A stretch of 40,976 bases of DNA, from contig JANYDQ010000030.1 in the NCBI GenBank assembly GCA_025363555.1, forward strand, positions 1 through 40,976, given 5' to 3'. This DNA comes from Bacteroidota bacterium (GTDB taxonomy: Bacteria > Bacteroidota > Bacteroidia > 2-12-FULL-35-15). This document shows, piece after piece, positions 1-40,976 of this stretch; the stretch's first letter is position 1; every line of letters begins with the position of its first letter. The notes beneath the pieces are model-generated. The model worked only from the letters and a program-made list of their open reading frames with translations. It was not told the origin of the DNA and made no database searches. The position numbers were made by a program, and so were the translations under genes.

Positions 1-53
1 AATTGTTTTAGTATCGGCTGACCGACTAATTTTATTTCTTTATCTTTGCTCAT
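1..53 (-). CDS. Transposase, 5' end only (IS4-like, cut by window edge)
   Basis: Reading the minus strand from an ATG at 53-51 gives 17 codons, starting MSKDKEIKLVGQPILKQ, and then the window ends. The GQPIxxQ stretch resembles the N-terminus of Bacteroidota IS4-type DDE transposases, which carry a DUF4372-like N-terminal domain. This is a resemblance from memory over a very short stretch. The bulk of the gene, including all catalytic residues, lies left of the window. No clear terminal inverted repeat was found in the 500 bases to its right. Confidence 0.5.
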   Translation of the reverse strand, partial: MSKDKEIKLVGQPILKQ

Positions 54-92
54 GTTGGAATTATTTCTGCAAAAACAAATTTCAACATTTTT

Positions 93-123
93 GGCAAGTG
101 GGGAAACTTACTTGCCTTTTTTA
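93..123 (+). terminator. Hairpin followed by T-run next to the transposase start
   Basis: GGCAAGT at 93-99 pairs with ACTTGCC at 110-116 (7 bp, 10-base loop) and is followed by seven T at 117-123. In the plus direction this is a plausible intrinsic terminator; no plus-strand gene ends here, so it may belong to the IS end. Confidence 0.4.
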
Positions 124-514
124 TTTTTCTCGGTTAGTAGTGTTAGTTTATCTTTCTGCGTCAACTTCTAACACATTTTTTGATGGTAAACTAATTTTCC
201 TCATTTTTTTTGTCTCCGCTTGCCGACATATGACGGAATTTTTTCAACTGATTAAAAGCAATAGTAAGTAAATCGCATAAAAAATTTATTATTAATAAAT
301 TATGCTTTTTTATGTAAATTTTGCAGTTGGAGAGCTCCCGAAATATGCCTGGTATTTTAGTAATGGTTGGGTTACCCTAATATATATGTATATAAAACTT
401 GGGTTTTGTAAATTCTGGTTTTAGGTTGGGTTAACAAAATATACCGCCTTTTAAACAAAGTCATTTAATTCAATTATTAAAATAATTTTGTTTCCACACA
501 ATATTTGAACATTT
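124..514. other. AT-rich intergenic stretch, no gene seen
   Basis: This is about 400 bases with no convincing coding frame. It holds a second weak hairpin, GTGTTAG at 140-146 with CTAACAC at 168-174, followed by T-rich sequence. It also has two copies of GGTTGGGTTA near 366 and 426. It probably contains the outer end of the insertion sequence at the left edge, but I cannot place the boundary. Confidence 0.4.
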
Positions 515-547
515 TTTGCGTTAGTGTACTATCATTAAATATCTTTG
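515..547 (+). promoter_or_regulatory. Bacteroidota-type promoter for the 641 lipoprotein
   Basis: TTTG at 515-518, a 21-base spacer, and TATCTTTG at 540-547 fit the TTTG/TAnnTTTG consensus. Transcription would start near 554, leaving a leader of about 85 bases. Confidence 0.6.
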
Positions 548-640
548 TATCATCAAATGTCAGGACAAATTATCAATTCCATGCAAAAAATGACAACAGC
601 GATAATTTTCATAACAACTACAAACAACAACCTATAACAC

Positions 641-2122
641 ATGAAATACTTCTGTTTACTACTGTTTTCCATTCTCCTTTTTTCTTCCTGCAAAAAAGAT
701 AAATTACTTACCGACTCCAATGCCAAGCTACAATTTTCACGAGATTCAGTGCTCTTCGATACCGTTTTTACCAAGGTGGGCTCCACCACCAAACTCTTCC
801 GAATTTATAATAACCATTCTCAACCCATTACCATTTCCAAAATTCATTTGGCAAATGGCAGCTCATCTCCCTTCCGCATCAATATTGATGGCACCAGTGG
901 CACAGTAATGACAGATATTGAAATATTAGCCAACGACAGCTTATATGCTTTTGTGCAGGTTACCGTTGACCCTACTCATCAAAACAATCCCTTATTAATT
1001 ACCGATGAAATAATTTTCGAAACCAACGGAAACGTACAATCCGTTTACCTCACCGCTATCGGGCAGGATGTATATTTACACAAACCCGATCATTTTCCTA
1101 CAAACGGACTTCCCCCCTACTCCATCATTTCCTGCAATGGTACCCGCGGTGCTGTTTGGAAAAACGATAAACCCCATTTAATTTTCGGCTTTGCCGTGGT
1201 CGATTCCAACTGCACGCTTCTCATGCTTCCGGGAACAAAAGTATATCTTCATAAAAATGCTGTCCTTTGGGTATATCGCGGTGGCTCTTTGCAGGTGCTC
1301 GGTGCGCATAACAGCGAAGTAACCTTCGAAGGCGACCGGCTGGAACCCGAATACAAAGAAATTCCGGGGCAGTGGGGTTATATATGGCTCATGCGCGGCA
1401 GCATTGACAATAAAATAGACTGGGCAAAAATTAAAAATGGTATTATCGGCATTAAAGTAGGCGATAATAGTCCCTATTCTCAACCATTCGTTATCATCTC
1501 CAACACCATTATTAAAAACGAGAAAGCAGCCGCGTTATATACGGTGAATGCTCATGTATTTAGTTATAACTGCGTATATGCCAATTCCGGTCAATACGTT
1601 GCCGCTCTTACTTTTGGCGGTAAGTACCATTTCCGCCACTGTACCTTTGCCAATTACTGGGATAGTAACCCTAACAATGCCACCGGCTCTGCCACCACCA
1701 CTCCTCGGTCCACACCTGCCGTTGCTTTTAACGACTCTTACCAGGACCCTAATACAGGTAACATCACCGCAACCAGCTTAGACTCCGCCCTCTTTGAAAA
1801 CTGCATTATTACGGGCGATATTACTGAAGAACTGGCTTTTGATAAAACCCCCTCCAACCCTATCTTTAGTTATTATTTTGACCACTGCCTGATTAAAACC
1901 ACTGCGATTGATGTGAGTGATGTTTCTCATTATCTTAACATTTTGCAAAACAGCAATCCCGATTTTAAAGATGTAAACAAAAACGATTATAACCTCAACC
2001 TTACTTCACCAGCCAAAGATGCGGGCAATTCTTCCCCCCTCCTATTTGTACCTTATGATTTGAATGCTAACCAAAGAAATTTTGGGGCTCCCGATTTAGG
2101 TGCTTATGAAATTCAGCAATAA
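641..2122 (+). CDS. Outer-surface lipoprotein, predicted right-handed beta-helix
   Basis: The 493-residue protein opens with a lipoprotein signal: a hydrophobic stretch and then Cys17 in an LLFSSC lipobox, so it should be lipid-anchored in the envelope. The body has many short repeated turns containing N, D and G (for example around residues 235-330, with FENCIITG-like units later). This is typical of right-handed parallel beta-helix proteins with a PbH1-like repeat. The C-terminal NFGAPDLGAYE stretch matches the end of 'choice-of-anchor Q' family proteins. No catalytic motif was recognised, and polysaccharide binding or cleavage would be a guess. It has its own promoter and stands alone before the ammonia-lyase operon. 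The ATG at 641 is chosen because it gives a complete signal peptide. Confidence 0.8.
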   Translation: MKYFCLLLFSILLFSSCKKDKLLTDSNAKLQFSRDSVLFDTVFTKVGSTTKLFRIYNNHSQPITISKIHLANGSSSPFRINIDGTSGTVMTDIEILANDSLYAFVQVTVDPTHQNNPLLITDEIIFETNGNVQSVYLTAIGQDVYLHKPDHFPTNGLPPYSIISCNGTRGAVWKNDKPHLIFGFAVVDSNCTLLMLPGTKVYLHKNAVLWVYRGGSLQVLGAHNSEVTFEGDRLEPEYKEIPGQWGYIWLMRGSIDNKIDWAKIKNGIIGIKVGDNSPYSQPFVIISNTIIKNEKAAALYTVNAHVFSYNCVYANSGQYVAALTFGGKYHFRHCTFANYWDSNPNNATGSATTTPRSTPAVAFNDSYQDPNTGNITATSLDSALFENCIITGDITEELAFDKTPSNPIFSYYFDHCLIKTTAIDVSDVSHYLNILQNSNPDFKDVNKNDYNLNLTSPAKDAGNSSPLLFVPYDLNANQRNFGAPDLGAYEIQQ

Positions 2123-2136
2123 TTTTATACCCTTTT

Positions 2137-2156
2137 AAAAAAAGGCTGCCTCACTT
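2137..2156. repeat. Copy of the GGCTGCCTCACTT arm also found at 26893-26912
   Basis: An A-run followed by GGCTGCCTCACTT at 2144-2156 repeats 19 bases of the right arm of the element at 26632-26924. It can form only a weak five-base-pair hairpin here (GGCTG with CAGCC at 2164-2168), read as a minus-strand terminator. It looks like a relic of the same repeat family. Confidence 0.4.
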
Positions 2157-2281
2157 CATTATTCAGCCAGGAAATACATTTTTCACATCTCCCCTGTCGA
2201 GAGCGGGGTCAAAATAGTTGAAAAAGTATAGCATTTTATTAAACTGATTTGAATCATATTCTATTTTATCGAAAACAAAAC

Positions 2282-2312
2282 TTTGTATATGAACAATAAA
2301 GGTTTATTTTTG
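2282..2312 (+). promoter_or_regulatory. Promoter of the ammonia-lyase operon
   Basis: TTTG at 2282-2285, a 19-base spacer, and TATTTTTG at 2305-2312 match the Bacteroidota consensus. The predicted start near 2319 leaves a leader of about 55 bases. Confidence 0.65.
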
Positions 2313-2373
2313 CGCTCCTTTTTAAAAAATCAAAAATTTTTAAGTTAAAAGTCAAAAAGAGGGAAACACTGAA

Positions 2374-3924
2374 ATGATATATATAGGCGCAAAAGAATTA
2401 AAGCTGGACGATTTTAATAAGATTATCTATTCGGGAGAAAAGATAGAACTGGAGGAGGCTGCCCTTAAAAAGGTAAGTGAAAGTCATGAATTTTTGAAAT
2501 CGTTTTCAAAAGATAAATTGATTTATGGCATCAATACCGGCTTCGGACCGATGGCTCAATATAAAATTTCGAACGAGAATCAATTGGAGCTGCAATACAA
2601 TCTTATTCGCAGCCATTGTGCAGGGGCAGGCAAAAGATTATCGGATACGGATGTAAAGTCAACGATGATATGCCGCCTTAGTTCTTTGATGCAGGGGTTT
2701 TCGGGCATTCACCCGGAAGTAGTTATTTTATTAAAGGAGCTGATTAACAAAAATATTTACCCGCAGATATTTGAGCATGGAGGGGTGGGCGCAAGCGGAG
2801 ATTTGGTGCAACTGGCACACCTGGCATTAAATTTAATTGGAGAAGGGGAAGTAACCTATAAAGGCGAACTCCGCCCTACGGCAGATGTTTACAAAGAAAT
2901 TGGTTTATCTCCCATTACAGTAAGATTAAGAGAAGGGTTAGCATTAATAAACGGTACCAGCATTATGACAGGTATTTCCATGATTAATCTTTCGCATTCA
3001 AAAAAATTAGTGAACTGGAGTATTTCGGCTTCCATGATGATTATTGAGTTAGTAGAATCCTACAGCGACCATTTTTCAAAAGAACTGCATAAAGTAAAAC
3101 CACACATAGGACAACGTGCCATAGCTAACGTAATGGAAAACGGGATGAAAGACAGTAAGTTGATTCGCAAACGGGAAGAGCATCTTTTTAATAAAGAAAT
3201 TACTTCCAAAGAAGTATTCCAGGATAAAGTACAGGAATATTATTCCATTCGATGCGTACCGCAGATATTGGGACCTGTGTGGGATACCGTAACTTATACT
3301 CAAACGGTTTTGCAAAACGAAGTGAACAGCGTAAACGACAACCCGATTATTGATAAAGAAAATAATAATGTGTTTCATGGAGGTAATTTTCATGGAGATT
3401 ATGTTGCACTGGAAATGGATAAATTAAAAATTGCCATTACTAAATTAACCATGCTTTCGGAACGACAGTTAAACTTTTTGATGAACGATAAATTAAATGG
3501 AAAACTTCCCCCATTTGTAAATCTGGGCACTTTGGGTTTAAACCTTGGAATGCAGGCTGCACAGTTTACAGCTACTTCCACCACTGCCGAAAATCAAATG
3601 CTATCTAACCCAATGTACATTCATAGTATTCCAAACAATAATGATAACCAGGATATAGTGAGTATGGGAACTAATGCGGCATTGATTTGCAGCAAAGTAA
3701 TTGAAAATGCTTACCAGGTATTAGCAATAGAATTATTAAGTATAGTCCAGGCAACAGATGCTTTAAATTTCGAAAATAAATTATCTACTCCATCTCAAAA
3801 GATATACAAACAAATAAGAGGCTTAAAGGCAAGATTTGAAAAAGACAGCATTTTGTATAAAGATTTGGAGAAAATAAAAGTGTATTTGCAGGATAATAAT
3901 CCAAACCTAATAGGTGCGGATTAA
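2374..3924 (+). CDS. HAL/TAL-family aromatic amino acid ammonia-lyase
   Basis: This 516-residue enzyme belongs to the histidine/tyrosine/phenylalanine ammonia-lyase family, which removes ammonia from an aromatic amino acid to give a trans-acrylate. The MIO-forming triad Ala140-Ser141-Gly142 sits in GGVGASGDL. The active-site loop Tyr is Tyr51 in YGINTGFGP, and NDNP and HGGNFHG motifs follow in the usual order. Length is normal for the family. The substrate-selectivity pair is Ser80-His81, as in histidine ammonia-lyases. The neighbours (FabG, ketosynthase, ACP, acyltransferase) instead resemble flexirubin or aryl-polyene clusters, where tyrosine is the usual substrate. The family is certain; the substrate is not. 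It is the first gene after a good promoter. Confidence 0.92.
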   Translation: MIYIGAKELKLDDFNKIIYSGEKIELEEAALKKVSESHEFLKSFSKDKLIYGINTGFGPMAQYKISNENQLELQYNLIRSHCAGAGKRLSDTDVKSTMICRLSSLMQGFSGIHPEVVILLKELINKNIYPQIFEHGGVGASGDLVQLAHLALNLIGEGEVTYKGELRPTADVYKEIGLSPITVRLREGLALINGTSIMTGISMINLSHSKKLVNWSISASMMIIELVESYSDHFSKELHKVKPHIGQRAIANVMENGMKDSKLIRKREEHLFNKEITSKEVFQDKVQEYYSIRCVPQILGPVWDTVTYTQTVLQNEVNSVNDNPIIDKENNNVFHGGNFHGDYVALEMDKLKIAITKLTMLSERQLNFLMNDKLNGKLPPFVNLGTLGLNLGMQAAQFTATSTTAENQMLSNPMYIHSIPNNNDNQDIVSMGTNAALICSKVIENAYQVLAIELLSIVQATDALNFENKLSTPSQKIYKQIRGLKARFEKDSILYKDLEKIKVYLQDNNPNLIGAD

Positions 3925-3962
3925 ATTAATAAGTAATTTCGTTTAAATATTCAATTTACAAT

Positions 3963-4232
3963 ATGCCAATAATTAGTATGTTTTATGGAATAATTATTCG
4001 GATGTTTTATATGGATAATAAAGAACATAAGCTTCCACATATCCATGTGGAGTATCAGGATTTTGTTGCTGTAATAAGTATCCCTGAAGGCAAGATATTA
4101 GCAGGTGATTTTCCAAATAACAAATTAAGATTAGTTTTAGCCTGGATTGAAATACATAATGATGAACTGATGGCAGATTGGAAGTTAGCTGTAAGTGGAC
4201 AAGCTGTTTATAAAATAGACGCGTTAAAATGA
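3963..4232 (+). CDS. DUF4160 protein, first of a two-gene module
   Basis: The 89-residue protein begins MPIISMFYGIIIRMFYMDN and carries the HKLPHIHVEY block that defines DUF4160. This family is usually encoded next to a DUF2442 gene and is often listed among toxin-antitoxin-like pairs, although to my knowledge its activity is not established. The next gene overlaps by four bases (ATGA), so the two are translationally coupled. The pair sits in the same orientation between the ammonia-lyase and the FabG gene. It is therefore probably cotranscribed with enzymes of an unrelated pathway. Toxicity cannot be judged from sequence. Confidence 0.85.
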   Translation: MPIISMFYGIIIRMFYMDNKEHKLPHIHVEYQDFVAVISIPEGKILAGDFPNNKLRLVLAWIEIHNDELMADWKLAVSGQAVYKIDALK

Positions 4233-4453
4233 GAAGTTTATTAGAAATAATACCCCAAAATAATTATAAATTAGACTGCACATTTGATGATGGAGTAAAA
4301 AAAACAGTTGATTTAACAAGTTTACTCTCCTTACCTGTATTTCAAGTTTTAAAGGAAAAGAAAATTTTTAATTCACTAATAAATAAAAAATATTTTATTG
4401 AGTGGACTGAATATGAAATAGATTTAAGTGCAGACACTTTATATAATCTTTAA
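4229..4453 (+). CDS. DUF2442 protein, partner of the DUF4160 gene
   Basis: This 74-residue protein has the hallmarks of DUF2442. There is an N-terminal YKLDCTFDDG strand pair, a central VDLTSLL segment, and a C-terminal WTEYEIDLSADTLYNL in which the W...DLSxDxLY pattern is family-typical. It starts inside the last codons of the DUF4160 gene (ATGA overlap) and ends 12 bases before the fabG-like gene. DUF2442 partners are thought to be small antitoxin-like or regulatory proteins, by association only. The sequence around the pair is visibly more AT-rich than the flanking enzymes, which would fit insertion into the operon. Confidence 0.8.
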   Translation: MRSLLEIIPQNNYKLDCTFDDGVKKTVDLTSLLSLPVFQVLKEKKIFNSLINKKYFIEWTEYEIDLSADTLYNL

Positions 4454-4465
4454 ATACCCGAAATT

Positions 4466-5194
4466 ATGAAATACGCATTAGTAACAGGAGGTTCAAGAGG
4501 TATAGGACGCGCAATATGCGTTAAACTTGCAGAAATGGGCTATTATGTTTTGATAAACTATACTTCAAAACAGGACGAAGCCGAAAACACGTTAAAGTTG
4601 CTCCGTGAAAAAGGAAGCGATGGCGAAATAATCAAATTTGATGTTGCCGACCAAACACAAGTGGAAGCTTCCTTAGGTGTGTGGCTGGATAAAAATCCGG
4701 ATAAGGTAATTGAAGTATTGGTAAACAATGCCGGCATTCGCAAAGACCAGTTATTAATGTGGATGAGTAATGAAGAATGGAACAGCGTAATGGGAGTAAA
4801 TTTAGGCGGTTTCTTTAATGTAACCCGTTTGATAATAAAAGGTATGTTGATTAAAAAATACGGACGCGTGATTAATGTGGTTTCCTTGAGCGGATTAAAA
4901 GGACTGCCGGGGCAAACAAATTATTCCGCTGCAAAAGCAGGAGTAATAGGTGCTACTAAAGCACTTGCACAGGAAGTAGGACGAAGAGGAATTACCGCGA
5001 ATGCAGTTGCTCCGGGGTTTATTAAAACCGATATGACAGAAGGAATAAATGAAAAAGACTTTAAACAACTTATACCAATGGCTCGTTTCGGGACTTCGGA
5101 AGAAGTAGCAGAAGCGGTAGGTTTTCTCGCTTCCGAAAAAGCATCTTATATTACCGGGCAGGTACTTTCTGTAAATGGTGGATTGTACAGCTGA
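4466..5194 (+). CDS. fabG: 3-oxoacyl-ACP reductase, FabG-like SDR
   Basis: The protein (242 residues) is a classical short-chain dehydrogenase/reductase. The NAD(P) loop is TGGSRGIG at residues 7-14, NNAG lies near 87-90, and the catalytic residues are Ser140, Tyr153 and Lys157 in YSAAK. The AxGFIKTDMT stretch and the C-terminal GQVLSVNGGLYS are FabG-like. It would reduce a 3-oxoacyl chain on ACP. Gene context (ammonia-lyase, ketosynthase and ACP) points to a dedicated pigment or polyene pathway, not housekeeping fatty-acid synthesis. It begins 12 bases after the DUF2442 stop, so it depends on read-through from the lyase promoter unless a promoter lies inside the DUF pair. Confidence 0.9.
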   Translation: MKYALVTGGSRGIGRAICVKLAEMGYYVLINYTSKQDEAENTLKLLREKGSDGEIIKFDVADQTQVEASLGVWLDKNPDKVIEVLVNNAGIRKDQLLMWMSNEEWNSVMGVNLGGFFNVTRLIIKGMLIKKYGRVINVVSLSGLKGLPGQTNYSAAKAGVIGATKALAQEVGRRGITANAVAPGFIKTDMTEGINEKDFKQLIPMARFGTSEEVAEAVGFLASEKASYITGQVLSVNGGLYS

Positions 5195-5307
5195 TTTCTA
5201 AAAAAAATGCATTAAATTCCTTTCCTAACTACCCCTGAAACCATCCGTACAGGTACTGAATTTTGGTATCACGGCTAAATATCATCTTTCCACTTCGAAA
5301 AAAATTT

Positions 5308-5315
5308 TAACTTTG
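5308..5315 (+). promoter_or_regulatory. -7 box upstream of the ketosynthase gene
   Basis: TAACTTTG at 5308-5315 fits TAnnTTTG. The only upstream match is TTTC at 5287-5290 with a short 17-base spacer, so this is a weaker promoter call. It would give the ketosynthase-ACP part of the operon its own start. Confidence 0.45.
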
Positions 5316-5340
5316 CCATCCTTTTTATAAAAAAGCATAA

Positions 5341-6564
5341 ATGAACAATAGAGTAGTTATTACAGGTTTAGGTATTTGGAGTTGTATCGGGAAAAACCTG
5401 GACGAAGTGAAAGACTCTTTGATTGCCGGAAAATCAGGGATAGGACTGGATGCGGAGCGTAAGTCGTGGGGCTATCGTTCGGGCTTGACAGGTATTGTTG
5501 AAAAGCCACAGTTAAAGGGTGTGCTGGACAGAAGAGCAAGAATCGGTTTATCCGAAGAAGCGGAATATGCCTATATGGCTACTCTTGAAGCTATGAAAAA
5601 TGCTAAAATGGAGATGAGTTGGGTTGAAAAAAACGAAGTAGGTATTTTGTATGGAAACGATAGTTCGGCTAAAGCAGTAAGTGAAGCCATTGATCTTATT
5701 CGTTTAAAAAAGGATACTACATTAGTTGGTTCCGGTTCCATTTTTCAATCCATGAATTGCACCGTAACCATGAATCTTTCTACTATTTTTAAGTTAAAAG
5801 GAATAAATTTTACCATCAGTGCCGCTTGTGCAAGCGGTTCCCATTCCATTGGGTTAGGCTATTTAATGATTAAATGGGGGTTGCAAAAACATATTATTTG
5901 CGGAGGAGCGCAGGAAGTCAATCCTTATGCTTTCGGTAGTTTTGACGGATTAAGTGCTTTCTCTATTCGGGAAGACGAGCCTGCCAAAGCTTCCCGTCCG
6001 TTTGATAAAAACAGGGATGGTTTAATTCCCAGTGGCGGTGCTGCCACACTTATCCTGGAAAGTTATGACTCCGCTATGGAGAGGGGTGCGCCTATTATAG
6101 CTGAAGTAATCGGTTATGGCTTTTCATCTAACGGGGAGCATATTTCCAATTCAAGTGTAGATGGGCAAATTCGTTCTTTAAGTATGGCATTGAATGATGC
6201 AAATTTAAAACCAGCAGCTATTGATTATATAAATGCACACGCTACTTCCACACCCGGAGGAGATTCGGCAGAGGCACAGGCAATAGATGCTGTTTTTGCA
6301 GGGTGTAACACCATGGTGAGTTCTACCAAATCCATGACCGGGCACGAGTGCTGGATGGCAGGAGCAAGTGAAATTGTTTATTCTACGTTAATGATGCAGC
6401 ATAATTTCGTTGCTCCCAATATTAATTTTGAAGAAGGTGACGAATTTTCTAAAAAATTAAATATCGTTACAAAGACCACCGAGAAGAATATTGATGTATT
6501 TTTGTCCAATTCTTTTGGATTTGGCGGAACAAATTCATCATTAGTAATAAAAAAAATAAAGTAA
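5341..6564 (+). CDS. Beta-ketoacyl-ACP synthase (KAS I/II type)
   Basis: The 407-residue condensing enzyme has the full KAS I/II triad: Cys163 in SAACASGS, His300 in NAHATSTPGGD, and His335 in TGHECWMAGA. GFGGTNSSLV at the C-terminus is also typical. It should extend an ACP-bound acyl chain by decarboxylative condensation with malonyl-ACP. The 146-base gap to fabG is the largest in the module and contains a likely -7 box, so this gene may head a subtranscript with the ACP. Pathway assignment to an aryl-polyene or flexirubin-like product is an inference from neighbours. It is not FabF of primary metabolism as judged by context alone. Confidence 0.92.
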   Translation: MNNRVVITGLGIWSCIGKNLDEVKDSLIAGKSGIGLDAERKSWGYRSGLTGIVEKPQLKGVLDRRARIGLSEEAEYAYMATLEAMKNAKMEMSWVEKNEVGILYGNDSSAKAVSEAIDLIRLKKDTTLVGSGSIFQSMNCTVTMNLSTIFKLKGINFTISAACASGSHSIGLGYLMIKWGLQKHIICGGAQEVNPYAFGSFDGLSAFSIREDEPAKASRPFDKNRDGLIPSGGAATLILESYDSAMERGAPIIAEVIGYGFSSNGEHISNSSVDGQIRSLSMALNDANLKPAAIDYINAHATSTPGGDSAEAQAIDAVFAGCNTMVSSTKSMTGHECWMAGASEIVYSTLMMQHNFVAPNINFEEGDEFSKKLNIVTKTTEKNIDVFLSNSFGFGGTNSSLVIKKIK

Positions 6565-6578
6565 CAATATAACACAGA

Positions 6579-6839
6579 ATGACGAACGCAGAGATTATAG
6601 TAAAGATAAACGGATTTTTAGTTGAAGAATTTGAAGTGGATGCCGAAAAGATTGTGCCGGAGGCAAATCTACGAGAAACGCTGGAACTGGATAGCCTGGA
6701 CTATGTGGATTTGGTGGTGATTATGGAAAGTAATTTCGGGTTTAAAGTGGTGGCAGAAGATTTTATCAGCATACATACTTTTCAGGATTTTTATAATTAT
6801 GTGATACGTAAAGTAGAAGAAAAGAAAGCGACTGTTTAG
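6579..6839 (+). CDS. Acyl carrier protein
   Basis: The protein is 86 residues and strongly acidic, with the phosphopantetheine attachment site at Ser39 in LELDSLDYVDLV. Four-helix ACP spacing is intact. It lies 14 bases after the ketosynthase and should carry the growing chain for the ketosynthase and the reductase encoded just upstream. The sequence is divergent enough from housekeeping AcpP to suggest a pathway-dedicated carrier. That is a judgement by eye. Confidence 0.92.
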   Translation: MTNAEIIVKINGFLVEEFEVDAEKIVPEANLRETLELDSLDYVDLVVIMESNFGFKVVAEDFISIHTFQDFYNYVIRKVEEKKATV

Positions 6840-6944
6840 TTAGGTAAATAATAATATTTAGTTTTAATAAACTTTGCTTATGCTATGTTAGAAAACTTAC
6901 TTCCATCCATTATTCAATATTAAACAGTACCTATTAAATAGCAA

Positions 6945-7847
6945 ATGTCCAAATGGGAAGGGAAATCCAAAGGAAGTGTTGTAGGACATAAAATATTTGT
7001 TTTTATTTTAAATCATTTAGGGCTAAAACTGGCATACATTGTACTTCGGTTTGTAGCCCTTTATTATTTCCTGTTTGCCCGTCAATCAAATAAAAATATT
7101 TTCTTCTTTTTTCATACTATTCTTAAATACAAGCGCACTACTTCGTTATTAAAAATTTACAAAAACTATTATATTTTCGGGCAAACCATTTTGGATAAAG
7201 TAGCTTTGCTTGCCGGAGTGAAAACTAAATTTACCATTGACCACGAAGGCGGAAAAAACCTGGATAAGATTGCCGCCATGGGCAAAGGCGGAATATTGGT
7301 GAGTGCACATATAGGCAATTGGGAAATTGCAGGACAACTGTTGAACAGGTTAGATACTACTTTTAATATCCTGATGTATGAAAACGAAAAAGAAAAACTG
7401 AAAGCGTATTTAGACGGTGTGGAGAAAAAAAAGAATGTAAAAATAATTGCTATTAAAGATGGTGAAATGGGGCATTTGATAGAACTGCACAATGCTTTTA
7501 GTAACAACGAACTGGTGGTGATGCACGGTGACCGTTTCAGGGAAAATGCAAAAACTACTGAAGCCATTTTTCTTGGCAAATCTGCTTTGTTTCCAATTGG
7601 ACCATTTATTATGGCTGCTAAGTTTGGTGTGCCTCTTTCGGTTGTGTTTGCAGTAAAAGAAACAAGCACTCACTATCATTTTTTTGCCACCGACCCGATT
7701 GAAGTAAAAAAAACACGAACAGAAGAACAAACAAATGCTGCTGTTCAGGCTTTGTTACAAAAATATTTGATTGAAGTTGAAAAAATGGTGTATCGTTACC
7801 CGGAGCAATGGTTTAATTATTATGCTTTCTGGAAGGAACAAAAATAA
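6945..7847 (+). CDS. LpxL/HtrB-like lysophospholipid acyltransferase
   Basis: This 300-residue protein matches the lipid A biosynthesis acyltransferase family. It has an N-terminal membrane-associated hydrophobic segment at about residues 15-46. The HX4E catalytic motif is His122-IGNW-Glu127, and a conserved GDR (MHGDRFR) and a YPEQWFNYYAFW C-terminal block follow. Homologues of this type sit in aryl-polyene and flexirubin clusters. There they may transfer the finished chain to a lipid or take part in assembly. Separated from the ACP gene by 105 bases with no clear promoter, it is probably the last gene of the operon. It converges with the Nudix gene. Confidence 0.85.
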   Translation: MSKWEGKSKGSVVGHKIFVFILNHLGLKLAYIVLRFVALYYFLFARQSNKNIFFFFHTILKYKRTTSLLKIYKNYYIFGQTILDKVALLAGVKTKFTIDHEGGKNLDKIAAMGKGGILVSAHIGNWEIAGQLLNRLDTTFNILMYENEKEKLKAYLDGVEKKKNVKIIAIKDGEMGHLIELHNAFSNNELVVMHGDRFRENAKTTEAIFLGKSALFPIGPFIMAAKFGVPLSVVFAVKETSTHYHFFATDPIEVKKTRTEEQTNAAVQALLQKYLIEVEKMVYRYPEQWFNYYAFWKEQK

Positions 7848-7863
7848 TTTCAAATTTAAAATT

Positions 7864-8421
7864 TCAAATCTTTCCCTCCAGCATCAGCAGTTTTGTTTTT
7901 AAAACAATTGCTACTGTCAAACTATCTGTTATTACCCCATTTTGAACCAATTTATACAACTCATCAAAATGAATTTTTCGGCAAACCAGTTCTTCCACAT
8001 CTTCCGGTTCCGCTTCTCCAAAGCTCAATTCCTGGGCAATAAATAAAATGCAAAACTCATCGCTTGCCGAATTACTTAAATACATTTCCTGAACTTTTGT
8101 CCATTTGTTGGCTGTAATACCTGTTTCTTCAAGCAATTCAAGCTTTGCTGATTCCACCGGTTCGACTTCTCTATTTCCACCGCCCTCCGGAATTTCCCAT
8201 GAATATTGGTTAATAGGATAACGGTATTGCCCTACTATCCATGTATTATATTCTTTATCCAAAGGCAAAACACCCACTGCCAAGTTTTTAAAATGAACCA
8301 CCGAATAGGTTCCCGGGTTGCCATGCGGATTCAGCACATCATGTTTGGTGAGTGCTATCCAGGGCGAATCATAAATTTTTTCTGACTTTAATGTTGTCCA
8401 GGGATTTTTTTGTTCGTCCAT
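7864..8421 (-). CDS. Nudix hydrolase, ADP-ribose pyrophosphatase-like
   Basis: The 185-residue protein has the ADPRase-type layout. A beta-rich N-terminus is followed by YRYPINQYSWEIPEGGG at about 67-82, which leads into the Nudix box ending LELLEETGI (residues 94-102). Glu98 and Glu99 provide metal ligands. The Arg of the consensus REUXEE is Leu94 here, and the upstream Glu is displaced by one position. The family usually cleaves nucleoside diphosphate sugars such as ADP-ribose. The gene is monocistronic and convergent with the acyltransferase gene, 16 bases apart. No convincing promoter was found upstream. Confidence 0.88.
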   Translation of the reverse strand: MDEQKNPWTTLKSEKIYDSPWIALTKHDVLNPHGNPGTYSVVHFKNLAVGVLPLDKEYNTWIVGQYRYPINQYSWEIPEGGGNREVEPVESAKLELLEETGITANKWTKVQEMYLSNSASDEFCILFIAQELSFGEAEPEDVEELVCRKIHFDELYKLVQNGVITDSLTVAIVLKTKLLMLEGKI

Positions 8422-8662
8422 ATTAATTAGAGATTTGGTGAAATAGAGAAATGGAGAATTATCAAATTAAAAAGTTTATGATTGTTTTATATTTTTTGCG
8501 AAGATAAAAATAATAGATTTGCAGAAAGAATAATTGAGGCTTGAAATTGAGTTTAGGATGGTAAATGCAACGTGAGGGCTTTCCGCTTTTCGCGGGGGAC
8601 ACGCCCAAATAAAAAAATTAGAATTAACAATATAACAATTCAACAATAAAACAATTTATAAG
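8422..8662. other. Divergent intergenic region
   Basis: These 241 bases separate the divergent Nudix and peptidase genes. TAGATTTG at 8514-8521 is a possible plus-strand -7 box. A short GC-rich island around 8570-8600, including CCGCTTTTCGCGG, stands out in otherwise AT-rich DNA and could form a small hairpin. Confidence 0.35.
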
Positions 8663-9604
8663 ATGAACAAATTTGCAATAGCGATTCATGGTGGAGCAGG
8701 AACTATACTTCGCACTTCGATGACTCCCGAAAAAGAAATGAGTTATAAAAAAGGAATGGAAGAAGCCATTCGTTCGGGAGAAAAAATATTGTCGTCTGGT
8801 GGTGCCGCTTTGGATGCGGTGGAAGCTGCTATCATTAGTCTTGAAAACAATCCATTGTTTAATGCAGGCAAAGGTGCTGTGTTTACTAACGAAGGAAAAA
8901 ACGAGATGGATGCTTCTATTATGGAAGGAAAAACTTTGATGGCTGGTGCTGTAACGAGTGTGAAAAATATTAAAAACCCTGTTACCCTGGCTAAAGCGGT
9001 GATGCAGCATTCGGAACATGTATTTTTATCGGGTTTAGGTGCCATGGAATTTGCAGAAAAAATGAAACTGGAGTTTGCTCCGGACGACTATTTTTTTGTG
9101 CAGCAACGCTACGACCAGTTATTACAAGCCAAAGAAACGGACAGCATAGTGATGGATCATAACGATACTGTAACTTCCGGAAAAGATAAAACAGGCACGG
9201 TGGGCTGTGTAGCACTTGATGTGCATGGAAACCTTGCCGGAGGCACGTCCACAGGCGGTATGACCAATAAAAAATATGGCAGAGTGGGCGACAGTCCTAT
9301 GATAGGTGCGGGTACGTATGCCAATAACAACACCTGCGCTATTTCCTGCACCGGGCACGGAGAGTATTTTATCCGCGCTGTGGTGGCTTACGATATTTCC
9401 TGTTTGATGGAATACAAAGGTTTGTCGCTCAAACAAGCCTGCGAATTGGTTGTAAATAAAAAACTGGTAACCTTTGGTGGCGAAGGTGGTTTAATAGCTT
9501 TGGATAAAAATGGAAACATTACACTTCCTTTTAATTCGGAAGGCATGTATCGTGCAAGTTTAAAATCGGGTGGAGAATTATTTTTGGGGATATATAAGGA
9601 GTGA
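8663..9604 (+). CDS. Isoaspartyl peptidase/L-asparaginase (Ntn hydrolase)
   Basis: The protein (313 residues) is a plant-type asparaginase/isoaspartyl dipeptidase. The N-terminal IAIHGGAGT motif, a GALDAVE-like region near 48-55 and the autoprocessing site are present. The predicted nucleophile is Thr179 in KTGTVGCVALD, and GGTSTGGMTNKKYGRVGDSP and GTGHGE-like CTGHGEYF follow. The precursor should self-cleave before Thr179 into alpha and beta chains and act on beta-aspartyl peptides. No signal peptide is visible at the N-terminus, so a cytoplasmic location is likely. It stands alone, followed directly by the large palindromic element. Confidence 0.92.
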   Translation: MNKFAIAIHGGAGTILRTSMTPEKEMSYKKGMEEAIRSGEKILSSGGAALDAVEAAIISLENNPLFNAGKGAVFTNEGKNEMDASIMEGKTLMAGAVTSVKNIKNPVTLAKAVMQHSEHVFLSGLGAMEFAEKMKLEFAPDDYFFVQQRYDQLLQAKETDSIVMDHNDTVTSGKDKTGTVGCVALDVHGNLAGGTSTGGMTNKKYGRVGDSPMIGAGTYANNNTCAISCTGHGEYFIRAVVAYDISCLMEYKGLSLKQACELVVNKKLVTFGGEGGLIALDKNGNITLPFNSEGMYRASLKSGGELFLGIYKE

Positions 9605-9612
9605 ATGGAATC

Positions 9613-10125
9613 TAATTAACTCAAGTTGCTAGTTCGTTTTCTACTTAATTTGGGCTTAAAGTCCCGTAGGGAAAGGATATTGGTAGCAATTGATAATTGA
9701 TTAGAAAAAACAAGTCCTGTAGGGACGAAATAATGGAAACTATTGTATTTATTAGCATATTTCGTCCCTAAGGGCAATGTCATTAAGTTAAGGAATGTAT
9801 TCATAACTCTGAAAGAGTTAAATATGAATAGCCCCCAATGAAATTGGGGGTTTTGAAATAATGAATGGTTATCACAACTCCGGAGGAGTTGAACATTAAT
9901 ATTCAACTCCTTCGGAGTTGTTGTGTGTTGTATATCTTTGTTTCCCCCAATTTCATTGGGGTCTATTCACATTCAATCCCTTCGGGATTGCAAACTTTCT
10001 TCCTTAACTTAATGACATTGCCCTAAGGGACTTAAAAAGCGTTTTTGTAATTTTATCTACCGATATAAAGTCCCTACGGGACAAGGGATGCGGAAGTTTT
10101 TACAACTAGCAACTTGAGTTAATTA
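9613..10125. mobile_element. 513 bp compound palindromic element with 22 bp perfect ends
   Basis: A 22-base end at 9613-9634 (TAATTAACTCAAGTTGCTAG...) recurs as its exact reverse complement at 10104-10125. Inside, 9775-9795 (CAATGTCATTAAGTTAAGGA...) pairs perfectly with 10000-10020. The segments around 9825-9849 and 9939-9965 (CCCCCAATGAAATTGGGGG and its mirror) also pair with few mismatches, and so do CAACTCCGGAGGAGTTG and its partner near 9903-9921. Each arm is itself built from small palindromes such as GTCCCTACGGGAC and AATCCCTTCGGGATT. No real gene lies inside. It resembles the mosaics of short palindromes common between Bacteroidota genes, packaged here as one symmetric unit. Mobility is inferred from the ends; no target duplication is obvious. 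Confidence 0.7.
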
Positions 10126-10265
10126 ATAGTTATGGAAGATTTGCTTTAAAAAAATTGTGAAATCATCGTTAGAAACACACCTTGTAGAACAAAATAAATA
10201 AAAAATGTAATTTCAAAGAAATACTTCTCCAAATCGGAAAGTCCTTTTTATTTTATATTTACTCC

Positions 10266-10778
10266 ATGAATTATAAAGAACAATTGCTAAAAGAACATTC
10301 CCGCGCTAATACAGACCTCATTACCAAAGCCATTGGAAATAATGAAACTGAATTTCAAAAAATTATTGATATTATTTATCACTCCCCTCCACCCTTGCCA
10401 CAAAGGGCTTCCTGGCTGCTAACTTCTATAAATGCTCAATATCCTGAATTATTAATTCCTCATTTTTCGCTTTTTGTAAATTCTGTTCAGCAGTTTAAGA
10501 CAGATGGAATAAAACGAAATATACTTTCAGTAGTAGCTTCGCATACTATTCCTGAAAAATTACAAGGTAAATTGCTGGACATTTGTTTTCATTTTATTGT
10601 TTCTCCAGCAGAAACTGTGGCTGTGAAAGTACATGCCATGCAAATAATAGCCAACCTTGCAAAAGAACATCCGGAAATAAAAGGGGAATTAAAATCAGTA
10701 ATTGAAGACCAATTGCCAAAAACTACTGTGGCATTTGCTTTAAGGGCTAAAAGGGTGTTGAGCGAGATGAAGAAATAG
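10266..10778 (+). CDS. Hypothetical alpha-helical (HEAT-like) protein
   Basis: The 170-residue protein is predicted almost all helical, with repeated pairs of amphipathic helices of about 35-40 residues (for example 18-55, 56-92, 93-130 and 131-168). These resemble HEAT/ARM-type repeats. There is no signal peptide, membrane segment or catalytic motif. It is probably a cytoplasmic protein-interaction scaffold, by fold only. The gene lies between the palindromic element and a convergent unknown gene 32 bases away. A poor -7-like TATATTTA lies just upstream of the ATG. Confidence 0.7.
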   Translation: MNYKEQLLKEHSRANTDLITKAIGNNETEFQKIIDIIYHSPPPLPQRASWLLTSINAQYPELLIPHFSLFVNSVQQFKTDGIKRNILSVVASHTIPEKLQGKLLDICFHFIVSPAETVAVKVHAMQIIANLAKEHPEIKGELKSVIEDQLPKTTVAFALRAKRVLSEMKK

Positions 10779-10810
10779 AATTACAAAAATTTACTTCCAA
10801 CTTATAACAA

Positions 10811-11206
10811 CTAAAACTTTTTAAACGCTTTCTTTTTTGCTTTTTTTGTTATTCCATTATCAGTAATATGAAGGTGCTCTATTTCATTCTCCATTTCTTG
10901 TTCTGACGGAACAGACAGAACAGCTTTTCCACCATATTTACTGTTGATGGCAATAGTTTTGTTTTTATTCACTATTGCATTTCCAAAAAATTCAACAGCA
11001 TCCTTTTTTGTTACATAAACAGCAAACATAACTAATTCGGGCGACCAGCCTGTATAGTCACATAAATCAAATAGTGTAGCAACATATTCGGGACCCTTCC
11101 ACTCTACCGATTTTTTAATTTTATTAAAAATATCATACGCCTTGGTGTCTTTTGCATCAAAAAAATCGCGTACAATGTTCTGCGTTAATACTACTGATAA
11201 TGCCAT
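10811..11206 (-). CDS. Hypothetical protein, 131 residues
   Basis: I do not recognise this protein. The N-terminal two thirds look mixed helical and include a WKGPEYVATLFDLCDYTGWSP region. The C-terminus is a Lys-rich tail (KKAKKKAFKKF), which could contact nucleic acid or simply be a disordered basic end. No signal peptide or membrane segment is seen. A textbook Bacteroidota promoter lies about 90 bases upstream, so it is very likely a real expressed gene. It converges with the HEAT-like gene. Confidence 0.7.
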   Translation of the reverse strand: MALSVVLTQNIVRDFFDAKDTKAYDIFNKIKKSVEWKGPEYVATLFDLCDYTGWSPELVMFAVYVTKKDAVEFFGNAIVNKNKTIAINSKYGGKAVLSVPSEQEMENEIEHLHITDNGITKKAKKKAFKKF

Positions 11207-11302
11207 GACTTTATTTTTTTATACTCTTCGATTTAGTCCGAAAAGATTGATTTTTTTTAGAAAACAGGAATGCTTCCCCTGGTATTCTTCAAAAATATAA
11301 AA

Positions 11303-11334
11303 CAAAGATAAGAAATAAAAATCGGTTTTTCAAA
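11303..11334 (-). promoter_or_regulatory. Promoter of the 131-residue hypothetical gene
   Basis: On the minus strand, TTTG (11334-11331), a 20-base spacer, and TATCTTTG (11310-11303) match the consensus exactly. The predicted leader is about 90 bases. Confidence 0.65.
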
Positions 11335-11464
11335 TAGTATCAAAATTTATCGAAAAGAATCGAATTCTCCGCAAAACGATTGCCAGCATACGAAAACAAA
11401 AATAATGTTGGTAATTTTATAGTATCAAACAAAAATTAATACATTAATTAATAGTACAAATAAA

Positions 11465-11902
11465 ATGAAAAAGTCAGCAAAGGGTTCGGAAAAATTAATA
11501 GACAAGCCCGAAAAATCAATCTTGGTTTCGGATAAAATAATTGACAAGCCGGAACAATCAGTTGAGGTTTCGGAAAAATCGCCTGACAAGTACGAAAAAT
11601 CAGTTGAGGTTTCGGATAAAACAATTGACAAAGCGGAAAAACCAGTTGAGGTTTCGGAAAAATCAACTGACAAGCCGGAACAATCAGGTGGGGTTTCGGA
11701 TAATACAATTGACAAATCGGAACAATCAATCGGGGTTTCGGATCATTCACTTGACAAGGTGGAACAATCAGTTGAGGTTTCGGAACAATCAACTGACAAG
11801 CCCGAACAAATAATGGAGGTTTCGGAAAAATCGCCTGACAAGTACGAAAAATCAGTTGAGGTTTCGGATACATGGACAGGAAAAGTAACAAAAATTCAAT
11901 AA
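11465..11902 (+). CDS. Low-complexity protein of nine 14-residue repeats
   Basis: Almost all of this 145-residue protein is a tandem array of a 14-residue unit with the pattern DKxExSxxVSxxxx (x variable). It is rich in Lys, Glu, Ser and Asp and lacks aromatic residues apart from two Tyr and one Trp. It has no signal peptide and should be intrinsically disordered. Because the unit is 42 bp, a multiple of three, repeat-number change keeps the frame. Other frames of the array are also open, so coding status rests on the start and position, not on frame bias. No function can be assigned. The end, TWTGKVTKIQ, is non-repetitive. Confidence 0.5.
   Translation: MKKSAKGSEKLIDKPEKSILVSDKIIDKPEQSVEVSEKSPDKYEKSVEVSDKTIDKAEKPVEVSEKSTDKPEQSGGVSDNTIDKSEQSIGVSDHSLDKVEQSVEVSEQSTDKPEQIMEVSEKSPDKYEKSVEVSDTWTGKVTKIQ
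11501..11878 (+). repeat. Nine tandem 42 bp repeats
   Basis: Units begin GACAAG(C/T).. and contain GTTGAGGTTTCGGA. Nine fit without gaps from 11501 to 11878. A stretch of about 55 bases spanning units 2-3 recurs almost unchanged at units 8-9, exactly six units (252 bases) downstream, a sign of past duplication within the array. Confidence 0.85.
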
Positions 11903-12003
11903 ACACAGCTATTCCGGCAAATAAACAATTAAATTACTAACGTTGAATTTCATTTTCGCCCAGCCGGAACGAAAAGGAAAGGAGACAACAAAAACAAAAA
12001 ACA

Positions 12004-12618
12004 ATGATTAGATTTATTGTAGTGTTGGGACTGAAAAAATTAAGTAACTCCCAATTGATTGAGTTAGCAAGGTTCATTTTAGAGGCAATGAGCGGCAACT
12101 TACGTTTTATTTCACCAAACCCAAGTTTGGTGAGCTATCTTTCAGACATAGTGAATCTGGAAGATGCAATGTCAGCTAATGGAGGCGGACCACTAAAAAC
12201 CGCAACCATTAAAGTGTTTCGCAATATCCTGGAACTGTCCACCATTAATTTGGGCAGCTACGTGGAGGGCATTGCCAATTTAGATGTCAGCACGGCAACA
12301 GAAACGATTCGCAGTGCAGGAATGCGGGTAAAAAGGAAAAGAGACCCCCCCTCTACCGACTTCCGGTTAAAAGTGAATGGCAAGGTTCCGGGCGAAGTGA
12401 AGCTAAGAACCAAAAGTGACAAAAGAGCCATTTTTGAGTTCCGGTTTTCACTCACACCCGATGATGCCGATAGCTGGATTACTTTGTATGTAGGCACCAA
12501 AGCCAGCTGCATAGCTGTAGAACTGGAAAGTGGTAAGCGCGGTTATTTTAAAGTGCGGTCTACCAACAAAAACGGCATTCAGCCATGGAGCACTGTTTTG
12601 AATATTATTATTCCTTAA
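12004..12618 (+). CDS. Hypothetical protein with fibronectin-III-like C-terminus
   Basis: The 204-residue protein has a helical N-terminal half (about 1-95). A beta-rich C-terminal half (about 110-204) resembles a fibronectin type III sandwich: PSTDFRLKVNGKVPGEVKLR, then FEFRFSLTPDDADSWITLYVGTKAS, and YFKVRSTNKNGIQPWSTV with the typical Y..RV...N..G...WS ending. Such proteins recur in Bacteroidota as small cytoplasmic or surface proteins of unknown role. There is no recognisable signal peptide. It is followed by a good terminator, so it is not part of the downstream operon. Confidence 0.7.
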   Translation: MIRFIVVLGLKKLSNSQLIELARFILEAMSGNLRFISPNPSLVSYLSDIVNLEDAMSANGGGPLKTATIKVFRNILELSTINLGSYVEGIANLDVSTATETIRSAGMRVKRKRDPPSTDFRLKVNGKVPGEVKLRTKSDKRAIFEFRFSLTPDDADSWITLYVGTKASCIAVELESGKRGYFKVRSTNKNGIQPWSTVLNIIIP

Positions 12619-12670
12619 TGGGTTTCACTTCGTTTCGAAGCATTAACGAAACGTATGATTAAACTAAAGC

Positions 12671-12703
12671 TCTCCTTTGCTTGGGCAAAGGGGAACTTTT
12701 TTT
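12671..12703 (+). terminator. Intrinsic terminator after the FN3-like gene
   Basis: CTCCTTTGC pairs with GCAAAGGGG around a TTGG loop (12671-12694, one G-T pair), followed by seven T at 12697-12703. It separates the FN3-like gene from the ATPase operon. A further small hairpin lies at 12631-12653. Confidence 0.75.
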
Positions 12704-12857
12704 GATTGGTCTAATTGTAAATTAAAATAAGATTTTATTTTTAGAACACATTAGGGGAACAAGTTTAAATTAAACAGATTAAGCAAATCTAATAGCAAGG
12801 CATATAAGTCGATGCGAAAACATTAATAAAAAATCTAAGACATTCTCTAAAAGTAAA

Positions 12858-12865
12858 TATCTTTG
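12858..12865 (+). promoter_or_regulatory. -7 box of the GHKL-receiver-methyltransferase operon
   Basis: TATCTTTG at 12858-12865 is a perfect -7 box; no TTTG is found at the proper distance upstream. It lies only 12 bases before the ATG, so the transcript would have a leader of roughly five bases. Confidence 0.5.
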
Positions 12866-12877
12866 CACCTTAACTAA

Positions 12878-15199
12878 ATGGACATTACCACTCAAATATC
12901 AGAATTAAAAAAGAAGCTATCTGAAGAAATTCAGAAAGAGCCTTCTGATAATAATGTCATTCTATCTCTATCAAATGAAATTGCAAAACTTGACGAATCG
13001 CAGATTCGTTTTTCAGTTGATGCAGGAATAATAAACCGACTTGGAAAAGAACTTGTAGGCCGACACGAAACAGCAGTTTCAGAACTTGTAAAGAATGCTT
13101 ATGATGCAGACACTTCAGAAGTGAAATTGGTTTTTGAAAATGCTTGGCATATAGCAGGGACTTTAAACATTGAAGACAATGGACTTGGTATGACAAGAGA
13201 CCAACTCATTAATGGCTTTATGCGTTTATCATCTTCTGACAAAATACATAATCCAATTTCCGAGAGATACAACCGAACAAGAGCAGGTAGAAAAGGAATA
13301 GGAAGATTTGCAACCCAAAGATTAGGAAACAAACTCACAATCATAACGCAAACTTTAGATGCAACAGAAGCTATAAAAATTACAATCGATTGGGATAAGT
13401 TTGAAACAGACAAAGACCTTTTAAGCATAACAAATCAAATTGAATTAGTTTCTAAGACCAAAGACGAGGGAACAGATTTAATCATTGAAGGATTACGAGA
13501 AGGCTGGTCAGATGCAATGATTAAAAGAGTTTTCAGATATACATCTGAATTACTGCAACCATTTCCACTCTCAAAAAAAAGAAAGAAAGAAGAAAAGAAG
13601 AAATCCGACCCGGGATTTAAAAGTTCTTATTTCAGAAAAGACGGAGAAGAATTAACTCCAATCGTAGATGAAGAAGAAGCCATTTTCAAACACTCTCTTG
13701 CAGAGATTGAAGGCTATATAATGGATGATGGACAAGGATGCTGGGCATTGAAAAGTGAAAAGCTAAATTTCAAACAAGAGGTTTTTTTAATTGGCAATAA
13801 TGAAAAGGACAGAGAAGATGTTGAAAGCAAATTCGATTTAATAAAGGGCATTCACTTTAAGACCTATTATTTTGTTTATGACCCAACTCTATTTGCTCCT
13901 GGGACATTTAATTTTATAAGAAGTCTTGCTTACGAAAAAGGTGGACTTAGATTATACAGAAATGGTTTTAGAGTTTTACCCTATGGCGAAGAGGGTGATG
14001 ATTGGTTAGGTTTGGATAAGTCAAATAACAGAAATGTGATTTTAGCACCACACATGAATATTTGCTTTTTCGGTTTCGTTGAGATTGAAGATATGGAGGG
14101 CTATAAGTTTGAAGAAACCTCAAGCAGAGAAGGGCTTATTGAAAGTGCAGCATTAAAAGAATTAGTTGATTTTGTTTACCGTTCTATAATCAGTGGAGTT
14201 GTAAAAGTTTCTGATTTGAGAGGAAGAAAATCTACTGCATCACAGAAGGGATATAAACGACAAGAAGAAACAGCGTCAGAAAAAGTTGATACTGCAGTTT
14301 CTAAAATGAAAGGCTTTTTTGAAGGGGAAAGTGAAGATGATTCTGATGGACAGTCATCTAATTCAAGCAAATCAAAAGAAAAATTCAAAAAAGTATTCCA
14401 AGAATTTGAACAAGCAAGAGAAGAAGAAAAAAAGGAAAAGCAATTGCTGATAAACGAGAATAATATGCTTCGCATATTAGCTGGTTTAGGTTTGGTAATT
14501 GGAGAGTTTGTTCACGAAGTAAAAAGATTTTTACCCGGATTTGATGCCGACATAAATTTTTTGAAAGAAGCAGTGAAAGGCTACAAAGAAGCATTAGAAA
14601 GAGTTGACTTGCTTGACGAAAATGTAAGAGCATTCACAACATACACTTCCTACTTCAATAAGGCAATATCAAGAAATGTTTTGAGAGAACTTGAACCAAT
14701 TGAATTAAGAGATGTAGTTCGTGATTTTGAAAGAGTAATTGAAACCGATATTAAGCGTTCAAAAATCACATTCCATAAACACATTTTTGAAGGCTATGAT
14801 TTGTTTACAATTCCTATGCACCCTTCCGAGTGGGCTTCAATCCTATTTAATCTTTATACCAATTCAAAAAAAGCAATTAAACGAAATAAAAAAGTGGGAG
14901 AGATTCAAATAAAATGTGGCAAAGAAAACGACTTTGTTTATTTGGAATTTTCTGACAACGGTGATGGAATTCTTAAAGAAAATGAAGAGTTTATTTTTAA
15001 TGCTTTTTATACAACAACCTCAGCCGCTAACCATTCTGCTAATGATGCAGACAGCTTAGTAGGAACAGGTTTGGGATTGAAAATTGTGAAAGACATTATT
15101 GAAGCATATGGAGGGTCAATTTATGTAAGCACTCCAACCGAAGGATTTGTAACAACATTTAGAATTGAAATTCCACAAAATAAAATAGACAATGAGTAA
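12878..15199 (+). CDS. Soluble protein with two GHKL ATPase domains, kinase-like C-terminus
   Basis: The 773-residue protein has two Bergerat-fold ATPase domains. The N-terminal one (about 45-230) resembles MutL/Hsp90/MORC-type HATPase_c_3: ELVKNAYDAD at 69-78 with Glu69 and Asn73, DNGLGM at 100-105, and GRKGIGRFA at 137-145. A middle region follows, then an acidic linker and coiled coil (about 460-530). The C-terminal part looks like a histidine kinase. It has a possible phosphoacceptor His546-Glu547 in GEFVHEVKRF, an N-box Asn662 in LFNLYTNSKKAI, DNGDG at 693-697 and GTGLGL at 729-734. There is no membrane segment, so it would sense something in the cytoplasm. It overlaps the next gene by eight bases. 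The domain calls are firm; the biological role is not. Confidence 0.9.
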   Translation: MDITTQISELKKKLSEEIQKEPSDNNVILSLSNEIAKLDESQIRFSVDAGIINRLGKELVGRHETAVSELVKNAYDADTSEVKLVFENAWHIAGTLNIEDNGLGMTRDQLINGFMRLSSSDKIHNPISERYNRTRAGRKGIGRFATQRLGNKLTIITQTLDATEAIKITIDWDKFETDKDLLSITNQIELVSKTKDEGTDLIIEGLREGWSDAMIKRVFRYTSELLQPFPLSKKRKKEEKKKSDPGFKSSYFRKDGEELTPIVDEEEAIFKHSLAEIEGYIMDDGQGCWALKSEKLNFKQEVFLIGNNEKDREDVESKFDLIKGIHFKTYYFVYDPTLFAPGTFNFIRSLAYEKGGLRLYRNGFRVLPYGEEGDDWLGLDKSNNRNVILAPHMNICFFGFVEIEDMEGYKFEETSSREGLIESAALKELVDFVYRSIISGVVKVSDLRGRKSTASQKGYKRQEETASEKVDTAVSKMKGFFEGESEDDSDGQSSNSSKSKEKFKKVFQEFEQAREEEKKEKQLLINENNMLRILAGLGLVIGEFVHEVKRFLPGFDADINFLKEAVKGYKEALERVDLLDENVRAFTTYTSYFNKAISRNVLRELEPIELRDVVRDFERVIETDIKRSKITFHKHIFEGYDLFTIPMHPSEWASILFNLYTNSKKAIKRNKKVGEIQIKCGKENDFVYLEFSDNGDGILKENEEFIFNAFYTTTSAANHSANDADSLVGTGLGLKIVKDIIEAYGGSIYVSTPTEGFVTTFRIEIPQNKIDNE

Positions 15200-16301
15200 A
15201 CCAAAATATTTATACATAGATGATGAAAGTGGACCATCTGAAAAATCCGCACTAAATGTTTTCAATGACTTAGGTGTTATTGAAGTTGAGTTATTCAAAC
15301 TCTCCGACTTCAGAGAGTTTGGGAAACTAAGAAATGAGTTAGTTGAAAGAAGAAAAAACAAAACCTTTGACGGAATTATTATTGACTTACGCCTTGATGG
15401 CGATGGAGCAGATAGAGTTGATTTTAATGCAACTTCAATAGCACAAGAGTTAAGGTCAATTACTGCAAGAGGAGATATTAGTGCCTTTCCTATTGTCCTT
15501 TGTTCAACAGAACCTAAAATCAGAGAAACATATGATGCTGATAAATCGAGCCATGACCTATTTGATTACAAGTTTGAGAAATCAATGAATCCTGATTCAC
15601 AAAGATTTTCAAGAAAGTTATTTTCATTAGTTAAAGGTTATGACTGGCTAAATTCAGAAAAACTAACACCTGAAAAAATATTTAAGGGAGTTGACACAAA
15701 TACTTTAGACACACGAATTTTAGAACGCTTTGACGAAACAAACAAGCTTGTTGTTTACGACTATGCTCACTTTGTTGTAAAAAATTTATTTCATCACACA
15801 AACCCACTTTTAAAAGACAGGATTGTTGCTGCAAGATTGGGTATTGACAAAGAGGCATCTACTAAAAGTTGGTTTACATTAATGGAAAAAGTATTTGCCC
15901 CTGCAAAATATTCGGGATTATTTTCTGATGGTTGGGACAGATGGTGGGCTGATTCTATTGTAAATATTTTCAAAGACCTAACTGGAAAACGACTATCATT
16001 TTTAAAAGCAGAAGAAAGAGTAAGGCTCTTAACAGACAAAACTGGAATAACAGGACTGGTAGCTGCAACACCGATTAAACACTGTCAAAGCACAGAGTTT
16101 TGGACTATTTGCGAAGCGTATAAAAAACCTTTAGACCCTTTAGAAGGATTCAAGATTTTCGCTTCATCTGAATTAAAACCTTGGCAAGAAAGCAAGTATT
16201 TGTCATTTGATGCAATCGTGGAAAGGGTTGGAGTTGAAAAAGGACTAAGACCTCACCCTTCAGAAAAAGAAAGAATAAAAGAATTAAAACGAACTCTTTA
16301 A
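15192..16301 (+). CDS. Receiver-like protein with unknown C-terminal domain
   Basis: The first 135 of 369 residues read as a response-regulator receiver. YIDDE holds the acidic pair Asp10-Asp11, Asp65 in IIIDLRLDG is the likely phosphoacceptor, Ser105/Thr106 in IVLCSTE follows, and a Lys sits at 127 or 130. The domain has a longer-than-usual loop after Asp65. The remaining 230 residues contain no DNA-binding or enzymatic motif that I recognise. Notable segments there are SDGWDRWWADSI and CQSTEFWTICEAY. Its start lies eight bases inside the ATPase gene, so the two are coupled and probably form a phosphorelay or complex. An output through protein contact, not a HTH, seems likely; this is inference. 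Confidence 0.8.
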   Translation: MSKPKYLYIDDESGPSEKSALNVFNDLGVIEVELFKLSDFREFGKLRNELVERRKNKTFDGIIIDLRLDGDGADRVDFNATSIAQELRSITARGDISAFPIVLCSTEPKIRETYDADKSSHDLFDYKFEKSMNPDSQRFSRKLFSLVKGYDWLNSEKLTPEKIFKGVDTNTLDTRILERFDETNKLVVYDYAHFVVKNLFHHTNPLLKDRIVAARLGIDKEASTKSWFTLMEKVFAPAKYSGLFSDGWDRWWADSIVNIFKDLTGKRLSFLKAEERVRLLTDKTGITGLVAATPIKHCQSTEFWTICEAYKKPLDPLEGFKIFASSELKPWQESKYLSFDAIVERVGVEKGLRPHPSEKERIKELKRTL

Positions 16302-16307
16302 TTGGTA

Positions 16308-17069
16308 ATGACAGTTAGTAGAAACATAATGCACTTTCGGAATGAAAGAGCCAGAGAACTTGAAAGAATGGCTAAACTTCTTGAAAAGTGTATCGGAAAT
16401 GATGTAAATACAAGTGCAATTTACAAAGCAATTGCTGAGTTGAAAAATGAAAATACAATTCCAGTACTAAAAGACGGAAGTTATAATCAAAACGTTTGGG
16501 GTTATGATATAGAAGATTTTGAAATGACATTGGAATCATTGAAACATGTAAAGCCTACCAATATAAAAAATGGTAAAGTTTATCTTAATATCAAAATGAG
16601 AGCGAGTGTGGATAATTGGATAGATATGAGTGACCCCTTTATTGAATTAGGATTTAACGTTTTCATTAAAGGTATTTCAGATAAAGTATATCATTTTGGT
16701 TTTCATATTGATCGCCATTGTTCGACAACCTCACCAAGTGGACCTCACCCAATTTATCATTTACAATATGATATGAACCCAACTGATTCTTCTGATTATG
16801 ATTCAGGTTCTATACTATATCTTGATACTCCAAGGTTAATGCACTTCCCTCTTGATTTTATTCTTGGAATTGGTTTTCTTACATCAAACTTTTTCCCAAC
16901 AGCGTTTTCTTTATTGGTAGAAGAAAAAGAATATTTTAAGCTAAATTCTGAGTATCAACAAAGAATTTGGAAACCTTATTTTCATACACTAGCAAACCAC
17001 TGGAAACCATTCGAACAGGCAGACGTTATTTGGAATCCCATAAAAGACCTTTGCCCTATTTTTGTATGA
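16308..17069 (+). CDS. Unknown conserved-looking protein between receiver and methyltransferase
   Basis: I cannot name this 253-residue protein. It starts at ATG 16308, six bases after the receiver gene; a TTG at 16302 is possible but less likely. A helical N-terminus (1-50) is followed by a beta-rich core with FGFHIDRH near 134-141, PHPIYHLQYDMNP near 154-166, LDTPRLMHFPLDFILGIGFLTSNFF near 180-204 and QQRIWKPYFHTLANHW near 226-241. The dense His/Asp/Pro/Arg motifs look like a conserved active or binding site, and I have the impression of similar unnamed proteins in other bacteria. A nuclease or other effector function is possible, but no classical PD-(D/E)xK or HNH motif is evident. It ends in an ATGA overlap with the methyltransferase. 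Confidence 0.75.
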   Translation: MTVSRNIMHFRNERARELERMAKLLEKCIGNDVNTSAIYKAIAELKNENTIPVLKDGSYNQNVWGYDIEDFEMTLESLKHVKPTNIKNGKVYLNIKMRASVDNWIDMSDPFIELGFNVFIKGISDKVYHFGFHIDRHCSTTSPSGPHPIYHLQYDMNPTDSSDYDSGSILYLDTPRLMHFPLDFILGIGFLTSNFFPTAFSLLVEEKEYFKLNSEYQQRIWKPYFHTLANHWKPFEQADVIWNPIKDLCPIFV

Positions 17070-18910
17070 GAAATGTTTTCAAATATCTAAGTCAGTGTTC
17101 AACTAAACCCAATGAAGTTGATAGACTTATTATTTCTGCATTTCTCCACAAGAATAAAATAGTTGTTAAGAAGAATGAGTTTCTTAAATCGATTACGATT
17201 CAAGAAAATGAGAAAGAAGCGTTCTCTACACTTCAACAATTTATTTCAATACTTGACAAAGAAATTGTAAGATTTGAATTTGAAGAACTGATTGAACTTT
17301 TTGAATTTGTTATTTCTCCTGCTGATAGAATTATTAACGGAGCAATTTACACACCGCTGAATATTCGAGAATTTATTATTAAACAATCCTTTCATTCAAA
17401 AAGAGATTCACTTGCAATTGCTAAAATTGCAGACATTGCTTGCGGTTGTGGCGGATTCCTTTTTAATGCTGCTAAACAATTAAAAAAACAAACCAACAAA
17501 ACCTACTCTGAAATTTTCAGAACACAAATTTTCGGTTTAGATATTCAGTCGTATTCTATCACCCGAACAAAACTTTTACTTTCAGTTCTGGCATTAAGCG
17601 AAGGAGAAGACAAAAAAGAATTTCATTTTAATTTGTTTGTTGGCGATACGTTAACTTTTAAATGGAAAGAAAAAATAAGCACATTTGCTGGCTTCGATAT
17701 AATCCTTGGAAATCCGCCCTACGTATGTTCAAGAAACATAAGCGAAGAAACAAAAATAAATCTAAAGAATTGGGAAGTATGCAAATCTGGTCACCCAGAC
17801 CTTTATATTCCTTTCTTTCAAATAGGAATAGAGAACCTTTCAATAGATGGAATTTTGGGATACATTACAATGAATAGCTTTTTCAAAAGTTTAAACGGAA
17901 GAGCATTAAGAGCATATTTTCAAAAACAAAGCCTAAGTTTTAAAATCATTGATTTTGGAGCAGAACAAATATTCAAATCAAAAAACACTTACACATGTAT
18001 TTGCCTTATCGAAAAAATAACTCTGAATTATATCAAATACATTAAGTGCGAAAGCAAAAAGCTATCACAACACACTATATATAGTAGAGTTTATTATTCG
18101 GGATTAGATTCAAAAAAAGGTTGGAACTTGCAAAACAATGAAATAATTACAAAGATTGAATCTACAGGAGTTGCATTTGGTGATATTTATACAACGCGAA
18201 ACGGAATAGCCACACTTAGAAATGAAATTTATATTTTCAACCCGGTTCGTGAAGACAAAGATTATTACTACTTGCAAAATGGAAGTCTTTACCCAATAGA
18301 AAAAAAAATCTGCAAGGATATAGTTAATTCTAATAAACTAAGCAGACCAACAAGCATAAAAAAACTAACAGAAAAAGTTATTTTCCCTTATGATGATGGT
18401 AACAAACCAAAACTTTTAGAAGAAATATTTTTGGAAAGAAATTACCCAAAAGCATACGAATATCTACAGAATAAAAAAAACATACTTTCCCAACGAGATA
18501 AAGGAAAAGGAAAATATGAAAAGTGGTTTGCGTTTGGAAGAAGTCAATCTCTGGAAAAAATGAAGAACAAATTATTTTTTCCTAAAATTTCAGACAAAAC
18601 CCCAAGTTATATTTTAAACAATAATGATAATTTACTTTTTTATAACGGACTTGCGATAGTAGGTGGCACAAAAAAAGAATTACAAGTTATAAAAAAAATA
18701 ATGGAATCAAGACTGTTTTGGTATTATATTGAAAAAACAAGCAAACCATATTCAGCAAGTTATTATTCATTAAGTGGAAATTACATCAGAGATTTTGGAA
18801 TTTGTGACTTAGACAAAGATGAAATAGAATTCGTCATTAAAGAAAAGGATAAGAATACACTTAACAGTTTTTTCGAAGAAAAATATCAAATTACGTTACC
18901 ACAAATCTAA
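17066..18910 (+). CDS. Class I N6-adenine DNA methyltransferase (Eco57I/TaqI-like)
   Basis: Starting at ATG 17066, which overlaps the previous stop as ATGA, the protein has 614 residues. An in-frame ATG at 16967 would overlap the upstream gene by over 100 bases and is rejected. A helical N-terminus of about 90 residues precedes the methyltransferase core. SAM-binding motif I is Asp123-x-Ala-Cys-Gly-x-Gly-Gly, and catalytic motif IV is Asn216-Pro-Pro-Tyr219. The C-terminal half (about 340-614), with SQRDKGKGKYEKWFAFGRSQS and NGLAIVGG-like segments, matches a TaqI-type target-recognition domain. No N-terminal nuclease domain is present, unlike Type IIG enzymes. It should methylate adenine at an unknown site. 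It is the last gene before a strong terminator. Confidence 0.92.
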   Translation: MRNVFKYLSQCSTKPNEVDRLIISAFLHKNKIVVKKNEFLKSITIQENEKEAFSTLQQFISILDKEIVRFEFEELIELFEFVISPADRIINGAIYTPLNIREFIIKQSFHSKRDSLAIAKIADIACGCGGFLFNAAKQLKKQTNKTYSEIFRTQIFGLDIQSYSITRTKLLLSVLALSEGEDKKEFHFNLFVGDTLTFKWKEKISTFAGFDIILGNPPYVCSRNISEETKINLKNWEVCKSGHPDLYIPFFQIGIENLSIDGILGYITMNSFFKSLNGRALRAYFQKQSLSFKIIDFGAEQIFKSKNTYTCICLIEKITLNYIKYIKCESKKLSQHTIYSRVYYSGLDSKKGWNLQNNEIITKIESTGVAFGDIYTTRNGIATLRNEIYIFNPVREDKDYYYLQNGSLYPIEKKICKDIVNSNKLSRPTSIKKLTEKVIFPYDDGNKPKLLEEIFLERNYPKAYEYLQNKKNILSQRDKGKGKYEKWFAFGRSQSLEKMKNKLFFPKISDKTPSYILNNNDNLLFYNGLAIVGGTKKELQVIKKIMESRLFWYYIEKTSKPYSASYYSLSGNYIRDFGICDLDKDEIEFVIKEKDKNTLNSFFEEKYQITLPQI

Positions 18911-19015
18911 TATTCTTAATAATTTTTTAATGAAAATCATTCCCCCATAATCACATAGTTATGCTGCGTGTTCATATAATCCTGTAAGTTTTACTTACCA
19001 CCTAAAACAAAAACT

Positions 19016-19043
19016 CCTTGCTTAAAAAAGCAAGGGTTTTTTT
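19016..19043 (+). terminator. Terminator ending the methyltransferase operon
   Basis: CCTTGCTT (19016-19023) and AAGCAAGG (19028-19035) form a perfect 8 bp stem with a four-base loop, followed by seven T. The 105 bases between the methyltransferase stop and this hairpin hold nothing recognisable. Confidence 0.85.
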
Positions 19044-19060
19044 ATGAAAGATGGGCGAAA

Positions 19061-19192
19061 CTACAAATACCCTCCCATATCAGTTTTCACATGATGTCTG
19101 TGTCCCTGACAATCTTTATGTCCGCTGGCACAAGAAGTAATAATTACTCCAAGTAAAAAGACAACAGCAATTAATAAAACACCTTTTTTCAT
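19061..19192 (-). CDS. Small lipoprotein, 43 residues, downstream of spt
   Basis: Translating the minus strand from ATG at 19192 gives 43 codons and a TAG stop at 19061-19063. The first 20 residues form a lipoprotein signal (Lys-Lys, then a hydrophobic run ending VIITS) directly before Cys21. The mature peptide is only 23 residues, rich in His, Gly and charged residues: CASGHKDCQGHRHHVKTDMG and then a short tail. The His/Cys content (four His, two Cys after processing) suggests metal binding, which is inference. It starts 11 bases after the spt stop and is probably cotranscribed. Very small lipoproteins of this kind occur in Bacteroidota and are often missed. Confidence 0.7.
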   Translation of the reverse strand: MKKGVLLIAVVFLLGVIITSCASGHKDCQGHRHHVKTDMGGYL

Positions 19193-19203
19193 TTCAATAA
19201 AAA

Positions 19204-20448
19204 TTAAAACACTGCAATCTTTTCAGACATATATTGTCCTGATTTTAGCTTACCAACAATTTTAGAAAACGAATCAATCGTATAATTTACATCCTCCATT
19301 GTATGCACAGCTGTTGGTATAATACGAAGAATGATTACTCCTTTAGGTACCACCGGATATACCACCATGGAACAGAAAATATTAAAGTTCTCTCGCAAAT
19401 CAAGTATCATATTAGTAGCTTCGGGTATGGAACCACTCATAAATATAGGGGTTACAGGCGAATTGGTTTTCCCTATTTCGAAACCCGCAGTACGCAATCC
19501 ATTTTGCAAAGCGCGTGTTATTTCCCATAACCTGTCTTTGTATTCCGGGTGATTACGCATTAATTCCAAGCGTTTCAAAGCCCCTACCACCAATGGCAAA
19601 GGCAATGCTTTTGCAAATATTTGAGAACGCATATTGTATCGAAGGTATTCCACAATATGTTCTTCGCTCGAAATAAAACCTCCAATCAAAGCAAACGATT
19701 TGGCAAACGTCCCGAAATAAATATCTATCCCCTCCTGGCACCCCTGCTCCTGCCCTGTTCCACCTCCTGTTGCACCCATAGTGCCTATTCCATGTGCATC
19801 ATCCACAAATAAACGAAACTTGTATTTTTTCTTCAACTCCACAATCTCTTTCAATCTTCCCTGCCTGCCGCTCATTCCAAACACTCCTTCGGTAATTACC
19901 AATATAGAACCATTTTGCTCTTCTGCCAATTTAGTTGCACGTTGTAATTGCTTTTCGCAATCATCAATGTCATTATGCTTATAAACATACCGCTTACCCA
20001 TGTGCAAACGCACTCCGTCCAAAATGCAGGCATGAGATTCGGCATCGTAAACAATCACATCGCGCCTATCCACTAAACAATCAATAGCCGAAACCATTGC
20101 CTGGTAACCAAAATTACACAGGATAGTACTTTCTTTACTTACAAAAGCCGACAGTTCCCTTTCCAGTTGCTCGTGCTCATCTGAATTTCCACTCATCATT
20201 CGCGCCCCCATGGGTTGCGCAAAACCATACTTGGCACCTGCATCGGCATCCGCTTTTCTTACTTCAGGATGATTTGCTAATCCAAGGTAATTATTCAAAC
20301 TCCAGTTCAGTCGCATCTTTCCGCGAAATATCATTCTTGGTGCAATATCTCCTTCTAATTTTGGAAATGTAAAATATCCATGACTTTCTTTTGCGTGCAT
20401 CCCTATCGGACCGCGGTTATCTTTAATCTTCTCAAATAAATCTTTCAT
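19204..20448 (-). CDS. spt: Serine palmitoyltransferase, alpha-oxoamine synthase family
   Basis: This 414-residue PLP enzyme belongs to the alpha-oxoamine synthase family. The Schiff-base lysine is Lys250 in GTFAKSFALIGGF. PLP contacts are His139 in DAESHACILDG and Asp216/His219 in VDDAHGIGTMG, and SLNNYLGLANHP near 50-61 is family-typical. Bacteroidota make sphingolipids. Among family members (KBL, BioF, HemA, SPT), the long N-terminus and the SFA/GGFI and VVPKGVIILRIIPTAVHT segments fit bacterial serine palmitoyltransferase best. The reaction joins serine and an acyl-CoA or acyl-ACP to give 3-ketosphinganine. KBL or 8-amino-7-oxononanoate synthase activity is the alternative. A small lipoprotein gene follows in the same operon. 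Confidence 0.85.
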   Translation of the reverse strand: MKDLFEKIKDNRGPIGMHAKESHGYFTFPKLEGDIAPRMIFRGKMRLNWSLNNYLGLANHPEVRKADADAGAKYGFAQPMGARMMSGNSDEHEQLERELSAFVSKESTILCNFGYQAMVSAIDCLVDRRDVIVYDAESHACILDGVRLHMGKRYVYKHNDIDDCEKQLQRATKLAEEQNGSILVITEGVFGMSGRQGRLKEIVELKKKYKFRLFVDDAHGIGTMGATGGGTGQEQGCQEGIDIYFGTFAKSFALIGGFISSEEHIVEYLRYNMRSQIFAKALPLPLVVGALKRLELMRNHPEYKDRLWEITRALQNGLRTAGFEIGKTNSPVTPIFMSGSIPEATNMILDLRENFNIFCSMVVYPVVPKGVIILRIIPTAVHTMEDVNYTIDSFSKIVGKLKSGQYMSEKIAVF

Positions 20449-20485
20449 ACTTTAGTTTTTATTTAACGTTTTAAAATTCTTTTTG

Positions 20486-20493
20486 CAAAATTA
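20486..20493 (-). promoter_or_regulatory. -7 box of the spt gene
   Basis: On the minus strand TAATTTTG at 20493-20486 fits TAnnTTTG. It would give a leader of about 30 bases; no good -33 TTTG was found at 19-21 bases. Confidence 0.45.
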
Positions 20494-20574
20494 ATGTTTT
20501 GTAACTTAAAGTAAGCATTTTGTTCATATAAATCAATAAAATAACAATCTGCACTGTATTTCAACCAAAAAACC

Positions 20575-20582
20575 TATCTTTG
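20575..20582 (+). promoter_or_regulatory. -7 box directly in front of bamD
   Basis: TATCTTTG at 20575-20582 is a perfect -7 box only nine bases before the chosen ATG at 20592. The transcript would be nearly leaderless, unless another promoter lies upstream. The region diverges from spt. Confidence 0.5.
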
Positions 20583-20591
20583 CACTCCTTT

Positions 20592-21476
20592 ATGCAAAAA
20601 AAATATACATATATAATATCAATAGTCCTTCTGATGGGTATTCTTGTTTCGTGTCATAACGAAGAAAAGGTTTACGAATCGAGCGGAAATGGCGGGAAAC
20701 ACAAGCGATTTGATATTACTCTCGGAAAATTTAACAAGCTGGTTAAAAGTTCGGATATGGATGCCAAATATGCTGCTGCGGTTAAATATTTTCAGAAAGA
20801 AGATTATTCAAAAGCCCTTACTTTGTTTGAGGAATTAATGAGTGTTTACCGGGGAACTGAAAAAGGGGAAGAAGTACACTATTATTATGCTTATTGCAAT
20901 TACAACCTTGAAGATTATATCCTGGCGGGGTATCAATTCAGAAATTTCGCAAAGAATTATCCGAACAGTGTGCATACAGAAGAATGTGCATATATGAATG
21001 CGTATTGCTTTTATATCAATTCTCCTGAATATAGTCTTGACCAGATAGATACCAAGCTTGCTATTAAAGAGTTCCAGCGTTTTACTAATCAATATCCTAA
21101 AAGTACGCGCATACCTCAATGCAATGATTTGCTTGATAAATTACGAGCCAAACTGGAGCGAAAATCGTATGAAAACGCAATGCTATACTACAATATGAGT
21201 GACTACAAAGCCTCTATTACTGCACTAGGAAATCATTTAAAAGATTTTTCGGGCACAAAACATACCGAAGAAATAAATTATAAAATAATTAAGTCTTATT
21301 ATTTATTAGCGGTCAATAGCATTGAATCAAAAAAACAAGAACGGTTTAAAGCTGCCTGTGATGCTTATATAAAGTTTGTGGATACCTATCCGAAAAGTGA
21401 ATATTTAAAAGATGCAGAAATGGTTTACACTTCCGCCTTAAAAATGTTAGAAAAATTTAACAAACCTCAATCATAA
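20592..21476 (+). CDS. bamD: Outer membrane assembly lipoprotein BamD
   Basis: The protein is 294 residues from ATG 20592. A TTG at 20580 is possible but falls in the -7 box. The signal peptide ends at Cys21 in LMGILVSC. The mature protein consists of TPR-like helical pairs (AAVKYFQKEDYSKALTLFEELM, AYCNYNLEDYILAGYQFRNFAKNYPNS and three more), the five-TPR architecture of BamD/YfiO. It should sit in the inner leaflet of the outer membrane and help BamA fold outer membrane proteins. The following omega-like subunit, coaBC, DUF4835, recN and fabI genes form the gene order conserved in Bacteroidota, which supports the assignment. Confidence 0.9.
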   Translation: MQKKYTYIISIVLLMGILVSCHNEEKVYESSGNGGKHKRFDITLGKFNKLVKSSDMDAKYAAAVKYFQKEDYSKALTLFEELMSVYRGTEKGEEVHYYYAYCNYNLEDYILAGYQFRNFAKNYPNSVHTEECAYMNAYCFYINSPEYSLDQIDTKLAIKEFQRFTNQYPKSTRIPQCNDLLDKLRAKLERKSYENAMLYYNMSDYKASITALGNHLKDFSGTKHTEEINYKIIKSYYLLAVNSIESKKQERFKAACDAYIKFVDTYPKSEYLKDAEMVYTSALKMLEKFNKPQS

Positions 21477-21508
21477 TTTAAAACAACCACTAATTAATAA
21501 ATAAAACA

Positions 21509-21838
21509 ATGGACTACAAAAAAACAACAGCCGATTTAACAACCACCACACGCGATTTAAGAAATCTGGATGGCAAAACAGGTAATATCTATGAGAGTAT
21601 TGCTGTTATTTCCAAACGTGCAAACCAAATCAGTTCTGAAATAAAAGAAGAGTTGACAAACAAATTAGCCGAATTTGCTACTAATGTGGATAATTTAGAA
21701 GAGATTTTTGAAAACCGTGAACAAATAGAAATTTCTAAATTCTATGAGCGTTTGCCAAAACCTTCTCTTATTGCTATCCAGGAATTTTTCGATAACAAAA
21801 TATACTCCCGTAACCCGAATACAGAAGTTCAGAAATAA
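21509..21838 (+). CDS. rpoZ: RNA polymerase omega-like subunit (RpoZ/Rpb6 family)
   Basis: This 109-residue protein is the Bacteroidota omega-like protein found between bamD and coaBC. The GNIYESIAVISKRANQISSEIKEEL segment (about 26-50) carries the conserved omega core (YE...KRA.QI). The acidic C-terminus is longer than in E. coli omega. It should bind the beta' C-terminus and stabilise RNA polymerase. The gene is 32 bases after bamD and shares its operon. Identification rests on this motif plus position, since overall similarity to proteobacterial omega is low. Confidence 0.8.
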   Translation: MDYKKTTADLTTTTRDLRNLDGKTGNIYESIAVISKRANQISSEIKEELTNKLAEFATNVDNLEEIFENREQIEISKFYERLPKPSLIAIQEFFDNKIYSRNPNTEVQK

Positions 21839-21853
21839 TTTAAGATGAAATTC

Positions 21854-21887
21854 GCAATTGGCAGTTAAGTAATAAGCTGCCAATTGC
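21854..21887. repeat. Perfect 11 bp inverted repeat between rpoZ and coaBC
   Basis: GCAATTGGCAG at 21854-21864 pairs with CTGCCAATTGC at 21877-21887 around a 12-base loop, and CTGCCAATTC repeats again at 21891. There is no T-run, so it looks like a dispersed Bacteroidota intergenic repeat, not a terminator. Confidence 0.6.
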
Positions 21888-21907
21888 AAACTGCCAATTC
21901 CTAAACT

Positions 21908-23128
21908 ATGCTTAGTAATAAAAATATTATTATTGGTGTAACAGGCAGTATAGCTGCTTACAAATCCGCATTTTTAATTCGTTTGCTAATTAAAGCAGGA
22001 GCTAATGTTAAAGTGATAATGACAACCTCCTCTGCTGCATTCATTACCCCGCTTACTCTCTCCACACTTTCTAAAAACCCTGTTTTAATTGATTTTGTAA
22101 AAAACAAATCAGGAGAATGGAACAACCATGTCGAACTGGGTCTTTGGGCAGATGCAATGGTTATTGCTCCTGCATCTGCAAATACAATTGCTAAAATGGC
22201 AAATGGGTTATGTGATAATTTATTACTTGCCACCTATCTATCTGCAAAATGTAAGGTATATGTTGCCCCCGCAATGGACTTAGATATGTACAAACATACA
22301 TCTGCAACGGATAATTTAAAACGATTATCTTCTTTTGATAATGAAATCATCCATCCCGGAAATGGTGAATTGGCAAGTGGCTTGTATGGTGAAGGAAGAA
22401 TGGCGGAACCGGAAGAAATCATTCTGTTTCTGGAAAAGGAATTTCGCAAAAATCTCCCGTTGGCAGGAAAAAAGGCATTAGTTACCGCTGGACCTACCTA
22501 CGAAGCTATTGACCCTGTTCGATTTATTGGTAATCATTCGTCCGGCAAAATGGGCTTTGCCATAGCGGAAGAACTGGCAAATCAAGGAGCTGAAGTAACT
22601 TTGGTTTGTGGACCTAATCATCTTAGTTTGACAAATAAAAATATAAAAAGGATTGATATTACTTCTGCCGAAGAATTATTTAACGCTTCAGTTTTAAATT
22701 TCAAATCAGTTGATATTGCTATACTTTCTGCTGCTGTAGCAGACTTTAAGCCTCTTAAAACTGCTAATCAAAAAATCAAGAAAACAAATGCAACCAAATC
22801 CATTGAATTAGTTCCCACTATAGATACTCTGTCCGAATTAGGAAAAATAAAACAAACCAACCAACTCCTCATTGGCTTTGCATTAGAAACAGAGAATGAA
22901 ATTGAAAATGCCAAAAATAAAATCAAAAATAAAAACCTGGATTTTATTGTTTTAAATTCTTTAAATGATGCAGGTGCAGGATTTAAAAATGATACAAATA
23001 AGATTTCTATTATTGATAAATACAATAAAATAACTACTTTTGGGTTGAAGAAAAAATCAGAAGTTGCAAAAGATATAATTGCTGAAATTCTAAAATTTAA
23101 AAATCTAAAATCTAAACGGAGTGCGTAA
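21908..23128 (+). CDS. coaBC: Bifunctional CoaBC (phosphopantothenoylcysteine synthase/decarboxylase)
   Basis: The 406-residue protein joins two enzymes of coenzyme A synthesis. The N-terminal flavoprotein decarboxylase (about 1-180) has GVTGSIAAYKSAFLIR, the active-site His in NNHVELGLWAD, and APAMDLDMY, the Bacteroidota form of the PAMN motif. The C-terminal synthetase (about 185-400) shows VTAGPTYEAIDPVRFIGNHS and SSGKMGFAIAEEL. It converts phosphopantothenate plus cysteine to phosphopantetheine. It is encoded between the omega-like subunit and DUF4835 genes. Its last codons overlap the GTG start of the next gene by eight bases, so the two are translationally coupled. Confidence 0.95.
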   Translation: MLSNKNIIIGVTGSIAAYKSAFLIRLLIKAGANVKVIMTTSSAAFITPLTLSTLSKNPVLIDFVKNKSGEWNNHVELGLWADAMVIAPASANTIAKMANGLCDNLLLATYLSAKCKVYVAPAMDLDMYKHTSATDNLKRLSSFDNEIIHPGNGELASGLYGEGRMAEPEEIILFLEKEFRKNLPLAGKKALVTAGPTYEAIDPVRFIGNHSSGKMGFAIAEELANQGAEVTLVCGPNHLSLTNKNIKRIDITSAEELFNASVLNFKSVDIAILSAAVADFKPLKTANQKIKKTNATKSIELVPTIDTLSELGKIKQTNQLLIGFALETENEIENAKNKIKNKNLDFIVLNSLNDAGAGFKNDTNKISIIDKYNKITTFGLKKKSEVAKDIIAEILKFKNLKSKRSA

Positions 23129-24017
23129 AATAAGCCTGATACTATTATCCATTTTCTTTGTCACTTCACTCTTCTCGCAGGAGTTGAATTGTAAAGTAAC
23201 AGTAAATTCTGACCAGATTCAAGGAACTGATAAGCATATATTTGATGCCTTGAAAACAGCAATCTTTGAATTTATGAATAATAGAAAATGGACAAACGAT
23301 GTTTTTAAAACAGAAGAACGTATTGATTGCAATATCCTTATTAATATTACCGAGCGCCCTCAAACCGATAAATTTACAGCAACCATACAAGTGGCAGCTA
23401 ACAGGCCTGTTTACAAATCTTCTTACAATTCTCCCTTATTTAACTATAATGATAAAGAATTTGTATTCTATTATATAGAAAACCAGGCGCTTGATTTTTC
23501 TGAAAGCACAAACAGTTCCAACCTTACATCAGTTCTGGGATTTTATGCCTACCTTATTATTGGTATGCATTACGACTCATTTGCTCTGAATGCCGGAACA
23601 CCTTATTTGATAAAAGCATTAACTGTTGTGAATAATGCACAAGGTGCGGAAGAAAAAGGTTGGAAAGCTTTTGACGGAACCAAAAACCGTTACTGGTTAG
23701 TAAATAATTATATGGATGCTTCATTTATTCCTTTAAGGGAGTGTATGTATAACTACCACCGCAAAGGATTGGATATAATGGCAGATAATAAAGAAAGCGG
23801 CAGAGCTGCTATTTTAGAAAGTATCGAATCATTAAAAAAAGTGCACGAAGCAAAACCACTGTCCTTTAGCTTACAGGTGTTTTTTATTGCGAAATCGGAA
23901 GAAATAATAAATATTTTTTCTGGTGGGTTTCCTGATGAGAAAGCAAAAGTAATGAGCACGCTTAATGAAATTGACCCAACCAATAGTAATAAATATCAAA
24001 GGATTATTAGTCAGTAG
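23121..24017 (+). CDS. DUF4835 family exported protein
   Basis: This 298-residue protein starts with GTG at 23121, inside the end of coaBC. The start is supported by a good Sec signal peptide (MRKISLILLSIFFVTSLFSQ, cleavage near residue 20) followed by ELNCKVTVN. The FEFMNNRKWTNDVF, ERIDCNIL and VLGFYAYLIIGMHYDSF motifs are characteristic of DUF4835, a Bacteroidota-specific periplasmic family of unknown role. Constant linkage to coaBC and recN is seen across the phylum, though no functional link is known. The lack of a lipobox suggests a soluble periplasmic or outer-membrane-associated protein. Confidence 0.88.
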   Translation: MRKISLILLSIFFVTSLFSQELNCKVTVNSDQIQGTDKHIFDALKTAIFEFMNNRKWTNDVFKTEERIDCNILINITERPQTDKFTATIQVAANRPVYKSSYNSPLFNYNDKEFVFYYIENQALDFSESTNSSNLTSVLGFYAYLIIGMHYDSFALNAGTPYLIKALTVVNNAQGAEEKGWKAFDGTKNRYWLVNNYMDASFIPLRECMYNYHRKGLDIMADNKESGRAAILESIESLKKVHEAKPLSFSLQVFFIAKSEEIINIFSGGFPDEKAKVMSTLNEIDPTNSNKYQRIISQ

Positions 24018-24089
24018 TTAATAATCTGAATTAACTTTTCACCTCATTCCTATTAATTTTTTAATTTAGCAAATCATTTTATAAGAACA

Positions 24090-25745
24090 ATGCTACATCA
24101 TTTATCCGTTCAGAATTATGCATTAATAGACAAACTCGAAGTTGATTTTTCGAACGGATTAACTATTATTACAGGAGAAACAGGAGCGGGAAAATCAATT
24201 TTACTTGGTGCATTAGGATTAATTGCAGGAAGCCGTGCCGATACACAAGCATTGCATGACAAATCAAAAAAATGCATTGTTGAAGTATCCTTTAATATAA
24301 AAGGTTATTCATTAAAAGATTTTTTTTCAATTAACGAACTTGATTACGAAACAACAACAACAGTTCGGAGAGAAATAAATCCCGAAGGAAAATCTCGCGC
24401 GTTTATTAATGATACTCCTGTTACACTAACTCAATTAAAGGAACTAGCTTCATATTTGATAGATATACATTCACAGCACGAAACTCTTGCACTGAATGCA
24501 ACGGAATTCCAACTTTCTGTAGTTGACGCTTTTGCGAATCAATTGGTTTTATTAAATGAATATGCTGATAATTTCAAACGATTTAAAACGCTTGAAAAAA
24601 AATTAAATGAGTTAACCGAACGTGAATCGCAGGCAAAAAAGGAGCTCGATTATTTTCAATTTCAGTTCAATGAATTGGAAGATGCTAATTTAAAAACGAA
24701 TGAACAATTGGCACTTGAGCACGAATTAGAAACTTTAAATAATTCGGAAGAAATAAAACTAAATCTTTCTAAAGTTGCTTTTGGTTTAAACGGTGGAGAA
24801 CAAAATTTGCTTTCCTCGCTCAGCGAAATAAAAATTGTGCTTGCCTCTTTTGCCAAATTTAAACCTGAAATAAATGAACTAAGTTTTAGATTGAATAGTT
24901 CTTATATTGAGTTGAAGGATATTGCAAACGAACTGGAAAACCTGGAACAGAATATTATTTATGACCCCAAACTTATTGAGGAATTAACCATTCGCCTGGA
25001 TGAAATTTATCGCTTGCAGCAAAAACACCAGGTGAAATCTATTGACGAATTAATTATAATTAAAGAGGAGTTGAGTAATAAATTACTTGATTTTTCTTCG
25101 CTGGAAGCGGAAATAGAAAAATCAAAAAAGGAATGGAGTGCGTTAGAAAAATCTTTACTCGTATCTGCAAAAAAGATTTCAGGAAACAGGAAAAAAGTTA
25201 TTCCTGATATTGAAAAAGAAATTGCTTCCCTTCTCTCTTCTTTATCCATGCCTAATGCCCAACTTAAAATAGAACAGGCAGAAACAAATATATTAACTAA
25301 AAACGGGTTAGATAAAATCAATTTTCTTTTCTCTGCCAACAAAGGCAGCGATTTTAAGGAGTTGAACAAAGTGGCTTCCGGTGGTGAGTTGTCACGCTTA
25401 ATGCTAAGTATTAAATCTTTGTTAGCGCATTTAACGTCATTACCCACTATCATTTTTGATGAAATCGACACTGGGGTTTCAGGTGATATAGCAGATAAAG
25501 TGGGAAGTATTATGAATCAAATGGCAAAAACAATGCAGGTAATTGCCATTACTCATTTGCCGCAAATAGCAAGTAAAGGACAGTCGCATTTATTTGTTTA
25601 CAAAGAAGAAAAAAACAATAAAACATTTAGCAATATTAAAAAACTAAACCAGGATGAACGCGTGAAAGAGATTGCAAAAATGCTTAGCACAGGTACTCCA
25701 ACAGCGGCTGCAATAAGTAACGCAAAAGAACTTCTTAAAACTTAA
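24090..25745 (+). CDS. recN: DNA repair protein RecN
   Basis: The 551-residue SMC-like ATPase carries Walker A at residues 29-36 (GETGAGKS), with a long coiled coil in the middle (about 150-390). The ABC signature is VASGGELSRLMLS, and Walker B is TIIFDEIDTGVSG. ITHLPQIAS near the end provides the switch His. It should act in recombinational repair of double-strand breaks in the cytoplasm. The overall length is typical for RecN. It follows the DUF4835 gene after 72 bases without a convincing promoter of its own. Confidence 0.96.
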   Translation: MLHHLSVQNYALIDKLEVDFSNGLTIITGETGAGKSILLGALGLIAGSRADTQALHDKSKKCIVEVSFNIKGYSLKDFFSINELDYETTTTVRREINPEGKSRAFINDTPVTLTQLKELASYLIDIHSQHETLALNATEFQLSVVDAFANQLVLLNEYADNFKRFKTLEKKLNELTERESQAKKELDYFQFQFNELEDANLKTNEQLALEHELETLNNSEEIKLNLSKVAFGLNGGEQNLLSSLSEIKIVLASFAKFKPEINELSFRLNSSYIELKDIANELENLEQNIIYDPKLIEELTIRLDEIYRLQQKHQVKSIDELIIIKEELSNKLLDFSSLEAEIEKSKKEWSALEKSLLVSAKKISGNRKKVIPDIEKEIASLLSSLSMPNAQLKIEQAETNILTKNGLDKINFLFSANKGSDFKELNKVASGGELSRLMLSIKSLLAHLTSLPTIIFDEIDTGVSGDIADKVGSIMNQMAKTMQVIAITHLPQIASKGQSHLFVYKEEKNNKTFSNIKKLNQDERVKEIAKMLSTGTPTAAAISNAKELLKT

Positions 25746-25754
25746 ACTTATTAG

Positions 25755-25762
25755 TACATTTG
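25755..25762 (+). promoter_or_regulatory. -7 box upstream of fabI
   Basis: TACATTTG at 25755-25762 fits the -7 consensus and lies 28 bases before the ATG; no TTTG is seen at the expected distance. Confidence 0.4.
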
Positions 25763-25790
25763 CATTCTATTCATAATTAATAACTCTACT

Positions 25791-26606
25791 ATGTCATACA
25801 ACTTATTAAAAGGTAAACGCGGAATAATTACAGGTGCTTTGGATGAAAATTCAATTGCCTGGAAAGTAGCTGAAAAAGCACACGAAGAAGGAGCAACATT
25901 TGTTTTAACAAATGCCCCCATTGCTATGCGAATGGGAGAAATAAAGAAACTGGCAGAGAAAACAAATTCGGAAATCATTCCTGCTGATGCAACCATCGTG
26001 GAAGAATTAACAAACCTGTTTATCAAATCCCAGGAAGTTCTCGGAGGGAAAATTGATTTTGTATTACACTCTATAGGAATGAGTGTAAACATTCGTAAAA
26101 ACATTCCTTATACAGAGCTGAATTACGATTATTTCATAAAAGGAATTGATGTGTCCGCTTTTTCATTACATAAAATGCTAAGTGTTGCAAAAAAATTAGA
26201 TGCCATTAGTGAATGGGGCTCTGTAGTTGCTCTGACTTATATGGCAGCACAACGCACTTATCCTTTTTATACCGATATGGCTGATATTAAAGCAATGCTG
26301 GAGTCTATCACCCGCAGTTTTGGTTATCATTACGGCTTAGATAAAAAAGTAAGGATTAATACCGTTTCTCAATCTCCCACTAAAACTACTGCAGGAAGCG
26401 GAATAAAAGGGTTTGGTGATTTTTATGATTATGCGGATAAAATTGCTCCGTTAGGAAATGCTTCTGCTGAAGCATGTGCAGATTATTGCATTACCTTATT
26501 TTCAGATTTAACTAAAATGGTTACCATGCAAAATCTTTATCACGATGGCGGTTATTCTACCACCGGCATCAGTTCAATTGTAATGGAGCAATTAGGAAAA
26601 TCGTAA
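25791..26606 (+). CDS. fabI: Enoyl-ACP reductase FabI
   Basis: This 271-residue enzyme is the Bacteroidota form of FabI. It shows the FabI-type nucleotide loop GALDENSIAWKVA (residues 15-27), LHSIGMS, and the Tyr-x6-Lys active site at Tyr160 and Lys167 (YTDMADIK). SQSPTKTTAGSGIKGF and QNLYHDGGYSTTG follow. It reduces enoyl-ACP with NADH in the last step of fatty-acid elongation. The gene closes the bamD-to-fabI cluster and is followed by a strong terminator hairpin. FabI is the target of triclosan-type inhibitors in other bacteria; the sequence does not show whether this one is sensitive. Confidence 0.93.
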   Translation: MSYNLLKGKRGIITGALDENSIAWKVAEKAHEEGATFVLTNAPIAMRMGEIKKLAEKTNSEIIPADATIVEELTNLFIKSQEVLGGKIDFVLHSIGMSVNIRKNIPYTELNYDYFIKGIDVSAFSLHKMLSVAKKLDAISEWGSVVALTYMAAQRTYPFYTDMADIKAMLESITRSFGYHYGLDKKVRINTVSQSPTKTTAGSGIKGFGDFYDYADKIAPLGNASAEACADYCITLFSDLTKMVTMQNLYHDGGYSTTGISSIVMEQLGKS

Positions 26607-26624
26607 TTCTGTTTATTAAAAAAT

Positions 26625-26663
26625 AAAAAATGAGGCTGTCTCAAAAGGACAGTCTCATTTTTT
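26625..26663 (+). terminator. Terminator of fabI
   Basis: AAAAAATGAGGCTGTC pairs with GACAGTCTCATTTTTT over 16 bp with a single G-T pair and a seven-base loop. It doubles as the left end of the inverted-repeat element described below. Confidence 0.85.
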
Positions 26664-26924
26664 GTTAACATTCGAGGATTGATAACTCGATGTTCCCGGT
26701 ATAGCCTTCAATAAGTGAATCATATTTATACTATCTATCACTTTGTTTACTACAGAACAGGATGATTAGACTCTATGAGTTCTTCAGGCTTGGTGGCATA
26801 ATGAAATTTGGTCTGAAATAACAACCCTTGAAGCAATAATTTATTCCCAACAAAATTATGTTTGTTTCTTAATAAGTGTTCATAATGGAAATAAAAAAGG
26901 CTGCCTCACTTTTGAGACAGCCTC
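26632..26924. mobile_element. MITE-like element, 16 bp perfect terminal inverted repeats
   Basis: GAGGCTGTCTCAAAAG at 26632-26647 recurs as its exact reverse complement at 26909-26924, enclosing 293 bases. Ends of the type GAGGCTGTC(T/C)CAAAA are familiar from DDE insertion sequences in Bacteroidota (IS1182/IS5-like). There is no transposase gene. The interior has one 46-codon open stretch on the minus strand, ending near 26752, that I cannot identify. Each end also folds as a terminator for the neighbouring gene. No target-site duplication is obvious. The alternative is two independent terminators of one repeat family placed back to back. Confidence 0.55.
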
Positions 26925-26930
26925 TTATTG
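26893..26930 (-). terminator. Terminator of the GAPDH gene
   Basis: Read on the minus strand, GGCTGTCTCA pairs with TGAGGCAGCC across a short AAAG loop (one G-T pair), followed by six T. It lies about 40 bases beyond the GAPDH stop. Confidence 0.75.
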
Positions 26931-26967
26931 TATTCTTCTAAAAAAAGCTTTTAGGTTTTGTTCTTTT

Positions 26968-28449
26968 TTAATAATACCTCAACCTGTTCACATCCGAAAT
27001 TTTCTTTGCTAATCGAATCACCTGGCGGGTATAACCATATTCATTATCGTACCAAACATAAAGCACACAACTATTGCCATCTTTAGCCACAATAGTAGCA
27101 GGACTGTCGAACACACAAGCACAAGGATTACCAATACAATCGGTAGAGACCAACTCATTTGAAAACGAATATTGAATCTGCTCCACCAAATTACCCTTCA
27201 ATGCCGCATCTTTCATCACCTCATTAATGCCTTCCTTAGAAGTAGTTTTATCTAATGTCAAATTCAAAATTGCCAGAGAAACATCAGGGGTTGGAACACG
27301 AACTGAGTTACCACTAATCTTTCCTGCCAATTGTGGAAGCACCTTCGCCACTGCCTTGTCAGCACCTGTTTCCGTAATTACCATATTCAATGCTGCCGAG
27401 CGGCCTCTCCGGTATTTCGGGTGATAATTATCCAACAAATTCTGATCGTTGGTATAGCTGTGAATTGTTTCTATATGCCCCCTTGAAATACCAAAAGCTC
27501 TGTCAATCACCAGCAAAACCGGCACAATAGCATTAGTGGTACAACTTGCAGCCGAAAAAATAGTTTCATCCTTATCATAATCCCTGTGATTAATTCCATG
27601 AACAATATTCGGAATATCCCCCTTTCCCGGAGCGGTAAGCAATATCTTACCAACCCCCTTCGATTTCAAATGTTTACTAAGTCCTTCTCTGTCGCGGGCA
27701 ATACCTGTGTTGTCAATTAATAAAGCATCATTAATACCATAACTTGTGTAATCAATCTCATCGGGCTTATTAGCTGCAATCATTTTAATAGTATGTCCGT
27801 TAATGATTAATGATTTACTTGCAAAATCCTCAATAATAGTTCCCGGAAAAGGACCATGCACCGAGTCGGTTCGTAGCAGGTCAGCCCTTTTTTGAATATC
27901 TTCATCCGAATTTGTTCTGGTAACAATGGCTTTCAGTCTTAATTGTTCCCCTTTACCAGCCTGACCTATCAGTTCACGTGCAGCTAGTCTCCCTATTCGC
28001 CCGAAACCATACAATATCACATCTTTCGGGGTAATTTTATTTTTATCCTGCCCTATATAGCCTTTAAGTTTATCAGCCATAAAGTCACCTGCCGTTTTGT
28101 ATTTTCCTTTCTCCTGGCTCCATTCAGAAGCTAACCTTCCAATATCCATCCGGGAAGGTACCACATCCAGCTTTTGAATTTCCCTTGCCAGCATCAAGCT
28201 ATCAGTTACATTAATAGATTCTTTCACAATATCTTTAGCATATTGGTGCAGCTTCATAATCTCGCTTGCGCTTCTATCTACTAATTGATTTCTGAAGATA
28301 ATCAACTCAATTGATTTTTCGAACCAAAGTGTACCAATAACTCCAATCAGTTCAATAGCTGCTTTTTCATGTTTAATCCAGTCGTTTAATTCCGATTCAT
28401 AAGAGCCCATATGTTCTCCTGTCAAAATTTCTTTTGTGTCAAATGTCAT
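26968..28449 (-). CDS. gap: Glyceraldehyde-3-phosphate dehydrogenase, long form
   Basis: The protein has 493 residues, roughly 140 more than standard GAPDH. The extra N-terminus is helical and has no named domain that I recognise. The NAD-binding GFGRIGR is at 148-154. Catalytic Cys303 sits in SAASCTTNAIVP, followed by HSYTNDQ, and WYDNEYGYTRQV lies near the C-terminus. It should interconvert glyceraldehyde-3-phosphate and 1,3-bisphosphoglycerate. Many Bacteroidota carry such an extended paralogue beside a standard Gap, and it may serve the gluconeogenic direction. It is downstream of rpoD on the same strand but separated by a terminator, with its own likely -7 box. Confidence 0.92.
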   Translation of the reverse strand: MTFDTKEILTGEHMGSYESELNDWIKHEKAAIELIGVIGTLWFEKSIELIIFRNQLVDRSASEIMKLHQYAKDIVKESINVTDSLMLAREIQKLDVVPSRMDIGRLASEWSQEKGKYKTAGDFMADKLKGYIGQDKNKITPKDVILYGFGRIGRLAARELIGQAGKGEQLRLKAIVTRTNSDEDIQKRADLLRTDSVHGPFPGTIIEDFASKSLIINGHTIKMIAANKPDEIDYTSYGINDALLIDNTGIARDREGLSKHLKSKGVGKILLTAPGKGDIPNIVHGINHRDYDKDETIFSAASCTTNAIVPVLLVIDRAFGISRGHIETIHSYTNDQNLLDNYHPKYRRGRSAALNMVITETGADKAVAKVLPQLAGKISGNSVRVPTPDVSLAILNLTLDKTTSKEGINEVMKDAALKGNLVEQIQYSFSNELVSTDCIGNPCACVFDSPATIVAKDGNSCVLYVWYDNEYGYTRQVIRLAKKISDVNRLRYY

Positions 28450-28506
28450 TTTGTTTAATTATTAAGGTTTGTTTCAAGGTTTAAGTTTCAGGTTTCAAAA
28501 ATTGCG

Positions 28507-28514
28507 CGAAAGTA
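28507..28514 (-). promoter_or_regulatory. -7 box of the GAPDH gene
   Basis: On the minus strand TACTTTCG at 28514-28507 resembles the TAnnTTTG box with a common variant end. It lies about 60 bases before the GAPDH start and directly follows the rpoD terminator. Confidence 0.4.
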
Positions 28515-28575
28515 AAAAAATAAACCGCATAAATATCAGCGAAATTTTAGAGTTTTCAACTGACTTTATGCGGTT
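28514..28575 (-). terminator. Terminator of rpoD
   Basis: An 11 bp perfect stem, AACCGCATAAA at 28523-28533 with TTTATGCGGTT at 28565-28575, is followed on the minus strand by TATTTTTTT. The 31-base loop is long, so efficiency is uncertain. Confidence 0.6.
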
Positions 28576-28603
28576 ATCATATATGGTAAAGAATCTTAGT
28601 CTT

Positions 28604-29467
28604 TTATCCTAAATAGGTCTTTAAAAGTTTACTTCTTGAATTATGACGAAGCCTGCGAATTGCTTTTTCCTTTATCTGGCGAACACGTTCTCTTGTTAAA
28701 TCAAATTTAGCACCAATTTCTTCCAAAGTCAATCCGTGGTTGATACCTATTCCGAAAAATAATTTCACTACATCTCTTTCTCTTTCCGTTAATGTTGACA
28801 AAGAACGTTCAATTTCCCTTTGCAGTGATTCTGTCATCAGCATATTATCTGCTCTTGGCGAATCATGATTTACCAATACATCCAGCAAACTATTTTCTTC
28901 ACCGTTCACAAAAGGAGCATCCATAGATACGTGACGACCTGAAACTCTCATGGTGTCAGCCACTTTGTCCTGTGGTAACTCTAATATGTCTGACAACTCT
29001 TCAGCACTAGGTTCGCGCTCAAATTGTTGTTCCAATTTAGAAAAAGCTTTATTAATTTTATTCAGTGAACCTACCTGGTTCAAAGGTAAACGAACTATAC
29101 GCGATTGTTCCGCCAAAGCTTGCAGAATGGATTGCCGAATCCACCATACAGCATAAGAAATAAATTTAAAACCACGAGTTTCGTCAAACCGTTTTGCTGC
29201 TTTAATCAGACCTAAATTTCCTTCGTTAATCAAGTCAGGTAAACTTAATCCCTGGTTCTGATATTGTTTGGCAACGGAAACTACAAAACGTAAATTAGAT
29301 TTAGTTAATTTTTCAAGAGCACCTTGGTCACCATCTCTGATTTTTTTTGCCAATACTACTTCTTCATCCGCTGTAATTAATTCCTCACGTCCTATTTCCT
29401 GAAGATATTTATCCAGTGAAGCACTTTCGCGATTGGTAATCGATTTGGTTATTTTGAGTTGTCTCAT
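28604..29467 (-). CDS. rpoD: Primary sigma factor RpoD/SigA, Bacteroidota short form
   Basis: The 287-residue sigma-70 factor has region 1.2 ([20 protein letters not shown]), the core region 2 with [15 protein letters not shown] for -10 recognition, region 3, and region 4.2 ([28 protein letters not shown]). It lacks the long N-terminal 1.1 and non-conserved insertion of E. coli RpoD, as is normal in Bacteroidota. This protein would recognise the TTTG/TAnnTTTG promoters that are seen repeatedly in this window. It has its own promoter with a near-consensus -33 and is followed by a hairpin. Confidence 0.95.
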
Positions 29468-29504
29468 ATCTGTTTTAGATTTATTAGGTGGTTGAAATCG
29501 AGTG

Positions 29505-29536
29505 CAAAGATAATCTATTTACCTGAAAAAAACAAT
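29505..29536 (-). promoter_or_regulatory. Promoter of rpoD
   Basis: On the minus strand ATTG (29536-29533), a 20-base spacer and TATCTTTG (29512-29505) match the consensus with one change in the -33 box. The leader is about 30 bases. Confidence 0.6.
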
Positions 29537-29569
29537 CTTCCCCACAATAATTTCTTTTATTTTACACTT

Positions 29570-31045
29570 CTACATTCCGAAACCATAATAAGCCCTCATA
29601 CCATTTGAATAGACTCCTTCAATTAAAATTCCATTCTTTTTATTGTCAACAGCATTTTTAACGTCTTCAATGGAATTAATTTTCTTATGGTCAATACTGG
29701 TAATAATAAAACCTTCTCTTATTCCTGCACTCGCTAATTTACCGGCAGCAAGTTTTGCAATACGCAATCCATTCTGAATATTTAATTTTTGCATATCATG
29801 CTCACTTACTTCTTCAAAAGTAGCACCCAATGCAGTAACAACCTCCACTTTTGGTTTTTCTACCACATTGGTATTACCATTTTTGTTTTTAAGAACCACA
29901 GCCATCACTTTTTCCTGGTTGTTACGTTTCAAAGTAACATTAACCTTGTCGCCTGGACGATGTCTACCCACCTGATCCTGTAATTCCGGTACGTTATTTA
30001 CTTCCACTTCATCCACTTTTGTAATCACATCTCCCTCTTTAATACCTGCTTCATCTCCCGAACCGCCTTCAATAGTAGAAAACACATATACCCCTTTTAA
30101 TTCATTAATACTTTTTTCTTTGGCTAATTTAGCATCCAAATCCTCCAAATGTATACCAATAAAAGCACGCTGTACTTCTCCAAACTCCAGTAAATCAGCC
30201 ACTACTTTGCGAGTTAAATTTACCGGAATTGCAAATGAATAGCCTGTATAAGAACCGGTATTAGATTGAATGGCTGAATTAATGCCTATCAACTCTCCCT
30301 TTGTATTTACCAGCGCACCTCCACTATTACCCGGGTTTACAGCTGCATCTGTTTGAAGATAAGATTCAATAGAACTGGAACTTAATCCTTTTGATTCTTC
30401 GTTATTGTTATTAAGTATATTAATATTTCTTGCTTTCGCGCTTATAATACCTGCTGTAACAGTAGAGGTAAGGTTAAATGGATTACCAACTGCCAATACC
30501 CATTCTCCTACTTTTACGTTGTCAGAATTTCCATAATTAATAAATGGCAAATTAGTTTCCTTAATTTTTAAAAGTGCCAAATCCGTTCCGGGGTCCTTAC
30601 CAATAATATCTGCAACATAACTACGTTTGTCGTTTAAAGTAATTTCCACTTTATCGGCACCCTCCACCACATGATTGTTGGTTACAATGTACCCGTCCTG
30701 GGATACAATTACCCCCGAGCCTGTTGCCATTGGTGCTTCCTGTTTAGGCATTTGTCCGCCAAACAGATTGCGGAAAGGATCATACATATAAAATTGATTT
30801 TGATTTGCGTTCATCGGATAAGTGGTTTTAACATGAACTACTGCGTGAACAGACATATCTGCCGCAGTTGTAAAATCCACATTGTTTTCGGGTGCAGAAC
30901 CGGGCATATTTACAAATTTTACCGGCGGTTGGTAGGTTAGTTGTGAAGTTTGATGTGAATTCTTATCCACTAAAAAATGATTTAGTCCTAAGGCGGTTAA
31001 CCCGCCAATACTTGCAATTAAGAATACTGATGCTATCTTTTTCAT
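29570..31045 (-). CDS. DegP/HtrA-type periplasmic serine protease
   Basis: The 491-residue protein begins with a signal anchor or Sec signal (about 4-24, IASVFLIASIGGLTALGL). The trypsin-like protease domain has His125 in VTNNHVVEG, Asp155 in GTDLALLKI and Ser241 in NPGNSGGAL. Two PDZ domains follow (about 290-385 and 405-490), the second with NGLRIAKLAAGKLASAGIREG. This is the DegP/DegQ layout, for degrading or refolding misfolded envelope proteins. A Gln/Asn-rich LA-like loop is present near 75-105. The gene stands upstream of rpoD on the same strand but, with a 100-base gap and a separate promoter in between, is probably an independent unit. Confidence 0.93.
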   Translation of the reverse strand: MKKIASVFLIASIGGLTALGLNHFLVDKNSHQTSQLTYQPPVKFVNMPGSAPENNVDFTTAADMSVHAVVHVKTTYPMNANQNQFYMYDPFRNLFGGQMPKQEAPMATGSGVIVSQDGYIVTNNHVVEGADKVEITLNDKRSYVADIIGKDPGTDLALLKIKETNLPFINYGNSDNVKVGEWVLAVGNPFNLTSTVTAGIISAKARNINILNNNNEESKGLSSSSIESYLQTDAAVNPGNSGGALVNTKGELIGINSAIQSNTGSYTGYSFAIPVNLTRKVVADLLEFGEVQRAFIGIHLEDLDAKLAKEKSINELKGVYVFSTIEGGSGDEAGIKEGDVITKVDEVEVNNVPELQDQVGRHRPGDKVNVTLKRNNQEKVMAVVLKNKNGNTNVVEKPKVEVVTALGATFEEVSEHDMQKLNIQNGLRIAKLAAGKLASAGIREGFIITSIDHKKINSIEDVKNAVDNKKNGILIEGVYSNGMRAYYGFGM

Positions 31046-31282
31046 AGTTTAATTTTTTTTAATTGTTTTACTTTCTTGATTATTTTTTTAAATTATGCTC
31101 AATGCATGGCAAATTTTGTTCCGATAATTTTAAGGTTATTGTTTTTAACAGAAATTAACGGGGCTTTAGAAGAAATAAAAAATACCAATGTGAAGGGCAA
31201 ACTAAAATAATTATGCTTTAGTTTATAAAGGTTGATTAACTTTACCCGAATTTTAAAACTCAAAAAAACATTTAAAAGATCA

Positions 31283-32017
31283 ATGAGCAAGTTTACGGAA
31301 AAAACTCAACCATTTATGATGGGTTTAATGGTAGGTTTAATTATTGCAGGAAGTTTTTTTGTGCTCAAATTAGACGATTATTTTAAAGAATTGAATTTCT
31401 ACAAATCATTTATTCACACTTTTACTTCCGAAACCAAAACTCAGGGAACTACGGACAATAAGAAGGATGATATTACTTCTAAAGACGATAAACCTACAAA
31501 TGTAGTTTCAAAAAATAAGCTTTCATCAAAGAATGATTCCTCTGAAACAAATAATGAAAAGACTTTATCGGTTTCCAGTAAAGATACTTTAACGGTCACT
31601 AAGTCTTCAGATTCATTAAATGATAATTCAGTTGTTTCAGAAGATGTGGTGGTTAAAAAAGATGAATTGATTTCCACCAAAACAATGGAAGTAATTAATC
31701 TTAATCCCCTTTCAGCAAAAGTTACTTCAAAAGATTCACTGCTGCAAAAAGTAAGCGGTGTGCAGGATGACAAAAATGCAAAACAGTTATTTAATATTGA
31801 ATTCTGGGAATCTCCTATTAATTATAAGGGATATAAGATGAGTAAATATAAAATAGTTTTGTTCGGGATTGCCTCGGTGGATGGAATAAAAGTTTTTAGA
31901 ACGGAGGATGCCATTTATTTAAAAAATCAAACGGCTATTTATAAACTTGATTATGCAAGCGAGTTGAAGCCATACGAAAGAATAAGTGACGAAAGTATAA
32001 TCAGCAAATTAAAATGA
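31283..32017 (+). CDS. Hypothetical membrane-anchored protein upstream of dapF
   Basis: The start at 31283 gives 244 residues. An in-frame ATG at 31232 is possible, but a -7-like TAACTTTA at 31237-31244 argues against it. One transmembrane helix lies at about 12-30 (MMGLMVGLIIAGSFFVLKL). A long Ser/Lys/Asp-rich, probably disordered linker (about 45-165) follows, and then a small folded C-terminal domain (about 175-244) with IEFWESPINYKGYKMSKYKIVLFGI and ending in PYERISDE. The domain should face the periplasm. I do not know its function. It overlaps dapF by four bases (ATGA), so the two are coupled. Confidence 0.75.
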   Translation: MSKFTEKTQPFMMGLMVGLIIAGSFFVLKLDDYFKELNFYKSFIHTFTSETKTQGTTDNKKDDITSKDDKPTNVVSKNKLSSKNDSSETNNEKTLSVSSKDTLTVTKSSDSLNDNSVVSEDVVVKKDELISTKTMEVINLNPLSAKVTSKDSLLQKVSGVQDDKNAKQLFNIEFWESPINYKGYKMSKYKIVLFGIASVDGIKVFRTEDAIYLKNQTAIYKLDYASELKPYERISDESIISKLK

Positions 32018-32796
32018 AAATAGAATTTCAAAAATACGAAGGAACAGGAAACGACTTTATTATCATAGATAATCGGGAACTTAAATTTAATCGTTCTGAT
32101 AAGTCATTGGTAAAAAAACTTTGTAACAGAAGGTTTGGTATAGGTAGTGATGGTCTGATAATGCTTCAAAACAAACAAGGGTTTGATTTTGAAATGGTGT
32201 ATTACAATTCCGATGGAAACGAAAGTAGTATGTGTGGAAACGGAGGAAGGTGCATTGTAGCGTTTGCTGGAACATTAGGTTTAATTAAAGGAAATGCTTT
32301 TTTTTATGCTATTGATGGCAACCACCATGCAATTGTTAAGTCTAACATCATTAGTCTAAAAATGAAAGACGTGCATGAAGTGGAAGTAACAGCTGCCTAT
32401 GCTTATTTGAATACAGGTTCTCCTCATTATGTGGCTTTCGTAAACAGTGTTGAAAAATATGATGTATTGCAGGAAGGTAGAAAATTACGTAACAGCAGTC
32501 GTTTTAAAGAAGAGGGAGTGAATGTGAATTTTGCAGAAAAAAAATATAATGATTTGTTTGTCCGGACTTACGAAAGGGGTGTGGAAGGCGAAACTTTTTC
32601 CTGCGGAACAGGGGTTACAGCAGCAGCCTTGGTTGCTTCTTTAAGAAATGTTTCTACCACGCAAGACGATTGTGATATTCAAACATTGGGAGGAAAGTTA
32701 AAAGTGAAATTTAAAAAACAACCCGATAATTCGTTTACTGATATATGGCTCGAAGGACCTGCAACTTTTGTTTTTAAAGGGGAAATAGAAATTTAA
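32014..32796 (+). CDS. dapF: Diaminopimelate epimerase
   Basis: This 260-residue enzyme has the two-lobed epimerase layout. Its two catalytic cysteines are Cys74 in SSMCGNGGRC and Cys197 in GETFSCGTGVTAA. N-terminal YEGTGNDFIIIDN is also diagnostic. It converts LL- to meso-diaminopimelate for lysine and peptidoglycan synthesis. The gene overlaps the preceding membrane-protein gene and is followed by a GNAT gene after four bases, forming a tight run. All expected residues are present. Confidence 0.96.
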   Translation: MKIEFQKYEGTGNDFIIIDNRELKFNRSDKSLVKKLCNRRFGIGSDGLIMLQNKQGFDFEMVYYNSDGNESSMCGNGGRCIVAFAGTLGLIKGNAFFYAIDGNHHAIVKSNIISLKMKDVHEVEVTAAYAYLNTGSPHYVAFVNSVEKYDVLQEGRKLRNSSRFKEEGVNVNFAEKKYNDLFVRTYERGVEGETFSCGTGVTAAALVASLRNVSTTQDDCDIQTLGGKLKVKFKKQPDNSFTDIWLEGPATFVFKGEIEI

Positions 32797-32800
32797 CAAA

Positions 32801-33319
32801 ATGAAACTTCAATCCAAAAATATTTCTCTTCGTGCTATGGAGCCTATGGATATTGATTTACTTTATCAATGGGAAAATGATACCGATAACTGGAAAGTGA
32901 GTAGTACCCAGGCCCCGTTTTCAAAAAAAGTACTTGAAGAATACATTTCTACCGCTCACCACGACATATACAGTATAAAACAATTACGCCTGATTATTTG
33001 TGATGCAGAAAAAAAACCTGTTGGATGTATTGATTTATTTGACTTTGAGCCCAACCACCTTCGTGCAGGAATTGGAATTTTAATAGCTGATAATACAGAA
33101 AGAAGAAAAGGATACGCTTCGGATGCGCTTGAATTACTAATTGCTTATTGCTTCGAAACGTTAAATCTTCACCAGTTATACTGCAACATTACGATTGACA
33201 ATGAAGCAAGTGTTTTATTATTTCAGAAACACGGTTTTTTAATAACAGGGATTAAAAAGCAATGGGTACGAGAGGGAGTAAAGTATAAAGATGAGTTAAT
33301 GCTTCAGAAAATAAAATAA
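32801..33319 (+). CDS. GNAT N-acetyltransferase, RimJ/SpeG-like
   Basis: This 172-residue protein is a GCN5-related acetyltransferase of the RimJ/RimL/SpeG type. It opens with LRAMEPMDIDLLYQWENDT, then IDLFDFEPNHLRAGIGILIADNTERRKGYASDAL, which contains the acetyl-CoA-binding R-x-x-G-x-A (RRKGYA). The family-typical CNITIDNEASVLLFQKHGF and a GxxK/W ending follow. The substrate could be a polyamine, a ribosomal protein N-terminus or a small amine; sequence alone does not decide. It begins four bases after dapF and is likely cotranscribed with it. Confidence 0.9.
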   Translation: MKLQSKNISLRAMEPMDIDLLYQWENDTDNWKVSSTQAPFSKKVLEEYISTAHHDIYSIKQLRLIICDAEKKPVGCIDLFDFEPNHLRAGIGILIADNTERRKGYASDALELLIAYCFETLNLHQLYCNITIDNEASVLLFQKHGFLITGIKKQWVREGVKYKDELMLQKIK

Positions 33320-33355
33320 CCTCACCTTTATAGTAAGCGGAGACGCCAGGGATTT

Positions 33356-35383
33356 ATGAAACTATCTATCCGTTATCTTTTTCTTTTCTCCATTTTTGGC
33401 ATGGTTATTCTTTCCATGTTATACTGCGGAAACGGTAATCCTTCTGAAAACGGAAAACCGAAATTAATTAACAGCTACCTTAATCACACCGATTCGGCCC
33501 ACTACATTGGCATGAGCCAATGCAAGCTTTGTCACCAGGATATTTACAATTCATTCGTCAAAACAGGTATGGGCAAAAGCTTTGAACACGCAAGCAAACA
33601 AAAAAGTTCTGCTAAGTTTGATAAAAACACTGTAATTTATGATAAATACAAGGACTTTTATTATCATCCGTTTTGGGATGGTGATAGTTTAAAGATGATG
33701 GAATTTCGGCTGCATGGAAAAGATACTGTTTACAAACACATTGAAAAGGTCGAATATATTGTGGGTTCGGGCCAACATACCAATTCTCACATTATGAATA
33801 CCAATGGGTATTTGCATCAAATGCCTATGACATATTATACGCAAAAAGGGCAATGGGATTTTCCTCCTGGCTTCGAAAATGGCTTTAACACTCGCTTTTC
33901 CCGTAAGATTGGTTTGGAATGTATGAGTTGTCATAACTCCTTGCCTGATTTTGTGCAGGGTTCTGAAAACAAATATAGTGGCTTGCCCGAAGGGGTAAGT
34001 TGCGAAAGATGTCACGGTCCGGGCAGCATTCATGTGCAGCAACGTTCTACCGGAGCAAAAATTGACACCTCCAAATACATTGACTACTCAATTGTTAATC
34101 CTGCCAAACTACCTATTGACATTCAATTTGATGTTTGTCAGCGCTGCCATTTGCAGGGAAACACTGTATTAAAAGAAGGGAAGTCTTTCTTTGATTTCCG
34201 TCCGGGAATGAAACTTTCGGATTACATGACCACTTTCTTGCCCCGGTATAAAGATGCGGATGATAAGTTTATCATGGCTTCTCATGCCGACAGGTTAAAA
34301 CAAAGTAAATGTTTTGTCAAAAGCTATAAAGCGGAAACTGATTCCACATCATTGCGACCTTATAAAAATGCGCTTACTTGTGTAACCTGCCACAATCCCC
34401 ATATAAGTGTGAAAGTAACGGGTAAGGAAGTGTTTAATAATGCCTGCAAAAATTGCCATACCGAAACAAAACACAATGGGATTTGCACTGAAAAAGAAGA
34501 GATAAGAATGAAAGTGGACAATAACTGCGTATCCTGCCACATGCCCAAGTCGGGCTCCATAGACATTCCACATGTTACTGTTCACGACCATTATATTCGC
34601 AAACCAATGAAAAAAGAGGAAGTGGATAAAGTAAAAAAGTTTATAGGCTTGTATTCCATTAACGAAAAAAATCCGACCCGGGAAACAAAAGCCAAAGCCT
34701 ACATTCAGCAATACGATAAATTTGAATACAACCCTGCTTACCTCGATTCGGCAAAAGTGTATGTGTCGGACAAAACTGCGGAAGATGTTCAGAAAAATAT
34801 GGAAACGCTGGTACATTTGAATTTTATGAAACAGGATTATTCAAAAATACTGACTTATGTAGCCCAGGCAGGAAAAGAAAAGTTATTAAATAATATACTA
34901 ATAAATAAATCATGGAGCAATGATAATGCCTGGACGCTTTACAGGATAGGCGAAGCATTTTACAACACTGGAGATATTCCGGATGCCTGTTCATTTTATA
35001 AAAAAGCAGTTGAACTTTCTCCTTATAACCCTGAACTTAAAAATAAATACGGTGCTTCTTTAATGGCACAAAATAAAGTAAGTGAAGCAATACACCTCTT
35101 TGAAACTATATTAAAAGAAGATTCAAAATTTGTTCCAGCCATTAACAATTTAGGATATGCTAATTTGGTTTCAGGGAATACGGTTAAAGCAGAGGATTTG
35201 TATAATAATGCACTAAACCTTGACCCCGATTATGAACCATTACTCATGAATGTTGTCGGACTTAATATTTATAAGAAGAAATACAAAGAGGCGGAAAAAC
35301 TTTTAAAAGAAATTCTAATTAAGAATCCTAAAAACGAGCAGGCAAAGCAGATATTGAATCAATTTAAAGGAATGAAAGCATAA
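33356..35383 (+). CDS. Seven-heme cytochrome c lipoprotein with C-terminal TPRs
   Basis: The 675-residue protein has a lipoprotein signal ending at Cys24 (LSMLYCGNG). It has seven CxxCH heme-binding motifs, starting at Cys56, 189, 216, 261, 342, 364 and 391. The N-terminal 400 residues resemble cytochrome c554/c-type multiheme domains (GMSQCKLCH, GVSCERCHGPG). The C-terminal third (about 525-672) is TPR-like: IGEAFYNTGDIPDACSFYKK, YGASLMAQNKVSEAIHLFE, LGYANLVSGNTVKAEDLYN and a fourth repeat. It would be exported, heme-loaded by the Ccm/Ccs system, and lipid-anchored. An electron-transfer or stress-sensing role is inferred. It sits in a gene run with no other respiratory gene. Confidence 0.9.
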   Translation: MKLSIRYLFLFSIFGMVILSMLYCGNGNPSENGKPKLINSYLNHTDSAHYIGMSQCKLCHQDIYNSFVKTGMGKSFEHASKQKSSAKFDKNTVIYDKYKDFYYHPFWDGDSLKMMEFRLHGKDTVYKHIEKVEYIVGSGQHTNSHIMNTNGYLHQMPMTYYTQKGQWDFPPGFENGFNTRFSRKIGLECMSCHNSLPDFVQGSENKYSGLPEGVSCERCHGPGSIHVQQRSTGAKIDTSKYIDYSIVNPAKLPIDIQFDVCQRCHLQGNTVLKEGKSFFDFRPGMKLSDYMTTFLPRYKDADDKFIMASHADRLKQSKCFVKSYKAETDSTSLRPYKNALTCVTCHNPHISVKVTGKEVFNNACKNCHTETKHNGICTEKEEIRMKVDNNCVSCHMPKSGSIDIPHVTVHDHYIRKPMKKEEVDKVKKFIGLYSINEKNPTRETKAKAYIQQYDKFEYNPAYLDSAKVYVSDKTAEDVQKNMETLVHLNFMKQDYSKILTYVAQAGKEKLLNNILINKSWSNDNAWTLYRIGEAFYNTGDIPDACSFYKKAVELSPYNPELKNKYGASLMAQNKVSEAIHLFETILKEDSKFVPAINNLGYANLVSGNTVKAEDLYNNALNLDPDYEPLLMNVVGLNIYKKKYKEAEKLLKEILIKNPKNEQAKQILNQFKGMKA

Positions 35384-35390
35384 AATCCGA

Positions 35391-36449
35391 ATGGCTAAAA
35401 AGAAAAAATCATCATTCCTCAAAAAAGTAACTATCGCTTTTTTAAGTATCCTTTTACTTTCGGCAGTTATAGGTGGCTATTTTGTTTATAAAACCATTTA
35501 TCAGACCAATGTAAATCTCGAAGATAAAAAATCACGTATTATTTATATCCCCACAGGTTCAACGTTTGAAGACGTGGAGCGAATTTTAATGGAATGCAAT
35601 GTGCTCAAAAACCCATCTACATTTGAATGGATGGCAGAAAAAAAGAAATACAAACATGCGATAAAGCCCGGAAAATACAGAATATTGGCAAAGATGAGCA
35701 ACAATGCATTAGTAAATTTACTAAGAGCAGGTTTGCAGGAACCGGTAGAAATAAATTTCAATGGCTTGCATACTGTTGACCAGTTTATAGGCAGGGTGGG
35801 AAGGCGCATCGAAGCCGATTCCCTGGCGCTCATTCACGCAATTCATGACAACGGGTTTTTAAACAAATATGGTTTTAACCAGGACAATGTTCAACTCTTG
35901 TTTATTCCCAATACCTACCAATTTCACTGGAACACTTCGGTGGATGAATTTTTTGACCGCATGGCAAAAGAATATAACACATTTTGGACCGATGAGCGAA
36001 AGAAGAAAGCCAGGATAATAGGTTATCCCATTAAGGACATAACCATTTTAGCTTCGATTGTACAGGCAGAACAATGTTGCGACAATGACGAAAAGAAAAT
36101 TATAGCAGGGCTTTACATCAATCGGTTAAAGAAGGAAATGCCCTTGCAGTCAGACCCTACTGTTATTTTTGCCCTGGGCGATTTCACCATTCAACGGGTG
36201 TATAACGAACAGAAAAAAACAGATTCTCCCTACAATACTTTTATACATAAAGGCTTACCCCCCGGACCTGTTGGCTTTGCCCAGGAAACTTCTATTGATG
36301 CGGTGCTCAATTATACCAAAAACGAGTATATATATATGTGTGCAAAAGAAGATTTATCGGGCAAGCATTATTTTTCTAAAACATACGAGCAACACCAGGT
36401 GTATGCAAAAAAGTATCACGATGCCTTAGATAGTAAAGGAATTAGGTAA
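35391..36449 (+). CDS. mltG: Endolytic murein transglycosylase MltG
   Basis: The 352-residue protein has one N-terminal transmembrane anchor (about 12-32). A LysM-like subdomain and the YceG/MltG catalytic domain follow. The conserved Glu is Glu227 in ASIVQAEQCC, aligned with the second Glu of the EKE motif of other MltG proteins. It is followed by IAGLYINRLKKEMPLQSDPTVIFALGDF and SPYNTFIHKGLPPGPVGF. It would cut nascent peptidoglycan near the membrane. It starts seven bases after the cytochrome gene, in the same direction. Confidence 0.92.
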   Translation: MAKKKKSSFLKKVTIAFLSILLLSAVIGGYFVYKTIYQTNVNLEDKKSRIIYIPTGSTFEDVERILMECNVLKNPSTFEWMAEKKKYKHAIKPGKYRILAKMSNNALVNLLRAGLQEPVEINFNGLHTVDQFIGRVGRRIEADSLALIHAIHDNGFLNKYGFNQDNVQLLFIPNTYQFHWNTSVDEFFDRMAKEYNTFWTDERKKKARIIGYPIKDITILASIVQAEQCCDNDEKKIIAGLYINRLKKEMPLQSDPTVIFALGDFTIQRVYNEQKKTDSPYNTFIHKGLPPGPVGFAQETSIDAVLNYTKNEYIYMCAKEDLSGKHYFSKTYEQHQVYAKKYHDALDSKGIR

Positions 36450-36492
36450 TATTTTCTTAAAACATTGAAAGTGTTAATTCATAGATTTCATT

Positions 36493-36500
36493 TATCTTTG
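36493..36500 (+). promoter_or_regulatory. -7 box upstream of the phosphohexomutase gene
   Basis: TATCTTTG at 36493-36500 is a perfect -7 box 20 bases before the ATG; the nearest ATTG upstream is 25 bases away, so the -33 half is not convincing. Confidence 0.5.
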
Positions 36501-36520
36501 CCCCCTAAAAATTAAAAAAT

Positions 36521-37927
36521 ATGACAAAAATTAAATTTGGAACAGACGGATGGAGAGCCATCATTGCAAAAGATTTTACGGTCGACAATGTGGCAAGAGT
36601 AACCACAGCCACGGCAACGTGGGTAAAAAAGCATTTTGACAAACCATCTGTAATGGTTGGGTACGATTGCCGTTTTGCAGGCGAGTTGTTTGCTGAAACA
36701 ACTGCGAAAGTATTTGCAAACGCAGGCATAAAAGTTTTTCTGGCAAAAGATTTTGTCTCTACTCCAATGATTTCTCTCGGCACAAAAAACCTTGGCGCTT
36801 CCTTAGGCGTTATCATTACTGCGTCTCACAATCCGCCTTCTTACAACGGCTATAAATTAAAAGGACATTTCGGGGGACCTCTTTCGCCCGATCAGGTGCA
36901 GGAAATAGAAGACATTATACAAGATGCCAATTCTTTGGATGTAGAAAAACTTTCTATTGATGATTTTGTCAAATCGGGCTTGGTCGAATATGTTGATTTG
37001 GAAACCATGTATGTAGAGCATGTCGAAAAAAATTTTGACATGGAAGCCATTCGAAATACAAAAATGAATTTTGCTTACGATGCCATGTTTGGTGCAGGGC
37101 AAAACGTAATGAGAAGACTCTTGCCCGATATTACTTTTATGCACTGCGATTACAATCCTTCTTTTGAAGGACAGGCACCGGAGCCCATTCACAAAAACTT
37201 AATTCCCTTTTCTACCTTAATTTCCGAAAGCGGAGATATTGATTGCGGATTGGCAACCGATGGAGATGCCGACAGGATAGGGCTATACGACAGCAAAGGA
37301 AACTTTGTAGATTCTCATCACATTATTTTATTGCTCATTAGTTATTTATTTAAAGAAAAAAAAATGACGGGAAAAGTGGTGGTGGCGTTTTCTGTTTCTC
37401 CCCGTATCAAAAAATTATGTGAGCACTATGGCTTGGAATACCAGGTAACCAAAATAGGATTCAAATACATTGCCGCCATTATGATTGCAGAAGATGTATT
37501 GCTGGGCGGAGAAGAAAGCGGTGGCATTGCCATTAAAGGGCATATCCCCGAACGCGATGGCATCTGGATGGGGTTAACTATCTGGGAATACATGGTAAAA
37601 TCAGGGAAAACGCTGGATGAGTTGATACAGGAAGTGTATAAAATTGTAGGCGAATTCAAATTTGAACGCAGTGACATGCACCTGAAAGAAGAAGTGAAAG
37701 TGGCAATTGTGGAAAACTGCAGGAACAATAAATACACTTCTTTCGGACCTTACCAGGTAAAGCGGGTGGAAACAATTGACGGTTGGAAATATTTCTTTGA
37801 TAACGATGAATGGATGATGATTCGTGCATCGGGAACAGAGCCTGTCTTGCGCAATTACGCAGAAGCATCCACAACTGAAAAAGCGTTTGCCATTTTAAAA
37901 GCAACCGAAAAAACATTATTAGGATAA
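36521..37927 (+). CDS. Phosphoglucomutase/phosphomannomutase
   Basis: The 468-residue alpha-D-phosphohexomutase has all four family loops. The phosphoserine is Ser102 in TASHNPPSYNG, the metal loop is ATDGDADRIG, the sugar loop is GEESGGIAIKGH, and the phosphate loop is RASGTEPVLRNYAEA. It interconverts hexose 1- and 6-phosphates; whether glucose, mannose or glucosamine is preferred cannot be read from the sequence. It has its own likely -7 box and is followed 40 bases later by the LptF/G-like gene. Confidence 0.93.
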   Translation: MTKIKFGTDGWRAIIAKDFTVDNVARVTTATATWVKKHFDKPSVMVGYDCRFAGELFAETTAKVFANAGIKVFLAKDFVSTPMISLGTKNLGASLGVIITASHNPPSYNGYKLKGHFGGPLSPDQVQEIEDIIQDANSLDVEKLSIDDFVKSGLVEYVDLETMYVEHVEKNFDMEAIRNTKMNFAYDAMFGAGQNVMRRLLPDITFMHCDYNPSFEGQAPEPIHKNLIPFSTLISESGDIDCGLATDGDADRIGLYDSKGNFVDSHHIILLLISYLFKEKKMTGKVVVAFSVSPRIKKLCEHYGLEYQVTKIGFKYIAAIMIAEDVLLGGEESGGIAIKGHIPERDGIWMGLTIWEYMVKSGKTLDELIQEVYKIVGEFKFERSDMHLKEEVKVAIVENCRNNKYTSFGPYQVKRVETIDGWKYFFDNDEWMMIRASGTEPVLRNYAEASTTEKAFAILKATEKTLLG

Positions 37928-37967
37928 AAAAGATTTCAAATTTCAAATTTGGAATCTGAATCCACCC

Positions 37968-39395
37968 ATGAAAACCCTTCACAAATTCATTTTAAAATCC
38001 TACATCGGTCCGTTCATTATGACCTTTTTTATTGCCATGTTTGTATTTTTTATGATGTTCATTTTTAAATACATTGACGATTTTGTAGGCAAAGGGTTAG
38101 ATGCAGGTATATTAGCAAAATTGTTTTTTTATTTTTCATTTACCACCATACCCATGGCATTGCCTCTTGCCGTGTTGCTTTCCTCTTTGATGACGTTTGG
38201 AAATATGGGAGAACATTTTGAACTTACCGCTATGAAAAGCTCCGGATTGTCGTTACAGAAAATAATGCGCCCTTTGCTCATCACCACCATTTGTCTTTCC
38301 ATCGGAGCCTTTTATTTTTCAAACAATATTTTACCTGTTACCAATTTAAAAGTAGGCTCCCTCTTATACGACATCAGGGAATCCAAACCTGCTTTGCTTT
38401 TTAAAGATGGAGTTTTTAATCACAGCATCGAGGGATTCAGCATGAGGGTGGGTAAAAAAGAAAAAGATGGCAAAACATTAAAAGACATTTTGATTTACGA
38501 CCACCGTTCCATGCAGGGAAATAATATTGTCTTGTCTGCCAAAAGCGGAACAATGGAAGAAACATGCGATAAAATGTACCTCGTGCTCACGATGAATGAT
38601 GGTGTTGGGTACAAAGACATGGTAGATAATCCCAAAGATGCCGCAACACATCCCCTTGTCCGCGATAAGTTTGAACAACGCATTATCCGTTTCGACTTGT
38701 CCGAATTTAAAATGTCGCGTACCAACGAAGCCTTGTTTAAGGGCAATAGTCAAATGCTCAATCTATCCCAGTTAAGTTTTTATGTAGATTCGCTGAAAGT
38801 ACAAAACCTCAAACGTAAGATGGATTTTTCCTCCCAGTTAAAAAAAAATTATTACACCAACTCCCGAAACCTGGTTTTAAAAGGCGATAGCACTAAACCC
38901 CAACCCTTAAAAATTAATTCGTTTTCCGAATTACAAACCCCACAGCAACTCTCTCTCATTGAAAGTGCTTCTAACATTACCCGCAGCGCAAAAGCTTTTG
39001 CCGATTCGGTGGCAGCAGATTACGAATCTTCAGATTATTCCATATTAAATTATGAAGTAGAATGGCATCGCAAATTCACCTTATCCATTGCCTGCCTGGT
39101 CTTGTTTTTTATCGGTGCTCCCCTGGGTGCCATCATCCGAAAAGGAGGGCTGGGTATGCCCGTTGTAGTTTCAGTCGTGTTTTTTATTCTTTTCCACATT
39201 CTTTCTATAACAGGCGAAAAACTTGCCAAGGAAGGAACTTTGTTACCCTACCAGGGTATGTGGATGGCAACCATTATCTTGTTACCCATCGGTGGCTTCC
39301 TCACCTACAAAGCCACTTCTGACAGTGCTTTGTTTGATATTGACGCTTACATTAATCCGATTAAAAATTTGTTTGTAAAGAAAAAGAAACCATAA
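37968..39395 (+). CDS. LptF/LptG-family LPS export permease
   Basis: This 475-residue membrane protein fits YjgP/YjgQ. It has three N-terminal transmembrane segments (about 14-40, 58-82 and 100-125), a large periplasmic beta-jellyroll insert (about 130-350), and three C-terminal segments (about 372-392, 400-420 and 432-455). TIPMALPLAVLLSSLMTFGNMGEHFELTAMKSSGLS is the family's diagnostic cytoplasmic-loop region. With a partner permease and LptB it would extract LPS from the inner membrane. Bacteroidota often encode LptF and LptG apart, so which of the two this is remains open. Confidence 0.92.
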   Translation: MKTLHKFILKSYIGPFIMTFFIAMFVFFMMFIFKYIDDFVGKGLDAGILAKLFFYFSFTTIPMALPLAVLLSSLMTFGNMGEHFELTAMKSSGLSLQKIMRPLLITTICLSIGAFYFSNNILPVTNLKVGSLLYDIRESKPALLFKDGVFNHSIEGFSMRVGKKEKDGKTLKDILIYDHRSMQGNNIVLSAKSGTMEETCDKMYLVLTMNDGVGYKDMVDNPKDAATHPLVRDKFEQRIIRFDLSEFKMSRTNEALFKGNSQMLNLSQLSFYVDSLKVQNLKRKMDFSSQLKKNYYTNSRNLVLKGDSTKPQPLKINSFSELQTPQQLSLIESASNITRSAKAFADSVAADYESSDYSILNYEVEWHRKFTLSIACLVLFFIGAPLGAIIRKGGLGMPVVVSVVFFILFHILSITGEKLAKEGTLLPYQGMWMATIILLPIGGFLTYKATSDSALFDIDAYINPIKNLFVKKKKP

Positions 39396-39470
39396 TTTCA
39401 CTTTCCCACCATAAGCTCACTTAATAATTTTCCAATTGTACAATTTGAAATTTGATTTCAGATTCTTTTT

Positions 39471-40682
39471 TCAGGCAACTACTTTTTTCACCAAATCAGC
39501 GGCTTCCTGTAAAGTAATAGCAGAGAAAACTTTCAAACCCGATTGATCAATAATCTTTTTAGCTTCCACAGCATTGGTGCCTTGCAAGCGAATGATGATG
39601 GGAACAGTAATGTTGCCCATGTTTTTATAAGCATCTACAATGCCCTGTGCCACGCGATCGCAGCGAACAATGCCGCCAAAAATATTTACCAAAATGGCTT
39701 TTACGTTTTTATCTTTCAGTATAATACGAAATGCCTGCTCCACACGGGCAGCATTGGCTGTTCCTCCCACATCAAGGAAATTGGCAGGATCTCCGCCCGA
39801 AAGTTTAATGATGTCCATGGTAGCCATTGCCAACCCTGCACCGTTTACCATACATCCCACATTACCATCCAGCTTTACATAATTCAAATCGTGTTCGCCT
39901 GCTTCCACTTCTGTTGGGTCTTCTTCCGACACATCGCGTAAAGCAAGTAAATCGGGATGACGGAAGAGGGAATTGTTATCTAACGACACTTTAGAATCTA
40001 CTGCTATTATTTTATTGTCGGAGGTTTTAAGAACCGGGTTTATTTCAAACATAGATGAATCGGTTGCTTCATAAGCTTTGTAAAGCGAAGCAATAAACTT
40101 TGTCATTTGTTTAAACGCCTCACCCGATAAACCAAGATTGAAAGCTACTTTGCGACATTGAAAATCCCGTAAACCCACCTTTGGGTCTATTTCTTCTTTG
40201 AAAATTAAATGGGGAGTATTATGGGCTACCGTTTCTATGTCCATTCCGCCTTCGGTAGAATACATAATGGTGTTGCGACCTTTTGCCCTGTCCAGCAAAA
40301 CCGAAACATAAAATTCTTTGGTAGGGGTTTCTCCGGGATAATATACATCCTGGGCTATCAAAACTTTATTTACTTTTTTTCCCTTTTCGCCCGTTTGTAG
40401 GGTTACCAATGATTTGCCGAGTATGTTTCCGGAAATAGAGAAAACTTCATCTAACGATTTTGCTAAAGCAACACCCCTTTGCTCGGTTCCTTCAATTTTT
40501 CCTTTCCCTCTGCCACCTGCATGTATCTGGGCTTTTACCACCCACCAACCTGTGCCGGTTTGTTCTTTAAGAAGTAGGGCTGCTTCCTTTGCTTTTTCTG
40601 GCGAATCGGCCACAATGCCTTCCTGCACTGCCACTCCGAAAGATTTTAAAACTGCTTTTCCCTGGTATTCGTGTATGTTCAT
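39471..40682 (-). CDS. sucC: Succinate-CoA ligase, ADP-forming, beta subunit
   Basis: The 403-residue protein begins MNIHEYQGKAVLKSFGVAV. It has an ATP-grasp domain (KAQIHAGGRGKGK near 50-62), EINPVLK, VDSKVSLD, and DVGGTANAARVEQAFRI. IFGGIVRCDRVAQGIVDAY lies in the C-terminal ligase domain. With the SucD alpha subunit, encoded elsewhere, it interconverts succinyl-CoA and succinate with ADP or GDP. It is monocistronic here, with a consensus promoter directly upstream. It is convergent with the LptF/G gene. Confidence 0.96.
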   Translation of the reverse strand: MNIHEYQGKAVLKSFGVAVQEGIVADSPEKAKEAALLLKEQTGTGWWVVKAQIHAGGRGKGKIEGTEQRGVALAKSLDEVFSISGNILGKSLVTLQTGEKGKKVNKVLIAQDVYYPGETPTKEFYVSVLLDRAKGRNTIMYSTEGGMDIETVAHNTPHLIFKEEIDPKVGLRDFQCRKVAFNLGLSGEAFKQMTKFIASLYKAYEATDSSMFEINPVLKTSDNKIIAVDSKVSLDNNSLFRHPDLLALRDVSEEDPTEVEAGEHDLNYVKLDGNVGCMVNGAGLAMATMDIIKLSGGDPANFLDVGGTANAARVEQAFRIILKDKNVKAILVNIFGGIVRCDRVAQGIVDAYKNMGNITVPIIIRLQGTNAVEAKKIIDQSGLKVFSAITLQEAADLVKKVVA

Positions 40683-40734
40683 AATTTATTTTTTTTTATT
40701 ATTAATGTTGCAGATATCCCGAAACACCGGGCGT

Positions 40735-40766
40735 CAAAAGTAAGTTTTTATTTGAATGGTTACAAA
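40735..40766 (-). promoter_or_regulatory. Promoter of sucC
   Basis: On the minus strand TTTG (40766-40763), a 20-base spacer and TACTTTTG (40742-40735) match the Bacteroidota consensus exactly; the leader is about 45 bases. Confidence 0.65.
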
Positions 40767-40814
40767 ACGAAATAATAAAATCACGATTTACTGTGATAAT
40801 TTTATTGAAGTTGT

Positions 40815-40976
40815 TTAAAGTTGACGTAATAAAATAACGGTAAAGGCTAATAAATGTAGTACTTTCCAGTGAATTTTATTTGTTTCAAAACGCACCAAAA
40901 GAGCTTTAAAGGCGTCCAGCCAAGCATTGGTTCGTTCTATTACAAACCTACATTTATATAGTAATTCGTCAAATAA
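40815..40976 (-). CDS. Transposase C-terminus (IS5-like, cut by window edge)
   Basis: The minus strand carries 53 codons and a TAA stop (40817-40815), open to the window edge. The peptide includes KCRFVIERTNAWLDAFKAL and VRFETNKIHW, the Y/R-x-x-x-E-R-x-x-x-W-L signature at the C-terminus of IS5-family DDE transposases. The stretch holds the last catalytic Glu (ERT). The rest of the gene lies beyond the window. Its end is 50 bases from the sucC promoter, so the IS has landed directly upstream of sucC. Confidence 0.75.
   Translation of the reverse strand, partial: LFDELLYKCRFVIERTNAWLDAFKALLVRFETNKIHWKVLHLLAFTVILLRQL

Follow-up and report, generated by a model that had tools for sequence, protein, structure and literature searches.

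Two MITEs derived from IS982 insertion sequences are described, MITECca01 of Cardinium (PMC9769881) and the cyanobacterial Nezha, cited in PMC3733652. In Porphyromonas gingivalis BrickBuilt_18 encloses MITE239_11, a MITE within a MITE (PMC4596501), while IS elements use REPs as insertion targets (PMC1525189), and dimers of REPs are found inside larger palindromes (PMC3733652). MITE-in-MITE nesting, entry of IS elements into REPs and REP dimers within palindromes are, in other words, already known (PMC4596501, PMC1525189, PMC3733652); our literature search for nested IS982 MITEs found none. The TnpA_Y1 enzymes of subclass 1.2, recognised by the signature Y---Q--HH, are reported to be in general devoid of IS200-type hairpins and not to share the properties of IS elements (PMC6006769).

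In this work, we are presenting the analysis of a palindrome of 513 bases (9613-10125), located in a window, i.e. the whole analysed stretch of DNA, of 40,976 bases from a Bacteroidota bacterium. With a probability of roughly 85% we read it, from sequence comparisons, as a composite in which non-autonomous elements of three kinds are nested: a MITE with IS982-type ends, a MITE with IS4-type ends inserted in it, and an array of six hairpins in the middle. Its symmetry stems from this nesting, since self-complementary units, each centred in another, give one large palindrome.

The palindrome and its outer IS982-type layer

The palindrome is intergenic, lies between two genes and starts 8 bases 3' of the asparaginase stop codon. 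Folded as a single DNA strand it reaches -136.4 kcal/mol, which is far beyond chance: sequences with shuffled dinucleotides gave -44.5 +/- 4.5 (z = -20.7), and none of 100 folded as well. The original prediction of a large palindrome with a perfect 22 bp terminal repeat was confirmed, the arms 9613-9634 and 10104-10125 being complementary at 22 of 22 positions, and the mirrored CCCCCAAT and CAACTCC modules which it described are present. The perfect inner arm pair exists as well (9771-9795 and 10000-10024, enclosed by a 41-nt arm pair at 88%), with a length of 25 bp instead of 21 bp. Comparable inverted-repeat arm pairs at most 700 bases apart were absent from the rest of the window, with the sole exception of one short overlapping palindrome at 15727-15766. 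A search of Rfam gave chance matches only, to microRNA hairpins of plants and animals far under the gathering scores, and a literature search with the end sequences themselves returned one irrelevant hit.

The 22 bp ends proved to consist of a 16-bp TIR, ACTCAAGTTGCTAGTT (9619-9634 on the plus strand, with its complement at 10104-10119 on the minus strand), whose sequence is common to IS982 elements, and of a 6-bp target-site duplication TAATTA (9613-9618 and 10120-10125), which follows the family pattern TAN1-3TA; as TAATTA is itself palindromic, the duplication looked like part of the arms. The 16-bp core forms the inverted ends of gene-less units of 102, 205 and 259 bp in the same genome, and other genomes, mostly those of cyanobacteria and Bacteroidota, have it in at least 119 stretches. 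The proposed genome search for the same ends showed them recurring together on contigs C392, C156 and C113 and between the end of C347 and the start of C35, as well as in many other genomes, and the suggested non-autonomous mobile unit is supported. Exact duplications of 5-7 bp, nearly all of the form TAN1-3TA, bound 64 of 104 distinct outer end pairs, where about 8 would be expected with shuffled right flanks.

IS982 transposases are encoded by elements of about 0.93-0.99 kb which have the outer ends and occur in a further genome of the Bacteroidales (L085; NF033520, 175.6 bits at a cut-off of 130) and in the congeners G013 and G021; the transposases of L285 and L288, elements with the same TIR, reach 186-188 bits against that cut-off. 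A damaged IS982 copy with the outer ends is found in G027, and plasmid-borne IS982 elements of cyanobacteria have the near-identical ends TAACCCAAGTTGCTAGTT. The outer shell thus combines the TIR of an autonomous IS982 element, a target-site duplication and multiple dispersed gene-less copies; judged by these features it belongs to the MITEs derived from IS982-family insertion sequences, and an IS982 transposase would mobilise it. TIR pairs 1.2-2.1 kb apart (L096, L074) were rejected as autonomous elements, as they enclose unrelated genes (RNase H and others) and no transposase. No intact IS982 gene above the NF033520 cut-off was found in this genome, which may leave the window copy stranded; as the IS4 genes of the genome are moreover located at contig breaks, current mobility is doubtful. 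Comparison with an empty site, proposed in the original prediction, was not successful, because gene order differs in the congeners: in none of them are the asparaginase gene and the downstream gene still at most 1.5 kb apart.

Cyanobacterial copies with the outer ends cluster at 132-155 bp, near the 134 bp of Nezha. In the cyanobacterial MITEs L112, L104 and L117 the interior seems to consist of short heptamers in tandem or of GGGGGG-rich repeats; the same outer ends thus enclose a different filling in each host.

GTCCC hairpins and the inner IS4-type layer

The filling of the outer unit here comprises GTCCC hairpins. Two of them form an inverted pair of tagged, REP-like hairpins, GTCCCGTAGGGA followed by ATATTGGTAG at 9661-9686 (plus strand) and CTACCGATAT followed by GTCCCTACGGGAC at 10057-10082 (minus strand), each hairpin being trailed by ATATYGGTAG; the outer element has a second GTCCTGTAGGGAC hairpin at 9714-9726 (plus strand). 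The motif GTCCCNNNGGGAC occurs at 23 places in the genome compared to 3 for the reversed-pattern control, and some of its clusters are bare, without IS982 ends. The hairpins resemble REPs/REPINs in being paired in inverted orientation and dispersed in the genome; their GTAG tag, however, is on the 3' side, several bases off the hairpin, and not directly at its 5' foot.

One more hairpin, GTCCCTAAGGGAC, is split into a left (9764-9774) and a right piece (10021-10031), both on the plus strand, by the inner MITE (9775-10020), which has the IS4-type TIRs CAATGTCATTAAGTTAAGG at 9775-9793 and 10002-10020 and is flanked by a 9-bp duplication CCCTAAGGG (9766-9774 and 10021-10029). Excision of 9775-10020 together with one CCCTAAGGG leaves 258 bp, which agree at 231 of 256 aligned bases (90%) with the copy on C392 of the same genome, an uninterrupted one without the inner unit. 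The CAATGTCATTAAGTTAAGG ends, with up to 2 mismatches, occur 36 times in this genome, and they are present in 11 of the 119 genomes searched. In G064 the same left TIR belongs to an element (L289) with an IS4 transposase (NF033592, 122.5 bits at a cut-off of 115) which is split over two frames, and C-terminal parts of related IS4 transposases end at the same TIR here, in G026 and in G034, L022 and L032 being among these loci. Complete copies of the inner MITE are bounded by duplications of 9-11 bp, perfect ones of 10 bp at L031, L188 and L200. From its TIR, which is that of an autonomous IS4 element, and these duplications, the middle layer would be an IS4-derived MITE, presumably moved by an IS4 transposase.

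The 77 distinct inner-end flanks define a GC-rich, symmetric target, with C at -8 and G at -3 in 65% each, in contrast to a GC content of 36% in the window. GTCCC hairpins are a recurrent target of IS4-type ends, also in G064, G013 and a Flavobacterium, and nesting like that of the window is found in G013, in a Flavobacterium and at a second place in this genome, although poorly matching flanking copies at some nested sites (L087, C347/C35) count against it. Both junctions are common to two composites of G013 at different sites (C292 and C414; L282 and L284), which suggests that composites move as one unit; this is not proven, as the inner unit is inverted between the two.

Several further observations concern this layer. 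The opposite orientation of the inner unit in L282 and L284 suggests inversion or exchange between its inverted ends. The end of C347 overlaps with the start of C35 (L010, L006), and the two seem to belong together as another nested composite built in the same way, of which C100 (L301) looks like the uninterrupted counterpart. Some arrays of G021 (L319, L328, L334) keep the linkers but have stems unlike all others, and they lie within a variant IS4-type end, CAATGTCATTATTTAAG. On C254 (L029) an inner-type left end is followed by part of an IS5/IS1182-like transposase with full-length relatives on C127, C400 and C161.

The six-hairpin array and Y1 genes

The array (9805-9989) consists of hairpins H1 (9805-9819), H2 (9832-9850), H3 (9875-9891), H4 (9904-9920), H5 (9944-9962) and H6 (9975-9989). 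Relatives of it were found in 10 of 36 congeners, in some copies without IS4 ends; judged by this distribution, the array is an independent dispersed family. When 13 copies are aligned, the linkers (AAATnTGAATAGCC and its mirror) stay constant and the stems vary, with 97.4% of the stem cells paired. Double changes affect 22 of 42 stem pairs and 77 cells, compared to 20 +/- 4 cells in shuffles, and shifting the stem partners by one column destroys the signal; this covariation shows that the hairpins are conserved and not why, kinship of the copies and template switching being caveats. Arrays were also noticed under another end sequence, CATAGCCGTCAGGTTAAGG, in G026 (L331, C2) and G014 (L338, C15), so at least two IS-type ends carry the array. 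Two arrays of G014 without IS4 ends (L332 on C12, L324 on C26) are centred in other inverted repeats, in L332 AACTGTTCGGAAGAAA...TTTCTTCCGAACAGTT, as if arrays too landed in the centres of hairpins.

Y1 (IS200-like) genes occur in this genome, and neither they nor RAYT genes were found beside the GTCCC hairpins of this assembly; the original prediction had advised to look for a RAYT-type gene. It is in relatives that its association of the small hairpins with IS200/RAYT-like Y1 genes finds support. Such genes are situated among GTAG-tagged GTCCC hairpins in G003 and G016, and among tagged GTCC(C) hairpins in G026. The hairpins beside a Y1 gene of G014 (CCACGACC...GGTCGTGG) are those inside its IS982-type and IS4-type MITEs, and on C141 of G013 a Y1 gene, truncated by the contig end, directly adjoins half an array. 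Outside the genus, in Persicobacter, a Y1 gene sits between hairpins 3 and 4 of the six-hairpin plan, with three hairpins on each side, and the same organism has a gene-less six-hairpin copy and half copies elsewhere. In all six, the gene for the tyrosine transposase is flanked by the same hairpins, as in REP/REPIN systems. Around 17 Y1 genes, 23 tagged hairpins were counted at distances of up to 450 bp, compared to a mean of 0.35 and a maximum of 3 in shuffles, while slightly more flanking DNA farther away has 2. The excess is strong but uneven: beside several genes there are no tagged hairpins, and five, of doubtful type, belong to the single gene L355.

The Y1 genes score 27-38 bits with the RAYT model NF047646 (cut-off 80), too low for a RAYT; they reach 62-86 bits with the IS200 model NF033573 (cut-off 55). 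They carry the motifs DH[IV]H, WQ and Y---Q--HH and occur in Bacteroidota, the last motif, that of subclass 1.2, being present in most open-frame proteins. On balance we favour, with some reserve, the view that subclass 1.2 TnpA_Y1 do have IS properties and hairpin partners, namely a GTAG-trailed hairpin or a unit of three hairpins whose linkers are conserved and whose stems covary; these units would spread gene-less as inverted pairs and serve IS982 and IS4 MITEs as landing sites and filling. The REP search of PMC6006769 required GT[AG]G to adjoin the foot of the hairpin, and a distal GTAG tag could therefore have been missed.

Origin of the composite and comparison with known systems

The original prediction regarded all 513 bases as one unit, possibly moved by a RAYT/IS200-like tyrosine transposase acting on hairpins, and indeed the small hairpins match those beside the Y1 genes of relatives and this genome has Y1 genes. 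For the ends this proposal failed, and for the hairpins it probably holds. IS200/IS605 elements make no target-site duplications and have hairpin ends without TIRs, whereas both the outer (IS982) and inner (IS4) ends here are DDE-transposon TIRs with duplicated targets, and the outer unit occurs without the inner one; a single element of this type is thus highly improbable. Stepwise insertion of unrelated repeats, with ends never recurring together, had been named as evidence against one unit; the stepwise insertion was found, but the ends do recur together.

It is rather doubtful that Y1 enzymes play no part in moving the hairpins and that these spread only as passengers of the IS982 and IS4 shells. 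In this genome most of the arrays found do lie within IS4 ends, and template switching in quasi-palindromes can yield compensatory stem changes without selection, but shell-less arrays and bare GTCCC clusters exist, the Y1 genes of G013 and Persicobacter lie inside or beside the same hairpins, and tagged hairpins are enriched near Y1 genes. Retention of the palindrome as a transcription terminator or mRNA-stabilising hairpin of the asparaginase gene would agree with its start just past the stop codon and with 4 terminator-like sites compared to 0.7 in shuffles. These matches, however, follow from the palindromes themselves, the families are found at many unrelated sites with a patchy distribution, and no excess of promoters was seen, which makes this explanation improbable.

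For the nested composite, the sequence itself shows the layers, their TIRs and duplications, a counterpart without interruption, parent transposases in elements that have these ends and, in relatives, the same hairpins next to Y1 genes. The following order of events is probable. A 258-bp IS982-family MITE, already with its inverted pair of GTAG-tagged GTCCC hairpins, would have landed after the asparaginase gene, duplicating TAATTA. An IS4-family MITE would then have entered the centre of one GTCCC hairpin, duplicating CCCTAAGGG, by means of a transposase which seems to favour GC-rich, symmetric targets. The IS4 shell holds the six-hairpin array, which is probably an IS200-like (Y1, subclass 1.2) element in its form without the gene. 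IS982 and IS4 transposases may move the two shells in trans, and Y1 enzymes the hairpins.

The composite explains how a large, near-symmetric bacterial palindrome can grow, through insertion of self-complementary elements into the centres of others, and one set of IS982 ends turns out to be common to Bacteroidota and cyanobacteria, the filling being specific to the host. For an orphan group of IS200-like enzymes it proposes candidate DNA substrates, so that their activity becomes directly testable, and this link to subclass 1.2 is the part most worth testing.

Like MITECca01, the outer layer is short, gene-less and has IS982-type ends; unlike in MITECca01 and Nezha, the interior varies by host and in several cases matches the Y1-linked hairpins which that host itself has, and it contains a second, nested MITE. 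The Y1 genes share motifs and a Bacteroidota host range with subclass 1.2 of PMC6006769, but have tagged hairpins or triple-hairpin flanks which recur gene-less. Insertion of an IS into a REP-like hairpin and hairpin pairs within longer palindromes are shared with the cases of PMC1525189 and PMC3733652, which are not known to include the alternation of DDE-type shells and Y1-linked hairpins seen here. As in BrickBuilt_18 with MITE239_11, one MITE family lies inside another in a Bacteroidota genome; the ends there are of IS5 type and here of IS982 and IS4 type, and in the present case a hairpin is split in its middle by the inner unit, so that one symmetric palindrome results, which holds a third layer.
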